From assembly GCA_002748735.1 (NCBI GenBank), contig PDTC01000016.1:24336-88335 (forward strand): a stretch of DNA of 64,000 bases, given 5' to 3'. Below the pieces are notes generated by a model, which did not search any database, had not been told where the DNA came from, and was given only the letters and a program-made list of their open reading frames with translations. Both the position numbers and the translations under genes were made by a program. Shown here one piece after another: positions 1 to 64,000 of the stretch. Numbering within the stretch: position 1 is the stretch's first letter; each line of letters starts with the position of its first letter. This stretch comes from Desulfobulbus propionicus. GTDB taxonomy: Bacteria > Desulfobacterota > Desulfobulbia > Desulfobulbales > Desulfobulbaceae.

Positions 1-464
1 GAAACGATTTCCAGCAGTGGTGTGCCGGTACGATTAAGGTCGACATGGCTCACCGGTTCAATCTCATCGTGCACCAGCTTACCGGCATCCTCCTCCATAT
101 GAATTCGGGTAATGCCGATGACGTTGCACAGCTCGTCCACTCGGATTTCCAGGCGGCCGTGTTCACAAACAGGGAGCTCGAACTGGGAAATCTGATACCC
201 TTTGGGCAGGTCCGGGTAAAAGTAGTTTTTGCGGGCAAAGCGATTTTCACGGTTAATGGTGGACTCGGTGGCCAGCCCAAGTTTGATGGCCGACTCAACC
301 ACTTCGCGGTTCAGCACCGGCAGGGAGCCGGGCATCCCCAGGCAGACCGGGCAGGTCTGGGTATTAGGCGGGGCGCCAAATCCGGTGGAGCAGCCACAGA
401 AGATCTTGCTCCTGGTCTTCATCTGGGCGTGGACTTCCAGGCCAATAACAGTCTCAAACTCCAT
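1..464 (-). CDS. gatB: Aspartyl/glutamyl-tRNA(Asn/Gln) amidotransferase subunit B, N-terminal part (cut by window edge)
   Basis: Reading leftward from an ATG at 464, the frame begins [14 protein letters not shown] and continues as an open GatB amino-terminal domain to the window edge, so about 154 residues are present out of the usual ~475. Visible family features are the Zn-type pair CGCS and CPVC, the [14 protein letters not shown] stretch and [16 protein letters not shown] near the edge. GatB is the tRNA-binding kinase subunit of GatCAB, which converts Glu-tRNA(Gln) or Asp-tRNA(Asn) to the amidated form in the cytoplasm. It starts 2 bases after the stop of the unknown gene upstream, so it is probably the last seen gene of an rdgC-unknown-gatB operon. 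The start is clear; the C-terminal part lies outside the window. Confidence 0.95.
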
Positions 465-466
465 GA

Positions 467-1027
467 TTACTCGCCATTCAGATCAGGGCCGCTCATGCTG
501 CTGCCTGACCAGTTACGGATTTTTGCTAACTCTTCGGGCCATCCGGCTGATGCACGGATATTGACGAACATCCGCAACAGATCCATGACCAGTCCGGTCA
601 GTTCTTCAAACAGGGCAATACGTTCCAGGATTCTTCCTTCCAGGTCTTCACCGCTGTCACCACCATCGGCAGGTCCGGCAGTCCTGGGGAGGCGAATATT
701 ACGAAACTCCAGGGTTGCGGCGGTGAGGGTAACGCCAAACTCATGGTCACCCCGGACAATACGGATGCGGGCCTGCTCAGGCTTTTTACCCAACGCCAGC
801 CCAGCCCTGGCCTCTTTGAGTTCGGTCTGCAGCCCCCGGCAAATGACCTTTTCGTTCGCCTCACCTTCACCATACTCCAGCAGCATATGCTTTTCAAAAA
901 CAACGATAATGTCGCCAATACCATCAACGGCAACACTGCCCCCCCGCTCCTCGGACTTGTACCAGAGCCAGGCCAGAAACTCCTGCCCCAGAAACCGTTT
1001 TTCCTGTATCAGTTCAACGAGATCCAT
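467..1027 (-). CDS. Conserved protein of unknown function, partner of the RdgC-type gene
   Basis: A 186-residue protein starting [17 protein letters not shown] and continuing with a FLAWLW aromatic motif. I do not recognise a characterised domain, but the FLGxEFLxWLW motif is one I associate with proteins encoded next to RdgC-like genes in Desulfobacterota and relatives. There are no membrane segments or signal peptide. The last third is predicted helical ([20 protein letters not shown]). It lies in the same reading frame as the RdgC-type gene upstream: only a TAG codon and two further codons separate the two, so the pair may derive from, or act as, one longer protein. It is followed after 2 bases by gatB. 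The function is unknown; a role with RdgC in DNA binding or recombination is inferred from position only. Confidence 0.75.
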
Positions 1028-1033
1028 GAGACT

Positions 1034-1639
1034 CTATATAAGCAGGGCTGGACGCAGATCTTCAAAGCCGGCTTGATACTCTCCAGCCACCAGGCGCTCT
1101 CCGGCAGTCCAGGGAATCTGCAGGGTCAGCGGCATGTCAAAGGTGTCACGGAAAAGGTCTTCGAGCTGGCTCAAGGCCTTTTTGTTCGTGGAAAAAAAGA
1201 GCAGGGTAGCATCGCCCAGGTTCCAGCAGAGATCATAGGTGGCTGGAACCGGCACGGATTTGCGCAGAAGTTCGGCACGTACGCGCTCTTTGATCTCCAG
1301 GCGAACCGCCCGGCCAAGTTGGGGAAGCTGCCGATCTTTTTTGATACGCTCCTCCTCTTTCATGACACATTTTTTTACAACAGCGGGAGAAACCTTGCGT
1401 TCGTCGACCCGCATGGTGAGGACAACGTAATCGGCAGCTGCGTAAGAGCTGTAGGCAAAATCAGCGTCAAACATATTGGCGACCGAAACCCATCCGATCG
1501 AATATTCATCCATGTTGTCGTCGATGTCGCGAAAGCTGTTGGCGGCAACCCGCTCAGCAACGAAATCCCAGAAGTTCGACGGAGGGCTCCCCCCCACCGT
1601 AAAGCGGACACAGGAAGATGATCCGGTTAGTAAGCCCAT
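1034..1639 (-). CDS. rdgC: RdgC-family recombination-associated protein (short form)
   Basis: A 201-residue protein whose first two thirds resemble RdgC. Shared features are an early DEYSIGWVS segment matching the MGWV region of E. coli RdgC, then a beta-strand and helix segment with VDERKVSPAVVKKCV, which parallels the KILPSPVIK region of the family. E. coli RdgC is about 303 residues and forms a ring around double-stranded DNA that limits RecA. This protein is shorter and ends at a TAG, after which the next gene continues in the same frame. The start is the ATG at 1639, preceded by a 200-base gap up to the divergent tRNA genes. The family assignment is from remembered motifs and is moderately sure. 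The actual role in recombination is inferred. Confidence 0.7.
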   Translation of the reverse strand: MGLLTGSSSCVRFTVGGSPPSNFWDFVAERVAANSFRDIDDNMDEYSIGWVSVANMFDADFAYSSYAAADYVVLTMRVDERKVSPAVVKKCVMKEEERIKKDRQLPQLGRAVRLEIKERVRAELLRKSVPVPATYDLCWNLGDATLLFFSTNKKALSQLEDLFRDTFDMPLTLQIPWTAGERLVAGEYQAGFEDLRPALLI

Positions 1640-1789
1640 GAAAATCCACTGGTTAACTGTTCAGAGAAGTGATCTGTTTTCTTTGTAGAAGATATCAGAT
1701 ATAGCAGACCTGAGAAAAGGCAACAAGTCCTATCCCTCACGAAGGTCTTTTCCGGGTGGACGTGAAGAGCAATAATCGACGGTTTTTTG

Positions 1790-1818
1790 TTGACAGGACT
1801 CGTTGAAACGGGTAACTA
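1790..1818 (+). promoter_or_regulatory. Likely sigma-70 promoter of the tRNA-Lys/tRNA-Glu pair
   Basis: A consensus TTGACA lies at 1790-1795, followed by a 17-base spacer and a weak -10 (TAACTA) at 1813-1818. This would place the transcription start near 1825, about 12 bases before tRNA-Lys. The -35 is perfect and the spacing ideal, but the -10 is poor. Confidence 0.5.
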
Positions 1819-1836
1819 GGTTGTCCCTGTGTTGAA

Positions 1837-1912
1837 GGGTCGTTAACTCAGTTGGTAGAGTATCTGCCTTTTAAGCAGAGAGTCGTTGGTTCGAGTCCAA
1901 CACGACCCACCA
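1837..1912 (+). tRNA. tRNA-Lys (TTT)
   Basis: A 76-base cloverleaf. The acceptor arms GGGTCGT and ACGACCC pair, followed by discriminator A and an encoded CCA at 1910-1912. The anticodon stem CTGCC/AGCAG region presents the loop CTTTTAA with anticodon TTT. The T-loop GGTTCGAGTCC is standard. It reads lysine AAA/AAG codons and lies 12 bases before tRNA-Glu, so the two are probably cotranscribed. Confidence 0.97.
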
Positions 1913-1924
1913 CATACGCATAGA

Positions 1925-2002
1925 GTCCCCATCGTCTAGTCAGGTCCAGGACACCGGCCTTTCACGCCGGCAACACCGGTTCGAATCCGGTTGGGGACGC
2001 CA
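1925..2002 (+). tRNA. tRNA-Glu (TTC)
   Basis: The acceptor arms GTCCCCA and TGGGGAC pair, with discriminator G and an encoded CCA at 2000-2002. The anticodon stem CCGGC/GCCGG carries loop CTTTCAC with anticodon TTC, and the T arm is CCGGTTCGAATCCGG. It is the second tRNA of the pair and is followed 6 bases later by a strong terminator. Confidence 0.97.
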
Positions 2003-2008
2003 GATAAT

Positions 2009-2046
2009 AAAAAAAAGGAGCTGGAATATTCCAGCTCCTTTTTTTT
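2009..2046 (+). terminator. Rho-independent terminator, bidirectional palindrome
   Basis: A perfect 38-base palindrome: eight A, a GC-containing core GGAGCTGGAAT/ATTCCAGCTCC, then eight T. On the plus strand it ends the tRNA transcript. The A-tract makes it work equally on the minus strand. Confidence 0.9.
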
Positions 2047-2418
2047 ATCAGGATTATCGACGCGACACATAACTGATACGACAATCTGTTCACAAAAAAA
2101 CCAGGAACAACAACTTGTTGTCTTTCACTGTCCCGTCAAAACACCGTACGATGCAAAGGTTTTGACAGCAGTCGCCGAAAATATTCTGTTACCAGTCCCA
2201 TGCGCTCGAATGCATGAAGAGCTGTCTATATTTTCACGACTTTTGGCGGCAACCAGCGGTTCGAAAAAGCCAGGGCAAACGAATCTTCCGGCCTCAAGAC
2301 GCAGTGTACCTCACGAAACACCTCAACAGGCCGGATCCGCAAAAAAGCCATTGCCCGACCAGCTACCAACAGCCTGCAGAGCAATACCCACGACCGACAA
2401 AAGAAGAGAAACAGCCTA
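2047..2418. other. Intergenic region between the tRNA terminator and ettA
   Basis: About 370 bases downstream of both the tRNA pair and the convergent ettA. I see no convincing gene, RNA or repeat in it. Short open frames here lack a ribosome site or family features. Confidence 0.5.
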
Positions 2419-4101
2419 TTAGCGGGTGAGCTGCCGATATCGGAGGCGATGGGGCTGATCAGCCTCAGCACCTTTGCGTCGTTTATACTCCTGGGCATAC
2501 TCCGAATAATTACCCTCGAACCAGACCACCTCGGAATTTCCTTCAAAGGCGAGGATATGGGTGGCGATCCTGTCGAGGAACCAGCGGTCATGGCTAATAA
2601 TCACGGCGCAGCCGGCAAAATTGTCGAGCGCCTCCTCCAGGGCCCGCATGGTATTGACATCCAGATCATTGGTGGGCTCGTCCAGCAAGAGCACATTACC
2701 GCCATCCTTGAGCACCCTGGCGAGATGTACCCGGTTGCGCTGCCCTCCGGAGATTTCCCCCACCTTGTTCTGCTGCTCACTGCCGGTGAAATTGAACCTG
2801 GCAACATAGGCCCGGGCATTCACCTCACGGGTGCCCAGCCAGATGGTCTCCTGACCGTCGCTGATGGCCTGGAAAATCGTGTGGTTTGGATCCAGGGCAT
2901 CGCGTTCCTGGTCGACCCAGGCCAGTTTCACTGATTCGCCAACACGAAAAGCACCTTCATCAGCCTGCTCTGCGCCGGTGATCATCTTAAACAGCGTGGT
3001 CTTACCAGCGCCGTTGGCCCCGATAATGCCAACAATCCCCCCCGGTGGCAGGGAAAAACTCAAATCATCCATGAGCAGACGATCACCAAAGGCCTTACGC
3101 ACACCCTGCGCCTCGACCACCAGTTTACCCAGGCGGGGCCCGGGCGGGATGTAGATCTCCAGATCCCTGATCTTCTCCTGGGTTTCCTGGCTCAGCAGGT
3201 TTTCATAGGCATTGATCCTCGCCTTGGACTTGGCCCGGCGGCCCTTGGCTGACATATTGATCCATTCCAGTTCGCGGGCGAGGGTGCGCTGCCGCTCGCT
3301 CTCCTTTTTCTCTTCCTGGGCAAGTCGTTGCTGCTTCTGCTGTAGCCACGACGAGTAATTGCCTTTCCACGGAATACCATGGCCCCGGTCCAGCTCCAAG
3401 ATCCAGCCGGCAACGTTGTCCAGGAAATAACGATCATGGGTTACCGCGATCACGGTGCCAGCGTAGCGCTGAAGATGCTGCTCCAGCCAGGCCACAGATT
3501 CGGCATCGAGGTGGTTGGTGGGTTCGTCCAGCAGCAGGATGTCGGGCTGCTTGAGGAGAATGCGGCACAGGGCAACCCGACGCTTCTCTCCTCCGGAAAG
3601 AACAGCGGTAAGCTGATCTCCCGGTGGGCAACGCAGGGCATCCATGGCCATATCCAGTCTGGAGTCCAGCTCCCAGGCATCCACGGCATCGAGTTTATCC
3701 TGCACCTCAGCCTGACGGGCAATCAGCCTGTCCATGGCCTCGTCATCCATGGGCTCGGCAAACTGCTCGTTGATCCGGTTGAACTCTTCCAGCAGGTCAA
3801 CGGTTCCCTGAACCCCTTCCTCGACAACCTGCCGAACTGTCTTCGCCGCATCCAGCTCAGGTTCTTGCGGCAGATAGTCCACCGTATACCCCTCGGAGAG
3901 AAGGGTCCTACCCTCATGCTCCTGATCAATTCCTGCCAGAATTCGCAGGAGGGTACTCTTGCCTGATCCATTCAGACCGAGCACGCCAATCTTGGCACCG
4001 TAAAAATAACTGAGGCTGATATCCTTGAGCACCTCGCGATTCTTGTACTTCTTGCTCACCTTGATCATCGAATAGATGATCTTGTTGGGTTCGTCGCTCA
4101 T
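2419..4101 (-). CDS. ettA: Energy-dependent translational throttle protein EttA (ABC-F ATPase)
   Basis: A 560-residue soluble protein with two ABC cassettes and no membrane segments, the EttA length. Cassette 1 has Walker A GLNGSGKST (42-50), signature LSGGE (168-172) and Walker B LLLDEPTNHLD (near 189-199). Cassette 2 has GANGAGKTT, signature ISGGQ and LLLDEPTNDLD. The basic linker between them (roughly 240-322, including AKGRRAKSKARINAYENLL) is the ABC-F P-site tRNA interaction motif. In E. coli EttA binds the ribosomal E site and gates entry into elongation according to the ATP/ADP ratio. A GGAAAGAGAG ribosome site precedes the ATG. It lies 117 bases downstream of the ParB-like gene on the same strand. 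Confidence 0.95.
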   Translation of the reverse strand: MSDEPNKIIYSMIKVSKKYKNREVLKDISLSYFYGAKIGVLGLNGSGKSTLLRILAGIDQEHEGRTLLSEGYTVDYLPQEPELDAAKTVRQVVEEGVQGTVDLLEEFNRINEQFAEPMDDEAMDRLIARQAEVQDKLDAVDAWELDSRLDMAMDALRCPPGDQLTAVLSGGEKRRVALCRILLKQPDILLLDEPTNHLDAESVAWLEQHLQRYAGTVIAVTHDRYFLDNVAGWILELDRGHGIPWKGNYSSWLQQKQQRLAQEEKKESERQRTLARELEWINMSAKGRRAKSKARINAYENLLSQETQEKIRDLEIYIPPGPRLGKLVVEAQGVRKAFGDRLLMDDLSFSLPPGGIVGIIGANGAGKTTLFKMITGAEQADEGAFRVGESVKLAWVDQERDALDPNHTIFQAISDGQETIWLGTREVNARAYVARFNFTGSEQQNKVGEISGGQRNRVHLARVLKDGGNVLLLDEPTNDLDVNTMRALEEALDNFAGCAVIISHDRWFLDRIATHILAFEGNSEVVWFEGNYSEYAQEYKRRKGAEADQPHRLRYRQLTR

Positions 4102-4218
4102 AACGCTCTCTTTCCTTGTTGTTCATCTGCTCTGGCGTCAGCGAACAGCGACGCCAACTGTTTCCTTGGCACGCCCCTGCCTCTCTCAAAAAGGCGGTTA
4201 TTTTTTGCTGCTACCCGT

Positions 4219-5310
4219 TCACTGCTGCGGTTCCCTTACCCGTGACAGACCAGGAATCAGGGTCTGTGTACTCCTAACTCCGCGCAGGGACCGCAGATGC
4301 ATGTAGGTGAACTGATTGATCAGCTCGGCATCGGAACTCAGCAGATCCCGGGAGAGGACTACCTTGACCAGCAGGTCGACCGAGCCGTGGATGGAGTGGA
4401 CCTCACGGACTTCGTCGAGAGCCATGAGCCGGTCAATGATCTTCATCTCCTGTCTGCTGTCCACATCCATCATGATAAAAACGATAATCTCGCGCTTCAT
4501 CTCTGGATACGATGCTTGAGCGTGGTTCTGCATGGTCTCTCTGAAGGCCTCCATGTCCTTGGGGATAAGCTGGTCAATACCGAGACCATAGGTTCGGTGC
4601 CGGCTCCATTCCCATTGATGAATCGAAATGTACAGATACAGGTCATCGACAGTACGGCCGGGAAATCCACCAACCAGACCGGAAGACTCGATCAGCATCA
4701 CCAATGGTCGGTAGATGGTCCGGTACCAGTCTGCTGCCGCCTCCTGATAACCGATCTCTTTTTCCTGTTGCCGCTCCAGATACGCCTGGTGTACCCGGAT
4801 CTGCTGCTCAAGATGGACAAACTGATCCAGCTCGGTGAGCTCAATGGTATTTGCCAGCCCGGCCTTGTCGCGGAAACCGGTCTTCTCCAGATAGAGCCTG
4901 TTGTCCAGCGTGTCGGCAGAGGGCAGCAGCTCAAGGATATGGGCGGAAATATGGGTGCGCTCCAACTCACGGGCGGCAAGAAAACGGTGATGGCCGTCGA
5001 GGATAAAAAAATCGTTTTTGATCTGATAGAGGCTTATGGGCGGCAGGGCGCGGCCAGCAATCATGGCCTGCAGGATATTTTGATACCGCTCACTTTTTTC
5101 GGTCTGCTTCGGACGAAAACGACGGTCAAAATCCTGATAACGGCCAACCGTGCCAACGATCCGCTCCAGAGCGATCTCGGAAACACCGCGTTTTACCGCG
5201 GCAAAGGCCTGCTCGGACTCCCGGGCCGCTTCAAAATCCTTGAGCTCTCCTTCTCTGGTTTTCCGCCGCTCTTTGAACCCTGTTATCCAGTGTGTCAAGG
5301 TCATGGACAC
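4219..5310 (-). CDS. ParB-like nuclease-fold protein with C-terminal Lrp/AsnC-type effector domain
   Basis: A 363-residue protein with three visible parts. Residues about 44-115 form a ParB/Sulfiredoxin-like domain with LDGHHRFLAAREL (GHHR at 106-109). The middle (about 185-255) contains a WYRTIYRPL ... FPGRTVDDLYLYISIHQW segment like that of ParB-like/DUF4032-type proteins. Residues about 272-357 (IIVFIMMDVDSRQE ... VREVHSIHGSVDLLVKVV ... LRGVRSTQTLI) look like the Lrp/AsnC effector-binding RAM/ACT-like domain, without its usual DNA-binding helix-turn-helix. There is no chromosome-segregation partner (parA) nearby, so a plasmid or chromosome partition role is unlikely. A CTP- or nucleotide-dependent regulatory switch with small-molecule sensing is a possible inference. 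The substrate and target are unknown. Confidence 0.75.
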   Translation of the reverse strand: MSMTLTHWITGFKERRKTREGELKDFEAARESEQAFAAVKRGVSEIALERIVGTVGRYQDFDRRFRPKQTEKSERYQNILQAMIAGRALPPISLYQIKNDFFILDGHHRFLAARELERTHISAHILELLPSADTLDNRLYLEKTGFRDKAGLANTIELTELDQFVHLEQQIRVHQAYLERQQEKEIGYQEAAADWYRTIYRPLVMLIESSGLVGGFPGRTVDDLYLYISIHQWEWSRHRTYGLGIDQLIPKDMEAFRETMQNHAQASYPEMKREIIVFIMMDVDSRQEMKIIDRLMALDEVREVHSIHGSVDLLVKVVLSRDLLSSDAELINQFTYMHLRSLRGVRSTQTLIPGLSRVREPQQ

Positions 5311-5810
5311 CTCACCTCAGGCCGGTTTATTCCTGACTGGCAGCCTGTCCCAGTTCATCGTGGCTGGCAATCACCTGCCACCGCCAACCAGCCCCTTCTT
5401 CACGTCGCTCTTACCAGATCGAGGACGACCTTGCAACACCGTGAGGCGTCGATATCAACGGGGCGTTACCAACAGGCAGATGACCCTGTGCGTTTCTTTA
5501 AGGGCAACCTGATATTATTGTGCTATGGTGGTGGTTATGTACAGTCCTAATGGTAGCCCTGAGACTCCCATAGCACCCTGGTGGGAGACCTCTGTACTTG
5601 ATGCGACTGTACAGGTAAGTAGTGCCGTTTGCCGAGCCGCACCCGACGCTCTTGAATCAGGGTAACTGTTCGCATGGCAAGAAATCTCGGAACTATCAAC
5701 CCGCTCTTTGGCAGGGCTATGCACAACTACAGCCGGCAGGTGAAGCGGTAAAACTGGCGGCAAGGCCTTACCAGAGAACTTCATCAACAACCAACAAGAG
5801 GAGACAGCAC
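5311..5810. other. 500-base divergent intergenic region with structured element
   Basis: This lies between the ParB-like gene (minus) and the monooxygenase gene (plus). I see no gene of family type in it. The right half contains interleaved inverted repeats (5520-5613), described separately, which would lie in the 5' leader of the monooxygenase gene if transcription begins before them. Confidence 0.5.
5520..5613. repeat. Interleaved inverted repeats (possible structured RNA leader)
   Basis: Arm pair A is GTGCTATGG (5520-5528) with CCATAGCAC (5568-5576). Arm pair B is TGTACAGTC (5538-5546) with GACTGTACA (5605-5613). A third short pair, CTCCCA (5565-5570) and TGGGAG (5582-5587), lies inside B and overlaps the right arm of A. 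A and B cross each other, so they could form a pseudoknot or two mutually exclusive folds. No known riboswitch or RNA family is recognised. Confidence 0.45.
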
Positions 5811-6101
5811 ATGGCAAAGTTGACCATCGTCGCAAACATCACGGCAAAGGCTGACAACATCGAGCAGGTTAAAGCGGAACTTCTCAAGTTGATTGCTCCG
5901 ACCCGCATAGAAAAGGGTTGTATCAGTTACGACCTGCACCAGGATAACGAAAATCCGGCCCATTTTCTGTTTTTTGAAAACTGGGAATCGCGTGAGCTCC
6001 TGCAGGCACACCTGGAATCTCCGCATCTCAAGAACTTTGTCGCAGTAACCGAGGATGCCCTTGCTGAATTCACTATCAACGAGATGACACAGATCCCGTA
6101 A
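5811..6101 (+). CDS. Antibiotic biosynthesis monooxygenase (ABM/YgiN-like) domain protein
   Basis: A 96-residue cytoplasmic protein with the dimeric ferredoxin-like ABM fold: beta strand KLTIVANITAKADNIEQVK, helix, EKGCISYDLHQDNENPAHFLFFENWESRELLQAH, HLKNF. The family includes E. coli YgiN, a quinol monooxygenase, and small stress-related heme or quinone binders. The real substrate cannot be told from sequence. The start is set by an AGAGGAG ribosome site 8 bases before the ATG. The frame is also open upstream to 5622, but that extension has no family resemblance. A structured-looking region lies 200 bases upstream. It is monocistronic and convergent with the next gene. Confidence 0.85.
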   Translation: MAKLTIVANITAKADNIEQVKAELLKLIAPTRIEKGCISYDLHQDNENPAHFLFFENWESRELLQAHLESPHLKNFVAVTEDALAEFTINEMTQIP

Positions 6102-6120
6102 ATCCACAGAACACTACTGA

Positions 6121-6146
6121 CGTGATGCGCCAAAAGGCGCATCACG
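6121..6146. repeat. Perfect hairpin between convergent genes
   Basis: The arms CGTGATGCGCC and GGCGCATCACG, 11 bp, surround an AAAA loop. It is followed on the plus strand by seven A, not T, so it lacks a normal U-tract on either strand's 3' side. It may still end the monooxygenase transcript or act as a 3' stabiliser. Confidence 0.6.
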
Positions 6147-6174
6147 AAAAAAACGTCACAGGCCTCCAACCTTT

Positions 6175-6765
6175 CTAGGCCACCCTCTTGCACCAAACCG
6201 GCATCTTACTGGAAAGACGTAGAAATCTTGGGTCGTTGTCAATGCCGTCATCCATTTTCATATTGGCAATAAGGATACCACCGACCTTGAGCTGATCTTC
6301 GACAAGTCGCTCAAACCTCACCTGCGGTTCCCTGCTACTAAACGGACGAAAGTAATAAATGACATCAAAGGTGGCAACGTCGTCAAACGCCCAGATGTCA
6401 TGTGCAAAAATCCGCTCTTTTCCCAGGAGCTGCCGGGCAATGGGGAGGGTGGCCGTATCCTTTTCAATGCCGGTCACCTGAAAATCCATCATCTCGGCCA
6501 GCAGCAGAATATTGCCGATGCCGCAGCCGATATCGATAAAAGACAACTCGGCAATCACCTGGCCGCGATTAACGAGAAAATCCCTGGCAAGCCGTATCTG
6601 TTCGTAGGCCTGCCGAGTATCCATGGCCACGAAAGAGTACTCATGGGAGATATCATTGCTGCTCCGGGGGACCGTCTGTCGGGTAAAATAACCGATAAAC
6701 CGGTTAATGACCCCAAAGAGTATGTCATACTCCTCTTCTCGTATACTGCGGGTCAATTCATCCAT
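6175..6765 (-). CDS. Class I SAM-dependent methyltransferase-fold protein
   Basis: A 196-residue soluble protein. The centre has the Rossmann methyltransferase signature FIDIGCGIGNILLLAE (motif I, near residues 75-90), then VTGIEKD with an acidic residue at the end of strand 2, and FDVIYYFRPF in the motif IV position. The latter lacks the usual NPPY or DPPY, so it is not an obvious base or N5-glutamine methylase. The N-terminal 60 residues (RFIGYFTRQTVPRSSNDISHEYSFVAMD) are not recognised. The substrate is unknown. It lies alone between convergent and tRNA genes on the minus strand. Confidence 0.75.
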   Translation of the reverse strand: MDELTRSIREEEYDILFGVINRFIGYFTRQTVPRSSNDISHEYSFVAMDTRQAYEQIRLARDFLVNRGQVIAELSFIDIGCGIGNILLLAEMMDFQVTGIEKDTATLPIARQLLGKERIFAHDIWAFDDVATFDVIYYFRPFSSREPQVRFERLVEDQLKVGGILIANMKMDDGIDNDPRFLRLSSKMPVWCKRVA

Positions 6766-6854
6766 ATAGCCAAGCCATTACGTTCAGACAGCCGTTTGTT
6801 TACCGGCATATTGTTCTCAAAGCCACCAGATGCGGGCGTCCGACACACTGCGTA

Positions 6855-6900
6855 AAATGACAAAAGAGCTGCAGCAGACACTGCAGCTCTTTTGTCATTT
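6855..6900 (-). terminator. Rho-independent terminator after tRNA-Arg
   Basis: A perfect 20-bp stem (6855-6874 with 6881-6900) around a 6-base loop. The core is GAGCTGCAG/CTGCAGCTC, with A-rich and T-rich outer ends that supply a U-tract on either strand. It lies just after the minus-strand tRNA-Arg 3' end. Confidence 0.88.
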
Positions 6901-6901
6901 C

Positions 6902-6978
6902 TGGCGCGCCAGGGAGGATTCGAACCCCCGGCCCACGGCTTAGAAGGCCGTTGCTCTGTCCAGCTGAGCTACTGGCGC
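6902..6978 (-). tRNA. tRNA-Arg (TCT)
   Basis: A 77-base minus-strand cloverleaf. The acceptor arms GCGCCAG and CTGGCGC pair, with discriminator G and an encoded CCA (6902-6904 on the plus strand as TGG). The anticodon stem ACGGC/GCCGT has loop CTTCTAA with anticodon TCT, which reads AGA/AGG arginine codons. The D arm AGCTCAGCTGGACAGAGCA is standard. The strong terminator follows immediately. Confidence 0.97.
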
Positions 6979-7308
6979 AGCGGATAATTTGCGCTGCAAT
7001 GTACCCGGAAGACAGGGCTGACGCAAGGGTAATTGAGCGGTTACCACCATGCAGCTCGCCTGACAGTCCTTTCCCTCATACCCTTCCCAGATGAGGCCAG
7101 CTGCAGCATGTACCATCGCCTTTTTCAGGAGTTCATCGCGAGCCACCAGACCAGCCTTTGGTCTGTCAGACTCGTTGCTCTTCCCCACTGGATTGATTTT
7201 TATGATAACACCATAAGATCAAAGTGAAAATTGGTGAGACATTGTCGTCATCAGCCAGGGACTGCACTCTTCATTGGCCACCGTTGAGGTATCAGCCTGA
7301 CAACGGGC
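6979..7308. other. 330-base intergenic region between tRNA-Arg and dciA
   Basis: It probably holds the tRNA-Arg promoter on the minus strand, but I see no clear consensus boxes. There is no gene or repeat I can support. Confidence 0.4.
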
Positions 7309-7785
7309 TCACCCTTCATGGTTACCTCTATTAGCGGCAAAGCTCTGCCAAAGCTGACAGAGCGCCTGACGGCAGGCCTCATCACCGACTGCCGCGGCCA
7401 TACTGCTGAAACGCTCCGCCTCAACAGGATCAACCTGTGCGCGTTTCGGCATTGAGGAGGGCTCTTTTTCCGGCACCCGGTGCACCAGCTGCCAGCGTAG
7501 ATCCTCCACCTGCCTGTCCGGCAGACAACCGCGAATCGCCTCCAGCAGCTGGGGTTTGAGCATCTGCATGTGGTGCATCATCACCGATGAGCGTACCTCC
7601 ACCCAGAGGACATCATGACGAAAAAAAGCAGGGGCACTCATCTCCCCGAGCAGAGGCCCGAACAGCTCCTTCCATCTTCGATGCAGCAGCAGCAGGGGCC
7701 ACTGCCCCTGCCACGCCTTCCTTGCATAGACATGCTCCAGACAATCTGCCACCGGAGTCAACTGTCCTTTTTTCTTGGTTGCCAT
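7309..7785 (-). CDS. dciA: DciA-family (DUF721) protein, probable DnaB helicase-loading factor
   Basis: A 158-residue protein. The central DUF721 motif is clear: WKELFGPLLGEMSAPAFF followed by VLWVEVRSSVMMHHMQMLKPQLLEAI. DciA proteins bind DnaB and replace DnaC/DnaI as helicase loader in most bacteria that lack those proteins. The C-terminal half (VPEKEPSSMPKRAQVDPVEAERFSS onward) is variable in the family. The start is uncertain: AGGAGG lies 4 bases before a TTG at 7794 and 13 bases before the ATG at 7785. I chose the ATG, which gives MATKKKGQ. It is transcribed away from the lap cluster, with which it shares a 200-base divergent region. Confidence 0.85.
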   Translation of the reverse strand: MATKKKGQLTPVADCLEHVYARKAWQGQWPLLLLHRRWKELFGPLLGEMSAPAFFRHDVLWVEVRSSVMMHHMQMLKPQLLEAIRGCLPDRQVEDLRWQLVHRVPEKEPSSMPKRAQVDPVEAERFSSMAAAVGDEACRQALCQLWQSFAANRGNHEG

Positions 7786-7992
7786 AACAGGCAAGATACC
7801 TCCTGCCTACCTCCTGTACCAGAAAAAAGGGCCCTGTTCAGCGTCTTTTCTCCGGAAAAGAACTCTTCTCCGGATTCATTTTTTTACCCAGGCACACCTG
7901 ATAAATTACCGCTTGACCTTCCCCGGAACAAATGGAATATGTTTGTAACATGTATTCAACATTGAACTCTTTGTAGAGATCAGGGTAATTTT

Positions 7993-9345
7993 ATGCGTAC
8001 GTTTCGCTTTTTTTTGTCGTGTTCACTTGCAACCGTTCTTCTTGCCCTGACCGGACTTGCCCTCCAGGCCGAAACTCTCGGCGAAGCCGTGCAGACAATG
8101 ATCGCCACCAATCCGGATATCCGGGCGGCAGTCCATAACCGACTGGCTCGCAATCAAGAGGTCCGCCAGGCTCAATCCGGCTACTTCCCCACCATAGATC
8201 TGGTTGCCGGTATCGGTAACGACGTCGTTCAACAACCCTTTGACGATGATCTCTCTCCGCAACAGCTCAACCTCAGTCTCCGCCAGAACCTCTTTACCGG
8301 ATTTGCCACCACCAACGAGGTACGGCGACAGAAGGCCCGGGTACGTTCTCAGGCCTATCTCGTGGGAAGTAGAGCTGATAACTCCGCTCTGAAAACCGCT
8401 GGTGTTTACCTGGAGGTGCTCAATACCAGTTCTCTGCATGAGCTGGCCCAGGAAAACCTGCTCATCCATGAACGCATTGCCGATCAGATCCAGCTTCGCC
8501 GTGAATCCGGGGTTGCCAGCACCGCCGACCAAGATCAGATCAGCAGCCGTTTAAGCCTTGCCCAGGCCAATGTGGTCAACACCCGGCAAAACCTCGAGGA
8601 TGCCCGAACCGGCTACCTGGCAGTTGTCGGTCATCTCCCAGAAGCTCTGGTCTGGCCTGAAGCTCCTGACAGCTTCATGCCAGACTCCCGGGAAGAAGCC
8701 GAACAACTGGCCCTGGCAAACCATCCCACCCTGAAATCGGCCAACGCAGATATCCAGGCACGCCTTGCCCAGGACAACGTTGCCCGAAGCCCGTTCATGC
8801 CCATACTGGACCTGGAGCTTGACCAGATCTATGAGGACCAGACCAACTACAGTCATGGTTCCCGCGAAGACTTTCGGGCCATGCTTCGCCTGCGCTACAA
8901 CCTGTTCAACGGATTCAAGGATCAGGCCCGCAAGGTCGAGACCCTGGAGCTGCTCAATGAGGCCAGGGAAATTCGCGACAACACACAACGCCAGGTTGTC
9001 GAAAGCATTCAGCTCTCCTGGATGGCCTATCGTTCCAACGTACAAAAAATCAGCTATTTAAAAAAACGAGTAACCTCTGCCAGTCGAACCGCAGAAGCCT
9101 ATTCCCGGCAGTTCAAACTGGGGAAACGGACCCTGCTCGATGTTCTCGATGCTGAAGCAGAACGTATCGAGTCGCGGCAACAGCTGCTCAACGCCGAACA
9201 TGACCTGCTCTACTCCAAGTACCGTGTCCTCAACGGTATGGGACGGCTTGTCAAGGCCCTGCATCTCCAGTGGCCGGAAGCCAGCCGGATTGACAAAAAA
9301 TATGCCGATGAAACTGCCAGCGAAGAGGCTGATGCCACCTCCTGA
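7993..9345 (+). CDS. lapE: TolC-family outer-membrane protein of a Lap-type type I secretion system
   Basis: A 450-residue protein with a signal peptide (residues 1-26, ending LALQA before ETLGEAV) and two TolC-type repeats. Each has the long helices and beta segments typical of outer-membrane efflux proteins (for example QSGYFPTIDL and RSPFMPILDLELDQ, the paired first strands, and LRQNLFTGF/LRYNLFNGF, the second strands). TolC trimers span the outer membrane and periplasm. Here the partner genes lapG, lapD, lapB and lapC follow, so it is the exit duct for a large adhesin. Upstream, TTGACC at 7913 with a weak -10 17 bases later may be the promoter. It is the first gene of the cluster. Confidence 0.92.
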   Translation: MRTFRFFLSCSLATVLLALTGLALQAETLGEAVQTMIATNPDIRAAVHNRLARNQEVRQAQSGYFPTIDLVAGIGNDVVQQPFDDDLSPQQLNLSLRQNLFTGFATTNEVRRQKARVRSQAYLVGSRADNSALKTAGVYLEVLNTSSLHELAQENLLIHERIADQIQLRRESGVASTADQDQISSRLSLAQANVVNTRQNLEDARTGYLAVVGHLPEALVWPEAPDSFMPDSREEAEQLALANHPTLKSANADIQARLAQDNVARSPFMPILDLELDQIYEDQTNYSHGSREDFRAMLRLRYNLFNGFKDQARKVETLELLNEAREIRDNTQRQVVESIQLSWMAYRSNVQKISYLKKRVTSASRTAEAYSRQFKLGKRTLLDVLDAEAERIESRQQLLNAEHDLLYSKYRVLNGMGRLVKALHLQWPEASRIDKKYADETASEEADATS

Positions 9346-9356
9346 TCTCCTGTTGC

Positions 9357-10148
9357 GTGGCCGAGGCTTGTCACTCAGATATGAAGGGAGTGACAACTGT
9401 GCAAAATTCAAGGATCAGTGATCGTAGGAAGCCGTTACCGGCTCAAACAGTGCGACACCGCCTCCGCTTCCCTGGTGTTTTTTCTCCCTCATCCACGACG
9501 ACACTTACGCTTGTTTTCCTTACCAACCTCTTGTGTTTTTGGACTTCTCCCGTCTTCACCGATGAAATCTTCTCCCTGAGTCCCCCTACACTGGAGCGTA
9601 TCGGAAAACACTTTGGAGAGGATGCAAGACAGCGCCTGCTCGCATGGCAGCAGATACTTCAGGACAACAGTGACGCCACCGAACTAGAGAAGATCTCCAG
9701 GGTCAACACCTTCTTCAACCGCCTGGATTTCACCGATGACCGCACCCTCTGGCAGCAGGAAGATTACTGGGCAACACCAATAGAGTTTCTTGCCAGGGGC
9801 GGAGGTGACTGCGAGGATTTCTCCATCGCCAAGTTTTTCACTCTCAAGGCCATGGGACTTGATGAAAAAAGGCTTGCTATTACCTATGTCAAGGCTCTGG
9901 GGCTCAACCAGGCCCACATGGTTCTCACCTATTACCCCTCTCCAGGGGCCGAACCGCTGATCCTCGACAACCTTACCAGCAAGGTTCTCCCGGCATCCCG
10001 ACGCCCTGATCTGCTACCGGTCTACACCTTTAACGGCGCAGGTCTCTGGATCGCCAAACAACGCGGCCGCGGCCAGATGGTTGGTTCCAGTAAGCGGTTG
10101 AAAAACTGGCGAGACCTGCTGGAACGGATGCACCGGGACACCCGATAA
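9357..10148 (+). CDS. lapG: LapG-type periplasmic transglutaminase-like cysteine protease
   Basis: A 263-residue bacterial transglutaminase-like cysteine proteinase. The catalytic triad is visible: Cys152 in GGGDCEDF, His187 in NQAHMVLTYY and Asp204 in LILDNLTS. Acidic residues beside Cys152 correspond to the calcium-binding site of LapG. A hydrophobic segment (about 50-66, TLTLVFLTNLLCFWTSPVF) acts as a signal sequence for periplasmic export. In Pseudomonas fluorescens, LapG clips the amino-terminal retention module of LapA after a di-alanine and so releases cells from a surface. It begins 11 bases after lapE. The start is uncertain: a GTG at 9357, an ATG at 9381 and a GTG at 9399 are all in frame. 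The likely substrate is the retention-module protein at 20506-22278. Confidence 0.93.
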   Translation: MAEACHSDMKGVTTVQNSRISDRRKPLPAQTVRHRLRFPGVFSPSSTTTLTLVFLTNLLCFWTSPVFTDEIFSLSPPTLERIGKHFGEDARQRLLAWQQILQDNSDATELEKISRVNTFFNRLDFTDDRTLWQQEDYWATPIEFLARGGGDCEDFSIAKFFTLKAMGLDEKRLAITYVKALGLNQAHMVLTYYPSPGAEPLILDNLTSKVLPASRRPDLLPVYTFNGAGLWIAKQRGRGQMVGSSKRLKNWRDLLERMHRDTR

Positions 10149-10158
10149 CGAGGCGCTT

Positions 10159-12123
10159 ATGACACTGTATCGACAACTCCTGCTCTACTCACTGTTACTG
10201 CTGCTGACGCTGTTTACTGTTCTCTGGTTTGCCAGGCTGGAAACCACCCGAACCTTCTTGAACGACCAGCTGTCAGTCCACGCCCAGGATACGGCCACCT
10301 CCCTGGGACTTTCCTTGTCCGCCCATCTGCACACCATGGATATCCCTGCCATGGAAACCATGATCAATGCTCTCTTTGATCGGGGATATTACCGGAGCAT
10401 CTGCCTGCTGGATCTGGAAAACACAGCGATGGTGGAACGTTCCCTGGACGTGAAGGTGGAAGAGGTCCCCGAATGGTTTATCTCACTGGTGCCGCTCAAC
10501 ACCGTCCTGGCGGAAGCCCAGGTGATGGACAGATGGCAGCGCGCCGGCACCGTGCAGGTACAGTGTCATCCCGGCTATGCCTACAGGACCCTCTGGCAAA
10601 CAACCCGGAACACCTCACTGCTCTTCCTGGCAACGGCACTCTGTATCATTCTCGTGGGTGGCGGCGTGTTGTCCCTGCTGCTGCGGCCCTTACGTCGTGT
10701 TGAACAGCAGGCATTGGCCCTGAGTAACCGGCAATACCAGCTGCAGAAGCAAATTCCACGCACCAGGGAACTTCGCAGGGTCGTTCTGGCAATGAACCAC
10801 TTGACAAGTAAAGTCAGAGAGATCTTCGACAGTCAGAGTAAAACTGCTGACAACCTGCGGCGCCGGGTCTACCAAGATTCACTCACCGGGTTAGGTAACC
10901 GCCGTTTTCTCGAAGCAAGGGTTAACTCCAGCCTGGCAGCTCACCGCTCAGGTGACCGGGGAGCCTTCCTCCTTATCCATCTCCACGGACTTCAAGACAT
11001 GAACCTGCAACAGGGGTATCAGAGTGGCGACGCCCTCCTGGTCGAGGCTGCAGCCCTGCTCAACGAGACGGCGCGTGAGCATGATCACGCCTTACTCGCC
11101 CGGCTCACCGGGGGCTATTTCGCGCTGTATCTTCCTGGAGTCAGCACAGATGATGCCCAGGGTATCGGACAGACCATCATGAAACAGCTATCTTCCCGGC
11201 TCAAGGGCGAAGAGTTAACCCTGGCCTTTGCCTTCTGTTCCATCGGCGGCGTAACCTTCGAAAGACAGGTTACCCTTGCCGAGCTGCTCAGTCAGGCAGA
11301 TAATGCTCTGCGGCAGGCCCAGAGCGGCGGCGCAAACACCGTCGTCATTGTCGAGGCACATCCCAAAGAGGCCATGGACCGGACCCACTGTCTGCAAATT
11401 CTCCAGCAGGCCATGGACCGGCAGGAAATCTCATTGTTCACCCAGCCGGTGGTAACACCCCATGATACCGAGCATATTATTCATTTAGAGGTACTGGCCC
11501 GCATCATCCTTGAAGGACAGGTGTTCCCGGCAGGGATGTTCATGCCCCTGGCGAAAATGACTGGGACTCTCCACCGACTCGACAAGATAATCGTCACTGC
11601 CATTCTCAGCCATGTAAAGGAACAGGGCCCAATCCACAGACTCGCAATCAACCTTGCTCCGCACTCCCTTAACAAACCAGGCTTTGGAGACTGGCTCCTT
11701 GCGCAGTTGAAGATCCTGGCAGACATGCACCAGGGTATCAATATCGAGTTTGCAGAGACCCCTGCCCTAAAGGAGATGGCGAAGATTACCGCTGTTACCC
11801 GTCAAGTGCAGCAACTAGGCCATCGGGTGGGTATTGATCATTTTGGCCGCGGCCTGATCAATTACGGTTATCTCAAATCCCTCCGGCCCGACTACATAAA
11901 GGTAGACCGTACCTTCACCGACGAGCTCAAGGAAGACAACACCGACGATGCTGCCTTTTTCCTCAGCTCACTGTGCAGTGCCGTCCATAGTCTCGATATA
12001 GCGGTAATCGTCGAAGGGATAGAAACCGAACAACAACTGGAGCGGCTTCGCACCATCAACCTCGACGCCATGCAAGGTTTCTTCATTGAAGAACCCAGTC
12101 CCCTGGTCACCAGGGGGCTGTAG
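10159..12123 (+). CDS. lapD: LapD-type c-di-GMP effector with degenerate GGDEF and EAL domains
   Basis: A 654-residue inner-membrane receptor. TM1 (about 5-24) and TM2 (about 154-176) bracket a periplasmic LapD/MoxY-like domain. An S-helix/HAMP region, GGDEF and EAL domains follow. The GGDEF signature is replaced by TGGYF (317-321), and the EAL signature is EVL (444-446) in IHLEVLARI. The DDFG motif reads IDHFGRG. Both enzyme domains should therefore be inactive, as in LapD, where the EAL domain only binds c-di-GMP and the periplasmic domain then captures LapG. The gene starts 10 bases after lapG. The conserved VEGIE and MQGFF segments of the EAL fold are retained. Confidence 0.93.
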   Translation: MTLYRQLLLYSLLLLLTLFTVLWFARLETTRTFLNDQLSVHAQDTATSLGLSLSAHLHTMDIPAMETMINALFDRGYYRSICLLDLENTAMVERSLDVKVEEVPEWFISLVPLNTVLAEAQVMDRWQRAGTVQVQCHPGYAYRTLWQTTRNTSLLFLATALCIILVGGGVLSLLLRPLRRVEQQALALSNRQYQLQKQIPRTRELRRVVLAMNHLTSKVREIFDSQSKTADNLRRRVYQDSLTGLGNRRFLEARVNSSLAAHRSGDRGAFLLIHLHGLQDMNLQQGYQSGDALLVEAAALLNETAREHDHALLARLTGGYFALYLPGVSTDDAQGIGQTIMKQLSSRLKGEELTLAFAFCSIGGVTFERQVTLAELLSQADNALRQAQSGGANTVVIVEAHPKEAMDRTHCLQILQQAMDRQEISLFTQPVVTPHDTEHIIHLEVLARIILEGQVFPAGMFMPLAKMTGTLHRLDKIIVTAILSHVKEQGPIHRLAINLAPHSLNKPGFGDWLLAQLKILADMHQGINIEFAETPALKEMAKITAVTRQVQQLGHRVGIDHFGRGLINYGYLKSLRPDYIKVDRTFTDELKEDNTDDAAFFLSSLCSAVHSLDIAVIVEGIETEQQLERLRTINLDAMQGFFIEEPSPLVTRGL

Positions 12124-12145
12124 GGGAGAAGCGTACCATGGCCTC

Positions 12146-12475
12146 TCAGAGGATATCATCGACGATAAAACTGTCATCGTTGAGGTGATGACGGAGAGCT
12201 TTACGCTCCCGGAGTTTTTCCTGAGCCTCTTCAGGCAGTTCTGTCAACAAGATGACCTTCTTTTTGATGAGCAGGTCAACGAGATCCTCCAGAACCCTGA
12301 TGATCGAGACGTCTGAGAGAGACAGCAACTGGCTCAGTTCAACCTCTGCTCCGGATTCCCTTAAAAATTCCGAAAACTCTTCATCCACCACAGAGATCGT
12401 CTCTCCCTGCTCTCCCGAACTGGCCAACCTGAGTCCCACAATCCTGCCTTCAGCATTGCGTTCGACGATAACCAT
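12146..12475 (-). CDS. Small conserved Lap-cluster protein of unknown function
   Basis: A 109-residue protein starting MVIVERNAEGRIVGLRL. The core LSLSDVSIIRVLEDLVDLLIKKKVILLTELPEEAQEKLRERK matches a family of about 110 residues that often sits beside lap-type genes and is frequently misnamed as a tryptophan synthase beta-like protein. There are no membrane segments; it is acidic and helical. An AAGGGAAT ribosome site 7 bases upstream supports the ATG at 12475 over an open extension to 12505. It lies opposite to, and between, lapD and lapB, facing lapD. Its function is unknown; its regular placement suggests a part in adhesin control. Confidence 0.75.
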   Translation of the reverse strand: MVIVERNAEGRIVGLRLASSGEQGETISVVDEEFSEFLRESGAEVELSQLLSLSDVSIIRVLEDLVDLLIKKKVILLTELPEEAQEKLRERKALRHHLNDDSFIVDDIL

Positions 12476-12576
12476 TCTATTCCCTTGAAGATTTGACGAA
12501 GACAACTCCGTATGATTTACTGTTCATGATACCACAGCTATTCCATGAATCAAAAGGTGATGAACGCTTTTCTTCC

Positions 12577-14748
12577 ATGACCGACAAGCAAACCACATCC
12601 CCAGGAACCTCCTGGGAGATGGGAAATGATAGCGATCTCCACGACGACCCCCTGACCGACTGCCTGGTCCAGCTCACCAGACTGCATGGCAGGCCCATGT
12701 CACGAACTGCCTTGCGCGCCGGCCTGCCCCTGGTCAACGATCGGCTCACGGTGGAGCTCTTTGCCCGGGCAGCCGAGCGGGCCGACCTCTCTGCCAGGGT
12801 GCTCAAAAGGCCCCTGAAAAAGATGACCGGCCTGGAGCTACCGGCCGTACTTCTTCTCAACAACCTGGGTGCCTGCGTTCTTGTCGCGGTGGACCGCGAT
12901 ACGTCCGAGGCAACAGTGCTCCTCCCAGAAACCGGCATGGGGGAGGCACGATTCAGCTTTGCTGAACTGGAAAAGCTTACCACCGGCTATGCCATCTTTG
13001 CCCGACCCAAATACCGACAGGAAAAGGCAATTGACGCAAAGGTAGAGCCAGGGGAAAAAAACTGGTTCTGGAAAACGCTCTTCTCCTCCTGGCGTATCTA
13101 CCGTGACGTCCTCATCGCCAGTTTTCTCATCAATCTTTTCGGCCTGGCCGGGCCATTTTTCACCCTCAATGTCTACGACCGGGTCATCCCCAATCTCGCC
13201 TTCGAGACCCTGTGGGTGTTGGCCGTTGGTATCGGTGTCATCTATCTCTTTAACCTGATGATGAAGAGCCTGCGTGGCTACTTTGTCGATGTTGCCGGCA
13301 AACGGGCAAACCTGCGACTCTCTGCGATACTGTTTCAGAAAGTTCTTGGTCTGCGTATGGAGGTCCGACCAAAATCTGTAGGTGCTTTTTCAAAAAATCT
13401 TCAGCAGTTCGAAACCATTCGCGACTTCATCACCAGTTTCTCGATCACTGCCCTTATCGACCTTCCCTTCATGGGCCTCGGCCTGTTCGCTGTCTGGTAT
13501 TTGGGAGGTATGGTGGTTTGCCTTCATTTGGGGGCAATAGTGCTTTTAGCCCTGTATGCCCTCCTTATTCAGGTACCACTGCAGCGTTCAGTCGAAAAAA
13601 CTTTTCAGGCCTCGGCCCAGAAAAACGCCATTCTCGTGGAAGGGCTTTCCGGTATCGAGACCGTCAAGATGCTCGGTGCCGAAAGCCAGCTCCAACGCGC
13701 CTGGGAGGAAGCTGTCAGCTATATAGCCACCTGGAGCGCACGCAGCCGCTTCCTCTCCAACTCGGTGAACCACTTTTCAGACTTTGTTCTCAACATCGCT
13801 GTGGTGGGGACTGTTATTATCGGTGTCTACCGGATTGCCTCTGGTAACCTCAGCCAGGGCGGCCTCATCGCCCTGGTCATTCTCACCCGCCAGGCCATTG
13901 CCCCCATGACCCAGGTGGTCAGCCTGGCAACACGCTTCCACCGTGCCAGAGCAGCACTGAAAACATTAAACAGCATCATGGCCCTCCCGGTGGAACGGCC
14001 TGCAGGCAAGGCCTTTCTCCATCGCAGTACCTGCAAAGGCCGCATTGAGTTTAACGCTGTCAGTTTTACCTATCCTGAACAAAAAGGCCATGCCCTGAAA
14101 AATATCTCCTTGACGCTTGAGCCCGGCGAGAAGGTGGCACTCATCGGCCCCATCGGCTCAGGCAAGACAACCCTGGGTAAACTGCTGCTCGGCCTGTTTG
14201 AACCGAGCGAGGGGATGGTGAGCCTGGACAGCACCGACATTCGCCAGATCGATCCGGCACAGCTGCGTCACTTTATTGGGTATGTTCCCCAGGATATCAC
14301 CCTGTTTCGGGGTACTCTCCGCGATAACCTGACCCTGGGCTCCCAGGACGTGGAAGACACGACCATTCTGCGGGCAGCAGAGATGAGTGGCACAGCTGAT
14401 TTTATTGGGCGCCATTCCCAGGGATTTGACATGGAGGTCGGCGAGCAGGGCAGGAGGCTTTCCGGTGGGCAGCGGCAAAGTGTCGCCATTGCCCGGGCAG
14501 TGCTTCATGATCCACCGGTACTTGTCATGGATGAACCCACCAGTTCCATGGACAACCGCACTGAACAGCGGCTCAGGGGACGGCTCAAGACATTTATCGG
14601 CCCAAAGACCCTGATCCTTATCACCCACCGCAGCTCCATGCTCGATCTGGTGGACCGAATCATCATCATTGATAACGGCGCAGTCGTGGCTGACGGTCCC
14701 AGAGACAGAGTACTCAGTGCCCTGAAAAACGGACAACTCAACTTCTGA
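12577..14748 (+). CDS. lapB: Type I secretion ABC transporter/permease of the LapB type
   Basis: About 723 residues from the chosen ATG. The N-terminal ~130 residues form a C39-peptidase-like domain (DDPLTDCLVQLTRLHGRP) without the catalytic Cys-His pattern, so it recognises rather than cleaves the substrate. Then come an exporter transmembrane domain with about six helices (DVLIASFLINLFGLAGPF onward) and an ATPase domain with Walker A GPIGSGKTT, signature LSGGQRQ and Walker B VLVMDEPTSSMD, and H-loop ITHRSS. It drives adhesin export through the inner membrane. The start is uncertain: the frame is open to a TTG at 12493 and other ATGs, but family members begin just before the DDPL segment. 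It lies 4 bases before lapC. Confidence 0.92.
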   Translation: MTDKQTTSPGTSWEMGNDSDLHDDPLTDCLVQLTRLHGRPMSRTALRAGLPLVNDRLTVELFARAAERADLSARVLKRPLKKMTGLELPAVLLLNNLGACVLVAVDRDTSEATVLLPETGMGEARFSFAELEKLTTGYAIFARPKYRQEKAIDAKVEPGEKNWFWKTLFSSWRIYRDVLIASFLINLFGLAGPFFTLNVYDRVIPNLAFETLWVLAVGIGVIYLFNLMMKSLRGYFVDVAGKRANLRLSAILFQKVLGLRMEVRPKSVGAFSKNLQQFETIRDFITSFSITALIDLPFMGLGLFAVWYLGGMVVCLHLGAIVLLALYALLIQVPLQRSVEKTFQASAQKNAILVEGLSGIETVKMLGAESQLQRAWEEAVSYIATWSARSRFLSNSVNHFSDFVLNIAVVGTVIIGVYRIASGNLSQGGLIALVILTRQAIAPMTQVVSLATRFHRARAALKTLNSIMALPVERPAGKAFLHRSTCKGRIEFNAVSFTYPEQKGHALKNISLTLEPGEKVALIGPIGSGKTTLGKLLLGLFEPSEGMVSLDSTDIRQIDPAQLRHFIGYVPQDITLFRGTLRDNLTLGSQDVEDTTILRAAEMSGTADFIGRHSQGFDMEVGEQGRRLSGGQRQSVAIARAVLHDPPVLVMDEPTSSMDNRTEQRLRGRLKTFIGPKTLILITHRSSMLDLVDRIIIIDNGAVVADGPRDRVLSALKNGQLNF

Positions 14749-14752
14749 AACC

Positions 14753-16111
14753 ATGGAAAACGATACCAAGGGGAAAAGTGCAGGCGCCTTTCGCAGGATG
14801 CCAGCCAGTGACCACGACCTGACCACTGACATCCGCACCTCGCTTTTGGTGCAGTCCCCCAGAGGTGGCCGGATGATCCTCTGGCTGACCGTGCTGTTCT
14901 TCGGCTTTGCCCTTTACTGGGCGGCAACGTCATCAATCGAAGAGGTGACCCGTGGGGGCGGCAAAGTTATCCCTTCTCGTCAGATTCAGGTAGTCCAGAA
15001 CCTGGAGGGAGGTATTCTCTCGCGACTGCTGGTCCGGGTAGGGCAAGTGGTCGATGAGGGCCAGATGCTGTTGGAGATCGATAAAACCCGTTTTTCAGCC
15101 CCCTATCAGGAAAACCAGGCCAACTCACTGGCGCTTAAGGCCAAGATTGCCCGACTCGAAGCGGAAACCCGCGGCACCAAACTGATAATTCCCGAGGAAG
15201 TTACCCGGGATAAGCCCGAGCTCGGACAACGGGAGGTGGAGCTCTTCAACAGCAAGCAGCAGGAGCTGAAGACCACCCTGGATATCCTCAGCGAACAGCG
15301 GCGGCAGCGGCAGCAGGAGCTGATCGAGGCCGAGGGCAGGCTCAAGGAAATGACCCGCACCTTTGAGCTGCTCATGAAAGAGCTGACAATGACCAGACCG
15401 CTGGTGGCCAAAGGTGCGGCCAGTGAGGTGGAAGTGCTGCGGCTGGAGCGGCAGGTTAGCGAGATGCGCGGCAATATCGCGGCGACCAGGCTGAGCCTCC
15501 CCAAACTGGAGTCAACGATAAAGGAAGCGGAAAGTGCCCAGGAAGACGAGCGACTCACCTATTACAACAAGGCCAAGGCAGAATTAAACGAGGCCTATGC
15601 CAAACTGGAATCCATCAACGCCACCTCGCTTGCCCTCAAGGATCGACTCACGCGCACCGAGGTTCGCTCACCGGTTCACGGTACGGTCAATCAGCTCCTG
15701 GTCAATACTGTAGGCGGTATCATTCAGCCGGGCATGGATCTGGTGGAAATCGTTCCGCTGGAAGATACCCTGCTGGTAGAGGCACGTATCAAGCCAGCAG
15801 ACATCGCCTTTCTCCGACCCCAGCAAAAGGCCATGGTCAAATTCACCGCCTACGACTTCACCATTTACGGCGGCCTGGAGGCAGAGCTTGAGCATATCAG
15901 TGCGGATTCCATTACGGACGACCAGGGGAAGCCTTATTATCTGGTACGACTACGAACCCAGAAAAACTATCTGGGCAGTGAGAATGATCCCCTGCCCATC
16001 ATTCCAGGCATGGTGGTCTCGGTCGATATCCTTACCGGTCACAAAACCATTCTGAGTTACCTGCTGAAGCCCCTTCTCCGGGTCCAGAAAATGGCGTTGC
16101 GGGAGCGCTGA
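14753..16111 (+). CDS. lapC: HlyD-family membrane fusion protein of the LapC type
   Basis: A 452-residue adaptor. A single N-terminal transmembrane helix (about 41-58, MILWLTVLFFGFALYWAA) leads into a lipoyl half-motif (RQIQVVQNLEGGILSRLLVRVGQVV), a long alpha-helical hairpin of coiled-coil type (about 120-285, rich in Glu, Arg and Leu), the second lipoyl half (EVRSPVHGTVNQLLVNTVGGIIQPG) and a beta-barrel C-terminus. It links LapB to the TolC-type LapE across the periplasm. It follows lapB after 4 bases and precedes the luxR-type gene by 1 base, so translation of the three is probably coupled. Confidence 0.93.
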   Translation: MENDTKGKSAGAFRRMPASDHDLTTDIRTSLLVQSPRGGRMILWLTVLFFGFALYWAATSSIEEVTRGGGKVIPSRQIQVVQNLEGGILSRLLVRVGQVVDEGQMLLEIDKTRFSAPYQENQANSLALKAKIARLEAETRGTKLIIPEEVTRDKPELGQREVELFNSKQQELKTTLDILSEQRRQRQQELIEAEGRLKEMTRTFELLMKELTMTRPLVAKGAASEVEVLRLERQVSEMRGNIAATRLSLPKLESTIKEAESAQEDERLTYYNKAKAELNEAYAKLESINATSLALKDRLTRTEVRSPVHGTVNQLLVNTVGGIIQPGMDLVEIVPLEDTLLVEARIKPADIAFLRPQQKAMVKFTAYDFTIYGGLEAELEHISADSITDDQGKPYYLVRLRTQKNYLGSENDPLPIIPGMVVSVDILTGHKTILSYLLKPLLRVQKMALRER

Positions 16112-16112
16112 T

Positions 16113-16736
16113 ATGAAAATTCTCTTCTGCTGCGCCAATTCGACGTTAACCCAGCGCTGGCATACTGCCCTGGAGAATGCTGACGAGGCAACAACCCGGC
16201 GGGATCTGAAAATCCGGCTGGAAGTATCAGGGTATGATCTGTTGCTGCTTCATCCCAGCCTGACGGGAAAGGCTGAAATCCTCAAGCTCAGGTCAGCCCG
16301 GCCGCAGACGAAACTGCTGTATCTCACGGAACGCCCCAGTGAAGAAGAGGGACTCTACCTGCTACGCCTCGGGATAGTTGGCTACACCAACAGTTATATC
16401 AGTACAGCCAGGCTCCGGGAAGCTGTCCAGGTCGTTGGCAGAGGAGGTGTCTGGATTAGCCAGGAGTTGATGCAGCGGCTGATTCAGCAATCGGCTACCA
16501 GACATCAGGAGGCCACAGAAAATCAGGCTACGGCGTCAGAAACAGCTTCGCCCCTGGACACCCTCTCCAACCGGGAGTATGAAGTCGCCGGTCTGGTCGC
16601 CCGGGGCCTCAGCAATCAGGCCATCGCCAAAGAGTTAGCCATTACCGAGCGTACAGTCAAGGCACACCTGGGGAATATATACGAAAAAACCAACATAAAA
16701 GGCCGCCTGCATCTCGCCTTGCTGATCAGGCGGTAA
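16113..16736 (+). CDS. LuxR/NarL-type response regulator-like transcription factor
   Basis: A 207-residue protein. The last ~60 residues are a LuxR helix-turn-helix (LSNREYEVAGLVARGLSNQ, then ERTVKAHLGNIYEKT). The N-terminal half resembles a receiver fold (KILFCCANSTLTQRW ... GYDLLLLHPSL ... TKLLYLTERPSEEEGLYLLRLGIVGY), but the acidic phosphorylation pocket is not preserved: the strand-3 Asp position reads LLLLHP. It may therefore work without phosphorylation, as in CsgD-like proteins. It begins 1 base after the lapC stop, so it is in the lap operon and probably controls adhesion or biofilm genes. The target is unknown. Confidence 0.85.
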   Translation: MKILFCCANSTLTQRWHTALENADEATTRRDLKIRLEVSGYDLLLLHPSLTGKAEILKLRSARPQTKLLYLTERPSEEEGLYLLRLGIVGYTNSYISTARLREAVQVVGRGGVWISQELMQRLIQQSATRHQEATENQATASETASPLDTLSNREYEVAGLVARGLSNQAIAKELAITERTVKAHLGNIYEKTNIKGRLHLALLIRR

Positions 16737-17067
16737 GATCGAGACTCCCAGCAAACACCAAGGGGAGGGAGACAGGTTCTCGACACCTCTTTCACCTTTC
16801 AACCCTCTCTCGCAGAACCAAGCGCACAGACCTCGTAGACGTAACCTTTCCAGTCCAGACTGTACATCTCATCAAAATGCACCACAGCGTCGCAGGGGTA
16901 ACTGTTTCGGGCATATCTCTCAAAAAGGCGAAAAAATTGGTTCACCCGTGCCTGTGTACCATGAATATCGGGAGTTACAGTTACCACACTGCATCAGATA
17001 TACGGGCCAGTTTGCAGAGACAAGGCCTGCGAAGAACCGGCCCGCATATCATTACCCGTAAGAGATA
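16737..17067. other. 330-base gap after the lap operon, with one small doubtful frame
   Basis: This lies between the luxR-type gene and the 3' end of the TonB receptor gene. On the minus strand, 16799-16987 is open for 62 residues (start MVTVTPDIHGTQARVNQFF). It has no recognised family and no clear ribosome site. It could be a small gene or a remnant. Confidence 0.3.
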
Positions 17068-19218
17068 TCAGAACTCCAGCTGCAGGGTGATGCCGCAGGT
17101 CAGCGGCTCGCCATAGCCACCCACAACCATATCTCCCCACATAAGGCCAGCGCGGATGTACTCTTCATCCAGCAGGTTTTTGCCCCAGAGATAGAGTTGC
17201 CACCAATCAGCCTCCAGTCCCAGGGTGGCATTGACGAGCCCATACGAGTCCTGGGCATGACGATTGCCCAGGTCCCAATAGGTCTTACCCACATGATGGT
17301 AGGCTGCGCGGGCCACCAGGGATTTGCCAGGCAGCACCTCAACCCTGTATTGCAGTGAAGCCATGCCAGTGAAATCCGGCACCTTGGGCACGGTGTTGCC
17401 GCTGTAGTTGCCACCGCTGTCCGTATAATCTTCGAGCTCGGCGTCCACATAGCCTAGGTTGAGGTCGGCTCTCAGGCCCGGCAGCAGGTTGAGGCGCAGA
17501 CTGGCCTCACCACCGATGTTGCGAGCCTTGCCAGCGTTGGAGATATACTGGAGACCGCCTATACCGGTGGAGTTGATCTGGAGATCGTCGATGGCCAGGT
17601 AAAACAGCGACAGATCAAAAAAGCCCCTGTCATTGGGAAGATTGTACTTCAGGCCCACCTCATAGTTGACAGCCTGTTCTGGGGCATAATCCTGCATCGT
17701 TGTGGTCTGGACCAAGGAGGTGATACCACCGGGTCTGCTGCCCTGGGAGACCAGGCCGTAGACGGTCAGGTCGGAGGCGAAGTCATAGGCCAGCTTGACC
17801 TTGCCCATCAGGTCGGTGTAGTCGCTGGAGAGGTCATCTTTCTGATATTCCAGTTGCATACCGTAGACCTCATAGTAACGCAGAGAATCCATCTCATCCT
17901 TGTTGTACTGGCCGCGAAGTCCGGCACCAAGGCGGAAACCGTTGCTAAAAAGGTATTCCACGTCACCAAAAACGGCAGCACCCTGGCTGGTACCCTCACC
18001 CAGCCCGTATATGTCCATCTCCATTGCTAGACCTTCCGGGCCCATGTGGTAGAACGAGTTGAACTCCATGTCATTATGAAGATAAAAGGCTCCGATGATC
18101 CATTTCCAGGGCGTTGTCGCCCTGTCGTCACTGATCAGGCGTACTTCCTGGGTGAACTGTTTCTGTTGCAAAGTGAAGTCTGCGTAACCGGTGTCGTAGC
18201 TCCAATAGTCCGGGTCACCAAAGGTATTTTCCCGTCCGTCCCGGTAGGCGGTGATGGACACCAGCTCGGCAAAATCGAAGCGATGGTTAAGGCGTAGGCT
18301 ATAGGCGGTCATATCACGGTGTTCGTGGCCGTCGACATTGGTGGCCACCCTGCTCGAATCCCAGTCGGGGCCGGCGATATCCAGGGGAAAGATATCCTGG
18401 GCACCGTCGCGCACCTTGTTGTCTTCAATGGCCAGCAGGGCCGAGGTGTCGGCGGTGATATCCCATAGCAGCTTGGCCCTGATGCTGAACTCATCGGCAT
18501 CGGCGGCCGTATTCCCGAGGATGACGTTGTCGTGGTATCCGTCCCGGTTCAGGGAGGAGGTTGACAGACGCAGGGCCAGGGTGTCGTCGATCAGTGGCGC
18601 GTTCAGTACTGCCTGGCCCACCAGGCGACCATAGTTGCCATATTCGCCGAGGAGCTTAGCCGAGTAGTTGTATTCAGGGTCTTTGGTGCGAATAAGCAGC
18701 ACGCCAGCCTCGGCGTTGCGACCATAAAGGCTGCCCTGGGGGCCGCGCAGCACCTCAATCCGTTCCAGATCAAAGAAATAGGCCGATGAAAACAGATTGG
18801 ACAAGGGGTCCAATAGGCTGACATCATCTAGATAGATACAGACGCCGGGCGTGCTCATGGGCACGGTTTGTCCCATGACGCCGCGAATAGACAAAAAACT
18901 GTTGGTGCTTCCAGCGGCGCTCTGTACGTTGACGTTGGGCAGATATCCCTTGAGGTCATCGACTGATTCGATACGCTCGGTTTCGATTTCTTCAGCGGTG
19001 AGCAACGAGACACTGGCATCAAGCTCCTGTATACTTTCCTGACGCTTACCTGCAGTGACCACTATGGTATTAAGCGTATAGGCCTTTTGCGCCTCATCCT
19101 TTTCCCCGGTCTGTTCGGCAAGCACCAGGCCGCTGCCCATGGCCCCCAGAACCAGGAGCAATGACAGATACCTTATCTGCCGGACAAGTATCTTGACCAG
19201 CTGTTTCAGGTGGTTCAT
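17068..19218 (-). CDS. TonB-dependent outer-membrane receptor
   Basis: A 716-residue protein. A signal peptide occupies residues 1-34 (RYLSLLLVLGAMGSGLVLA). A TonB-box-like TLNTIVVTAGKR comes next, then a plug domain (ESVDDLKGYLPNVNVQS ... LERIEVLRGPQGSLYGRNAEAGVL) and a 22-strand-type beta barrel ending in the C-terminal aromatic QLEF. Such receptors import ferric siderophores, cobalamin, or sugars using TonB-ExbBD energy. The ligand cannot be read, but the neighbouring divergent AraC-type regulator resembles PchR-like siderophore regulators, which suggests an iron chelate. No TonB, ABC transporter or siderophore gene is nearby, so it would depend on systems elsewhere. Confidence 0.92.
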   Translation of the reverse strand: MNHLKQLVKILVRQIRYLSLLLVLGAMGSGLVLAEQTGEKDEAQKAYTLNTIVVTAGKRQESIQELDASVSLLTAEEIETERIESVDDLKGYLPNVNVQSAAGSTNSFLSIRGVMGQTVPMSTPGVCIYLDDVSLLDPLSNLFSSAYFFDLERIEVLRGPQGSLYGRNAEAGVLLIRTKDPEYNYSAKLLGEYGNYGRLVGQAVLNAPLIDDTLALRLSTSSLNRDGYHDNVILGNTAADADEFSIRAKLLWDITADTSALLAIEDNKVRDGAQDIFPLDIAGPDWDSSRVATNVDGHEHRDMTAYSLRLNHRFDFAELVSITAYRDGRENTFGDPDYWSYDTGYADFTLQQKQFTQEVRLISDDRATTPWKWIIGAFYLHNDMEFNSFYHMGPEGLAMEMDIYGLGEGTSQGAAVFGDVEYLFSNGFRLGAGLRGQYNKDEMDSLRYYEVYGMQLEYQKDDLSSDYTDLMGKVKLAYDFASDLTVYGLVSQGSRPGGITSLVQTTTMQDYAPEQAVNYEVGLKYNLPNDRGFFDLSLFYLAIDDLQINSTGIGGLQYISNAGKARNIGGEASLRLNLLPGLRADLNLGYVDAELEDYTDSGGNYSGNTVPKVPDFTGMASLQYRVEVLPGKSLVARAAYHHVGKTYWDLGNRHAQDSYGLVNATLGLEADWWQLYLWGKNLLDEEYIRAGLMWGDMVVGGYGEPLTCGITLQLEF

Positions 19219-19442
19219 CCTCCCCTCCTTTTTTAGGAAAAAATAATATTTGGCTTGACTGACAATCTTGTATTTGTCTGAATCAATATGTTACAAAACA
19301 AGAGAAATCACTATACAAAGGAAAAAAATACCTTTCTGCCCGAAACAGAAAAAAAAGAAATACCCTGATCGGGAAAATTGCCATCAGCCGGAGAAGAGGA
19401 GAGGTATTTTGCTTCTCTGAGGAAAAAAACGGGAACCCTCAA

Positions 19443-20465
19443 ATGGACGATAGGCTCAAATATTTTGTAGAAGAATACCAAAAAGAACGCTTTCTCCTGA
19501 GCAGTGAAGCAGTGACATCTCAATTTTTTGATGGTGTCCACCTGGAGATGGATGAAGATACCGGTCAGGGTTGGTCGGAAATACTGTGTATTCGTGACGG
19601 CTTGTATGTGGAAAGGGCTGATTATTGCCTGCACCGGCGGCTTGAAACCTGCCACAGGGATATAGAGAGTCTTTTTCAGTTGACACTCCTGTTGTCAGGA
19701 GATGTTGATTTTCTGTTTCCCCAAGAGGGCCGGCATTCCTTTGCAGCCGGAGATATCTGGCTTTTTCATGGCCCGTTTGAGCAGGTATTGTGCAGCCAGG
19801 GGCCTGAAAAAAATATACGCGGTATTTCCATTGGTCTACCACTGGACCTGGTGGAGTCCTGGCTAGGCACGGCCTACTGCGATGCCAGCAAAGGGCTGGA
19901 AAGGCTGATCCCTGGACAATCAGAATCCGGGCTTTCAGGACGACAAACAATACCTTTGGCCAGAGGGCTGCGCCAATCATCCCAATGTATATCCCTAGCA
20001 AAAAAACTGCTCTCCGCCAGGCGCAAGACCCTTGCCGATAACCTGTATTTTGAATCTCTGGCGCTGGATCTTTTATCCAGGCTGTTGGTTCTGGAAGTTG
20101 TCGAAGACGAACCGCAAATGAAACAAACCAGAAAGGTCAAGGCTGCGGTCGATGAGGCCGTGGATATTCTGCGCCGGGAATGGAGTGATCCCCCCTCCAT
20201 TTCCAGCCTGTCCCGGCGGGTGGGGCTTAATGAGTGTTACCTTAAGAGATGGTTTCGGGAAAAAATAGGCTTGTCCATTGGCGCCTATATCCGTCAACAG
20301 CGCATGACAAAGGCCCTGGAGCTGATAGAAACAGGCAGATATTCTATCCTGACGACAGCGGTCTTTGTCGGTTATTCCAACCCCAGTCATTTCAGCGCCG
20401 CATTTAAAAAATTCTACGGCCATCTCCCCTCGTACTACCTTCCCCGTTCCAGCAAAATGTCTTGA
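19443..20465 (+). CDS. AraC-family transcriptional regulator (PchR-like)
   Basis: A 340-residue protein. The C-terminal ~95 residues hold the two helix-turn-helix units: ISSLSRRVGLNECYLKRWFRE and ILTTAVFVGYSNPSHFSAAFKKFYG, with the family PSYY end. The N-terminal part (LLSGDVDFLFPQEGRHSFAAGDIWLFHG) is a cupin-like sensor as in PchR-type regulators, which bind a siderophore. It is divergent from the TonB receptor gene with a 224-base shared region, so it most likely activates that receptor in response to its ligand. This control is inferred from position. Confidence 0.88.
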   Translation: MDDRLKYFVEEYQKERFLLSSEAVTSQFFDGVHLEMDEDTGQGWSEILCIRDGLYVERADYCLHRRLETCHRDIESLFQLTLLLSGDVDFLFPQEGRHSFAAGDIWLFHGPFEQVLCSQGPEKNIRGISIGLPLDLVESWLGTAYCDASKGLERLIPGQSESGLSGRQTIPLARGLRQSSQCISLAKKLLSARRKTLADNLYFESLALDLLSRLLVLEVVEDEPQMKQTRKVKAAVDEAVDILRREWSDPPSISSLSRRVGLNECYLKRWFREKIGLSIGAYIRQQRMTKALELIETGRYSILTTAVFVGYSNPSHFSAAFKKFYGHLPSYYLPRSSKMS

Positions 20466-20505
20466 CAGAAACCGTGCTGTTAAGGACCTACGACCTGATC
20501 CCGCT

Positions 20506-22278
20506 TCAGACGGTGGACTCAACCGGCGGGACAAGAGTATCCATGTCTTCCTCTCCGCTTCCTACCTCACAGTCAGCCACATCACCCTCGGTTTCGACGA
20601 CACTCTCCTCTCCCGCGCCGTCGGTAACCGGGTCTATACCCTCCTCACCGGTTTCATCGTCAACAAAGAGGGGGGCCTCGTTGGCGCTGTCGTCAAGAAC
20701 GTCAGCCGCACTCCCCTCTTCATCTGCGCCGGTAACCACAGTTACGCTGTCCTCGCTGGTTTCCTCCTCTACAAGAGCGATATCCTCGTCCTCACCCTCT
20801 TCAGGGTATTCTTCGCTGACAACCGAGGAATCCTGGCTTTCCCCCTGGGCTCCATCAACAGTATCAGCAACAGCAATGGTCAAATCAGCCTCACTGGTAC
20901 TGCCATCGGCATCAGCGACAGTGTACGTAAATCGATCTTCCATAGGTATATTCTCGCCGTTCGGGCCTGTGGTATTATCGACCTGATCTGCGGCTGTGTA
21001 CGTATATCCTCCGTCACTGCTGATAATCAAGGTCCCCCCTCTCTCCGTGGTTACGGTTACGCTTCCCTGCAAAGGGATCTCGTATGCAGTACCATCCGCA
21101 GCGACACGGATAACATGCATCCCCTGGTCTGCGCTCTGCTCGTCCTGACCGACAATGCGTCCATCCTCATAACGTCCAAAAATAACGTTACCTTCGACGG
21201 TCTCTCCTTCGCCAGCACTATTGGTATCGGGTTGAGCATTGGGGGCTGTATCAATAATATTAATGGTAAGGGTGCTGGTGGCCGTATCCTGTGGTTCATC
21301 ATCTCCGCTGTCAGCAATAGTGTAGGTGAAGGTTTCACTGTCTGGCAGGCCGTCTCCCTGAGCGGAGTTCTCATGTAGGATACTGATAGGAATGGTATAA
21401 CTATAGGCACCATCACTGCTGACAGTCAGCTGACCTCCCAAAGGCGTCTCCCAAGTAATGGAGCTACTCTCCGGGAGAGTATATGAGAATTCGCCAATGA
21501 CAATGGAGGTGACGACGTTGGAGCCGTCGCCTTCACTATCATTTTCCAGCAGATTACCACTGACGGTATACGTCTCCATCGCAGACAAGTGCCCCTCGAC
21601 AATTTCTGCTGTTTCCGGTGTGGCTGAAGGATTCAGGTTCGACGCGGGTGTCACCGGTTCCTCTGGCCTGTCAGGCAAAACGACAGACGCCCCTGGTTCA
21701 GCCACCACAGGTTCAGCCACTACGGGCACGGCAGGCGCATCTGTTTCCGCTTCTTCCGGCAGCAATTCTTCCTCAAGAAAATCCTCTGGCAAAGCATCAA
21801 GAAAAGAGAGGGAAATTCCGGTGGTCTCAGCCCCGGACTCAGGAGTCATCTCCCGGCCTGTGGCGTCAAAAACCACGGTGTCATGCCCACCGCCGCCATC
21901 TCCTGCAGCAGCAATGCCCGCTGCCGGAGCAGGAAGATTGAGAGAAGGGTCAAGGTCACTGTTCAGTAGAGCTTCCTGAACATCTTTAACCTCAGCCACT
22001 GCATCGGCGAGATCTTCGAGCGCATTACCGCCATAAACATCTGCATCAAGCAACGCCTCGGAAAGACGTCCCAGGTCCAGCTGGTTACCGCTCTCCTCAA
22101 AAACCAGGGACACACGTCCATCTGCCCCTGTCACTATACGTTCGCCAGCATACACCTGACTGTTCGGGTAAAGCACGCGCTCAAGACCATCGCTGTCAAC
22201 GGCCGTGACCGTTCCGTACAAAATAAATACGTTACCGACCGGTTGTCCGCCCTGCTGCTCTCCTGTTGTCACTGCCAT
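20506..22278 (-). CDS. Short LapA-like adhesin with retention module and LapG cleavage site
   Basis: A 590-residue protein. Residues about 16-105 form a LapA-type retention module (GNVFILYGTVTAVDSDG ... YAGERIVTGADGRVSLVFEESGNQLDLGR). A linker with PAPAAG (di-alanine 119-120) and a second AAAG (123-126) follows, the type of site cut by LapG. After an acidic Pro/Glu linker come two VCBS/cadherin-like repeats (about 220-345 and 346-475), then a very acidic tail (about 480-590). There is no signal peptide, as expected for type I secretion. No RTX nonapeptide repeats or usual C-terminal secretion signal are visible, and LapA relatives are commonly thousands of residues long, so it may be truncated. 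It ends 40 bases from the convergent araC gene. Confidence 0.85.
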   Translation of the reverse strand: MAVTTGEQQGGQPVGNVFILYGTVTAVDSDGLERVLYPNSQVYAGERIVTGADGRVSLVFEESGNQLDLGRLSEALLDADVYGGNALEDLADAVAEVKDVQEALLNSDLDPSLNLPAPAAGIAAAGDGGGGHDTVVFDATGREMTPESGAETTGISLSFLDALPEDFLEEELLPEEAETDAPAVPVVAEPVVAEPGASVVLPDRPEEPVTPASNLNPSATPETAEIVEGHLSAMETYTVSGNLLENDSEGDGSNVVTSIVIGEFSYTLPESSSITWETPLGGQLTVSSDGAYSYTIPISILHENSAQGDGLPDSETFTYTIADSGDDEPQDTATSTLTINIIDTAPNAQPDTNSAGEGETVEGNVIFGRYEDGRIVGQDEQSADQGMHVIRVAADGTAYEIPLQGSVTVTTERGGTLIISSDGGYTYTAADQVDNTTGPNGENIPMEDRFTYTVADADGSTSEADLTIAVADTVDGAQGESQDSSVVSEEYPEEGEDEDIALVEEETSEDSVTVVTGADEEGSAADVLDDSANEAPLFVDDETGEEGIDPVTDGAGEESVVETEGDVADCEVGSGEEDMDTLVPPVESTV

Positions 22279-22403
22279 AACAAACCTCTCCTCAAGGTTG
22301 GGAAGTAAAAGCGTTGCCTTTTTACCTGTACCCTAGCTCCTTCTGGGAAAAGATCTATAGTACCAAAGTACAGGTGGTCGATTTTTTCCCGCTTTACCAA
22401 CGC

Positions 22404-22444
22404 CAAAAAATAAAAAAGGGTGGCCATCCAGCACCGGCCACCCA
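22404..22444 (-). terminator. Rho-independent terminator of glnA
   Basis: On the minus strand GGGTGGCC and GGCCACCC pair (22436-22443 with 22418-22425) around a 10-base loop and run into TTTTTTATTTTTT. It lies 60 bases after the glnA stop. Confidence 0.88.
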
Positions 22445-22504
22445 CGAACTATCGTATACCCGGGAGAATCCCCGGGCATCTGGTTTTGTCCGTTTTCGTT
22501 GAGA

Positions 22505-23833
22505 TCAGTAGTTGCTGAGATAGGCATCCAGCTCCCAGTCAGAGACAGCGGTGCGGAACGACTCCCATTCACGCTCTTTACCTGCGATATATTTTTCAAA
22601 GATATGCTCCCCCAAGGCTTCTCTGGCAATGGGGCTAACCTTGCACTCGTCAATGGCTTCCTTCAGACTGGTCGGCAGGCTTTCGATACCAGCAGCATCC
22701 TTCTCCGCATCAGTCATTTTGTAGATATCAAAATCCACAGCCTCGGGAGGCTGCAGCCTGTTCCTGATCCCGTCGAGTCCCGAGTTCAGCATGAGGGCAA
22801 AGGCAAGGTAAGGGTTACAGCTCGGATCCGGACAGCGCAGTTCCGCCCGGGTACTCATCCCGCGGGGTGCTGGAATACGAATCATAACAGAACGGTTCGA
22901 AGCAGACCATGTTATATAGACAGGTGCTTCGTAGCCCGAGACCAAGCGCTTATAGGAGTTCACCAGAGGATTGGTCACCGCGACAAAGCCCTTGGCATTC
23001 TTCATCAGGCCAGCAATATACTGATGGGCAATTTCACTGAGCTGCAATGGCGACTTTTCGTCAAAAAAAGCATTAGTACCGTCCAGGGTAAAGAGGGACT
23101 GGTTAGTGTGCATGCCAGAGCCACTGATTCCGAAGACCGGTTTAGGCATAAAGGTGGCATGCAGACCAAACTGTGCAGCAATTGATTTTACCACCCACTT
23201 AAACGTCAGGGTATTATCAGCTGCTGTAAGGGCATCAGCATATTTGAAGTTGATCTCATGCTGCCCCTCAGCTACCTCATGATGGGAGGCCTCGATCTCG
23301 AAGCCCATGGCCTCAAGCGTCTCGATTATCTTACGGCGACAGTTGATATCTGAATCGTATGGGTCAACATCAAAATAACCGGCAACATCATTGGTCACCG
23401 TGGTGGGCAGCCCCTCTTCATCTCGACGAAACAGGAAGAATTCAGCTTCAGTACCCACATTCATCGTGTACCCCATTTTCCTGGCCTCAGCGAGCATCCG
23501 CTTCAAATTAACCCGGGGACATCCTTCAAAGGGCATACCGTCAGATTTGTACACATCGCAGATAATACGGGCGGCATTACGGTCATCCCTGTCTCGCCAG
23601 GGCAGGACAGTAAAGGAAGAATAATCAGGCTTCAGATACATGTCCGATTCATTGATGCGGACAAAGCCGTCAATCGACGAACCGTCAAACATCATCAGTC
23701 CATCCAGGGCTTTCTCGATCTGGCTGCGAGGAATCGCAATATTTTTTATGAATCCAAAAATATCGACAAATTGCATCCGAAAAAAACATACATTTTTTTC
23801 CTTAATGATCTCAAGAATTTCCTCACGCGTCAT
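22505..23833 (-). CDS. glnA: Type I glutamine synthetase (GSI-alpha length)
   Basis: A 442-residue enzyme that makes glutamine from glutamate, ammonia and ATP as a cytoplasmic dodecamer. Family motifs seen are MMFDGSSIDGF near the N-terminus, GTEAEFFLF (metal-binding acidic residues), HHEVAEGQHEINFKYADAL, FMPKPVFGISGSGMHTNQSL (ATP and glutamate site) and NRSVMIRIP. The length and the segment VDFDIYKMTDAEK, where enteric GSI has its adenylylated NLYDLPP tyrosine motif, place it with the GSI-alpha type of Bacillus and Thermotoga, which is not controlled by adenylylation. It has its own terminator. The upstream region gives no clear sigma-54 site. Confidence 0.95.
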   Translation of the reverse strand: MTREEILEIIKEKNVCFFRMQFVDIFGFIKNIAIPRSQIEKALDGLMMFDGSSIDGFVRINESDMYLKPDYSSFTVLPWRDRDDRNAARIICDVYKSDGMPFEGCPRVNLKRMLAEARKMGYTMNVGTEAEFFLFRRDEEGLPTTVTNDVAGYFDVDPYDSDINCRRKIIETLEAMGFEIEASHHEVAEGQHEINFKYADALTAADNTLTFKWVVKSIAAQFGLHATFMPKPVFGISGSGMHTNQSLFTLDGTNAFFDEKSPLQLSEIAHQYIAGLMKNAKGFVAVTNPLVNSYKRLVSGYEAPVYITWSASNRSVMIRIPAPRGMSTRAELRCPDPSCNPYLAFALMLNSGLDGIRNRLQPPEAVDFDIYKMTDAEKDAAGIESLPTSLKEAIDECKVSPIAREALGEHIFEKYIAGKEREWESFRTAVSDWELDAYLSNY

Positions 23834-24263
23834 AACTGATTCTCTCTAATAAAGGATGAACGAACTATAGGGATAACTGGTTCTTCGCAAACGCGACAGG
23901 TGTTCCTTACCAGTTACGTTGCATCTCCGCATACCACAACTTTCCATTGATGTCATTTATTTTGCAACACAGTCAGTTACGAGCGACTCTCCGGGGAAAG
24001 ATGCTCCCTCATAACAAGTCCACACCATTAATCTTCTCTTGCGCACAAGCGGCATTATCACCACAGAACCAGGACTGATCGACCAGCTATCCATTATTGA
24101 GAATGATTATTTTTTTCATAGCACACAAGTGCTTCTTTTGTTAGTATTTGTTAGTGTTATTAAAAAACAGGGTAGGTAAAAGTACTGTTTTGGTCGTTAA
24201 CGTTTTAAAAATTTTATCTTTTTTATCATCTCTTCACAAAATTCAGATAAGCAGGTAGTACAG
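23834..24263. other. 430-base divergent region between glnA and the PilZ gene
   Basis: It must contain the glnA promoter (minus) and probably the PilZ gene promoter (plus; the right half is AT-rich). I searched by eye for a GG-N10-GC sigma-54 pattern toward glnA and did not find a convincing one. No RNA gene or repeat is recognised. Confidence 0.4.
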
Positions 24264-24677
24264 GTGTATCCAAGAACACAGACATTACCCAGCTCTATGG
24301 CAAAGGAGCGAAGATATTTTATTCGTCCTGAAGCGCTCAATCTCCTTGATTATCTTGTCATGGATGAACAAGGCCAGCAGGGGGAGTATTCCATGGGCAG
24401 GACCCTCAACGTCAGTAAAGGTGGGATCCTCATGGAAACTCATATCCCTCTTTTCAAGGGGATGCAGGTCATGGTAACTCTGGGATTGAAAGACCAGCTC
24501 GTCGACATCATGGGCAAGGTGGTATACACCGTCTTTGCCTCAGGTCGGCACCACAATGGTATCGAGTTTTTCCATATTAGCGATGCAGATAAACGGATCC
24601 TGATAAAATATATTGAAGCTTTTCACAGGAGCTATCCCCCGGATTTGAGCCAATCCGTATACAGCGTGCAGGGCTAG
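24264..24677 (+). CDS. PilZ-domain c-di-GMP-binding protein
   Basis: A 137-residue single-domain protein. The c-di-GMP pocket motifs are present: ERRYFIRPEA (the RxxxR element) and LNVSKGGILM (the [D/N]xSxxG element), followed by the beta-barrel strands MQVMVTLG, GKVVYTVFA and NGIEFFHI. It binds c-di-GMP in the cytoplasm and passes the signal to an unknown partner. It starts with a GTG at 24264, or an ATG at 24297 just before KERRYF. It converges on manC, so a link to polysaccharide output is possible but only positional. Confidence 0.88.
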   Translation: MYPRTQTLPSSMAKERRYFIRPEALNLLDYLVMDEQGQQGEYSMGRTLNVSKGGILMETHIPLFKGMQVMVTLGLKDQLVDIMGKVVYTVFASGRHHNGIEFFHISDADKRILIKYIEAFHRSYPPDLSQSVYSVQG

Positions 24678-24738
24678 AAAAAAAGACAACAACCTTTGAC
24701 AGTTTAGAATATTCACTCTTCTTAAACAGCCTCGACAT

Positions 24739-26145
24739 TCAGTCTTCCGGGGTATCAGAGGCCACGTCAAAGCGAACAATATCATCTTCTCCTATATAGG
24801 ATCCTATCTGTACCTCAAGTAGCTCCAGCGGGACAACTCCAGGGTTTTCGAGCTGATGCTTGATTCCGGCGCTGATGTATGTCGACTCGTTTTCATGGAG
24901 CAGGATTTCCTGCTCATCCTTCTGTACTCTGGCCGTTCCCGAGACGACGACCCAGTGTTCGTGCCGATGATGATGCATCTGGCGTGACAGCTTTCCCCCC
25001 GGCTTTACGGTAATGCGTTTAATCCTGAAACGCTCCTGTGACTCAAGCGTGGTATGGCTGCCCCAGGGACGATAAACCGTCTTATGCACCTGAAATTCAT
25101 CACGCCTCTGTTGCTTTAACCTTTGCACGACTTTTTTGACATCCTGGGAACGATCCATAGGCGCGACCAGCACTGCATCAGCAGTTTCGATAACCATGGT
25201 ATCCCTCAGCCCCACAGCGGTTACCAGGGTATGCTCGGCTCGAATCAGAGAATTCTTCACGTCCTCCATCATGACGTCACCGCTGGTCACGTTGCCCTGT
25301 CCATCCTTGTTGGCCACTTCCCACAATGCCTGCCAGGAACCGATATCACTCCAGCCAATATCAGCTTCAACCACGGCAGCATGGCGGGTTTTTTCCATAA
25401 CCGCATAATCAATAGAGTCAGACGGGCAGATCTCCATGGCCTCCCTGGCAAACCGGAAAAAATGACCGTCCTTGGTGCCTTTTTCCACCGCCTCTTGCAT
25501 GGTGCTGACAATTTCCGGAACAAACTGCTCCATCTCCTGAAGCAAGGCAGGGAGACTGAAGGTAAACATTCCGGAATTCCATAAATAGGTGTCACTGGCA
25601 AGGTACGCCTCTGCGGTGGCTCGGTCCGGCTTTTCCACAAACGATTGAACCGAATGCCCCGCACCACGAGCAATATAGCCATAGCCCGTTTCAGGGTGAT
25701 CCGGAACAATACCGAAGGTAACGAGATTTCCCGCCAGGGCGAGCGCTGCTGCCTCCTGCACAGCCTCCGCAAAGGCCTCTGGTTTGCCGATGAGATGATC
25801 TGCAGGCAGTACCAGTAATACATCTTCCGGATCACCATGCCTTCGACAGTAGAGGGCGGCCCCACAGATGGCCGGAGCGGTGTTACGTCCCAAAGGTTCC
25901 AGTAAAAGGGTAAAGTCCTCAAAGAGCCCGAGTTCGCCGACCTGGCTCTGCGTCATAAAGCGGTGCTCTTCGCCGACAACGATCAGGGGCGCCTTCATCG
26001 CTGCAATGGAGGCGAGCCGTAAGACTGTATTCTGCAACAGAGAATACTCACCAATGAGGCTGATGACCTGTTTGGGATAAAGCTCCCGGGAAAGAGGCCA
26101 GAGCCTGGAGCCCGTGCCCCCGGCAAGAATAACAGGCTGTATCAT
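24739..26145 (-). CDS. manC: Mannose-1-phosphate guanylyltransferase/mannose-6-phosphate isomerase
   Basis: A 468-residue bifunctional enzyme of the ManC/AlgA type. The N-terminal nucleotidyltransferase has VILAGGTGSRLWPLSRELYPKQ with the FVEKP-type pocket (QSFVEKPDRATAEAYL). The C-terminal type II isomerase cupin shows RPWGSHTTLE, KRITVKPGGKLSRQMHHHRHEHWVVVSGTARV and the closing HQLENPG. It makes GDP-mannose for polysaccharides and LPS. The chosen start is the ATG at 26145, preceded by AAGGAAT; the frame is open further up. It lies downstream of manB on the same strand, with about 90 bases between, so the two enzymes of GDP-mannose supply are probably co-expressed. Confidence 0.94.
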   Translation of the reverse strand: MIQPVILAGGTGSRLWPLSRELYPKQVISLIGEYSLLQNTVLRLASIAAMKAPLIVVGEEHRFMTQSQVGELGLFEDFTLLLEPLGRNTAPAICGAALYCRRHGDPEDVLLVLPADHLIGKPEAFAEAVQEAAALALAGNLVTFGIVPDHPETGYGYIARGAGHSVQSFVEKPDRATAEAYLASDTYLWNSGMFTFSLPALLQEMEQFVPEIVSTMQEAVEKGTKDGHFFRFAREAMEICPSDSIDYAVMEKTRHAAVVEADIGWSDIGSWQALWEVANKDGQGNVTSGDVMMEDVKNSLIRAEHTLVTAVGLRDTMVIETADAVLVAPMDRSQDVKKVVQRLKQQRRDEFQVHKTVYRPWGSHTTLESQERFRIKRITVKPGGKLSRQMHHHRHEHWVVVSGTARVQKDEQEILLHENESTYISAGIKHQLENPGVVPLELLEVQIGSYIGEDDIVRFDVASDTPED

Positions 26146-26235
26146 CACAACATTCCTTTTAATCGCCGTACCAGAAGGCACGGTCTGTGGTCGTAAGAAA
26201 GACGATCGTCGTAGTGGATAATGGCAAACCGTGCC

Positions 26236-27612
26236 TCAACTCTCCCGTATGAGCGTCAGCAGCTCATGGGTTTTCTTTTCCAGCAGCGCTGCGTCACCGC
26301 GGGTTTCGACATTGAGGCGCAGCACCGGTTCAGTATTCGATTGCCGCAGATTGAAGCGGTATGTCGGATAGGTGATGGATATGCCATCGGTGGTGTCCCG
26401 CTCTCCATCAGTGTAGCGTTGCTCCACCAGGGCAAGGACACGATCCGGATCCGCCACCCGTGAGTTGATCTCGCCGCTTACCGGAAAAGCAGTGATGCGC
26501 TCATCCACCATCCGGGAAAGTGGCAGCCCTGTCTCGCTGATACACTGCGCCACCAGCAGCCAGGGAATCATTCCGGAGTCACAGTAACCGAACATCCGGA
26601 AATAATGATGCGCTGACATCTCACCTCCATAGACCGCATTCACCTGACGCATCTTCTCTTTGATAAAGGCGTGGCCGGTCTTGGTCATCAACGCTACACC
26701 GCCGGCTTTTTCCACCATCTCCACAGTATTCCAGACCAGTCTGGGATCGTGCAGAATAGTGGACCCGGGATGCTGTTTCAGTATCGCCGTGGCCAGGAGA
26801 CCAACGATATAGTAACCCTCAATGAACCGCCCCTGCTCGTCAAAGAAAAAACATCGGTCAAAATCCCCGTCCCAGGCAATGCCCATGTCAGCTCCGTGGG
26901 AAAGCACCGCGTCGGCGGTCACCGATCTCTTCTCCGGGAGCAGAGGGTTGGGGACACCGTTGGGAAAGGTGCCGTCTGGCTTATGATGCAGTTTAACGAA
27001 CTGAAAGGGCAGATACGTTTCCAACAGATCGACCACCGCACCGGCAGTACCATTACCGCTGTTGACCACCAGTTTCAAGGGGGCAAGATGCTCAGCCCTT
27101 ACATATCCCAGCAGGTGACGAACATAGTCCTCTTTCTTCCCTGCAGGCAGCCGTTGCCCCCTTTTTCCGCACAGTTCTGCCCGCTTCTTTTCCACCCAGG
27201 TATCATCAGCAGCATGCGCCTCTAACGCGTTCAGGCCAGTGTCACCTGAAACCGGACGTGCCCCTTGCTGTACCAGTTTCATTCCATTGTACTCGGCCGG
27301 GTTATGACTGGCGGTCACCATGATCCCACCACCAACCCCTGCCGCCTCGCCACTGAACACCGCATGGTAGACCTCTTCTGTACCACAAAGCCCCAAGTCG
27401 ATGATATCAACGCCACAGGCGAGCAGCTGATCAATCACCGCTGTTGCAAGGTCCTCACTGGAAAGCCGCATATCCCGGCCGACCACGACCGTTTCCGGAT
27501 GAAACCGATCGACAAAGGCCAGGGCCACCCTGGCAGCAAGCTCCGGGTGCAGTTCCTCCGGGACCTTTCCCCGGATATCATACGCTTTGAAACAGGATAG
27601 ATAGGCTCCCAT
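26236..27612 (-). CDS. manB: Phosphomannomutase/phosphoglucomutase
   Basis: A 458-residue enzyme of the alpha-D-phosphohexomutase family. The four domains are recognisable by the phosphoserine loop GGIMVTASHNPAEYNG, the metal loop DGDFDRCFFFDE, the sugar-specificity loop GGEMSAHHYFR (GEMSAHHYF matches AlgC/ManB-type enzymes), and the phosphate-binding loop RQSNTEPVLRLNVET. It converts mannose-6-phosphate to mannose-1-phosphate, feeding ManC, and probably also glucose phosphates. It starts at an ATG with MGAYLSCFKAYDIRGKVPEEL. Confidence 0.94.
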   Translation of the reverse strand: MGAYLSCFKAYDIRGKVPEELHPELAARVALAFVDRFHPETVVVGRDMRLSSEDLATAVIDQLLACGVDIIDLGLCGTEEVYHAVFSGEAAGVGGGIMVTASHNPAEYNGMKLVQQGARPVSGDTGLNALEAHAADDTWVEKKRAELCGKRGQRLPAGKKEDYVRHLLGYVRAEHLAPLKLVVNSGNGTAGAVVDLLETYLPFQFVKLHHKPDGTFPNGVPNPLLPEKRSVTADAVLSHGADMGIAWDGDFDRCFFFDEQGRFIEGYYIVGLLATAILKQHPGSTILHDPRLVWNTVEMVEKAGGVALMTKTGHAFIKEKMRQVNAVYGGEMSAHHYFRMFGYCDSGMIPWLLVAQCISETGLPLSRMVDERITAFPVSGEINSRVADPDRVLALVEQRYTDGERDTTDGISITYPTYRFNLRQSNTEPVLRLNVETRGDAALLEKKTHELLTLIRES

Positions 27613-27763
27613 TCTTTCTCTCCAAGCATTGTTTTGTATAAATCATCACAATCGAGTATGTTCTGGCCACATCCGTCCAGCCCATTACAGGAAGGGACAG
27701 ATATTGCATTGTAGCAGATCTGAACAGGATGTCACCACTGTCATACCGTGAAAGGAGACCACA

Positions 27764-28657
27764 TTGAAAGGTATTATTCTCGCCGGTGGTTCCGGCACCA
27801 GGCTGTACCCTCTCACCAGGGTGCTGTCTAAACAGTTGATTCCTGTGTATGACAAACCCATGATCTACTATCCCCTCTCTGTCCTTATGCTTGCAGGGAT
27901 AAGAGAAATTCTCATCATCTCAACACCCCACGATCTGCCCCGCTTCTCTGAACTGTTCGGTAACGGCAGCCAGCTCGGGTTGACCATTCGCTATGCTGAG
28001 CAGCCCAGGCCCGAAGGACTGGCGCAGGCCTTTCTCATTGGCAAAGACTTTATCGGCGAGGACTCGGTCTGCCTGGTACTGGGTGACAACATCTTTTTTG
28101 GCCCTGGCTTTGCCAGCATCGTTCAGCGCTGCAGTCAACTGCAGGAAGGTGGCACTATTTTTGGGTATCTGGTCAAGGACCCCACGCGCTACGGGGTGGT
28201 GGAATTTGACAGCGACAACCGGGTGATCGGTATTGAAGAAAAACCGAAGATACCAAAGAGCCGGTATGCGGTTCCTGGTCTCTACTTCTATGACAACGAG
28301 GTGGTTCGAGTGGCAGAAGGTCTTCACCCATCTTCGCGGGGAGAGCTGGAGATCACCGATCTCAACCTCCACTACCTGCACCGCCAGCAACTCAAGGTGG
28401 AGTTACTGGGACGTGGTTTCTGCTGGCTGGACACGGGTACCCATGAGTCTCTGCAACAGGCTTCCAGCTATGTGCAGGCCGTGCAGGACCGACAGGGTCT
28501 GAAAATTGCCTGTATCGAGGAAATCGCATACGCACGGGGATACATTGATCGCGGCCAGATAGAGGCTCTGGCCCGGCCCATGATGAAAAACCAGTACGGC
28601 CAATACCTCATGAGTCTGATCGAAACACAGAAAAACGGCATTGAGGGACAGGCATGA
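27764..28657 (+). CDS. rfbA: Glucose-1-phosphate thymidylyltransferase
   Basis: A 297-residue Rml[39 protein letters not shown] at the start, then [27 protein letters not shown] and [15 protein letters not shown]. It makes dTDP-glucose, the first step to dTDP-L-rhamnose. The start is a TTG at 27764, supported by AAAGGAG 6 bases upstream and by family alignment, since no ATG is available before LAGGSGT. It overlaps rfbD by 4 bases (ATGA). The rfbB and rfbC genes are not in the window. Confidence 0.95.
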
Positions 28658-29553
28658 AAATTCTCATCACCGGTGGCAACGGCCAGCTCGGAACAGACTG
28701 CCTGGACATCCTTGGGGTGTCGCATGAGTGTAAAAGTACCGACTACCAGGAACTGGATATCACCAACCAGAACCAGGTCACCTCCTACCTTACAGCGACA
28801 AATCCCGAGGTGGTCATCAACTGCGCAGCGTACACGGCAGTGGACCGCTGCGAAAACGACGAGGCAAAATGCCGCGCCATCAACGCTCAGGGACCGGCCA
28901 ATCTGGCCACAGCGTGCAACTCGGTTGGCGCCAGGTTTATCCACATCTCAACTGACTACGTCTTTGACGGCAAAAAACCTGCACCTCAGTACTACCAGGA
29001 ACAAGATCCTGTACATCCCCTGTCAGTGTACGGTGCCACGAAACTGCAAGGAGAACTCGCCGCACAGCACGCCGAAAACCACCTCATTCTCCGGCCAGCA
29101 TGGCTGTATGGCATTGGTGGTGCCAACTTTCTCAAGACCATGCTTCGTCTGGCCGTGGCCGATCCGACCCGCACCATCCGTGTCGTCGATGACCAGTTCG
29201 GCTCACTGACTTGGTCTTACAGCCTGGCACGACAGATAGCCGTTGTTCTCGATAATGACCTGCAGGGAATCGCTCACGCCACTGCCGAGGGGTACAGCAA
29301 CTGGTATCAGGCAGCAAAATATTTCCTGCAGAGGATGGGAGTGAACCACACCATTGAGCCATGCACCACCAGTGAGTACCCCACTCCTGCTCACCGTCCG
29401 GGCAACTCGATTCTGGAGAACACCCGTCTGAAACAGGCAGGGAAAAACGTGATGCGTGACTGGAAAGAGGACGTCGACCTGTTCATCGAAAAATTTCGAG
29501 AACAACTGCTGACCGAGGCTGTCGCTGCAGCCGGGAAACAGGCCATTCCCTGA
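28654..29553 (+). CDS. rfbD: dTDP-4-dehydrorhamnose reductase
   Basis: A 299-residue RmlD, a short-chain dehydrogenase-type enzyme. It has the NAD(P) loop [14 protein letters not shown], the DITNQNQV segment, the [14 protein letters not shown] motif, the catalytic STDYVFDGK with YGATKLQGE (Tyr-x3-Lys), and RPAWLYG. It carries out the last reduction to dTDP-L-rhamnose, a building block of O-antigen and other surface polysaccharides. It is translationally coupled to rfbA. Confidence 0.94.
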
Positions 29554-29579
29554 TTCTTCACCTCAGGGTTACCCCCTGG

Positions 29580-30143
29580 CTAGAATAAGGCAGCCTGTTG
29601 TCGAACAACCGTATCGGGTGAAATAGCCGGCTCCTTGGGAAGAAAATATTTTCTAATCTCTGGATCGTTGATCCAGCGCTGCAACTCCGAGGCCCCCAAC
29701 TGCAGGTAAGGGCTGACAAGTGATTTTTTAAGCATATCATTAGTGGAGGAAAGACTTGAAGCCAGAAACATATACAGCATTGACGTCAAGACAACGCCTT
29801 TCACCAGGCCAAGACCCAACCCCAACAGCCGGTCAAACCAGCCAAGAAAAGTGAGTTCCATCACCTTGCGCAAGAGTTTACCAAGCAGAATAAATCCTGC
29901 TGCAAAGAGAAGGAACATCAGGCCAAAACTGACAAGAAAGACGAGCCTGGGGTTTTCGAGGAAGCCTTGTACATGGGGTACCAGCTCACCACTGTACTGC
30001 CCGGCCAGCAGATAACTGCCCACCAGGGCAAAAAAAGCGGCCAGCTGGCGCATAAAGCCAATCCAGCCTCCCCTGATCATAAAAAAAAACAGAATACAGA
30101 CAACAATCATGTCAAAAACTGAAACATCGGCAATAAAAGACAC
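29580..30143 (-). CDS. cvpA: CvpA-family inner-membrane protein
   Basis: A 187-residue protein with four hydrophobic helices (about VFDMIVVCILFFFMIRGGWIGF, LAAFFALVGSYLLAG, LVFLVSFGLMFLLFAAGFILLG and LGLGLGLVKGVVLTSMLYMFLA). The family signature RGGWIGFMRQ after helix 1 and FDRLLGLGLGLVKG near helix 4 are typical of CvpA. Its role is poorly known (colicin V production and envelope homeostasis). The start is a GTG at 30143 with AGGAG 9 bases upstream; an open extension to 30200 has no ribosome site. It converges on rfbD. Confidence 0.85.
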   Translation of the reverse strand: MSFIADVSVFDMIVVCILFFFMIRGGWIGFMRQLAAFFALVGSYLLAGQYSGELVPHVQGFLENPRLVFLVSFGLMFLLFAAGFILLGKLLRKVMELTFLGWFDRLLGLGLGLVKGVVLTSMLYMFLASSLSSTNDMLKKSLVSPYLQLGASELQRWINDPEIRKYFLPKEPAISPDTVVRQQAALF

Positions 30144-30239
30144 GGTTCTTCTCTCCTGAGAGCTTCGTGATATACAAAATGACACGTATATTTTTCCCAA
30201 CTATATCCGATCCCGCCCCCCAGACAAGAACAAATTCCC

Positions 30240-31022
30240 ATGCACGCTGTACGTTCCTTATCTGTTAACCCGGCCTGGGATGCTCTCTGCCCTGTAATGG
30301 CAAAGGCCCTGCGGGTCCCGACAGCGATGGTGGCGATAGACCTGGGACGAATGCAGCCATTGCTGCACCAGCGGAAAACCGGAACAGATCCCCTGAGGCG
30401 CTGCCTCTCGATTGAAGAACAGCAATATTTTTCCCGGTTTCATTCGGAAAAAAGGATAAAAGAGTGGCTTGGAGGCAGACTCGCGGCAAAAATGAGTCTC
30501 TGTCAGCTGCAGGGAGTACAGCCGGCAACAACAGCAATTTTGGCCCAATGGACTGTCCTTCCTGATATCAATGGCCGCCCTGTTCCTTTTTGTCGAAACA
30601 GCTCCATGCCCCTACCAGCGCTTTCCATCTCCCACAGCGAGGACTTTGCGGTTGCCCTCGCTACCCGGGCCGCTGACTGCGGTATTGATCTCCAGAAAAT
30701 TTCCAGCAAGCTGCCCAGACTCATGCAACGCTTTACGACCCCTGAAGAGCTCGATCTTTTCCAGCAGCAACGTCCAGAAGAAAACGACGACGCACACCTG
30801 ACCATGATCTGGACAGCAAAGGAGGCGTTTAAAAAAGCGCAACTGTATGATAGCCACGTCTCTTTTCAAGGGATCTCCATTCGCAGCGTTGAATGGTCTT
30901 TTGAGGAAAAATTACTGGCAGCAGAATGTCATTGTCAGCAGCCTGTAAAGAGAAGTATGGTCTTCATCTCTGGTATTCAAGGGTATAACATCGCGTGCTG
31001 TCTTGGAGGCCGCCATGCCTGA
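30240..31022 (+). CDS. 4'-phosphopantetheinyl transferase superfamily protein
   Basis: A 260-residue Sfp-type enzyme that loads the CoA pantetheine arm on carrier proteins. The motifs are present: LSISHSEDFAVAL (P2 region), CGIDLQKI (metal-binding Asp) and IWTAKEAFKKA (WxxKEA). No polyketide, peptide synthetase or fatty acid synthase genes are nearby, so its carrier protein must be encoded elsewhere; it could serve as a second acyl carrier protein synthase. It overlaps mutM by 8 bases, so the two are cotranscribed. Confidence 0.9.
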   Translation: MHAVRSLSVNPAWDALCPVMAKALRVPTAMVAIDLGRMQPLLHQRKTGTDPLRRCLSIEEQQYFSRFHSEKRIKEWLGGRLAAKMSLCQLQGVQPATTAILAQWTVLPDINGRPVPFCRNSSMPLPALSISHSEDFAVALATRAADCGIDLQKISSKLPRLMQRFTTPEELDLFQQQRPEENDDAHLTMIWTAKEAFKKAQLYDSHVSFQGISIRSVEWSFEEKLLAAECHCQQPVKRSMVFISGIQGYNIACCLGGRHA

Positions 31023-31851
31023 ACTTCCCGAAGTCGAGGTTACCCGCAGAGGGCTCCTCCCCCACCTGACGGAGCGCAGGATCGTACGCCTCGCAACCAG
31101 CGGCAAACGGTTACGCCTGCCTGTCCGGCGAAAATTATTGCAGCGCTGCCTGATAGACGCGGTTGTCACCGGCATTGAGCGAAGGGCAAAATATCTTTTA
31201 TTTCGTATAGAGAACGGCGCGACCATGGTGGTCCACCTCGGCATGACCGGCAAACTTGGCATCTTTCCGGCAACAGCGCCGCCCGCCCGGCATGATCACC
31301 TTCGGTTGACCCTGGATAACGGCCTGGAGTTACGGTTCAACGACAGCCGCCGTTTTGGCAGTGTGCAAATATGGTCACCTGAAACTATTTCTGGCATGGA
31401 GACTCAATTCGAGCAGCAACAGGGCCTTGAACCGCTCGATGAGAACTTTACTCCGGGCATACTGGCAACGCTTGCGGCAAACCGGCATCTCCCAATCAAA
31501 CAATTCCTGATGAATTCCCGCCTGATCGCAGGCATCGGCAATATCTACGCCAACGAGAGCCTGTTCACGGCTGGAATACATCCGCTTACCCCGGCCTGCA
31601 AACTGCAGCCCAAGCAATGGACCAGGCTGGTTAAGAGCATCCGAACGACCTTGCGTAAGGCAATAGACGCGGGAGGCACGACGATCTCTGACTTTATCAG
31701 CAGCAGTGGTCAGCCGGGGTACTTTCAGCTACAACTGGCAGTCTACCAGCAGGACGGGACCTCCTGTCGTATTTGTGGAAAAATGATACAAAAAATAGTT
31801 CTGGGCGGGCGGGCCACCTATTTCTGTGCTGGCTGTCAAAAAAAACGATAG
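31015..31851 (+). CDS. mutM: Formamidopyrimidine-DNA glycosylase
   Basis: A 278-residue Fpg. It begins MPELPEVEVTRRGL, giving the catalytic Pro-2 and Glu-3 after loss of Met. Later features are the H2TH helix pair (NSRLIAGIGNIYANESLF) and a C-terminal zinc finger CRICG...CAGC (two CxxC pairs). It removes 8-oxoguanine and other oxidised purines and cuts the backbone, in the cytoplasm. The start is fixed by the PELPEVE motif, so the longer open frame from 31003 is not used. It overlaps the upstream transferase gene. Confidence 0.96.
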   Translation: MPELPEVEVTRRGLLPHLTERRIVRLATSGKRLRLPVRRKLLQRCLIDAVVTGIERRAKYLLFRIENGATMVVHLGMTGKLGIFPATAPPARHDHLRLTLDNGLELRFNDSRRFGSVQIWSPETISGMETQFEQQQGLEPLDENFTPGILATLAANRHLPIKQFLMNSRLIAGIGNIYANESLFTAGIHPLTPACKLQPKQWTRLVKSIRTTLRKAIDAGGTTISDFISSSGQPGYFQLQLAVYQQDGTSCRICGKMIQKIVLGGRATYFCAGCQKKR

Positions 31852-31995
31852 AGGAGCCTGTTAAAAAGAGGCTAACAGAAAAAGAGTATTATCGTCTTTT
31901 TGACAGTACTATCCCGCTGTTTTATCGAAGAAGAGAGAGACAAAAACGCTGACGACAAGCAGTGCCATGACGAGGCGAAGACGATATAGGTATAC

Positions 31996-32967
31996 TTACC
32001 TCACCAGGTAGACGTGATCGATATATATCGTACGAGGCCTTTGCTGTCGCGTGACAAAGAACCCCAGGCCTTCGATCTGCGCCATGTCCATCAATCGCGT
32101 CGCAGGTGACTTGCGTACAGCATCAAGGGAGATTTGCAGATCATTCCACCCCTGTTGCAGCTCGAAACGCTGCAAAAAACGATCAGTAAATACGCGTCCG
32201 TGATCACCGTGGTTGCTGTCGTGAATACGGCAATGAAGACACATGGGCTCTTCATCGACCTTAAAAACACTCAAACACAACCACGTAAAATCCCGCCAGT
32301 CATGAGGAAAATACATCAACGATGCCCCCGAATACTTGGCAGTTGTCAGTTGTACCCGCATGGCACCCTTGCCGTGCCGGGCCATCTGACGATCATAATG
32401 AACCCGGCCCTGCCAGCGCTCCACTTCCATACTGCTTTGAAAATCTGAGAGGACCGGAAACTGTTTTCTGGCTCGATGTTCATCCAGCAACGCCCGACTC
32501 AGAGGCACAGCCGTAAAGATAAGCAGGAAAAATGTTATTCCCGCCGCTGTCAGCACAACCCGCCGCCAGACAGTGCCGTGCATTCCAGAACCTGCTACTT
32601 CCCTGGGCAGGATAAGCCAGCAGAAAGCGGCAAGACACCCCAACATATTCCGCAGAAGATCAAAAAACGAAACCGATCGACCTCCAAGCCGCTGCTGCAC
32701 CAACTCAATACCTATACCTGCCAGTAGCACAACTCCGAACAACAGGCCGGCAGCGTGCCACAAGGATCTCTTTTGCTGCTGGCCACGGACCCTGCTCCAT
32801 AACAACGAACTTCCCAGAAAAAAAAACAGTACGTGTCCCAAATCCCAGGCGGCCTTGAACGAACGGCTGCTGTAATATCCAGGACCTCCATAAAAAAAGA
32901 ATGGTGCCCCCAAGATAATGGCTAACCAGCAAAAAGCCATGTATCCCTGCCAACTCCTGGAACTCAT
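31996..32967 (-). CDS. VanZ-like membrane protein with C-terminal sugar-binding-like domain
   Basis: A 323-residue protein. The N-terminal ~185 residues have about five hydrophobic helices and a VanZ-like layout (GHVLFFFLGSSLLW ... GIGIELVQQRLGGRSVSFFDLLRNMLGCLAA). Residues about 190-323 (DFQSSMEVERWQGRVHYDRQMARHGKGAMRVQLTTA onward, ending TIYIDHVYLVR) resemble a galactose-binding/CBM-like jelly roll. The protein could anchor in the inner membrane with a carbohydrate-facing C-terminus. The start is an ATG at 32967 with a GAGGGGG ribosome site; the longer open frame to 33084 is within the neighbour's end. It is downstream of the ATP sulfurylase/APS kinase gene by 37 bases, so probably cotranscribed with it. 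Its function is unknown. Confidence 0.7.
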   Translation of the reverse strand: MSSRSWQGYMAFCWLAIILGAPFFFYGGPGYYSSRSFKAAWDLGHVLFFFLGSSLLWSRVRGQQQKRSLWHAAGLLFGVVLLAGIGIELVQQRLGGRSVSFFDLLRNMLGCLAAFCWLILPREVAGSGMHGTVWRRVVLTAAGITFFLLIFTAVPLSRALLDEHRARKQFPVLSDFQSSMEVERWQGRVHYDRQMARHGKGAMRVQLTTAKYSGASLMYFPHDWRDFTWLCLSVFKVDEEPMCLHCRIHDSNHGDHGRVFTDRFLQRFELQQGWNDLQISLDAVRKSPATRLMDMAQIEGLGFFVTRQQRPRTIYIDHVYLVR

Positions 32968-33004
32968 GCCCCCTCTTTTATGGTCGCAAAGGCGTTCTTC
33001 ATCC

Positions 33005-34717
33005 TTATCGGATATACCCCTGCTCCTCCAGATGAAGAATAATCTCTTGCACGGCCTCAGCCGGAGTGAGGCTGCTCGTGTCAATAATTACTTCAGGAGT
33101 ATCGGGTGGTATATAGGGGTCGCTTACACCCGTGACCCCTTTCATCAGCCCTTTTCTTGCCTTGGCATATAGACCTTTTCTGTCACGTTGCTCACAGATT
33201 TCCAGGGGCGTGGCGACATACACTTCAATATAGCCACCATACCGGCTGATCAGTTCCCGGTTTGCCCGCCTTGACTCTTCATAGGGCGCTATGGGAGCGC
33301 AAAGAGCTATACCGCCATTTTTCGTAATCTCACTTGCCACAAAACCAATACGCGTTACGTTCAATTCTCGGTGTTCTTTGGAGAATTTTAACTCGGAAGA
33401 GAGGTTTCGCCTGACAATATCGCCATCAAGCAGAGTCACCGGCCGGTCGCGCATTTCCATGAATCGAACCATCAAGACTTTGGCGATGGTCGATTTCCCC
33501 GATCCGGAAAGTCCGGTCATGAAAACAGTAAATCCCTGGCGGGACCGAGGCGGGAAGGCACGACGAAGTTCCTTCACTACTCCTTCATAGCTGAACCATG
33601 TCGGCACTTCCATCCCCCACTCCAGTCGTCGCCTTAACTCCTCCGAGGTGATATTTTTTACTGTGTCCTGTGAGGCCGCCTGGTCGAGAAAAACGTATTG
33701 AGCCTTACTTTCCAGGTATCCCATAGGGCGCTCCGGTACCATTTCAATACCGGTCTCCGCAGCCATATCCATTACCAGCTGCTGGGCTGCCCCCTTCTCA
33801 TAAAATAACTCTCTGCCATTACCGGTAAAGGGATCACCATGATCTTCTCCCACCATAAAATGGCTGCAGCCAAAATTTTTTCGAATTACTGCATGCCAAA
33901 GTGCCTCTTTCGGTCCTGCATGACGCTCTGCAAGAGGAGTAATACCTAGCAAAATCATATTACGGGGAAACTGTTTGACAAACTCCTGATAGCAATGCAC
34001 ATGGGTGTAATGCTCCATGTTACCAGGGTGTTCCAGGCCGACAGCGGGCTGGAGCAGGATATTAGCACCGATCTCCCGGGCAGCAGCCAAAACCATTTCT
34101 CGATGAGCGCAATGAAGATATTCCCTGGTATGAAACCCCAAAACCTGACGCCAGCCATACTGGGTAAAGCGTCGATGGGTTCCGGAAGGTGTCAATCTCA
34201 AGTCCCGAAAATCATAGTGAATGGGTAAAGAAACACCTTCTACAGGCCCACTGACGTACCACTCGCCCACTTGAGAGTAGAGGTTGTGCACGCCGGGATG
34301 AAGGGTACTGTCACTGGTGCCGTACACAGCTTCCGCTTCGCTTGTCTTTTCAGGTTTCCAGACATCTTCGACGGTCAGGATTGCGAGAAGAAAGCCTTCC
34401 TGATCAGTTAGGGCAATCCGCTGACCTCTTTGCAGGCGCTGAGCAAATGCCACATCAACATCAAGACAGATAGGCATCGGCCAGACAGTTCCATCTTCAA
34501 GGCGCATCTCTTCGAGTACCCTCTGATAGTCACTCTGCCCCAGGTATCCACTGAGCGGATAAAAGCCCCTGTTCAACAGCAACTCAAGATCATAGAGTTG
34601 CCGTATATTCAAATCCAGAGAAACCAGATCAATGGCCTCGTGCCGCAACAACTCAGCGTGACGAAAGTGTACAACCAGTGACTCAGAATGTTCATTTGGA
34701 CTTTTTTTCACGTTCAT
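33005..34717 (-). CDS. Bifunctional ATP sulfurylase/APS kinase-like protein with divergent sulfurylase motifs
   Basis: A 570-residue fusion. Residues 1-380 align with ATP sulfurylase (the PUA-like N domain; VGLEHPGNMEHYTHVHCYQ; LWHAVIRKNFGCSHFMVGEDH). Residues about 396-570 are an adenylylsulfate kinase with Walker A GLSGSGKST (402-410), LLDGDIVRRNL and the GLYAKARKG lid. The kinase half looks intact. In the sulfurylase half the QTRNPxHxxH motif reads HTREYLHCAH (196-205) and GRDH reads GEDH (290-293). Both histidines are kept, but several canonical residues are changed. It should make PAPS if the first half is active, perhaps for sulfation rather than sulfate respiration. It is linked with the VanZ-like gene. 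Confidence 0.8.
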   Translation of the reverse strand: MNVKKSPNEHSESLVVHFRHAELLRHEAIDLVSLDLNIRQLYDLELLLNRGFYPLSGYLGQSDYQRVLEEMRLEDGTVWPMPICLDVDVAFAQRLQRGQRIALTDQEGFLLAILTVEDVWKPEKTSEAEAVYGTSDSTLHPGVHNLYSQVGEWYVSGPVEGVSLPIHYDFRDLRLTPSGTHRRFTQYGWRQVLGFHTREYLHCAHREMVLAAAREIGANILLQPAVGLEHPGNMEHYTHVHCYQEFVKQFPRNMILLGITPLAERHAGPKEALWHAVIRKNFGCSHFMVGEDHGDPFTGNGRELFYEKGAAQQLVMDMAAETGIEMVPERPMGYLESKAQYVFLDQAASQDTVKNITSEELRRRLEWGMEVPTWFSYEGVVKELRRAFPPRSRQGFTVFMTGLSGSGKSTIAKVLMVRFMEMRDRPVTLLDGDIVRRNLSSELKFSKEHRELNVTRIGFVASEITKNGGIALCAPIAPYEESRRANRELISRYGGYIEVYVATPLEICEQRDRKGLYAKARKGLMKGVTGVSDPYIPPDTPEVIIDTSSLTPAEAVQEIILHLEEQGYIR

Positions 34718-35348
34718 TTCTCCTGAAATTCAATCTGATTCCCTCAAAGTAACAGTACTCAACCACGAATAAAAATACCACCCTCTCCGTTTATCCGACT
34801 ATACCTGAGCAATTCCTGTTGCTTTCACGCCCACGATAATTGCTGCAGCCCTTTTCGACAACGCTGGTAACCCCTCACTGCCTAGAAAAGGATATAAAAA
34901 GACCTGCCAGCTTTTTTGGATATTTTTTTAATTATTCTAATTGGTTATATGGAAAACTGAAAGGTATGATAATGCCGCCTGTCTTGTGTGAAACTTCTCT
35001 AGCGTTACAAAAAGAAAAGCCGACAAACAGCGAAGCAAAAATAATGGGGACGATTTCGAAACCTGCAGTAGCCATATGCCTGTTGGCCAATTTCAAGGAT
35101 AATCACTGCTCACGCGATGAACCGGCTTGTTGCCTTCCTGGTTATTCTGGCTGGTCAGTATCTCGAGCCAGGTGACCGTAAGGTGCAATACTTACACTCT
35201 ATGCTAACAGATTTGCCGCTTTCCCGTTAAACGAAGACTACGCACCAGTTGCCCTCGCCTGCGCATTGGTGTATAGTTTTTTCCCGACCAGTATGTTGCA
35301 GCCTGTCGCTGCCTCTTCTTTTTTCCAGCACACACAGCAGGTGAGGGC
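34718..35348. other. 630-base divergent intergenic region upstream of pyrG
   Basis: It holds no gene I can support. On the plus strand a promoter-like pair, TTGGTT at 34941-34946 and TATGAT at 34965-34970 with an 18-base spacer, lies about 380 bases before pyrG in an AT-rich patch. This is suggestive only. Confidence 0.35.
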
Positions 35349-37034
35349 ATGAAAGCTGAGCCAAGCAAAAAGACGAAGTTTATTTTCATCACTGGCGGGG
35401 TGTTGTCCTCTCTTGGCAAGGGCCTTGCCGGAGCGGCTATCGGCGCACTGCTTGAATGCCGGGGACTGAGCGTGACATTCCAGAAACTCGACCCGTACAT
35501 CAACGTCGATCCCGGCACCATGAACCCCTTTCAGCACGGCGAGGTGTACGTCACCAATGACGGCGCCGAGACCGATCTGGACATGGGCCATTATGAACGC
35601 TACACCAGCGCAGAGATGGCCCAGAAAAACAATTACACCTCCGGCCGTATCTATTACTCGGTAATCATGAAGGAACGACGCGGTGAGTATCTGGGGGGTA
35701 CGGTTCAGGTTATCCCGCACATCACTGATGAGATCAAGCAGGCGGTACTACAGCTGGATGGCACTGTCGATGTCGCCATCATCGAGATCGGCGGAACCAT
35801 AGGAGACATTGAGGGATTGCCGTTCGTCGAGGCAATCCGCCAGATCCGTGGAGATCTTGGCCGCGAGTATACACTTTTCATCCATCTGACACTCATGCCC
35901 TACATGAAGACTGCAGGAGAGGTCAAAACCAAACCAACGCAGCATTCGGTCAAAGAGCTGCTGGCATCGGGAATCCAACCCGATATTCTCATGTGCCGCA
36001 CTGAAATTCCCCTGGAAGAGGAGCTTAAACGCAAGGTAGCGTTGTTCTGCAACGTCGAACCCAGTTGCGTTATCACGGCCATCGACGCTGACAATATCTA
36101 CGAAGTTCCCCTTAACCTCCATCGAGAAAAGGTGGACGATCGGATCCTTGAAAAACTTGGTATATGGACCGGAGCACCCAATATCAAGGCGTGGGAAGAT
36201 CTGGTCTATAAAATCAAACATCCCAAAAAAGCGGTAACCATTGGTATTACTGGTAAATACGTAGACCTAAAAGAATCCTACAAAAGCCTGCACGAGGCAC
36301 TGGTTCACGGTGGCATTGCCAATGAGGCCAAGGTTCAACTTGAATATATCAGCGCTGACGACCTGGAAGAAGGAAAAATCCTGGAGCAGCTGGATACCTG
36401 TGACGGTATCCTCGTGCCAGGCGGCTTTGGCAGCCGCGGCATGGAAGGAAAAATTCGCGCGATTACCCATGCCAGGGAAAACCAGATCCCCTTTTTCGGC
36501 ATCTGCCTGGGGATGCAGCTCGCTGTAGTTGAATTTGCCCGTAACGTTGCCCAAATGGCAAATGCCGCACATGGGGAATCGCATCCCGATGCCCAGGAAC
36601 AGGTTATCTATCTGATGAAGGAGTGGTATGATTTCCGTACCGGCAAAACTGAGGTACGTGATGAAACCTCGGATATGGGAGGAACACTGCGGCTGGGTGC
36701 TTACCCCTGCAAACTGGCCAAAGGCTCACTCGCAGCTGCCGCCTACGCACAGGCCGAAATCAGTGAGCGCCACCGGCACCGATACGAGTTCAACAATGCG
36801 TACCGAAAACACCTGGAGCAGGCCGGAATACTGGTGAGTGGTGAATCACCGGATGGAGAGCTGGTGGAAATCATCGAGCTTCCCGGGCATCCCTGGTTCC
36901 TTGGTTGTCAATTTCATCCTGAATTCCAGTCCAAACCCATGAACCCCCATCCACTGTTCCGCGACTTTATCGCAGCAGCATTAGCCTTTCGTGAAAAGAC
37001 AGGTACAGGCGCCGTGCAGAAGGAGGCGATATGA
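35349..37034 (+). CDS. pyrG: CTP synthase
   Basis: A 561-residue enzyme that aminates UTP to CTP using glutamine and ATP. The synthase domain starts with [33 protein letters not shown] and has [38 protein letters not shown]. The class I glutamine amidotransferase domain has [13 protein letters not shown] (catalytic Cys) and the C-terminal HPEFQSKP catalytic His-Glu. It opens a four-gene operon with overlapping ends: kdsA starts inside its stop codon (ATGA at 37031-37034). Confidence 0.97.
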
Positions 37035-37873
37035 TACGGGTTGCGTTCACCGACACACCCGCAGGCGCTTTCGCAGTTGGTACCGGAGAGCCGCTGCTGT
37101 TGATCGCCGGCCCCTGTGTTCTGGAATCCTCGGACCTGGCCCGGGACATCGCCCTGGAGATGCAACAGATCTGCACACGCCTGGGGATAAACTACGTATT
37201 CAAGGCAAGTTATGACAAGGCCAACCGTACCAGCCTGGATGCTTTTCGGGGCCCTGGCGTAGAGAATGGTCTCCGTATACTTGGTCGCCTCAGGGAGGAG
37301 TACCGGCTACCGGTTCTCTCCGATATTCATGAACCGGCGCAAGCGGAGCTTGCCGCTGATATTCTTGATATCATCCAGATTCCAGCATTCCTCTGTCGCC
37401 AGACTGATCTGCTGATTGCGGCAGCCAAAACCGGTCGGGTGGTAAACGTCAAAAAGGGACAATTTCTCGCGCCGTGGGACATGAACAATGCTGTGGGTAA
37501 ACTGCGTGGCGCCGGATGTGAACGTATCCTCCTGACCGAACGCGGTGCCAGCTTTGGCTACAACAACCTGGTGGTGGATATGCGCTCCCTGCCCTTGCTG
37601 CGAGCCATGGGCTATCCAGTGGTGTTTGACGCGACCCACTCGGTCCAACTGCCTGGCGGCGCCGGGACCAGCAGTGGCGGGCAGCGGCAGTTCATTGCCC
37701 CCCTCACCAGAGCAGCCGTAGCTGTTGGCGTGGATGCGCTCTTTATGGAGGTCCATCCCGACCCGGATAAGGCCCTGTGTGACGGCCCCAACTCGATGCC
37801 ACTGGACCAGGTCGAACCACTGCTGAGGCAACTGTTGAAGATTCGCAGCGCCACTGCAGAGGTGCTGGTGTGA
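37031..37873 (+). CDS. kdsA: 3-deoxy-8-phosphooctulonate synthase
   Basis: A 280-residue KdsA that condenses arabinose-5-phosphate with phosphoenolpyruvate to Kdo-8-phosphate for the LPS core. The motifs are clear: [83 protein letters not shown] and [15 protein letters not shown]. It begins within the pyrG stop and ends within the kdsC start. Confidence 0.97.
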
Positions 37874-38508
37874 AAGGGACCTGCATGACCGGGAGTGCCA
37901 GCTATCCGTCAGACTGTGAACTCACTGAAGCGCTGCGGACCAGGGCCGAAGTACACAACCGCCCTGTGAAACGAAGCACAGCCTGGCAAGCAGCACTGCC
38001 CAAGGCAAAGAAGATCAGGCTGTTGCTGCTGGATGTTGACGGCGTCCTCACCGACGGCACCATCGTTTACACCGCTGATGGCGGTGAAGCGAAGGGATTC
38101 AACACCTTGGACGGCCTGGGGCTGCGGCTTCTTGCCGACAGCGGCGTCGAAACCGGCCTGATTACCGCCCGTACCTCTGCCATGGTTGCGCGACGAGCCG
38201 AAGATCTGCGAATGCGCTGGGTTTTCCAAGGAATTGATGACAAGCTGAAGACCTATGAACACCTCTTGCGTGAGACCGGATTGCGGCCGCTGCAAACCGC
38301 TTATATGGGCGATGACTGGATTGATCTGCCGCTCCTGAACAGGGTGGGGCTGGCAGTGGCACCTGCCAACAGCGTTGCCGAAGTACGCCAGCGCGTCGAT
38401 TATGTCAGTGAACGTCCCGGAGGTGCGGGAGCAGTACGTGAGTTATGCACCATGATCCTCGAAGCACAGGGTACCTATGCTGCACAACTGGCAAGGTTCA
38501 ACCGATGA
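37870..38508 (+). CDS. kdsC: 3-deoxy-D-manno-octulosonate 8-phosphate phosphatase (HAD-III)
   Basis: A 212-residue HAD enzyme. Motif 1 is [15 protein letters not shown]; the C-terminal acidic motif is [11 protein letters not shown]. It hydrolyses Kdo-8-phosphate to Kdo, the step after KdsA. The start is a GTG at 37870 overlapping the kdsA stop by 4 bases. An ATG at 37885 is an alternative. The N-terminal ~45 residues before the HAD domain are longer than in typical ~170-190 residue KdsC proteins. Confidence 0.93.
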
Positions 38509-39065
38509 AGATCCGCAATCTGCTCTACCTGGTGCCGCTGCTGATCTTTGTTACCAGTCCGTTCTGGAAGCCCTCTGTTGCGGAGTTCCTCAAACCACGA
38601 GGAAGCAGCGCCACCGGCCCCGAAGAAGACTTCAGCGAGAACAAAAAAAACTTCAAAATGGAAACCGTTCATATCACCCTTTCCACTGGGGGGCGAACCG
38701 AATGGGAAGTTCATGCTGAACAAGCCCTTACAGGCAAGACGGATCGTGAGTTTACCATGCAGACGGTGAATGCTGTGTACACGGCCATCGATGGTACGAC
38801 AACACAGATCACCAGCAGAGAAGGTGAATATTTTATTGATAAACGGCATTTGATCCTCAAAGACGACGTCGTTATCTTAAAACCTCATTACCAGCAGGAA
38901 CTGCGCACCGATCTGCTCCATTACTATGATGTCGAAAAAATCGCGAAAAGCCCCGGTGAAGTACGGCTGAGGAGCCAAGGACTCTCCCTGGAAGCCGGCC
39001 GCATGGATTACGATCTCTCCAATGACGCCTATGACTTCAGCAACCGGGTGCGAGTAGACATATAG
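38505..39065 (+). CDS. lptC: LPS export system protein LptC
   Basis: A 186-residue single-span membrane protein: a short N-terminus, a transmembrane helix (LLYLVPLLIFVTSPFW), then a periplasmic OstA-like beta-jellyroll with repeated strands (EWEVHAEQALTGKTDRE, ITSREGEYFIDKRHLILKDDVVI, GLSLEAGRMDYDLSND). LptC passes LPS from LptBFG to LptA. The start ATG at 38505 overlaps the kdsC stop. lptA and lptB, which often follow, are not here; a gap and dapL come next. Confidence 0.88.
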   Translation: MKIRNLLYLVPLLIFVTSPFWKPSVAEFLKPRGSSATGPEEDFSENKKNFKMETVHITLSTGGRTEWEVHAEQALTGKTDREFTMQTVNAVYTAIDGTTTQITSREGEYFIDKRHLILKDDVVILKPHYQQELRTDLLHYYDVEKIAKSPGEVRLRSQGLSLEAGRMDYDLSNDAYDFSNRVRVDI

Positions 39066-39152
39066 GGTATGGCAAAGACTCTTTTTCGATGTATATGACA
39101 GCTACCTCAACCCTTAAAAATCACCAGCAAACAACAAGCAAACCGGAGTATC

Positions 39153-40373
39153 ATGCTGCGAATCAACGAGCACTACCTTAAACTGCAGACATCGTATCTC
39201 TTCGCAGATATCGCCAAAAGAGTGGCAGCCTTTCAGGAGGCCAACCCGGATCAGGAGGTGATAAAACTGGGAATTGGAGATGTCACCAATCCCCTGCCCC
39301 CTGCCTGCATCGAGGCCTTTCACCGGGGAGTTGACGAGATGGCCACCCATGAAGGTTTTCGTGGCTACGGGCCCGAGCAGGGATATGCGTTTTTACGTGA
39401 AGCCATTGCCGAAAACGACTTTCGCCGCCGGGGCGCAAAAGTGAATCCGGAGGAGATCTTCATCTCTGACGGAAGCAAGTGTGATACCGGTAATATCCAG
39501 GAGCTTTTTGCCCGGGATGTCCGGGTGGCCATCCCAGACCCTGTCTACCCTGTCTACCTGGACACCAATGTCATGGCCGGCCGGACCGGGAGCTTTGTCA
39601 ACGGTCGCTTTGAAGGGATTGTCTATCTGGACGGCACCCGTGACAACGGCTTTGTCCCGTCATTACCTGCTGAGCCTGTGGACCTGATCTACCTCTGTTT
39701 TCCCAATAACCCCACCGGCGCGACCATCACCCATGAGCAGCTCAAGGAATGGGTCGACTTTGCCAGAGAGCATCATGCCCTGATTCTCTACGATGCCGCC
39801 TATGAGGCCTTTATCCGTGAGGACAGCCTGCCACATTCGATCTTCGAGATAGAGGGGGCGCGAGAGGTCGCCATTGAATTCCGCAGCTTTTCCAAGAGCG
39901 CTGGATTTACCGGCACCCGCTGCGCGTACACCGTGGTGCCAAAGGAGTGCAAAGCCTTCGATGCTGCGGGTACCGCCCACGCCCTGCACGACCTGTGGAA
40001 CCGGCGTCACTGCACCAAGTTCAACGGGGTGAGCTATCCAGTACAGCGCGCGGCCGAAGCGGTCTACTCTGCACCAGGCAGACAGCAGTGCAGAGAACTC
40101 ATCGACGGCTACCTGGCCAATGCCCGTATCATCGGAGCCACCATGGATAAGCTCGGCTTTGCCTACACAGGAGGTGACAACTCTCCCTATATCTGGGTCT
40201 GGGGAGACCGCGACTCCTGGGAACTTTTCGACATGCTCCTCACCAGGGCCGGAGTCGTCTGCACTCCTGGTGCCGGCTTTGGTAGCTGTGGTCGTGGCTA
40301 TATTCGTTTTTCCGCCTTTAACGCAAGGGACAAGGTTATCCGCGCCATGGAGCGGATTGAACAGACTGTTTAA
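39153..40373 (+). CDS. dapL: LL-diaminopimelate aminotransferase
   Basis: A 406-residue PLP enzyme that converts tetrahydrodipicolinate directly to LL-diaminopimelate. The DapL features are clear: [24 protein letters not shown] at the N-terminus, [50 protein letters not shown] and the PLP lysine in [14 protein letters not shown]. It gives lysine and the peptidoglycan amino acid by the aminotransferase route, common in Desulfobacterota. It has its own 87-base upstream gap and is followed by the M48 peptidase gene. Confidence 0.97.
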
Positions 40374-40412
40374 ATGAGGCGCCAACCTTTCACCGCCACC
40401 CAGGACTCAATC

Positions 40413-41222
40413 ATGAAAAGGTTTTTTTGTGCTGTTCTACTGTTAACACTCTCTGCCTGTGCCACCAGCCCCACCGGCAGATCACAGTTGATGCTGATCT
40501 CCCCGGAAATGGCCATAGAGATGTCAAACGAGGCCTATGTACAGACCCTCGCGCCTTTACAGAAAAACGGCAAGGTAGACGCTGACATCAAAGAGGTGGC
40601 AAGGGTCAGGGAGATTACCGGCAGGATCATTGCCCAGGCCATTGTGCTCTTTCCTGACAGTCAGGAATGGGAATGGTCGGTGAAGGTGATCGATGACCCG
40701 GAAACGGTGAACGCCTGGTGCATGGCTGGCGGGAAGATGGCCATTTATACGGGGCTTCTCGAAGAGATTGCTCCCACCGATGACGAACTTGCCCAGGTTA
40801 TGGGCCATGAAATTTCCCACGCACTTGCCAACCATACCGCAGAACGAATGTCTGTGGCCCTTGCCACCCAGGCTGGTCTGCTTGGCGTTTCTCTCGCAGC
40901 CGGTGACTCGGAATACGCCGGCCTGGCCGTGTCCGGTTCGGCACTGGCAGCGACGTTGGCTCTCAGCCTGCCCAACAGCCGCACCGCAGAGTCTGAGGCC
41001 GATGCCATGGGAATAGAACTTGCCGCCCGCGCCGGGTATAACCCCCAGGCAGCGGTGACACTTTGGGAGAAAATGGAAAAAAACAGTGATGGCGGCAGAC
41101 TCGAATTTCTTTCCACGCACCCCTCCCCTGCCAACCGCCAGGAGAAACTGCGGCAGCTCGCCACCGAGGTAATGCCCTACTATCAACAGAATATAGCAAG
41201 ACCAGTCTACCCCCTCAAATAA
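40413..41222 (+). CDS. M48-family metallopeptidase lipoprotein
   Basis: A 269-residue protein with a lipoprotein signal peptide ending in LSAC (lipidated Cys-16). The zinc site GHEISHALANH (HExxH) has the later glutamate in ESEADAMGIELAARAGYNP. The family includes LoiP/YcaL and BepA-like periplasmic chaperone-proteases that act on outer-membrane assembly. This enzyme should sit on the outer membrane, facing the periplasm, and degrade or help fold outer-membrane proteins. It starts at the ATG at 40413; an upstream in-frame ATG at 40374 overlapping the dapL stop would bury the signal peptide. Confidence 0.9.
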   Translation: MKRFFCAVLLLTLSACATSPTGRSQLMLISPEMAIEMSNEAYVQTLAPLQKNGKVDADIKEVARVREITGRIIAQAIVLFPDSQEWEWSVKVIDDPETVNAWCMAGGKMAIYTGLLEEIAPTDDELAQVMGHEISHALANHTAERMSVALATQAGLLGVSLAAGDSEYAGLAVSGSALAATLALSLPNSRTAESEADAMGIELAARAGYNPQAAVTLWEKMEKNSDGGRLEFLSTHPSPANRQEKLRQLATEVMPYYQQNIARPVYPLK

Positions 41223-41285
41223 CAACGTCTCCCGTGAGTGTCCACTGAGGGGCTATTTACAGCAACGCTTGCCAGCAGAAGACAG

Positions 41286-41738
41286 TCATCCAAGGAAAAA
41301 CAGTAAAAGGCGTAAAAAAAGAAAGGCGTAAAGGCCGGCAGCCACGTCGTCGAGCATAATCCCCAACCCTCCATGAATATGGGTATCCAGCCAGTTCACC
41401 GGAAAGGGTTTGAGGATATCAAAAAACCGGAACAAGAGGAAGCCGGCGATTACCGTTACAGGAGTGACGGGGGCAAGGGCCAGGGCAATCAACTGCCCCA
41501 CAATTTCGTCAATAACCACCAGGCCGGGATCACCACGATCTACGATTTTTTCCGCCGCCCCCGCTGCTGCGGTACCAAGGACCAGCAGTACAGCAGTGGA
41601 GATCAGATAAACCTGCGGACCAAGCCGTACCAGGGGCAGCCAGAGTAACACTCCGACCAGGGATCCCCAGGTTCCAGGTGCCTTGGGCAGATAGCCGCTG
41701 CCAGCTCCGGTAGCGATCAACATCAACAACCTGTCCAC
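41286..41738 (-). CDS. pgpA: Phosphatidylglycerophosphatase A
   Basis: A 150-residue inner-membrane enzyme that dephosphorylates phosphatidylglycerophosphate to phosphatidylglycerol. The family motifs GSGYLPKAPGTWGSL near the N-terminus and DEIVGQLIAL in the centre are present, with about four hydrophobic helices. It is the last gene of the def-fmt-larC-pgpA operon; larC ends 3 bases upstream. Confidence 0.9.
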   Translation of the reverse strand: MDRLLMLIATGAGSGYLPKAPGTWGSLVGVLLWLPLVRLGPQVYLISTAVLLVLGTAAAGAAEKIVDRGDPGLVVIDEIVGQLIALALAPVTPVTVIAGFLLFRFFDILKPFPVNWLDTHIHGGLGIMLDDVAAGLYAFLFLRLLLFFLG

Positions 41739-41741
41739 GGT

Positions 41742-42917
41742 TTACTCCTTCCGTCGATTATCTGCTGCACACAGAACATGCCGATAAACCTCCTGCAGCG
41801 AGAGGTTGTGGGTGCGGGCAATCTTTCTGCAGGCTTCATATTCCGGAGTTATCCGTTCGCCACCCCGGTCGGTGATGATACGTTTGGCCAGGACGGGGCC
41901 CCAGCGGGTGTCCACCATGACCGGCTCACGGGCCAGAGTTTGCCGCTGTTCCCGCCGGTAGCGAAGGCCAATGGCGCTGCTGTGCTCAAGCAGCAGGCTC
42001 CGTGCCGCCGGCCCCATCTCCGGAGTACAGATCACCCGGATGAGAAACCCTGGTCGCCCCTTCTTCATCTGCATTGGCACCAGGCAGGCATCCAGCACCG
42101 GCAGCTCCATAAGGCGATCACATACATCTGGCCAGTGTTCGGGGTGCAGATCATCAACATGGGTTTCGATCACCTCCACCTCGGGTGCCTCCTCGGTCGA
42201 CCGCTCTCTGCCCAGAAGGAGGCGCAGCAGATTTGGCCGATGATCAGCGCGCTCCATGGTGCCGGCACCGTATCCAGTACATTCGAGAATCATGGGCGGC
42301 AATGGTGCGGATTCAGCAAGTTCACGCACCAGGGCTGCCCCGGTGGGCGTCACCAGCTCCTGCTGCAACTCCACCCCGTAGACCGCCATCCCTTCCAGCA
42401 ACCTGCAGACTGCCGGACCGGGAAGAGGAATGTCGCCATGGGCGCAGTGTACCCAGCCTCCCGGCAAGGGCAGCGGAGAACAATACAGCCGTTCCACCCC
42501 CATATCCTTGAGCCCCGCAACTGTACCAACAATGTCGACAATGGCATCAAGGGCTCCAGCCTCATGGAAATGAACCTGCTCCATGGAGGTGCCATGCACC
42601 TGCGCCTCAGCTACTGCCAGCCGGGTGAAGACCGCCAGAGAACGCTGACGTACCTGATCGTCCAGGTCAGCAGTCTGGAGAATACGGCGGATATCAGCGA
42701 GGCAGCGATGGGGCAGGCGCTCACTGGTGTGCACCTGTACCCGGTGGCAATGAAAGCCTTTTTCCATCGTGGACTCGATCTCCAGCCGGAAACCTTCCAG
42801 GTGTAACCCGGCAAGCTGCTGTTCGAGACGTTCCCGGGAAAGACCTGCGTCCAGGAGTGCGCCGAGCAGCATATTGCCGCTGACACCGGAGAAACAGTCA
42901 AGATAGCCGGTACGCAT
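41742..42917 (-). CDS. larC: Nickel pincer cofactor biosynthesis protein LarC (single-frame form)
   Basis: A 391-residue protein beginning YLDCFSGVSGNMLLGALLDAGL. The motif HFHEAGALDAIVDIVGTV and the segment LEVIETHVDDLHPEHW are typical. LarC is a CTP-dependent nickel insertase that adds nickel to the pyridinium-dithiocarboxylate cofactor of lactate racemase and relatives. In Lactobacillus plantarum larC is two frames joined by a ribosomal frameshift; here it is one uninterrupted frame. larA, larB and larE are not in the window. The ATG overlaps the fmt stop by one base. Confidence 0.93.
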   Translation of the reverse strand: MRTGYLDCFSGVSGNMLLGALLDAGLSRERLEQQLAGLHLEGFRLEIESTMEKGFHCHRVQVHTSERLPHRCLADIRRILQTADLDDQVRQRSLAVFTRLAVAEAQVHGTSMEQVHFHEAGALDAIVDIVGTVAGLKDMGVERLYCSPLPLPGGWVHCAHGDIPLPGPAVCRLLEGMAVYGVELQQELVTPTGAALVRELAESAPLPPMILECTGYGAGTMERADHRPNLLRLLLGRERSTEEAPEVEVIETHVDDLHPEHWPDVCDRLMELPVLDACLVPMQMKKGRPGFLIRVICTPEMGPAARSLLLEHSSAIGLRYRREQRQTLAREPVMVDTRWGPVLAKRIITDRGGERITPEYEACRKIARTHNLSLQEVYRHVLCAADNRRKE

Positions 42918-43858
42918 CAGGAAAACCGGTCGCCTGGTCTGAGAGTGAGGCCGTTAAGGCAGTCAGCGATCGTCATGCGTCGACGTCCTGCCGCCTGGAT
43001 TTCCCGGACCAGCAGCGAGCCCTCACCCGTGCTGATCAAAAGCCCCCGATTATCGACACTGATAATGGTGCCAGGAGGCTGTGCTGAGATTTCCCGAACA
43101 TGGGCCGAGGTAAAAAGGCGAAACCTGGTCTCCTTCAGGAAGGTGAACGCCGAGGGCCAGGGGTCAAGGCCACGTATGAGGTTGTGGAGGGTGGCTGCCG
43201 GTGCATTCCAGTTGAGCCGTCCCGTCTCCTTGGCAAGCATGGGCGCGACCGTTGCCCGGCTGTCATCTTGGGGTACAGGCCGGAGCTCACCGGCAGCCAG
43301 GCGGTTAAGGGCATCATTAATCATGGCGCCACCCAGGGCGGCCAGCCGTTGGAAGACGCTGCCCGCTGTATCCTCGTCCGAGACCGGGATACTCTCCTGA
43401 AGGAGAATATCACCGGTATCCATACCCTCGTTCATCTGCATGAGCGTGAGGCCGGTCTGCCGTTCACCATTGATGATTGCCCACTGGATCGGGGCGGCTC
43501 CCCTGTATTTGGGGAGCAGGGAGCCATGGACGTTGAGCGCACCCAGGGGGGGCAGATCAAGCAGGCTGCCCGGCAGGATATGGCCATAGGCGACCACCAC
43601 CAGCAGATCAGGATGGAGGGATGCCAGCTCGTCCCGGAATTCTGGAGTCCTGATGGTTTGCGGCTGGAGTATGGAAAGACCGGCACCTTCTGCGAGCACC
43701 TTGACCGGCGGTTTTGCCAGCTTGCGTCCTCGCCCTTTGGGACGATCCGGCTGGCAGACAACCGCTGCCACCTGATGGGGACCATCAAGTAAGGCCTGCA
43801 GAGTGGGAACCGCAAAATCTGGCGTCCCCATGAAGACAATCCGCAGTGGCCCCTTCAT
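42917..43858 (-). CDS. fmt: Methionyl-tRNA formyltransferase
   Basis: A 313-residue enzyme that formylates initiator Met-tRNA using 10-formyl-tetrahydrofolate. Motifs: RIVFMGTPDFAVPTLQALL at the start, AYGHILPGSLLDLPPLGALNVHGSLLPKYRGAAPIQWAI (active-site region with the HGSLLP), and the C-terminal barrel. It overlaps def by 4 bases upstream and larC by 1 base downstream, so translation of the four genes is coupled. Confidence 0.96.
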   Translation of the reverse strand: MKGPLRIVFMGTPDFAVPTLQALLDGPHQVAAVVCQPDRPKGRGRKLAKPPVKVLAEGAGLSILQPQTIRTPEFRDELASLHPDLLVVVAYGHILPGSLLDLPPLGALNVHGSLLPKYRGAAPIQWAIINGERQTGLTLMQMNEGMDTGDILLQESIPVSDEDTAGSVFQRLAALGGAMINDALNRLAAGELRPVPQDDSRATVAPMLAKETGRLNWNAPAATLHNLIRGLDPWPSAFTFLKETRFRLFTSAHVREISAQPPGTIISVDNRGLLISTGEGSLLVREIQAAGRRRMTIADCLNGLTLRPGDRFS

Positions 43859-44364
43859 TGCCGCTCCCTGATGATTTTCTTCAGCTTTTTCTTGTACAAG
43901 GTACGCTTGAGGGGGCTGAGATGGTCAATAAACAAAATACCATTGAGATGATCGATCTCATGCTGGATGATGCGAGCCAGCCGGTCTTCGGCATCCAACT
44001 CCAGCGGTGTGCCATCGGCATTCTGGGCTGTGACGTGGATCTTCTGAAAACGTTTGACGCTGGCCATACAATCGATAACACTGAGGCAGCCTTCGGTATC
44101 CAGCTGACTACCGGTTCCCTCTGTGACCACAGGGTTGATAAACACCCTGAGATCAGGCTCCTGGTCATGATCTGACGGATCAACGACTATGATCTGACGG
44201 GCTATACCGATCTGATTAGCCGCCAGGCCGACACCCGGAGCGTCGTACATGGTTTCGGCCATGTCCTGGATTAGCGCGTGCAGCGCTTCGTCAAACTCGG
44301 TTACAGGCTCGGCCTTTTGCCGGAGCACGGGATGAGGATAAGTTATAATTTTCCTGAAAGCCAT
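43855..44364 (-). CDS. def: Peptide deformylase
   Basis: A 169-residue metalloenzyme that removes the formyl group of new proteins. All three motifs are present: GVGLAANQIG, EGCLSV and QHEIDHLNG (metal-binding Cys and HExxH type). It is the first gene of the def-fmt-larC-pgpA operon and diverges from the YkgJ-type gene with a 110-base gap. Confidence 0.97.
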   Translation of the reverse strand: MAFRKIITYPHPVLRQKAEPVTEFDEALHALIQDMAETMYDAPGVGLAANQIGIARQIIVVDPSDHDQEPDLRVFINPVVTEGTGSQLDTEGCLSVIDCMASVKRFQKIHVTAQNADGTPLELDAEDRLARIIQHEIDHLNGILFIDHLSPLKRTLYKKKLKKIIRERQ

Positions 44365-44474
44365 GATATGCTATGATACGAGTTGATCTGTCAGTGGTTA
44401 TCACTGATGAATAATCATTTTCACCCGGTCTGTAAAGCAAGGTACGCAGCTGTCCGAGGAAAGTACTGGACGAC

Positions 44475-45338
44475 ATGGAGCTGAAGAGGTCACTGTGTGC
44501 AAAGGGGATCGAGATGCTGGCCCAGCCGGTCATGCCTTTGGTCTCTATGGTACAGTTCTTCTATATTACCGGTCAGTTTGAGACAGTGGAAGAGGTGGTT
44601 GCCGAGCTGCCAGCACCCATAGAGACCAATCACGCCGTCTATCCTGACCCGGGCACACTGCTCACCCCTTATATGGACCTGCTCCATGGCCTCCACGGAA
44701 TTAAGGCCGGGCTGTCGCCGGAAGAGGTCATCGACGCTGAAGGCTTAGTGCTCGACTCAATGACGGCCACCAGCCTGTTGGTGGGCCAGCAGGTGCTGAC
44801 CCGAGAAATGGAGGCCATCAACTCTGCGCTCTGTGAACCATGCCATTGCACGCTCTGCTGTGTGGGACCGGAGGAGGAGATGGTTCAGGCCTTCTTCGAG
44901 ATTCCTTTGGAAGAACGAGAAGTTGAGCAGTTTCCTGTGGAACGGGTGGACACGGTAGTAACGAGAAGCTCTTCGGCCATGACCGAGCCGCCGGTGGAGG
45001 TTGATGGTACGCCATTCTACGAAAAAAGCACCCCTCTCTGTCTCCGGTTTGCAACCGGCTGGAGCCTGATACTGCCGCGCTCGACCAGGTGTCCGTCCCT
45101 GGAAATGAAGGGGCGCTGCAGCACCTACAGAGATCGGCCGCAGGTCTGTCGTCGACCGCAAATCTTTGTCTATCTGCTGGAGCCATACCTTGACGGAAAC
45201 AGCCGGAGAAAATGGCGGCAACGGAACAGTCTGCTGGCAATCACAGACTGCCCGTATGTCCGACTGCTGCGAGAAGAAATAGCTGCTTACGGGGCAGCCT
45301 GTGAACTGGAAACTGTCTTCACCTGTAACAAGGGCTAA
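44475..45338 (+). CDS. YkgJ-family cysteine-cluster protein
   Basis: A 287-residue cytoplasmic protein. The cysteine cluster CEPCHCTLCCVGPEEE (about 119-134) with later cysteines CPSLE, GRCSTYRDRPQVCRRPQIF matches the YkgJ/UPF0153 pattern, probably binding zinc or an iron-sulfur cluster. The first 110 residues are helical and not recognised. Its function is unknown. It precedes plsY by 18 bases and so may head the plsY-J-domain-pncA-pncB run. Confidence 0.85.
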   Translation: MELKRSLCAKGIEMLAQPVMPLVSMVQFFYITGQFETVEEVVAELPAPIETNHAVYPDPGTLLTPYMDLLHGLHGIKAGLSPEEVIDAEGLVLDSMTATSLLVGQQVLTREMEAINSALCEPCHCTLCCVGPEEEMVQAFFEIPLEEREVEQFPVERVDTVVTRSSSAMTEPPVEVDGTPFYEKSTPLCLRFATGWSLILPRSTRCPSLEMKGRCSTYRDRPQVCRRPQIFVYLLEPYLDGNSRRKWRQRNSLLAITDCPYVRLLREEIAAYGAACELETVFTCNKG

Positions 45339-45355
45339 GGAGTTGCCGCTGCACC

Positions 45356-45973
45356 ATGGATATTGTTATCTCTCTTCTGCTAATTATCGGCAGTTATCTT
45401 GTCGGTTCCATACCTTTTGGCCTGGTACTCTCCCGGGGCAGCGGCATTGATATCCGCACCCAGGGGAGCAAGAACATCGGCGCCACCAATGTCACCCGCC
45501 TTCTGGGTAAACGTTTCGGAGCGTTGACGCTGCTCTTTGACGTGCTCAAGGGGTTTCTCCCCATATACATTACCGGGATGATCACAGCCGAGTATTCCGG
45601 GACCGAGACGGTGATGGTTCTCTGTGGTGCTACCACTATCCTCGGGCATATGTATCCACTCTATCTTCGCTTCAAAGGTGGTAAAGGAGTGGCCACAGCG
45701 CTGGGCGTCTTTTTGTACCTGTCGCCCCTGGGGGTGCTGGGAGCGCTGCTGTTTTTTGCCGCGACAGTAGCGCTTTCCGGCTATGTCAGCCTGGGATCCT
45801 TGATCGGCTCTGCGGCAATCCTGCCGTTCCTCCTGATCCTCGATGAGCCCTCGTGGAAACTGTTCCTGGCAGTATTAAGCGTCACCATGATCTGGATAAA
45901 ACATCATCAAAATATCAGTCGCCTGCTCAGCGGTACGGAAAAGAGCTGGAAGCGCTCCCCGGAGGAAACGTGA
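45356..45973 (+). CDS. plsY: Glycerol-3-phosphate acyltransferase PlsY
   Basis: A 205-residue inner-membrane enzyme that moves an acyl group from acyl-phosphate to glycerol-3-phosphate, the first step of phospholipid synthesis. The three family motifs are present: GSIPFGLVLSRGSGIDIRTQGSKNIGATNVTRLLG, LYLRFKGGKGVATALGVFL, and the C-terminal KHHQNISRLLSGTE. About five hydrophobic helices are visible. It overlaps the J-domain gene by 4 bases. Confidence 0.95.
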   Translation: MDIVISLLLIIGSYLVGSIPFGLVLSRGSGIDIRTQGSKNIGATNVTRLLGKRFGALTLLFDVLKGFLPIYITGMITAEYSGTETVMVLCGATTILGHMYPLYLRFKGGKGVATALGVFLYLSPLGVLGALLFFAATVALSGYVSLGSLIGSAAILPFLLILDEPSWKLFLAVLSVTMIWIKHHQNISRLLSGTEKSWKRSPEET

Positions 45974-46278
45974 CACGAAAAGAATGGGAGGCACTCAACC
46001 AGGCCCGCCGCCTACTAGGGCTCGGAGAGACAGCCACCCGCAGTGAAATACGCCGGGCCTATTATCGTCTCTCCAAGCAGCATCATCCAGACCAGGCCGA
46101 CGTGAACAAAAAAAATACGGAAAAGATGTATCAGCTGACAAGGGCCTATGAGCTGCTGAGCAGGTACATGGAGCAGTACAGCTTTCCCCTTACCCCCGGT
46201 GACCAACACATCTACGACGCAGAGGACTGGTGGATGGAACGCTTTGGCCCCGATCACCACTGGAGATCCAAGGGGTAA
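45970..46278 (+). CDS. Small J-domain (DnaJ-like) protein
   Basis: A 102-residue protein that is essentially one J domain: LGLGETATRSEIRRAYYRLSKQHHPDQADVNKK with the HPD tripeptide, then MYQLTRAYELLSRYMEQYSF. It would stimulate an Hsp70 ATPase; there are no Gly/Phe or zinc-finger regions of full DnaJ. The GTG at 45970 overlaps the plsY stop by 4 bases, so it is translationally coupled to it. Confidence 0.88.
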   Translation: MTRKEWEALNQARRLLGLGETATRSEIRRAYYRLSKQHHPDQADVNKKNTEKMYQLTRAYELLSRYMEQYSFPLTPGDQHIYDAEDWWMERFGPDHHWRSKG

Positions 46279-46376
46279 TCAGCAAACAGTACCGGAGAAT
46301 CGCGGCAAGGTCTTTGGCTAACGGCGAGGCATCTTCCGCTTGCTGCGGTTATTCATTCTTTGAACAAGGAGAGATC

Positions 46377-47018
46377 ATGGTTCGGGCATTACTGCTGGTG
46401 GATATCCAGAATGACTTCTGTCCCGGGGGAGCCCTGGCCGTACCCGAAGGTGATGCGGTGGTGCCGGTGGCGAATCGACTCATGCAATGTTTTCAACGGC
46501 GAATAGCCACCAAGGACTGGCACCCGAAAGGCCACATCAGCTTTGCCAGCCGCCATCAACGCCCGCTCTTTGACACCATCGACACCCCGGCCGGACCACA
46601 GCCACTCTGGCCGGACCACTGTATCCAGGAGAGTCGCGGCGCCGCTTTCCACCCGGAGCTGGACGCAGCCCGCATCGATCATGTGGTACTCAAGGGCACC
46701 GATCCCGAAATCGACTCCTACAGCGCCTTTTTTGACAATGCCCGGCAGCAGCACACCGATCTCGACGCCTATCTCCGCAGACACAAGGTAACAGAGCTCT
46801 ACTGTTGTGGCCTGGCCACGGATTACTGTGTGCTCTTTTCCGTGCTGGATGGCCTGGAACTGGGGTACAAGGTAACAGTCGTCAGTGATGGCTGCCGGGG
46901 AGTAAATGTCGAACAAGAAGACAGCAACAAGGCCCTGACCAGAATGGTTGCAGCCGGTGCCCGGGTGATGAGTGCAGGAGATGTACTGCAGCAGAAAAAT
47001 GTGGAGGGACACAGATGA
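46377..47018 (+). CDS. pncA: Nicotinamidase
   Basis: A 213-residue isochorismatase-fold enzyme. It has the catalytic Asp in [16 protein letters not shown], the metal-binding [12 protein letters not shown], the catalytic Lys in [16 protein letters not shown], and the catalytic Cys in [13 protein letters not shown]. It deamidates nicotinamide to nicotinate for the Preiss-Handler NAD salvage route. The start is the ATG at 46377 with an AAGGAGAG ribosome site. The stop overlaps pncB by 4 bases, so the two steps are coupled. Confidence 0.94.
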
Positions 47019-48547
47019 ATCGGAAACAGCGGCAGCTCAGTGAAGGTATTCTCCTGACCGATCAGTACCAGTTGACCATGGCCCAGCTGTATTTTCACCA
47101 GGGTATCCACGAACGTCCCGTGCAGTTTGAGTATTTTTACCGGAAAAATCCCAATTACACCTCCCATCAGGCAGGCTATACCATCCTTGCCGGTACCGGC
47201 AGTCTTATGGCCTGGATGCGTGATGAACGGTTCACCCACAACGAGATAGGGCTTCTCGCCGCCCAGAAAGGCCGCACTGGGAGGCCACTCTTTCAGCGGG
47301 ATTTTCTCGACTGGCTTGCTGAAAACGGGACCTTTGCCGATATCCATATCCGCGGGTTACAGGAGGGCAGGGTCGCCCATCCCACCGTCCCCCTGCTCGG
47401 CGTGCAGGGGCCCTTTGCCATGGCCCAGATCCTCGAAACCTCACTGCTGAACCACATGAACTATCAGACCCTGGTGGCCACCCGTGCTACCCGCATGCAA
47501 CAGGCGGCAGCTGGTCGACCCATTCTCGAATTTGGGTTGCGCCGGGCCCAAGGGTATGGTGCCGGACCAGGTGTTCGCGGTGCCCTCGTCGGAGGTGCTG
47601 ACTCTTCAAGCAATGTGGGTATTTCCCATGCCCTGGGTGCCGACCCCAAGGGCACCCACGCGCACTCCATGGTGCAGGCCTTCGTTGCCCTGGGTGGTGA
47701 TGAGCTGGAAGCATTTCGTGCCTATGCGGCGTCCTACCCTGATGATTGTCTGCTGCTGGTAGACACCATCAACACCATGGAAAGTGGCATCCCCAATGCC
47801 ATCAAGGTGTTTGAGGAACTCAAACGTAAAGGGCATCAGCCCGTGGGGGTGCGCCTTGACTCCGGCGATCTGGCCTACCTGACCCTGAGGGCTGCCAAGG
47901 AGCTGGACAAGGCCGGTTTCAATGAAACCGCCATTGTCCTTTCCAATGAGCTTGACGAACTGGTCATCTGGCAGATCATCCGGCAGATTTGTGATGAGGG
48001 ACCCGGTTTAGGCATGGACCCGGACAAGGTCATCGGTCGGCTGGTTTTCGGGGTGGGCACCTCGCTGATTACCAGCAAGGGGGCATCTGCACTGAACGGG
48101 GTCTACAAACTCACGGCTGTCCGCCGGGATACCCGGTGGCAGCCTGCAATAAAGATATCGGAAAACCCGGGTAAAACGCTCAATCCTGGAGCCAAGGAGG
48201 TTTGGCGCCTGTATGATCAGCGAAACCGGGCCGTGTGCGACGTCCTCGCTCTCGCAGATGAACCGCTTGAGCAGACAGATGTATTTCATCTCCATCATCC
48301 GATGGAGTACCACAAACGGCGTCTGCTCATACGGGAGAATCTGAGCAGGGTGGAGCGACTCTGGACAGAACTGCCCCTTTATGGCGACAATTCTCCTGCA
48401 GATGAGTCGATTGCCGTCATCCGACGCCGGAAAGAAGGTGACCTGGAACTGCTCGATGGTGGGGTGAAACGGCTAGTCAATCCACATCTGTACCATGTCT
48501 CTCTGACTCGTCGTCTGTGGCAGCTGAAACAGGAGTTGTCACCGTAA
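47015..48547 (+). CDS. pncB: Nicotinate phosphoribosyltransferase
   Basis: A 510-residue enzyme that joins nicotinate to PRPP, using ATP, giving nicotinate mononucleotide. The opening [18 protein letters not shown] matches the family; central features are EFGLRRAQG, the phosphoribosyl region [20 protein letters not shown], and [12 protein letters not shown]. It follows pncA directly, and together they rescue nicotinamide released by NAD use. No NAD kinase or adenylyltransferase is next to it. Confidence 0.93.
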
Positions 48548-48733
48548 ACACGAGCTCCCTGCTTTCAGTCTTCTGGCGGCGCCTGTAGGGAACATCCGGT
48601 TACAACAGGTCATCGGGCAAGGCAGCTCCTCCTCACTTAAAAAATTATCACCAAGGCTTGCTGTAACCTTTTACTTGAGATTTTCAGGGGAAGCTCATCC
48701 CTGAACGAGACTACAGCTTAAACGGAGGAGAGC

Positions 48734-50119
48734 ATGCGACACGCAATATCCACCCTGATGGTCCTGCTGATGACAACCTGGGCCGTTGCCGAGGGAACAG
48801 CGGCAGCGGAGATGGAAGACGTCGAGGTGCTCGATCTGGTTACGGCGCAGCAGATAGCACTGCACGGAAATCCCCAGCTTAAGGCGGCAAAAGAGCGTGC
48901 TGCACAGGCACGCCTTCGGGTGGAGCAGGCTGCAGCCCACTGGTGGCCGGACCTAAACCTCACCGCCTCTGCCCAGCATAAAAATCTCTCGGACAGTGAA
49001 TATGCCGGGAACCAACTGGCAGCGAGCCTATACGGCGGCAATGCTGATAACAGTAGCGACACCTTTGTTGTCGGTATCCAGACCTCCTGGCTGTTATTCG
49101 ATGGGTTTTATCGCCGATTCAACCAGGAGATGGCCAAGGCCGACGAACGCTCGGCTGAAGCAGCACTGGTTAACGCCCGCCGACTACTGGCAACCAGCGT
49201 TGCCGAGGCCTTCTACAACGCCCAGCTCGCGCAGACCAATGAAAAGATTGCCAGGGCTGACGAAACCTTTTACCTGCAGCGGCTTGAAGACGCCGAGAAC
49301 ATGTTTGACGCCGGTGCAGGAGCCAGGGGAAATATCCTCAACATCAAGGTTCAGTTGAACCTGGCTCGGGCCTCTCGAATGGCGGCACGGCGTAATTTCG
49401 AGGCTGCCGGGTACGGGCTTGCCGCCTTACTTGGCCTGCCCGATGGCAGGCTTCCGAATGGTGTTCTACTGCAACCTCTGCACCAGGACTTTGAGGTGGA
49501 AAGCGTACAGACAGATGTTGCAGCATTACTTGCGCAAGCCCTGTCACAGCGGCCGGATATTCAAGAAATGGAATACCGTGTTGCCCTGGCAGAGGCTGGA
49601 AACGGTCTGGTCAGAACCGCCTTTTACCCGCAGGTACAGATCGTCGGCACAATCAACGGTGCCCGCCAGGGTGATGCCGTTTTTGCCGATGAAGATTTCG
49701 GCAGTACCCTCTCCGTCAACCTGCAATGGAACCTCTTCAACGGGAAGGAGGATGAAGCACGGCTAGCTGAGGCTCGCCACCAGAAACGGGAAATGACCCA
49801 CAATCTGGCGGCACTGAAAAACGCGATTGCCGCTGAAGTCCGCGAAAATGTCGTCCTGCTCGAGGCTGCTAAGGAGCAGGTGCGTTTGCAGCGGGATACA
49901 GTGGTGCTTGTCGAAGAAAACCGCGAACTGGCCCAGAACGCATATGAGGCCGGTGAATCGTCACTGGTTCGACTCAACGAGGCGCAGCGGGACCTTACCA
50001 CCACCCACGGACGATTGGCACAGGCCCTTGTAAACTTTCACCTGGCCCGCCAACGACTGCTATCAGTTACCGGTGCCATCCTTGATCCTTTCCCCTCTCT
50101 GGAAAGGACCGACTCGTAA
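48734..50119 (+). CDS. TolC-family outer-membrane efflux protein (orphan)
   Basis: A 461-residue protein with a signal peptide (residues about 1-27, STLMVLLMTTWAVAEGTAAA). It has the duplicated TolC repeat with paired strands (HWWPDLNLTASAQHK/TAFYPQVQIVGTINGARQ, VGIQTSWLLFDGFYRR/VNLQWNLFNGKEDEAR) and long coiled helices. No pump or adaptor gene lies next to it; the nearest downstream gene is a YeeE/YedE transporter after 211 bases. It therefore probably works with a pump encoded elsewhere. It differs clearly in sequence from lapE and from the C-terminal part of the fused efflux protein. Confidence 0.9.
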   Translation: MRHAISTLMVLLMTTWAVAEGTAAAEMEDVEVLDLVTAQQIALHGNPQLKAAKERAAQARLRVEQAAAHWWPDLNLTASAQHKNLSDSEYAGNQLAASLYGGNADNSSDTFVVGIQTSWLLFDGFYRRFNQEMAKADERSAEAALVNARRLLATSVAEAFYNAQLAQTNEKIARADETFYLQRLEDAENMFDAGAGARGNILNIKVQLNLARASRMAARRNFEAAGYGLAALLGLPDGRLPNGVLLQPLHQDFEVESVQTDVAALLAQALSQRPDIQEMEYRVALAEAGNGLVRTAFYPQVQIVGTINGARQGDAVFADEDFGSTLSVNLQWNLFNGKEDEARLAEARHQKREMTHNLAALKNAIAAEVRENVVLLEAAKEQVRLQRDTVVLVEENRELAQNAYEAGESSLVRLNEAQRDLTTTHGRLAQALVNFHLARQRLLSVTGAILDPFPSLERTDS

Positions 50120-50330
50120 AGAGGATCTGCATGCCACACGGCAGGGTCCACGAACTAGCTGTTATCGTGCTCTTCCAGACATTTCAAGTGCTGCTGCCTT
50201 ACATGCAGATGTTTAGTTTCAGATACGCACCGGACTTGACGCAACATCAAGGAAAAGGTAGGTTTTCACAGGTGAGTAGTATCAGGGATAACTATTTATT
50301 TTTTTCTGCAGGATATTCAAGGAGGAAGGT

Positions 50331-51596
50331 ATGAGCGAACAGGGGATCTTTGCCGGTAAGGTGAAAGGGTTATACAAAACTCTATGCAAAGATGAATGGA
50401 ATGCGACCATAACCGGCATTATTGTCGCTATTCTCTCCATTCTAATCATGGCCTGGTGGAGGCCGTGGGGCGCTGTTGGCGCTATCCGTAACTGGGGAGA
50501 CTGGATGCTCTACTTTGGTTATTCCCTGACAGATATGCTCGATGTGGTAGGATTTGTCGATGAAGACGGTGATCCTCTCCTGAAAAAAGCCATATGGTTT
50601 GATTCCGGTTCGGTCATTGGTATAGGCTTTATTCTCGGTGCTTTTATTTCAGCCTGTCTTGGAGGACAGTTTGCCTTTAGATTTCCACCGTATCGGGAAG
50701 TGGTTAAAGCTATCCTGGCAGGTATTCTTATGGGGATCGGTTCCACCCTGGCGGGCGGTTGCAATATTGGTGGTATGTATAATGCCATAGGAAACCTCGC
50801 CGCTAACGGTTTTGCCATGTGGCTGGGTCTGGTTCCCGGAGTCATTTTAGGGCTTTGGCTGTTATATAAAGAAATGGAGCATATAAGCTGGGGTTCTGGA
50901 GGTTCCTGGACGGTCGAGGTACCACCTGTTTTTCAAACTATTGTTGGCATTGCTGGTATCGTATTGCTTATATGGGCTTCCAATGCCTATGCTAATTACA
51001 CTGGCGATGACTCGTTAGAGTATATCACGTCAATGTCGGGAATCATTGTTTTGGCAGCAGGCCTAGGGTATGCCATGCAACGCGGGCGCTGGTGTATGAT
51101 CCAGGGTTTCAGAGAACCACATATGACAGGCGATTGCACCATGGCAAAGTCAGTGGCCCTGTCAATAGCCATTGTCGCTGTTGGCGCTGCTGTTCTCAAA
51201 TATGGCGTTGCAATGCGTTTCGATGGCGATCCTGTCCTCAATCCCATGTACTATGTGCGCGGCACCTTTGGCTGGGGTGGAGTTGTTGGTGGGTTCCTTT
51301 TTGGTGTAGGGGCGATGTTTGCCGGTGGTTGTGGATCTGGAACCCTGTGGCGAGTTGGTGAGGGGCAATTGAAGTTATGGATTGTAGTTCCTTTCTTTGC
51401 ACTGTCAAATTCTATTATGACTGCCTGGTTCAAGAGTGCAGAGTACGAAGCTGACGGTATACTGGGGAGCTATATATATCTTCCCGAGGTAATGGGCTAC
51501 GGACCAGCACTTGGACTTATAGCACTGTTTAGCGTGGTATGGTACCTGGTAGTTAGCTGGAACGAGGACAGCAACAAGCTGATATTACCCATGTGA
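50331..51596 (+). CDS. YeeE/YedE-family (sulfur transport) membrane protein
   Basis: A 421-residue integral membrane protein with about ten hydrophobic helices. The family cysteine-glycine signatures appear twice: LAGGCNIGG in the first half and FAGGCGSGT in the second, with GRWCMIQGF between. The related TsuA takes up thiosulfate through stacked cysteines, and YedE members are tied to selenium or sulfur metabolism. The central cysteines are all present, so uptake of thiosulfate or a related sulfur anion is likely. The substrate is inferred. A strong terminator follows. Confidence 0.88.
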   Translation: MSEQGIFAGKVKGLYKTLCKDEWNATITGIIVAILSILIMAWWRPWGAVGAIRNWGDWMLYFGYSLTDMLDVVGFVDEDGDPLLKKAIWFDSGSVIGIGFILGAFISACLGGQFAFRFPPYREVVKAILAGILMGIGSTLAGGCNIGGMYNAIGNLAANGFAMWLGLVPGVILGLWLLYKEMEHISWGSGGSWTVEVPPVFQTIVGIAGIVLLIWASNAYANYTGDDSLEYITSMSGIIVLAAGLGYAMQRGRWCMIQGFREPHMTGDCTMAKSVALSIAIVAVGAAVLKYGVAMRFDGDPVLNPMYYVRGTFGWGGVVGGFLFGVGAMFAGGCGSGTLWRVGEGQLKLWIVVPFFALSNSIMTAWFKSAEYEADGILGSYIYLPEVMGYGPALGLIALFSVVWYLVVSWNEDSNKLILPM

Positions 51597-51634
51597 TGAT
51601 GCCCCAGATATTAAGTAGTTGCTGTTTGGTCTTT

Positions 51635-51669
51635 GGCGAACGGTTCTTAAAAAGCCGTTCGCCCCTTTT
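51635..51669 (+). terminator. Rho-independent terminator after the YeeE/YedE gene
   Basis: A 9-bp stem, GGCGAACGG (51635-51643) with CCGTTCGCC (51655-51663), around an 11-base loop and followed by CCTTTTC. It ends the transporter transcript and lies before the convergent methyltransferase gene. Confidence 0.78.
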
Positions 51670-51706
51670 CGCTATAAATAAATGACAAGCGTGACGGCCT
51701 GGGTAC

Positions 51707-52918
51707 TCAGGCATCTGCATGCTCTCTGCGCAGCAGCCAGACCATGCCCCGAACCCACGCACCTTGTTCTTGTCGAAGCCGCTCCTCCTCCTCGTATACC
51801 ACCTCCAGACCGCTGGCTCCGGCCACTTGCCGCACATATTCTTTGCCATGCCCGTATCTACCGGTGGGATTCAGCATCCACGACGATGCACGCGCATATT
51901 CCGTGGTTATGCAGACTAACCCGTCTGTGGTGAGCCGGCCTTGTACGGCCCGCAGCAACGGCGTCAACTCGCCGATATAGTTAAAGACATCAGCGGCAAC
52001 GATCAAGTCCCACCGTTGTTGTGATGATATAAGAAAATCGAGTATATCAGCCTGGCAAAGCTCCTTGTAAATACCCTTAGCATCCGCTTTTTCAAGCATC
52101 TTCTCGGAAAGGTCCACCCCGAAGAGTTCCCGGCAAAGAGGCCTGAGGACCATACCAGTCAATCCGGTGCCACACCCCAAATCCAAAACACATTCATAGG
52201 CCTGGCGCTGCTCCTTGGCAAGCCTGCCGATGATCCCGGGTACCCGGTACTCCAGCTCATCTACGAGTTTTTCCTCAAAATGATCGGCAAAATGATCGAA
52301 GAGATCACGAATATATGCCCCTTCCGGTGCGGCCACATTCTTGCCCTCAAGGGCTGCAAGCATGTGGCCGGCCAAGGCATGATCTGGTTCAAGCTCAAGG
52401 AGTCGCCGGTAGAGCTCAGCGGCCTGCTCGTATCTCCCCAATCGATGCTGAATATAGGCAAGGTTGTTCAGGCCTGAGCGGTAGTTCGGCTCAATTTCGA
52501 GCAGCGTCTCATAGGTGGTGGCAGCCGCCTCAAGATCATCCATTTCCTTCTGGCAGTACCCGAGGTTATGAAGGGTATCAGGATCTCCAGGCCGCAATTC
52601 AAGAGCCTTCTTGTAGGCATCCACTGCCTCTAGTCGGCAACCATTGTGACTCAGGGCAAGCCCCAGATTAAACCAGGGGTCCGGATCTTGACCGCAGCCG
52701 GCAACTGCCTTTTGAAAGGCTGTCACAGCCTCAGCATACTCTTGCAGCTCAAAGAGTGCCAGTCCCAAATTATACCAGACAAGGTCTGCATCAGGGACAA
52801 CGGTAACTATTTGCCGATAAAGGGCGACGGCTTTCGCTGGAGCCCCTTCTTGGTGGAGAGTCACAGCCTTGGCATAGTTAGCCTCAAGGTCATGCTGATC
52901 CTTGCTACCTCTCATCAT
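51707..52918 (-). CDS. TPR protein with C-terminal SAM-dependent methyltransferase domain
   Basis: About 403 residues. The N-terminal ~180 residues contain five or so tetratricopeptide repeats (VWYNLGLALFELQEYAEAVTAF, PWFNLGLALSHNGCRLEAVDAY, TLHNLGYCQKEMDDLEAAATTY, GLNNLAYIQHRLGRYEQAAELY). The rest is a class I methyltransferase: VLDLGCGTGLTGMVL, then LFGVDLSEKMLEKA, and DLIVAADVFNYIG. The last gene of an overlapping three-gene operon, it starts at 52918 where its ATG overlaps the radical SAM stop TGA by 4 bases. TPRs suggest it acts on a protein, or with a partner protein. The substrate is unknown. Confidence 0.87.
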   Translation of the reverse strand: MMRGSKDQHDLEANYAKAVTLHQEGAPAKAVALYRQIVTVVPDADLVWYNLGLALFELQEYAEAVTAFQKAVAGCGQDPDPWFNLGLALSHNGCRLEAVDAYKKALELRPGDPDTLHNLGYCQKEMDDLEAAATTYETLLEIEPNYRSGLNNLAYIQHRLGRYEQAAELYRRLLELEPDHALAGHMLAALEGKNVAAPEGAYIRDLFDHFADHFEEKLVDELEYRVPGIIGRLAKEQRQAYECVLDLGCGTGLTGMVLRPLCRELFGVDLSEKMLEKADAKGIYKELCQADILDFLISSQQRWDLIVAADVFNYIGELTPLLRAVQGRLTTDGLVCITTEYARASSWMLNPTGRYGHGKEYVRQVAGASGLEVVYEEEERLRQEQGAWVRGMVWLLRREHADA

Positions 52919-53937
52919 CCGCGTTCTCTGGCTGGCAAAATCTCCTGCTTGAGCAGGCAACAGGAGATACGATGCCGTGGCGTTCCGTCTGGCAGGTAAT
53001 CAATGGTCTCGGCCTGCAGCAGTTTATTGATGACACAGCCCTCAGCAATATCGAGAGTGAAAAGACGATCCTCGTTGACACCGCTTCGGTGCAGCAACTG
53101 ATCGTCAATGATCTCATAGCTGTGAATCGGGTAGTCTTCACAGAGAGGGCACTGGTACACCCGCCCATTGGGGAAGATAAAAAAATTCTCCGCGACATTG
53201 CCAGCGCATTCAAAATGATCATCCTCCGCCAAAAAGACCTTGGGGAAAATAGCATGAATGCCAGCTGCAGCCGCCTGTTTTGCCACCTCGGGCACCACCG
53301 CCAGCCAGTGTTCCGGGTTCACCTGCCACTCAGTCTCGCTTGCACTGGCAGAGTTGCCGCGCAGACCAATGACCTGGATAAAAAACCTCTCCACTCCCCA
53401 GTGTTTCAGGAGTGGCACAATTCTGTGCAGGTGGTCAATATTGAGGCTGGAAACCGTATAAATCAGACTGGTGGAAAATCCCAACTGTACGGCCCGCTGC
53501 AGGTTTGCCGTACAGATTTCAAAGCTTCCTTTGCCCCGGATAGCGTCGTTCACTTCTTTGTCAGGGCCATCCAGGCTGAAACTCAGATAATCCAGCTCCG
53601 CTGGAGTAACTTTTTCAAGCAGATCATGAAACAGGTACCCGTTGGAGTCAACCGTTACCGCATAGTAAAGTGCCTTGGCCGCCCGAATAATTTCCGCCAG
53701 ATGCGGGTGCAGGGTCGGTTCACCGCCAAGAAGGATCAGGTTGGTCTGCTGCTCAGGGCGAGCGAAGAGCTTGAGCCAGGAAAGGATAACAGGTAGAGAG
53801 AGGGCGATACGACCATGCTGCTCAGGGTTGATATAACAGTGACGGCAGCTGAGATTACAGGCGGTGAGCAGATGAAAAAAGACATTGCGTTCACCCGCCC
53901 TGAATCCGACAGTCCGAGGTTGCAGTGAAGTAGTCAA
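52915..53937 (-). CDS. Radical SAM enzyme with cysteine-rich C-terminal region
   Basis: A 340-residue protein. The [4Fe-4S]-SAM motif CNLSCRHC (Cys-27, 31, 34) lies in FFHLLTACNLSCRHCYINPE, followed by the LILLGGEPTLHPHL GGE motif and the LDYLSFSLDGPDKEVNDAIRG segment typical of this superfamily. The C-terminal third carries further cysteines (FECAGN, GRVYQCPLCEDYP, EGCVINKLL, ISCCLLKQ), in the manner of SPASM/twitch auxiliary-cluster domains, which occur in peptide- and protein-modifying enzymes. It overlaps the deaminase gene by 4 bases upstream and the TPR-methyltransferase by 4 bases downstream. The product is unknown. Confidence 0.88.
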   Translation of the reverse strand: MTTSLQPRTVGFRAGERNVFFHLLTACNLSCRHCYINPEQHGRIALSLPVILSWLKLFARPEQQTNLILLGGEPTLHPHLAEIIRAAKALYYAVTVDSNGYLFHDLLEKVTPAELDYLSFSLDGPDKEVNDAIRGKGSFEICTANLQRAVQLGFSTSLIYTVSSLNIDHLHRIVPLLKHWGVERFFIQVIGLRGNSASASETEWQVNPEHWLAVVPEVAKQAAAAGIHAIFPKVFLAEDDHFECAGNVAENFFIFPNGRVYQCPLCEDYPIHSYEIIDDQLLHRSGVNEDRLFTLDIAEGCVINKLLQAETIDYLPDGTPRHRISCCLLKQEILPARERG

Positions 53938-54452
53938 GAATGTTTCTCCAGAGACTGGGCCAGGGTGTAGCTGGCGAGTAAGCTACCCTGCCAGTAGGGA
54001 TAACTCCGGAAGAACTGTTGAAACAGCGCCAAGCTTTCCTGCCGTAAAACCGGGCCATGAAGAAATACCTCCATTTTCGCATAGAGCGGATTAAGCAGAG
54101 GTAACGGCAGGTTTAAGCCGCCGCCCATAACATCTTCGTAGGCCCAGACAAAGGTGCGAACACCAGACAGCAGCATGGTCGTATAACACATCAGGCAGGG
54201 CTCCATGGTTGAATAGCAGACCAGTCGAGTGCAATCAATATTGGGATTACGATGAATCAGGTCGCGCAGCGTCACCATCTCGGCATGATCAATTTCGTTG
54301 GGCTGTCCGCTGCTGTTGTGCCTGCTGCCTCGGGCAAGAACTTGGTCGGCCTCCGCAAGAACACAACCCACCGGGAACTCACCCCGATCAAGGGCTCTGC
54401 GAGCCTCTTCCAGGGCCTGTACCATCATAGACTGGTGCACATCATCCATCAC
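53934..54452 (-). CDS. Zinc-dependent nucleoside/cytidine-type deaminase
   Basis: A 172-residue protein. The deaminase zinc site is present: HAE (His-56, Glu-58) in NEIDHAEM and PCLMC (Cys-86, Cys-89) in STMEPCLMCYTTM. It begins with the LEEARRALDRGEFPVGCVLAEAD segment common to TadA/guanine-deaminase-like proteins. TadA itself acts on tRNA(Arg) adenosine-34, but this protein has a different C-terminus (QQFFRSYPYWQGSLLASYTLA), and the operon with a radical SAM gene argues for another substrate, possibly a free base or nucleoside. It is the first gene of the operon. Confidence 0.85.
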   Translation of the reverse strand: MMDDVHQSMMVQALEEARRALDRGEFPVGCVLAEADQVLARGSRHNSSGQPNEIDHAEMVTLRDLIHRNPNIDCTRLVCYSTMEPCLMCYTTMLLSGVRTFVWAYEDVMGGGLNLPLPLLNPLYAKMEVFLHGPVLRQESLALFQQFFRSYPYWQGSLLASYTLAQSLEKHS

Positions 54453-54751
54453 GACTCGGGTAAGGCTTCATTCAACATGCGCGTAGTCGAACTTATAGCA
54501 GACAAGTTCGACTCATTTTATCAACAGATCGATATTTTTTGGAATTGCCCGCATGTTGTCTGCAATTCCTTGAAGTTTCATTAGCCATCAACACACAACA
54601 CTTACGAATTCAACTCTCGAGATTCGTCATGTTATACAATTTAAAGGGATAACATATTGAAATAATGAACAAATAAACTGAAGAGCCCCGCATATTGCTA
54701 TATAGCATATTCACCATAATTCACAATAAAATCAATAATAAAGGGCGCAAA
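54453..54751. other. AT-rich gap before the decayed transposase
   Basis: About 300 bases, with a lower GC content than the flanking operon. It would hold the minus-strand operon promoter and the left end of the insertion element. I could not identify terminal inverted repeats or target duplications. Confidence 0.4.
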
Positions 54752-55741
54752 TGAAACATAGCAAATTTAACTTCAAATCGCAAGTTGACATCCAAATTCA
54801 TGATCAACTTGACGACTTCTTTAACACTTTTCACATCGGCACACTTCTTCACCGATGTGGGATTCGTCATCAACGACAACTCCGATGTCGGTAAAGATGC
54901 GGCGTACGACTTGCTCCAAGCACGTACCTATACCTGGCGACGATTTTTGTTAGTACAGGGGCAGCGCTTCACCGGATATTTGATCGCTTGACAAGTGACC
55001 AACGGGAGTCGGTGCTCATCACTGCTGATAGTCCCTATGAACGCTCTCGTTCTAAAAAAGTTGAGCTTCTGAGCCGTGTCTTCGATCACAGCACAGGGGT
55101 TATATCAGAGAGTTTCGGCTGCTTACAGTCTGTTGGTCTGATGGCATCAGTTATCTACTGTTGGATTTTGCTCTGCTGGCATCGGCAAAAGCGTCAAATC
55201 GCCTTCATGAAAGCTACTGCTCTTCTGGAATCGATGGTCAAACGTCTCCTGAATGCCGGTATCAATGCTCGTTATCTCCTTATGGACAGTTGGTTAACGA
55301 CACCCCCAAGGTGTTGGAGAGACATAAGCACCTTACAAAGCGTCGGGGTAGAGCGAAGATTTTGGCATCGACCATTGTAAAGCAGGGAGAAGGCAAACCG
55401 GCCAGGATCGTTTTTGTCCGTGACCGACGCAAGAAAAATGGGCTGACATTGTTCTCCACAGATACCAGGCTTGCTGATTGCAAAGTAGTTCGGATCTATG
55501 ACGCTGGGACAGAGAGGTTCTGTTTAACATGGCAACACAGCACTTGAAGCCTGGAGATCCAGGGCAGGGATTTTGATATGCGACCATCGTCTTCATGCCC
55601 TACATGTTTATCGCCTATGGAGTGCGGACAACAACTGATCATCGTAGCTTTGGTGATTTTTTCTATGCATGTTGTCAGGAACTTGATGACGTTGGGCTTG
55701 TTGAAGCCCCTCACAGAATAATGACTCTGGCCGTAGAGTAA
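54752..55741 (+). pseudogene. Decayed DDE transposase (IS4-like)
   Basis: From an ATG at 54752, pieces of one transposase appear in shifting frames with internal stops: KSQVDIQIHDQLDDFFNTF, DRLTSDQRESVLITADSPYERSRSKKVELLSRVFDH (about 54985-55095), FALLASAKASNRLHE (about 55165-55210), VKRLLNAGINARYLLMDSWL (about 55240-55295), HLTKRRGRAKILASTIVKQGEGKPARIVFVRDRRKKN (about 55330-55440), and SFGDFFYACCQELDDVGLV (about 55650-55700). These correspond in order to DDE-domain transposase segments of the IS4 type. At least three frame changes and a nonsense codon are visible, so it cannot be active. Its terminal repeats were not found. Confidence 0.75.
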
Positions 55742-56224
55742 CCACGGCAGATGGGTACGTTTTGTGAACAAACAGGAAACACGTCAATTTGTCAAAGAGC
55801 AGGGTGATAACGAGCAATTGTTAAAGTCGAAAGTTGAGTGAATAAGCAGAGAGGTTCGCAGGCTCCACCTGGGCAACGCACAGTGAAGTTCCAGCACAGT
55901 GTTCGCGCAGGAACCAAAGGAGCAGTAGGCAAACGGATGGAGCAACAACCGAAACTGGTTCATCAGAAATCGATACCGTTGCAAGCAAGCCGCTTGAAGA
56001 GCGTTTTTTTACTCTTGACAAGGGGGTACAGTTTTACATAGAGTTAACCGGTCGGCCAGTTAATAATATTGGCGGCAACAGCTCCCCTGAGCAGATGAGT
56101 CCGTTTTGAGAGAGGCAACAATACTCCTTGAATTGCTGTGAGATAAAAATCGTAAAAATATAAGGACTTGCTCCAAGCAAAATTTCGAGCAACCAGTAAC
56201 CGAAGAAATAAGGGGGAAATATCC
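55742..56224. other. 480-base region between the decayed transposase and tetR
   Basis: No gene of recognised family. Its right half contains the first copy of the TetR-type operator palindrome (56044-56063) and the leader of tetR. The left part probably includes the end of the old insertion element. Confidence 0.4.
56044..56063. promoter_or_regulatory. TetR-type operator, copy 1 (upstream of tetR)
   Basis: TTAACCGGTCGGCCAGTTAA, an imperfect palindrome almost identical to the copy at 56867-56886 (18 of 20 bases). It lies 160 bases before the tetR ATG. This sequence type is widely found as a TetR-family site. Confidence 0.75.
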
Positions 56225-56845
56225 ATGAGTGCTCAACGTCCAAGAGACCCGGAAACTACGAAAAAAGCGCTGTTGGATGCCGCAGAGAAAGAGTTTCTTG
56301 AAAAAGGGTTCGGCAAAAGTGCGATGAGCCAGATTGCGCGACGGGCCGGTGTGACAAAAAGCCTCATTCATCATTATTTTGGGTCCAAGCAGGGGCTGTG
56401 GAAGGAGGTCAAGGGCCGTCGGTTTGAAGAGTACTACCAGAAACAGATGGAGATGTTTGACCAATACGGGCCGTCTAGCAGAATAGAACTGCTCCGTGAA
56501 TCGGTGGCCGTCTATTTCCGGTTTTTGCAGGAAAATCCCCAGATGATCCGGATACTGGTCTGGATGTTTCTGGAGCGGGATCAGGAAGTGTGCCTGGAAA
56601 AAGATAGAAAGCTGGCGGAAATCGGGGGGGCTGAGTTGGAAAGAGCTCAGCGGAATGGCCATATCCGGCAGGATATTGATCCCCGCTTTATCCTGTTTAC
56701 CTTTATCGGCCTCTGTCAGCACTGGTTTCAGGATAAGGAGCATTTTCTGCGCGACTTCGGTTCGGAAGGCCTGCCGGAAGATCTGGACGAGGCATATCTG
56801 GAAACCATCAATAAGATTTTTTTCGAAGGAATTTTACCGCGTTGA
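56225..56845 (+). CDS. TetR-family transcriptional repressor of the efflux operon
   Basis: A 206-residue regulator. The N-terminal helix-turn-helix is clear: KKALLDAAEKEFLEKGFGKSAMSQIARRAGVTKSLIHHYFGSKQGLW (about residues 12-58). The helical C-terminal ligand-binding domain has the TetR_C-like QENPQMIRILVWMFLERD. The start is the ATG at 56225 with AGGGGGA 9 bases upstream. It lies between two copies of one operator palindrome, one 160 bases before it and one just before the adaptor gene, so it most likely represses both itself and the efflux genes. The inducer is unknown. Confidence 0.92.
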   Translation: MSAQRPRDPETTKKALLDAAEKEFLEKGFGKSAMSQIARRAGVTKSLIHHYFGSKQGLWKEVKGRRFEEYYQKQMEMFDQYGPSSRIELLRESVAVYFRFLQENPQMIRILVWMFLERDQEVCLEKDRKLAEIGGAELERAQRNGHIRQDIDPRFILFTFIGLCQHWFQDKEHFLRDFGSEGLPEDLDEAYLETINKIFFEGILPR

Positions 56846-56866
56846 GGGGCTTTTTTTAAGTATTAG

Positions 56867-56886
56867 TTGACCGGTCGGCCGGTTAA
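56867..56886. promoter_or_regulatory. TetR-type operator, copy 2 (between tetR and the efflux adaptor)
   Basis: TTGACCGGTCGGCCGGTTAA, an imperfect palindrome 33 bases before the adaptor start codon and 21 bases after the tetR stop. It differs from copy 1 at two positions. Its place suggests a second promoter for the efflux genes under the same repressor. Confidence 0.75.
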
Positions 56887-56918
56887 GCCCGTTGGTTCGA
56901 ACCGACCTGGAGGTAATC

Positions 56919-58019
56919 ATGAAAACGAAGACCCGGTATCTACGTGTTATTTTTGGATTCATTTTTTTGGTGACGGCTCTGGCATTATGGCTATGGCCGC
57001 AAAAGCAGCAGCATTCACAATCCCCGCCATCCCTACAGCAGCTTACAACCGTTGTTAGGCTGGCCGAGGTGGAGGAGGCTGCCACCAGACGGACGATTCG
57101 GTTTTCCGGGGTTACCAGGGCCACGCAACGCGCGGTAATGGCATTTTCAATTCCTGGCCGCCTGGTCAAAAGGCCGGTGGAGGCAGGCTCCCGGGTAAAA
57201 GAAGGAGTTGAACTGGCCAAGATCGATATCCGGGAATATCAGAACATGGTCAATATGGCCCGAGCAACGGTAGCAGAACTCAATGTTCGTGCAGCCCAGG
57301 CGAAAAGGGACAGGCGACGGATTGAAAAACTGGCTGATGTACGGGCGGCAACCGCCGAAGAACTGGAGCAGGTCACTGCCGTAGCAGCTGCCGTTAATGC
57401 ATCGCTTTCGGCAGCAAACGCCCGGCTGGATGAGGCGAAAAGGGTCTTGGACGAGGCCTCTCTTCGAGCCCCTTTTACCGGCACGGTAACAGCGGTCTTT
57501 CTCGAACCAGGCGAATATGCCTCTCCGGGAAAACCGGTTATTGAGTTATCGGGGGATGGGGAGATCGAACTGCAGGTTGAGGTTCCTGAAAATATGGTGA
57601 TGACCCTGACAGAGGGGCAGGCTATCGGTGTGACCCTGCCGATGGCTGGTGGAAAACAAGTCGCCGGGCGGATCACGTCCATAGCCCGGGCCGCGGCCGC
57701 AGCGGGACGTCTGTTTCCGGTGGTGGCAACACTGAAACCACTGCCCGGCCTTGCCGCCGGCATGACTGCAGAGCTGATCCTCGACATTGAAAATGAGGGG
57801 GAACTTACCGTTCCTGTGACTGCTGTTATTAATCCGGGTTCGAGCAATCCTTACGTTTTTTGCCTTGATGGAGAAGTGGTCCGCCGGGTGCCGGTAACAC
57901 TGAGGTCATTCTCCGGTGACCGTGTCATTATCCGGGGTGATTTATCAAGAGGCGACCGCGTCGTCATTTCCGGCCATACCATGCTGACAGACGGGGAAAG
58001 GGTGAAGGTGGCACTATGA
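56919..58019 (+). CDS. RND-type periplasmic adaptor (membrane fusion) protein
   Basis: A 366-residue protein with an N-terminal transmembrane anchor (about residues 7-24, YLRVIFGFIFLVTALALWLW). Lipoyl half-motifs (MAFSIPGRLVKRPVEAGSRVKEGVEL and LRAPFTGTVTAVFLEPGEYASPGKPVIELSG) flank a short helical hairpin (about 110-185). Beta-barrel and membrane-proximal domains follow. It would join the inner-membrane pump to its outer-membrane partner. It starts at the ATG at 56919, with a GGAGG ribosome site 4 bases upstream. It overlaps the pump gene by 4 bases (ATGA), so the two are coupled. Confidence 0.93.
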   Translation: MKTKTRYLRVIFGFIFLVTALALWLWPQKQQHSQSPPSLQQLTTVVRLAEVEEAATRRTIRFSGVTRATQRAVMAFSIPGRLVKRPVEAGSRVKEGVELAKIDIREYQNMVNMARATVAELNVRAAQAKRDRRRIEKLADVRAATAEELEQVTAVAAAVNASLSAANARLDEAKRVLDEASLRAPFTGTVTAVFLEPGEYASPGKPVIELSGDGEIELQVEVPENMVMTLTEGQAIGVTLPMAGGKQVAGRITSIARAAAAAGRLFPVVATLKPLPGLAAGMTAELILDIENEGELTVPVTAVINPGSSNPYVFCLDGEVVRRVPVTLRSFSGDRVIIRGDLSRGDRVVISGHTMLTDGERVKVAL

Positions 58020-61000
58020 AGATAATTGACGCAATCCTCAGCCAGCACCGGCTTATTTTAACCCTGGCTACAGCCCTCTCGCTGATGGGAGGGCTTATGT
58101 GGTTCACCATGATCCGTCAGGAGGACCCGCGCCTTCCTGATTTCATGGGACAGATCATCGCGACCTATCCGGGAGCGGATGCAGAAACTGTTGAACGTCT
58201 TGTTCTGGAACCGATGGAAGACGCCCTGGCCGAAGTCTCCGCCATCAAAAAGATTCAGGCTAACGCCTCTGATGAAATCGCTGTCGCCCTTGTTGAACTA
58301 AGGGGGAATACAGACGATTTTTCAAAAGCTTGGGACGATGTCCGCGAGGCCCTTGCCACCGCATATCAGGAATTTCCAGGCGGGGCGGCAATGCCGATTC
58401 TGGATGACGATCTGATGGACCAGGACTCGGTGGTGCTTGCTGTATCGGGATCTACCGATCCTCTCGTACTTCTTAACGCTGCCCGGAAATTGAAGGACGG
58501 TTTGCTGACCCTTTCCATGGTAAGCCGGGTGGAGATCGTTGCCGACCCGGAAGAACAGGTAACCCTTGATCTTGATGATGCGGTGGCCAGGCGCATCGGC
58601 ATTGATGCCGTTCAGCTGGCGAACCGGCTTAATGCCCGCAACCGGATTATTGCTGGAGGCTCGCTGCGACTGGGAGAGAAAACCGTGCGTCTGCGGCCAC
58701 TCTCAGAATTTTCATCCGTCAACGAGATTGCCCAGACCCAGGTCACGCTCTCCTCAGGAAGTTCGATTCCCCTCGGCGAAATCGCCCGCGTTCATCTGGG
58801 GCCAAAAGAGCCGGCAACTTCGCTGATGCGGGTAAATGGTGAAAGAGCTCTTGGAGTTGCCGTCGTTCCCCGCCGGGAGATCAACCTTGTCGATTTTGGG
58901 CAGGCCGTCCGCGACAAGGTCAATACCATCGCACCGGATTTAACTCCGATCACCGTACAGGAGGTGACGTTTCAACCCAAACGTGTCAAGGCCAGATTGG
59001 CTGAACTAAGCCGATCCCTCCTTCTTGGCATCCTTATTGTCGGCGGTATTCTGATTATCACCATGGGTACGCGCATGGGCCTGGTGGCAGCTTCCGTGGT
59101 ACCCCTCGTGACGCTGTCGTCACTTGCCGTTTTCGCCTGGGGGGGTGGTGTGCTGCATCAGATATCCATTGCCTCACTGGTACTCGCCCTTGGCATGCTT
59201 GTCGATAATGCCATTGTGATGGCGGAGAATATCCAGTGGCGCCTTGACCGGGGTGCCGCTGCCAAGGAGGCCGCCACCGGATCGGTGCGGGAACTGGCAG
59301 TACCGCTGGCCGGTGCCACTGCCACCACCATGGCCGCCTTTGTCCCCATGCTGATCGCCAGAGGAACCACAGCCGCATTTACCAAAAGCATTCCCATTGT
59401 TATCATGTTGACCCTGTCGATCAGCTATCTATTTGCACTGCTGGTAACACCAGTACTTTCGCAGATATTTCTTAAACCACAACCAGCAAAGACAACCTCT
59501 CCGGCTGAACGACTGGGCACGAAGCTGGCCCGTTTTGCGACAAGGCATTCTCGCTGGGTTATTGCGGCTGCATTGGTGGCAGTGGCCGGTTCTTTTACCG
59601 CAACAAGATGGGTCGATCGCCAGTTTTTTCCGACTTCGGATCGCAACCAGTGCGTGATTGATCTGAAACTTGTTGAGGGGTCGCATCTGGATGCCACCGA
59701 TGTGGCTTCACGAAAACTGGAACAGGCCCTGCTGTCGCGACCGGAGGTGTTCAAGGTCACTGCCCTTATGGGACGGAGCGTTCCCAAGTTCTACTATAAC
59801 CTCAGCCGAATCCCCTATAGTCCGCATCTGGCCCAGCTCATCGTTGAAACACGGAAGAAGGAAGAGGTGACAGCATTGCTCGCCTGGGCCAGGGAGTATA
59901 TCAAGACCCAGCTTCCCGAAGTGGAGCTGGTGGCGCGTAAACTCGAACAGGGTCCTCCTGTAGGGGCTCCGGTGGAAGTTCGGATATATGGCAATGATCT
60001 TGAAGACCTCAATACCATCGCAGTAATGATTGCCGGCGAGTTGAAAAACATCGACGGTGTCATCGATGTTCGTCACGACCTCGGACCCGGCGTACCAACG
60101 ATCCGGTTTAACGTCGATGATGCCGCCGCATCCCGCTACGGGATATCTCGTGCCGATCTGGCCCGGGCCCTCTATGGACGAACCCGGGGTATCCCCATTG
60201 GCGAGCTGCATATCGGAGAAGATCCCGTCCCGGTGGTGATCCGCTCCTCTGCTGGGGAAAATCTGCCCATCAATGACCTGGAAGCTGTATCGGTAAGCGC
60301 TGCAGATGGACGGCCCATCCCTGTCGCTCAGGTAGCAACTCTGGAAACGACCTGGCGGCCAGCCACCATACGCCACTGGAACAGCCGGCGGGTGGTGACC
60401 GTCTCATCCCAGCTTATTGAGGGATATACCTTTAGCGATATTTTGGCACAACTGGCGCCCAAAATCAGAACCCTGGAACTTCCCCCAGGCGTTGATATCA
60501 GCTTCGGCGGAGATGCCGAAGGCTCCGGCGAAGCCAACAGTGCCCTGCTGCATACGCTGCCGATCGGGCTGATGTTATTGCTCGCTGTGCTGCTCGCTGA
60601 ATTCAACTCATTCCGCCGCATGTTCATCATTCTGATCACGGTACCCCTCGCTGCCGCCGGAGTCGTACCCGGCCTGCTCGTTGGCAGCCAACCCTTTGGT
60701 TTCATGTCGATGCTTGGCGTTATCGCACTGGTGGGCATTGTCGTCAATAACGCCATTGTGCTGCTGGAAGTGGTGGAAAATCGCCGACGTGCCGGAGCCG
60801 ATATCGATAATGCTCTTGAAGATGCGGTCTCCCGCCGAATCCGCCCTATCCTGCTGACCACCGCGACAACGGTGGCCGGCCTGCTGCCCCTGGCCCTCTC
60901 CTCTTCTACACTATGGCCTCCCCTCGCCTCAGCCATGATCTCCGGACTCCTCGCCTCGACGCTGCTGACGCTGGTGGTGGTCCCGGCCCTCTACCGGATA

Positions 61001-62335
61001 ATGTTCAGGCAACGATCCTTTTGCCCCGCCGCCACCCAAAAGCGACTCATTGGGATTGTTCTACCTCTCGCTATCATCTTCGCCGGGACAACTACTGCCA
61101 GAGCAGAAAAATCGATCCGTATCTCCCTGATCCAAGCTATGGAAATGGCGGCGACCCGTCCGGCAGTTGCAGCTGCCAATGCCATGGTACTTGCCGCGGA
61201 AAAGGCGGCCGAAGTTGAACAGCGAAGGACCCTCTGGCCGAGTATCACCTCGTCGGTATCGCGCTCATGGAAAAGCCGGGAACCAGTTATGGAGACACCC
61301 CTCGGTGCGTTTTCAGTCGGTGGACAAAATACCACTGCCGCTATGATCAAGATTTCCCAGCCGCTATTTGATCCGGCCGGACTCCTTTATGCCGCTCCTG
61401 CCGCCGTTGACGAAGCCCGGGCCGAATCTTTACGGGCGGAATGGGTCCACCGGCAACTGGCTGCCGATGCCGGTAATGCCTATTTGGATATCCTTGAAAT
61501 TGATGCTCGAATCAAGGCTACCAGCGCATTTGTAAAGAGTTTGACCGCCCGGCTGGAGGAGATCCGGCATATGGTCAGCGTCGGTCGAGCTCTGCAGACA
61601 GATACGCTTAAAATCGAGCTGGCCCACGACCAGGCCTGCCAGGAGTTGGCAGAGTTACAGCGCTCCCGGGAGATCGCCCTGCTGGCCCTGGCCCGGGCTA
61701 TCAACTATGACGGGGATGTGGAGCCCCAACCTGTCCCAGACCTCGTAGACAGCGAGCCGCCCTCTGTTTCGGCATCATTTGCCGCTGCACTGCAACAACG
61801 CCCGGATCTGGCCGCCTTGAAAACCACCATTGGGGCGCTGGAAAAGCGACGCCTGGCCGTGCGCGCAGGCGCCTGGCCACGACTGGACGCCGAGGCCGCC
61901 TGGGTCTGGAATGAGCCCTCATCCTCTACCGAAAATAACTGGTACCAGATGGGTGTCACCCTTACCTGGACGCCCTTTGCCGCCGGCACCCGGAGCGCTC
62001 AAGCCGCCGCCATAGCCGCCCGTACCGGCTCGCTTCGCCATGATCTTAAAGAGGCCAGACAGGGGATACATCTTGAGGTGAAATCGGCAACAGCAGCCAT
62101 CGACAATGGTCGGGATGCTTTTTACGTTGAAGAACGAGGTGTTGTCCAGTCCGGGGAAACTCTGCGAGTAGAGCGGGCCCGTTACCAGGAAGGCCGGGCA
62201 ACGATAAACGATCTTCTTACTGCCGAGGCTCAGTTCAGAAAACGTCAAACCATGCGTGAAATTGCCCGACTCAGGATTGTCCGTGCCTGGATTACATTAT
62301 GGATGATTGCTGGAGAAAAGGAACTCCCTTTTTGA
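58016..62335 (+). CDS. RND efflux pump fused in frame to a TolC-type outer-membrane protein
   Basis: A 1439-residue polyprotein. Residues 1-995 are a complete RND permease: 12 helices, two large periplasmic loops (about 31-325 and 550-865), the TM4 proton-relay motif GMLVDNAIVMAEN (Asp-397), and the TM10-11 GIVVNNAIVLLEVVENRRR. Residues 1031-1439 are a full-length outer-membrane efflux protein with TolC repeats (IRISLIQAMEMAATRPAV ... TLWPSITSSVS ... LRVERARYQEGRATINDLLTAEAQF). Between them, residues about 1009-1030 read as a classic signal peptide: KR, a hydrophobic stretch, then TTTARA before EKS, a signal peptidase I type site after Ala-1030. RND pumps end in the cytoplasm, so this segment is correctly placed to export the second part. 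No stop separates them. Substrates are unknown. Confidence 0.92.
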   Translation: MKIIDAILSQHRLILTLATALSLMGGLMWFTMIRQEDPRLPDFMGQIIATYPGADAETVERLVLEPMEDALAEVSAIKKIQANASDEIAVALVELRGNTDDFSKAWDDVREALATAYQEFPGGAAMPILDDDLMDQDSVVLAVSGSTDPLVLLNAARKLKDGLLTLSMVSRVEIVADPEEQVTLDLDDAVARRIGIDAVQLANRLNARNRIIAGGSLRLGEKTVRLRPLSEFSSVNEIAQTQVTLSSGSSIPLGEIARVHLGPKEPATSLMRVNGERALGVAVVPRREINLVDFGQAVRDKVNTIAPDLTPITVQEVTFQPKRVKARLAELSRSLLLGILIVGGILIITMGTRMGLVAASVVPLVTLSSLAVFAWGGGVLHQISIASLVLALGMLVDNAIVMAENIQWRLDRGAAAKEAATGSVRELAVPLAGATATTMAAFVPMLIARGTTAAFTKSIPIVIMLTLSISYLFALLVTPVLSQIFLKPQPAKTTSPAERLGTKLARFATRHSRWVIAAALVAVAGSFTATRWVDRQFFPTSDRNQCVIDLKLVEGSHLDATDVASRKLEQALLSRPEVFKVTALMGRSVPKFYYNLSRIPYSPHLAQLIVETRKKEEVTALLAWAREYIKTQLPEVELVARKLEQGPPVGAPVEVRIYGNDLEDLNTIAVMIAGELKNIDGVIDVRHDLGPGVPTIRFNVDDAAASRYGISRADLARALYGRTRGIPIGELHIGEDPVPVVIRSSAGENLPINDLEAVSVSAADGRPIPVAQVATLETTWRPATIRHWNSRRVVTVSSQLIEGYTFSDILAQLAPKIRTLELPPGVDISFGGDAEGSGEANSALLHTLPIGLMLLLAVLLAEFNSFRRMFIILITVPLAAAGVVPGLLVGSQPFGFMSMLGVIALVGIVVNNAIVLLEVVENRRRAGADIDNALEDAVSRRIRPILLTTATTVAGLLPLALSSSTLWPPLASAMISGLLASTLLTLVVVPALYRIMFRQRSFCPAATQKRLIGIVLPLAIIFAGTTTARAEKSIRISLIQAMEMAATRPAVAAANAMVLAAEKAAEVEQRRTLWPSITSSVSRSWKSREPVMETPLGAFSVGGQNTTAAMIKISQPLFDPAGLLYAAPAAVDEARAESLRAEWVHRQLAADAGNAYLDILEIDARIKATSAFVKSLTARLEEIRHMVSVGRALQTDTLKIELAHDQACQELAELQRSREIALLALARAINYDGDVEPQPVPDLVDSEPPSVSASFAAALQQRPDLAALKTTIGALEKRRLAVRAGAWPRLDAEAAWVWNEPSSSTENNWYQMGVTLTWTPFAAGTRSAQAAAIAARTGSLRHDLKEARQGIHLEVKSATAAIDNGRDAFYVEERGVVQSGETLRVERARYQEGRATINDLLTAEAQFRKRQTMREIARLRIVRAWITLWMIAGEKELPF

Positions 62336-62365
62336 AAGGTTTCCTATACAAGAGACAACATCAGG

Positions 62366-62396
62366 CTCACTGATAATTTGGAGATTTATCAGTGAG
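62366..62396. repeat. Perfect hairpin after the fused efflux gene
   Basis: CTCACTGATAA (62366-62376) pairs with TTATCAGTGAG (62386-62396), an 11-bp stem with a 9-base loop. It has no U-tract. It probably marks the 3' end of the efflux transcript, but a terminator role is unproven. Confidence 0.55.
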
Positions 62397-62614
62397 TCCA
62401 AGGAGAAGAATGCGGCTAAGAAAGGAGCTACAGCCCTGTTGGGCTCTTAAAGGCAGTAAAAATATCTGACCATAACGAGTCGATCTCACAAAAAAAGATG
62501 TTGAATTTGATAGAGGCTTTTTTAAGATCGATTAATAAAGAGACGAATGCCTTTCTCCAAGGCGCATCTATAACAAGTTAACTACCATCTTCGACTCAGC
62601 TTTTTGAGATATTT

Positions 62615-63763
62615 ATGAGTTTTTTTAATAAGTTAGATTCTAAACTTGAAGCCCTGTTCGGCACCGCGCCTTTTGGCGCAACATGGCAGAATCACATCAA
62701 CGCAACCCTCGTTATGCTGGCTGCTTTGCTTTTGTTCGCCCTTGCACGCCCGGTTGCGAACCATATTGCCCGTCGCGGCAATCATCACCATCGTAGCGCC
62801 ATTGGTAAGGCCGTGGTGGATGCGGTGGTGCCGCCGCTGCGACTGGTGCCGTTGATCATTGGGCTTTATGCCGCGTTGCATATTCTGCATCTCAGTGGTA
62901 AGCCCTCGGAACTTGCTGATAACTTTATGATATCTGGAGTGATTGCGCTCAGTTCCTGGGCGTTGGCTCGACTGGCCTCACGCAGCGAAGCAATCTGGGA
63001 CAAGCTGAATCTTGGCCTTGAGATCTCGATCCAGCGGTGGCTCAGCATTGCCATCTGGTTGCTGGTGCTAACTTCCGGTGGGGCGATTATTCTGGAAGTC
63101 TGGGGTATCCCGGTTGCGCCGCTGATTGGCAGCCTAGGGGTCTTTGGCATTGCCGTGGGATTAGCGGCAAAAGATTTGTTTTCAAACCTGATTTCCGGCC
63201 TGCTAATCATGACAGAAAAGCGCTTTACACCGGGCGACTGGATCAAGGTGGAAGGCGTGGTTGAAGGTACGGTTGAACAGATCGATTTTCGTTCCACCCG
63301 CATTCGGCGCTTTGATCTCAGCCCGGTGTATGTGCCTAATTCGGTGCTATCCGATAATGCGATGACCAATTTCTCTCGTATGACCTATCGTCGGATCTAC
63401 TGGACTGTTGGGCTTGATTACGCCACTCCACCCAAGGCGCTTGAGCAGATCCGCGTAGAAGTGGAGAACTGGCTGCAAGAAGATGAGCGTATCTGCCAGC
63501 CGCCCAAGGCTTCGCTGTTTGTGCGGATTGACAGTTTCGGAGACAGCGCGATTAACCTGATGATTTATTGCTTCACCCGCACCACTGCCTGGGACAACTG
63601 GCTGAAGATAAAAGAAGATTTCGCACTGGCGTTGATACCGATTGTGAAGAACACGGGCGCTGGATTTGCTTTTCCCAGTCGCTCGGTCTATCTTACCCAG
63701 ATCGACCCACCCGAAGATGTTACTCCCGTAAGAGAGGCCACAGGATCGTACCAATCAAAATAG
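62615..63763 (+). CDS. Mechanosensitive ion channel (MscS family)
   Basis: A 382-residue inner-membrane protein with about four hydrophobic helices. The MscS core is clear: the pore helix GSLGVFGIAVGLAAKDLFSNLISGLLIM, followed by the beta domain FTPGDWIKVEGVVEGTVEQIDFRSTRIRRFDLSPVYVPNSVLSDNAMTNFSRMTYRRIYWTVGLDY. It opens under high membrane tension to release solutes during hypo-osmotic shock. Its length lies between MscS and the larger MscM/YnaI types. The start ATG at 62615 follows a poor ribosome site. It is monocistronic. Confidence 0.92.
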   Translation: MSFFNKLDSKLEALFGTAPFGATWQNHINATLVMLAALLLFALARPVANHIARRGNHHHRSAIGKAVVDAVVPPLRLVPLIIGLYAALHILHLSGKPSELADNFMISGVIALSSWALARLASRSEAIWDKLNLGLEISIQRWLSIAIWLLVLTSGGAIILEVWGIPVAPLIGSLGVFGIAVGLAAKDLFSNLISGLLIMTEKRFTPGDWIKVEGVVEGTVEQIDFRSTRIRRFDLSPVYVPNSVLSDNAMTNFSRMTYRRIYWTVGLDYATPPKALEQIRVEVENWLQEDERICQPPKASLFVRIDSFGDSAINLMIYCFTRTTAWDNWLKIKEDFALALIPIVKNTGAGFAFPSRSVYLTQIDPPEDVTPVREATGSYQSK

Positions 63764-63952
63764 CCTGAGTTTTGCCCAGCATCTTGTAATATATAAAGTT
63801 TTACCTGAGAAATTATTGGCAATTTATGTTCATCTCATAATAATTAGATTCTCCTCAAAAACAAATAACCATTTGATAATAATAGAATAATTTTCAAGAA
63901 CATGGTATAATGTGCAAGTAAAAATGACAAAAACCCACAAAAAGGTTTGCAC

Positions 63953-64000
63953 ATGATCACCTATAAAAGCAGTCGCCAGCTCACCCTTGATGGTTTCCAT
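63953..64000 (+). CDS. Start of a probable IS-type transposase (cut by window edge)
   Basis: Only 16 codons are visible, beginning MITYKSSRQLTLDGFH. This N-terminal YKSSRQLTLxxF pattern is like the start of IS5/IS1182-type transposases. The upstream 190 bases are AT-rich, with a TATAAT at 63906-63911 and inverted TGTGCA/TGCACA bases at 63911 and 63948 that could belong to the element end. The assignment is tentative because so little is present. Confidence 0.45.
   Translation, partial: MITYKSSRQLTLDGFH

Follow-up and report, generated by a model that had tools for sequence, protein, structure and literature searches.

Textbook RND efflux pumps have an inner membrane pump and an outer membrane channel that are distinct proteins, each with a gene of its own. 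The locus described here raises the question of whether both can be encoded in one open frame and, if so, how the channel would be parted from the pump. It lies in a 64,000-nucleotide stretch of Desulfobulbus propionicus DNA (contig PDTC01000016.1), hereafter the window, in which positions 58016-62335 (+) form a single open frame of 1439 codons, running from ATG to stop with no stop inside. Frame reading and Pfam confirmed the first-pass annotation of this frame as a permease followed by a TolC-type channel, with the following parts:

58016..61000, + strand: RND permease half (residues 1-995; Pfam ACR_tran; nearest solved chains MexK and 6vej)
61040..61105, + strand: joint, an internal signal-peptide-like stretch (residues 1009-1030; predicted cut ARA^EKS)
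61106..62332, + strand: TolC-type outer membrane factor half (residues 1031-1439; Pfam OEP in two stretches; alignment A2)
62333-62335, + strand: stop codon of the fused gene

The boundaries first proposed for the two halves also held. ACR_tran matched residues 5-995 of the fused protein over profile positions 3-1019 (E 8.4e-148; 494 bits against a cut-off of 28), and the channel extends from about residue 1031 to 1439, with OEP matching in two stretches (126 bits against a cut-off of 22), the best of which is 1254-1422 (E 1.5e-36). The solved chains nearest to the pump half were MexK (E 1.2e-123) and the RND pump 6vej (E 7.3e-114). D397, within GMLVDNAIV of the fourth transmembrane helix, was invariant in 9/9 fused proteins of alignment A1, and we take it to be the acidic proton-relay residue of the pump. 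Most of the twelve helices expected of such a pump were visible in a Kyte-Doolittle scan, with the fifth-helix region under threshold. The best NCBIfam permease subfamily for the pump half was RND_permease_2, whose score of 403 bits did not reach its cut-off of 1250, and therefore no named RND subfamily is claimed. TIGR01844 (type_I_sec_TolC) matched residues 1037-1434 with 99 bits, under its cut-off of 225, and TIGR01845 gave 38 bits against 210 on the channel half; since both scores lie under their own cut-offs, no named NCBIfam TolC-type subfamily is assigned to this half.

The search for homologous ACR_tran plus OEP fusions that the first-pass annotation had proposed returned 34 distinct fused proteins (the protein of the window counted among them), every one encoded by a single open frame, from Acidobacteriota, Spirochaetota, Bacteroidota, Gemmatimonadota and the window's own phylum. 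Proteins extending over 300 residues past the pump were labeled as fused, and the tails were then checked to be channels: Pfam confirmed both domains in all 24 proteins scanned, and a channel profile built in this analysis matched 33 of the 34, the remaining one (L117) being confirmed by Pfam. The first-pass annotation held such fusions to be rare; a correction is due in that they are uncommon and not unique, occurring in 24 of 840 genomes (three phylum samples, strict cut-off). The relatives include L030, from an independent metagenome-assembled genome, which is 78% identical and likewise one uninterrupted frame, and an annotated fusion of 1467 residues, WP_338399011.1 of Persicobacter psychrovividus NBRC 101262. 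When a plasmid collection was searched with query P0001, the matches ended at the pump half or just beyond among the matches listed (30 of 3251), and one record had a place covering at least 80% of the query.

These relatives bear on the reading that the frame reflects an assembly error or that a stop codon was recently lost from this genome, the latter raised as an alternative in the first-pass annotation. The genome is a draft of 30 contigs, 85.6% complete, and no close copy was found in its own family, with 2 of 39 other genomes matching the pump half at 1e-120 (29 and 31% identity). Against this stand the 34 single-frame fusions, L030 and the annotated Persicobacter protein among them, which refute the lost stop codon, rule out an assembly error as well, and leave this reading with practically no probability.

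The joint itself reads QKRLIGIVLPLAIIFAGTTTARA^EKS, with K1009 and R1010 preceding a hydrophobic core at about 1011-1026 and ARA at 1028-1030; both this reading and the Kyte-Doolittle scan, in which 1010-1030 appeared as a separate hydrophobic segment past the last pump helix, agree with its original description as two basic residues, a hydrophobic run and an ARA end with EKS next. A hydrophobic core followed the last pump helix in 34/34 fused proteins compared to 1/50 unfused pumps with a complete C-terminus (three rows without one were left out), a contrast that is partly trivial because most unfused pumps end right after that helix, with 13 or more residues following it in only 17/53. The one unfused exception, L065, is cut by a contig end inside an apparent fused gene. 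The net charge from pump to core was positive in all 34 fused proteins, with a mean of +3.2. Compared to the window, eight relatives showed identities of 2.9-39.4% in the joint, 44.5-82.7% in the pump half and 24.0-70.6% in the channel half; judged by these alignments, the joint is the fast-evolving part of the fused protein. Across the diverged joints, the K/R residues, the hydrophobic run and a small-x-small end were still recognizable by eye, giving the basic n-region, hydrophobic core and end motif of an internal signal peptide, with the end motif statistically weak: AxA occurred in 18/34 joints compared to 10.9 expected by shuffling, and a looser cleavage motif, hardly enriched, in 31 of 34 compared to 26.5. 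The hydrophobic runs of the joints (median, 19; range, 15-23 residues) were barely shorter than the pump helices (median, 21), and therefore a role as an uncut anchor is also possible. From the end of the core to the channel domain, the distance had a median of 3 residues and a range of -1 to 39 in the 29/34 proteins measured, the other five being dropped since their channel match was missing or did not start near the profile start.

Cleavage sites were also scored with two home-made weight matrices. Matrix 1 was trained on 23 channel N-termini, after 5 of 27 open reading frames (ORFs) were dropped as truncated or mis-started and one of these, L042, was re-entered from its real start; matrix 2 used 19 N-termini drawn from about 284 kb belonging to the window's own genome and from the first 56 kb of the window. 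Little weight is put on the scores because both matrices were poor at telling true signal peptides apart from transmembrane helices (AUC 0.69 and 0.68, respectively). The joints were distinguished from helices only moderately: the AUC was 0.68 with matrix 1, and with matrix 2 it was 0.78 when helices of the own genome served as the contrast and 0.69 when pump helices did. The ARA^E site of the window scored 0.1 with matrix 1, under the pump-helix median of 2.2, and 4.0 with matrix 2, over the median of 2.9. By themselves, the cleavage-motif statistics argue weakly for a cut.

Relatives in which the two halves are encoded apart carry a signal peptide where the fused protein has its joint. In L042, the two proteins come from separate genes that overlap, the TGA stop of the pump sharing bases with the ATG of the channel (TGATG) where the window has a continuous frame, and a classical signal peptide, MKILFKLYLLVFIVSFFGVASRVLPEAFA, opens the channel at the position of the joint. 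The MFP-RND-TolC operon of Parabacteroides distasonis (NZ_OY725750.1) has the gene order of the window; however, its pump and TolC are separated by a stop, a 42-bp gap and a start instead of sharing one frame, and its TolC has an N-terminal signal peptide of its own at the joint's place. Standalone channels from the same searches also start with ordinary signal peptides.

Altogether, the n-, h- and c-region character kept by the joint, this natural split, and the geometry that speaks against an uncut channel support the view that the product of the fused gene is very probably a polyprotein, belonging to a tripartite RND efflux system and cut by signal peptidase. In the RND family, the C-terminus of the pump is in the cytoplasm. 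The RND half would insert in the inner membrane in this orientation, and stretch 1009-1030, as the channel's retained signal peptide, would enter the Sec translocon again, its basic side kept inside; the TolC-type half (409 residues) would then cross into the periplasm, signal peptidase I would cut after A1030, and the released channel would reach the outer membrane by the usual route. An internal signal peptide, Sec export and two mature proteins had been proposed at first pass; the comparisons support this scheme, with cleavage as its predicted step, but one correction is due, in that the spent signal peptide would stay on the pump as a thirteenth helix unless removed by another protease. 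One translation would give pump and channel at 1:1, which fits the 3:6:3 pump assembly suggested in PMC4754349.

Were the joint left uncut, it would remain as a thirteenth transmembrane helix with the channel tethered to the pump. Runs of 15-23 residues are about enough to span a membrane, and the cleavage-site scores are weak; yet the core ends so near the channel domain (at most 39 residues, median 3, in 29/34) that an uncut chain could not reach the outer membrane. According to PMC4754349, the assembled tripartite pump is 33 nm tall, and pump and channel are not in contact. As described in PMC13082787, many TolC homologues have a lipidated N-terminus embedded in the inner leaflet of the outer membrane, a position that comes from those homologues and not from a structure of this protein. 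With the signal peptide of split relatives at the joint's place also speaking against it, we regard a tethered channel as unlikely. Slightly less likely still is an internal translation start near the joint, in the window at ATG 61001 (M996), from which the channel would also, or only, be made with an ordinary signal peptide. Translation from this ATG, 18 codons ahead of the core, would yield a plausible signal peptide, and an ATG is found equally far from the core in L030, but ATG 61001 has no Shine-Dalgarno match of 3 bases or longer in front of it. Among the 34 genes, a match of at least 5 bases was found in none and a 4-base match in four (L029, L035, L106 and L124), while two (L117 and L122) have no ATG, GTG or TTG within 30 codons before the core; an internal start would also leave the open frame between the halves unexplained.

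A cut by a protease other than signal peptidase I, in a cytoplasmic or periplasmic linker, would be in keeping with the varying linker length and with the long polar linkers of L043 and L121. We consider it very improbable, as the residues ahead of the channel domain resemble signal-peptidase sites by eye, and the standalone channels begin with ordinary signal peptides.

In trees of both halves, the fused proteins fall in two separate groups. In the pump tree of 85 rows (two of the original 87 pump rows were excluded as no longer than 850 residues), the fewest changes between the fused and unfused labels numbered 7, with 4 forced by starred branches, and the channel tree agrees on the two groups. 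Because both trees split the fused proteins in this way, the fusion probably arose at least twice. A single origin was rejected on an 81-row tree, from which four rows, outlying or on long branches, had been removed: uniting all 34 fused pump halves cost 777 log-likelihood units (p-AU 2.05e-90), a clade test that alone gives no count of origins since the united group excludes unfused rows nested within each clade. A history of one gain of the fusion with many losses is less probable. On balance, we think it likely that these proteins form a recurrent polyprotein class, evolved at least twice and cut at the channel's retained signal peptide, with co-delivery in the assembly ratio and a thirteenth pump helix.

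A related scheme is known from Bradyrhizobium japonicum, where FbcH, a cytochrome b/c1 precursor, is cut at an internal signal sequence. In FbcH, as in the scheme predicted here, an internal signal peptide would allow one frame to give both an integral membrane protein and a partner that is exported; the difference is that both FbcH products stay in the inner membrane, whereas the second product of the window would go on through the periplasm and the assembly machinery to the outer membrane. MexAB-OprM and AcrAB-TolC comprise an RND permease, an adaptor and a TolC-type channel, three functions also encoded in the window, which differs in having permease and channel in one frame with a signal-peptide-like stretch between them. 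In the available portion of PMC4827864, the TCDB group notes that fusions with outer membrane pore proteins exist and calls them rare; those described there are pores joined to further pores, to an SLH domain or to TPR repeats, and "RND" is absent from the main text. No natural RND-TolC fusion was described in the literature matches listed, from a search with most subscription journals outside it, and the available parts of PMC6281302 and PMC2448597 contain nothing on such a fusion. If the scheme is true, one translation event can set the stoichiometry, timing and place of synthesis of partners destined for two membranes, and a signal peptide can function after twelve transmembrane helices; the fused gene also offers a direct test of whether co-synthesis aids pump assembly. 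For annotation, it is a warning that WP_338399011.1 is named only as a permease, with the channel missed. Long CzcA-type records in Bacteroidota may be similar fusions.

The third part of the tripartite system would be supplied by the adaptor gene directly upstream, which shares an ATGA overlap with the fused gene and likely starts at ATG 56919, preceded by GGAGGT. The neighboring features are as follows:

56044..56063, + strand: operator-like site TTAACCGGTCGGCCAGTTAA, upstream of the TetR gene
56225..56845, + strand: TetR-family regulator (Pfam TetR_N, E 2.3e-15)
56867..56886, + strand: second operator-like site, in the spacer that separates the TetR and adaptor genes
56919..58019, + strand: periplasmic adaptor (MFP; RND_mfp TIGR01730, 217 bits against a cut-off of 94.9; HlyD_3, HlyD_D23)

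For the TetR gene, ATG 56225 was preferred to the mechanical start TTG 56168. The operon is probably under the control of this regulator with its two operator-like sites. The operator-like sequence occurs twice in the window, with 0 and 2 mismatches, and in 0 of 100 shuffles.

The first-pass annotation had described one uninterrupted frame at 58016-62335 that joins an RND pump and a TolC-type channel in a single polypeptide, and both statements held: the frame is open across 1439 codons, and Pfam places ACR_tran at residues 5-995, with OEP matching twice toward the C-terminus. The gene and its neighbors are as follows.

TetR regulator gene, 5' of the fused gene (domain search)
Periplasmic adaptor gene, 5' of the fused gene, sharing an ATGA overlap with it (domain search and DNA reading)
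58016-62335 (+), fused gene: RND permease half, joint, TolC-type channel half
MscS-type channel gene, 3' of the fused gene (Pfam)

From the DNA reading, ATG 56919, preceded by GGAGGT, is the most likely start codon of the adaptor gene. Two near-identical 20-bp sites, 56044-56063 and 56867-56886, lie one on each side of the TetR gene (0 in 100 shuffles); they are likely TetR operators of the pump operon.

A whole-protein scan with one genome per species returned 15 loci. Both domains share a single frame of 1433-1488 residues in eight of these, L042 is a split gene pair, and the remaining six are pump-only or contig-cut. Phylum samples were searched with a profile built from nine fusions (E 1e-180, no more than two candidates scored in each genome, channel half checked too), and the resulting counts are lower bounds: fused genes were found in 10/297 genomes from the phylum of G151, a relative titled Acidobacteria, 6/345 of the window's own phylum, window counted, and 8/198 from the phylum of G155, a relative titled Spirochaetaceae. 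An eleventh candidate in the G151-phylum sample, L065, is cut by a contig end and was left out of the count. The sample around another relative, G154, overlapped the G151 sample, and its one addition, the fusion of G154 itself, was the known locus L033. This locus (JAHZIX010000045.1) carries Deltaproteobacteria in its title and a Myxococcota label in the tree output, but this sample, drawn from its phylum, holds many of the same genomes as that around G151. A plasmid search with a fusion from the second of the two tree groups described below matched at least 5000 records, at least 7 of them with one place covering at least 80% of the query; of the six high-cover records listed, two from Gemmatirosa kalamazoonensis and two from Persicobacter hold fusions, and those from Parabacteroides distasonis and Phocaeicola massiliensis each hold pump and channel as separate genes. 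In total, the 87 pump rows include 34 distinct fused proteins. Of these, 24 were scanned with Pfam, and every one showed both ACR_tran and OEP; the channel profile built here matches 33 of the 34, with the other, L117, confirmed by Pfam.

Across eight relatives, identity to the window was 2.9-39.4% in the joint, 44.5-82.7% in the pump halves and 24.0-70.6% in the channel halves. Despite this low identity, the joints by eye run from basic residues through a hydrophobic core to a small-x-small end, and the net charge ahead of the core is positive in 34/34 fused proteins. A core beyond the last pump helix is present in all 34, compared with 1/50 unfused pumps with a complete C-terminus, the exception being L065, whose contig ends inside an apparent fused gene. 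Most unfused pumps simply stop there, with 17/53 extending at least 13 residues past the matched pump. L042 provides a natural control for the joint: its pump TGA overlaps the channel ATG (TGATG), and the N-terminal signal peptide of the channel sits at the joint position. Both Persicobacter joints apparently end in G ahead of Q. In the two other Bacteroidota, the signal peptides encoded by the TolC genes likewise have their likely cleavage sites ahead of Q. Cleavage-motif statistics on their own are weak.

The C-terminus of RND pumps is cytoplasmic. The positive linker and the orientation of the core would send the following channel half to the periplasm, where signal peptidase I would cut the joint. 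From core end to channel domain the median is 3 residues (29/34 fused proteins). The available text of PMC4754349 describes an assembled pump of similar kind as 33 nm tall, with inner and outer proteins not in contact and a suggested make-up of 3:6:3, and that of PMC13082787 has the lipidated N-terminus of many TolC homologues extending to the inner leaflet of the outer membrane. An uncut chain could therefore hardly serve both membranes. We infer that signal peptidase I cleaves the chain, which would be an economical solution; the nearest mechanistic precedent is FbcH, the Bradyrhizobium japonicum cytochrome b/c1 precursor, cut at an internal signal sequence. Internal translation starts for the channel are disfavored but possible in the window, where the candidate, ATG 61001, lacks a Shine-Dalgarno match.

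In the pump-half tree (85 rows), fused rows split into two groups: the first (the window, Acidobacteriota, Spirochaetota and others) has 24 rows, 18 of them fused, and the second has 19, of which 16 are fused. A single clade of all fused pumps was rejected by a tree test. In the channel-half tree, first-group channels, including the split L042, separate at 100/100 support, and second-group channels fall among standalone channels. Read most simply, the trees point to adjacent pump and channel genes having fused on at least two separate occasions, followed by some losses. For the natural split at L042:1940-2160, an ancestral state and a later fission are both possible. The unfused pumps within the first group belong either to Gammaproteobacteria or to two genomes from the order of the window itself; around the latter pumps, the ORFs listed (15 and 19 kb) gave no channel-profile match. 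Among the other 39 genomes sampled from the window's own family, no close copy was found, 2/39 matching the pump half at 1e-120 with identities of 29 and 31%; of the relatives found, the nearest is in an Acidobacteria draft genome (78%), which makes horizontal transfer, or a mis-binned contig, likely.

Among the papers listed, our literature search found no description of a natural pump-channel fusion of this kind. None appeared under fusion terms in the available text of a Chem Rev review (PMC8277102) or in that of an adaptor review (PMC4446572); the accessible portion of a TCDB survey (PMC4827864) calls outer membrane pore fusions rare, and RND-TolC is absent from the fusions given there. 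The fused architecture is present, without a name, in public records, WP_338399011.1 being named as permease only.

The genome encodes three more OEP channels, separate from the fused one, which is therefore not the cell's only channel.

7993-9345, OEP channel gene
48734-50119, OEP channel gene
Contig C2 of the same genome, OEP channel gene

The first of these opens a cluster (7993-14748) that also encodes a PF06035 transglutaminase-like protease (LapG-like), a LapD_MoxY_N GGDEF/EAL protein and an ABC exporter carrying a weak C39-like domain; we take the cluster to resemble a Lap-type system for secreting and releasing an adhesin.
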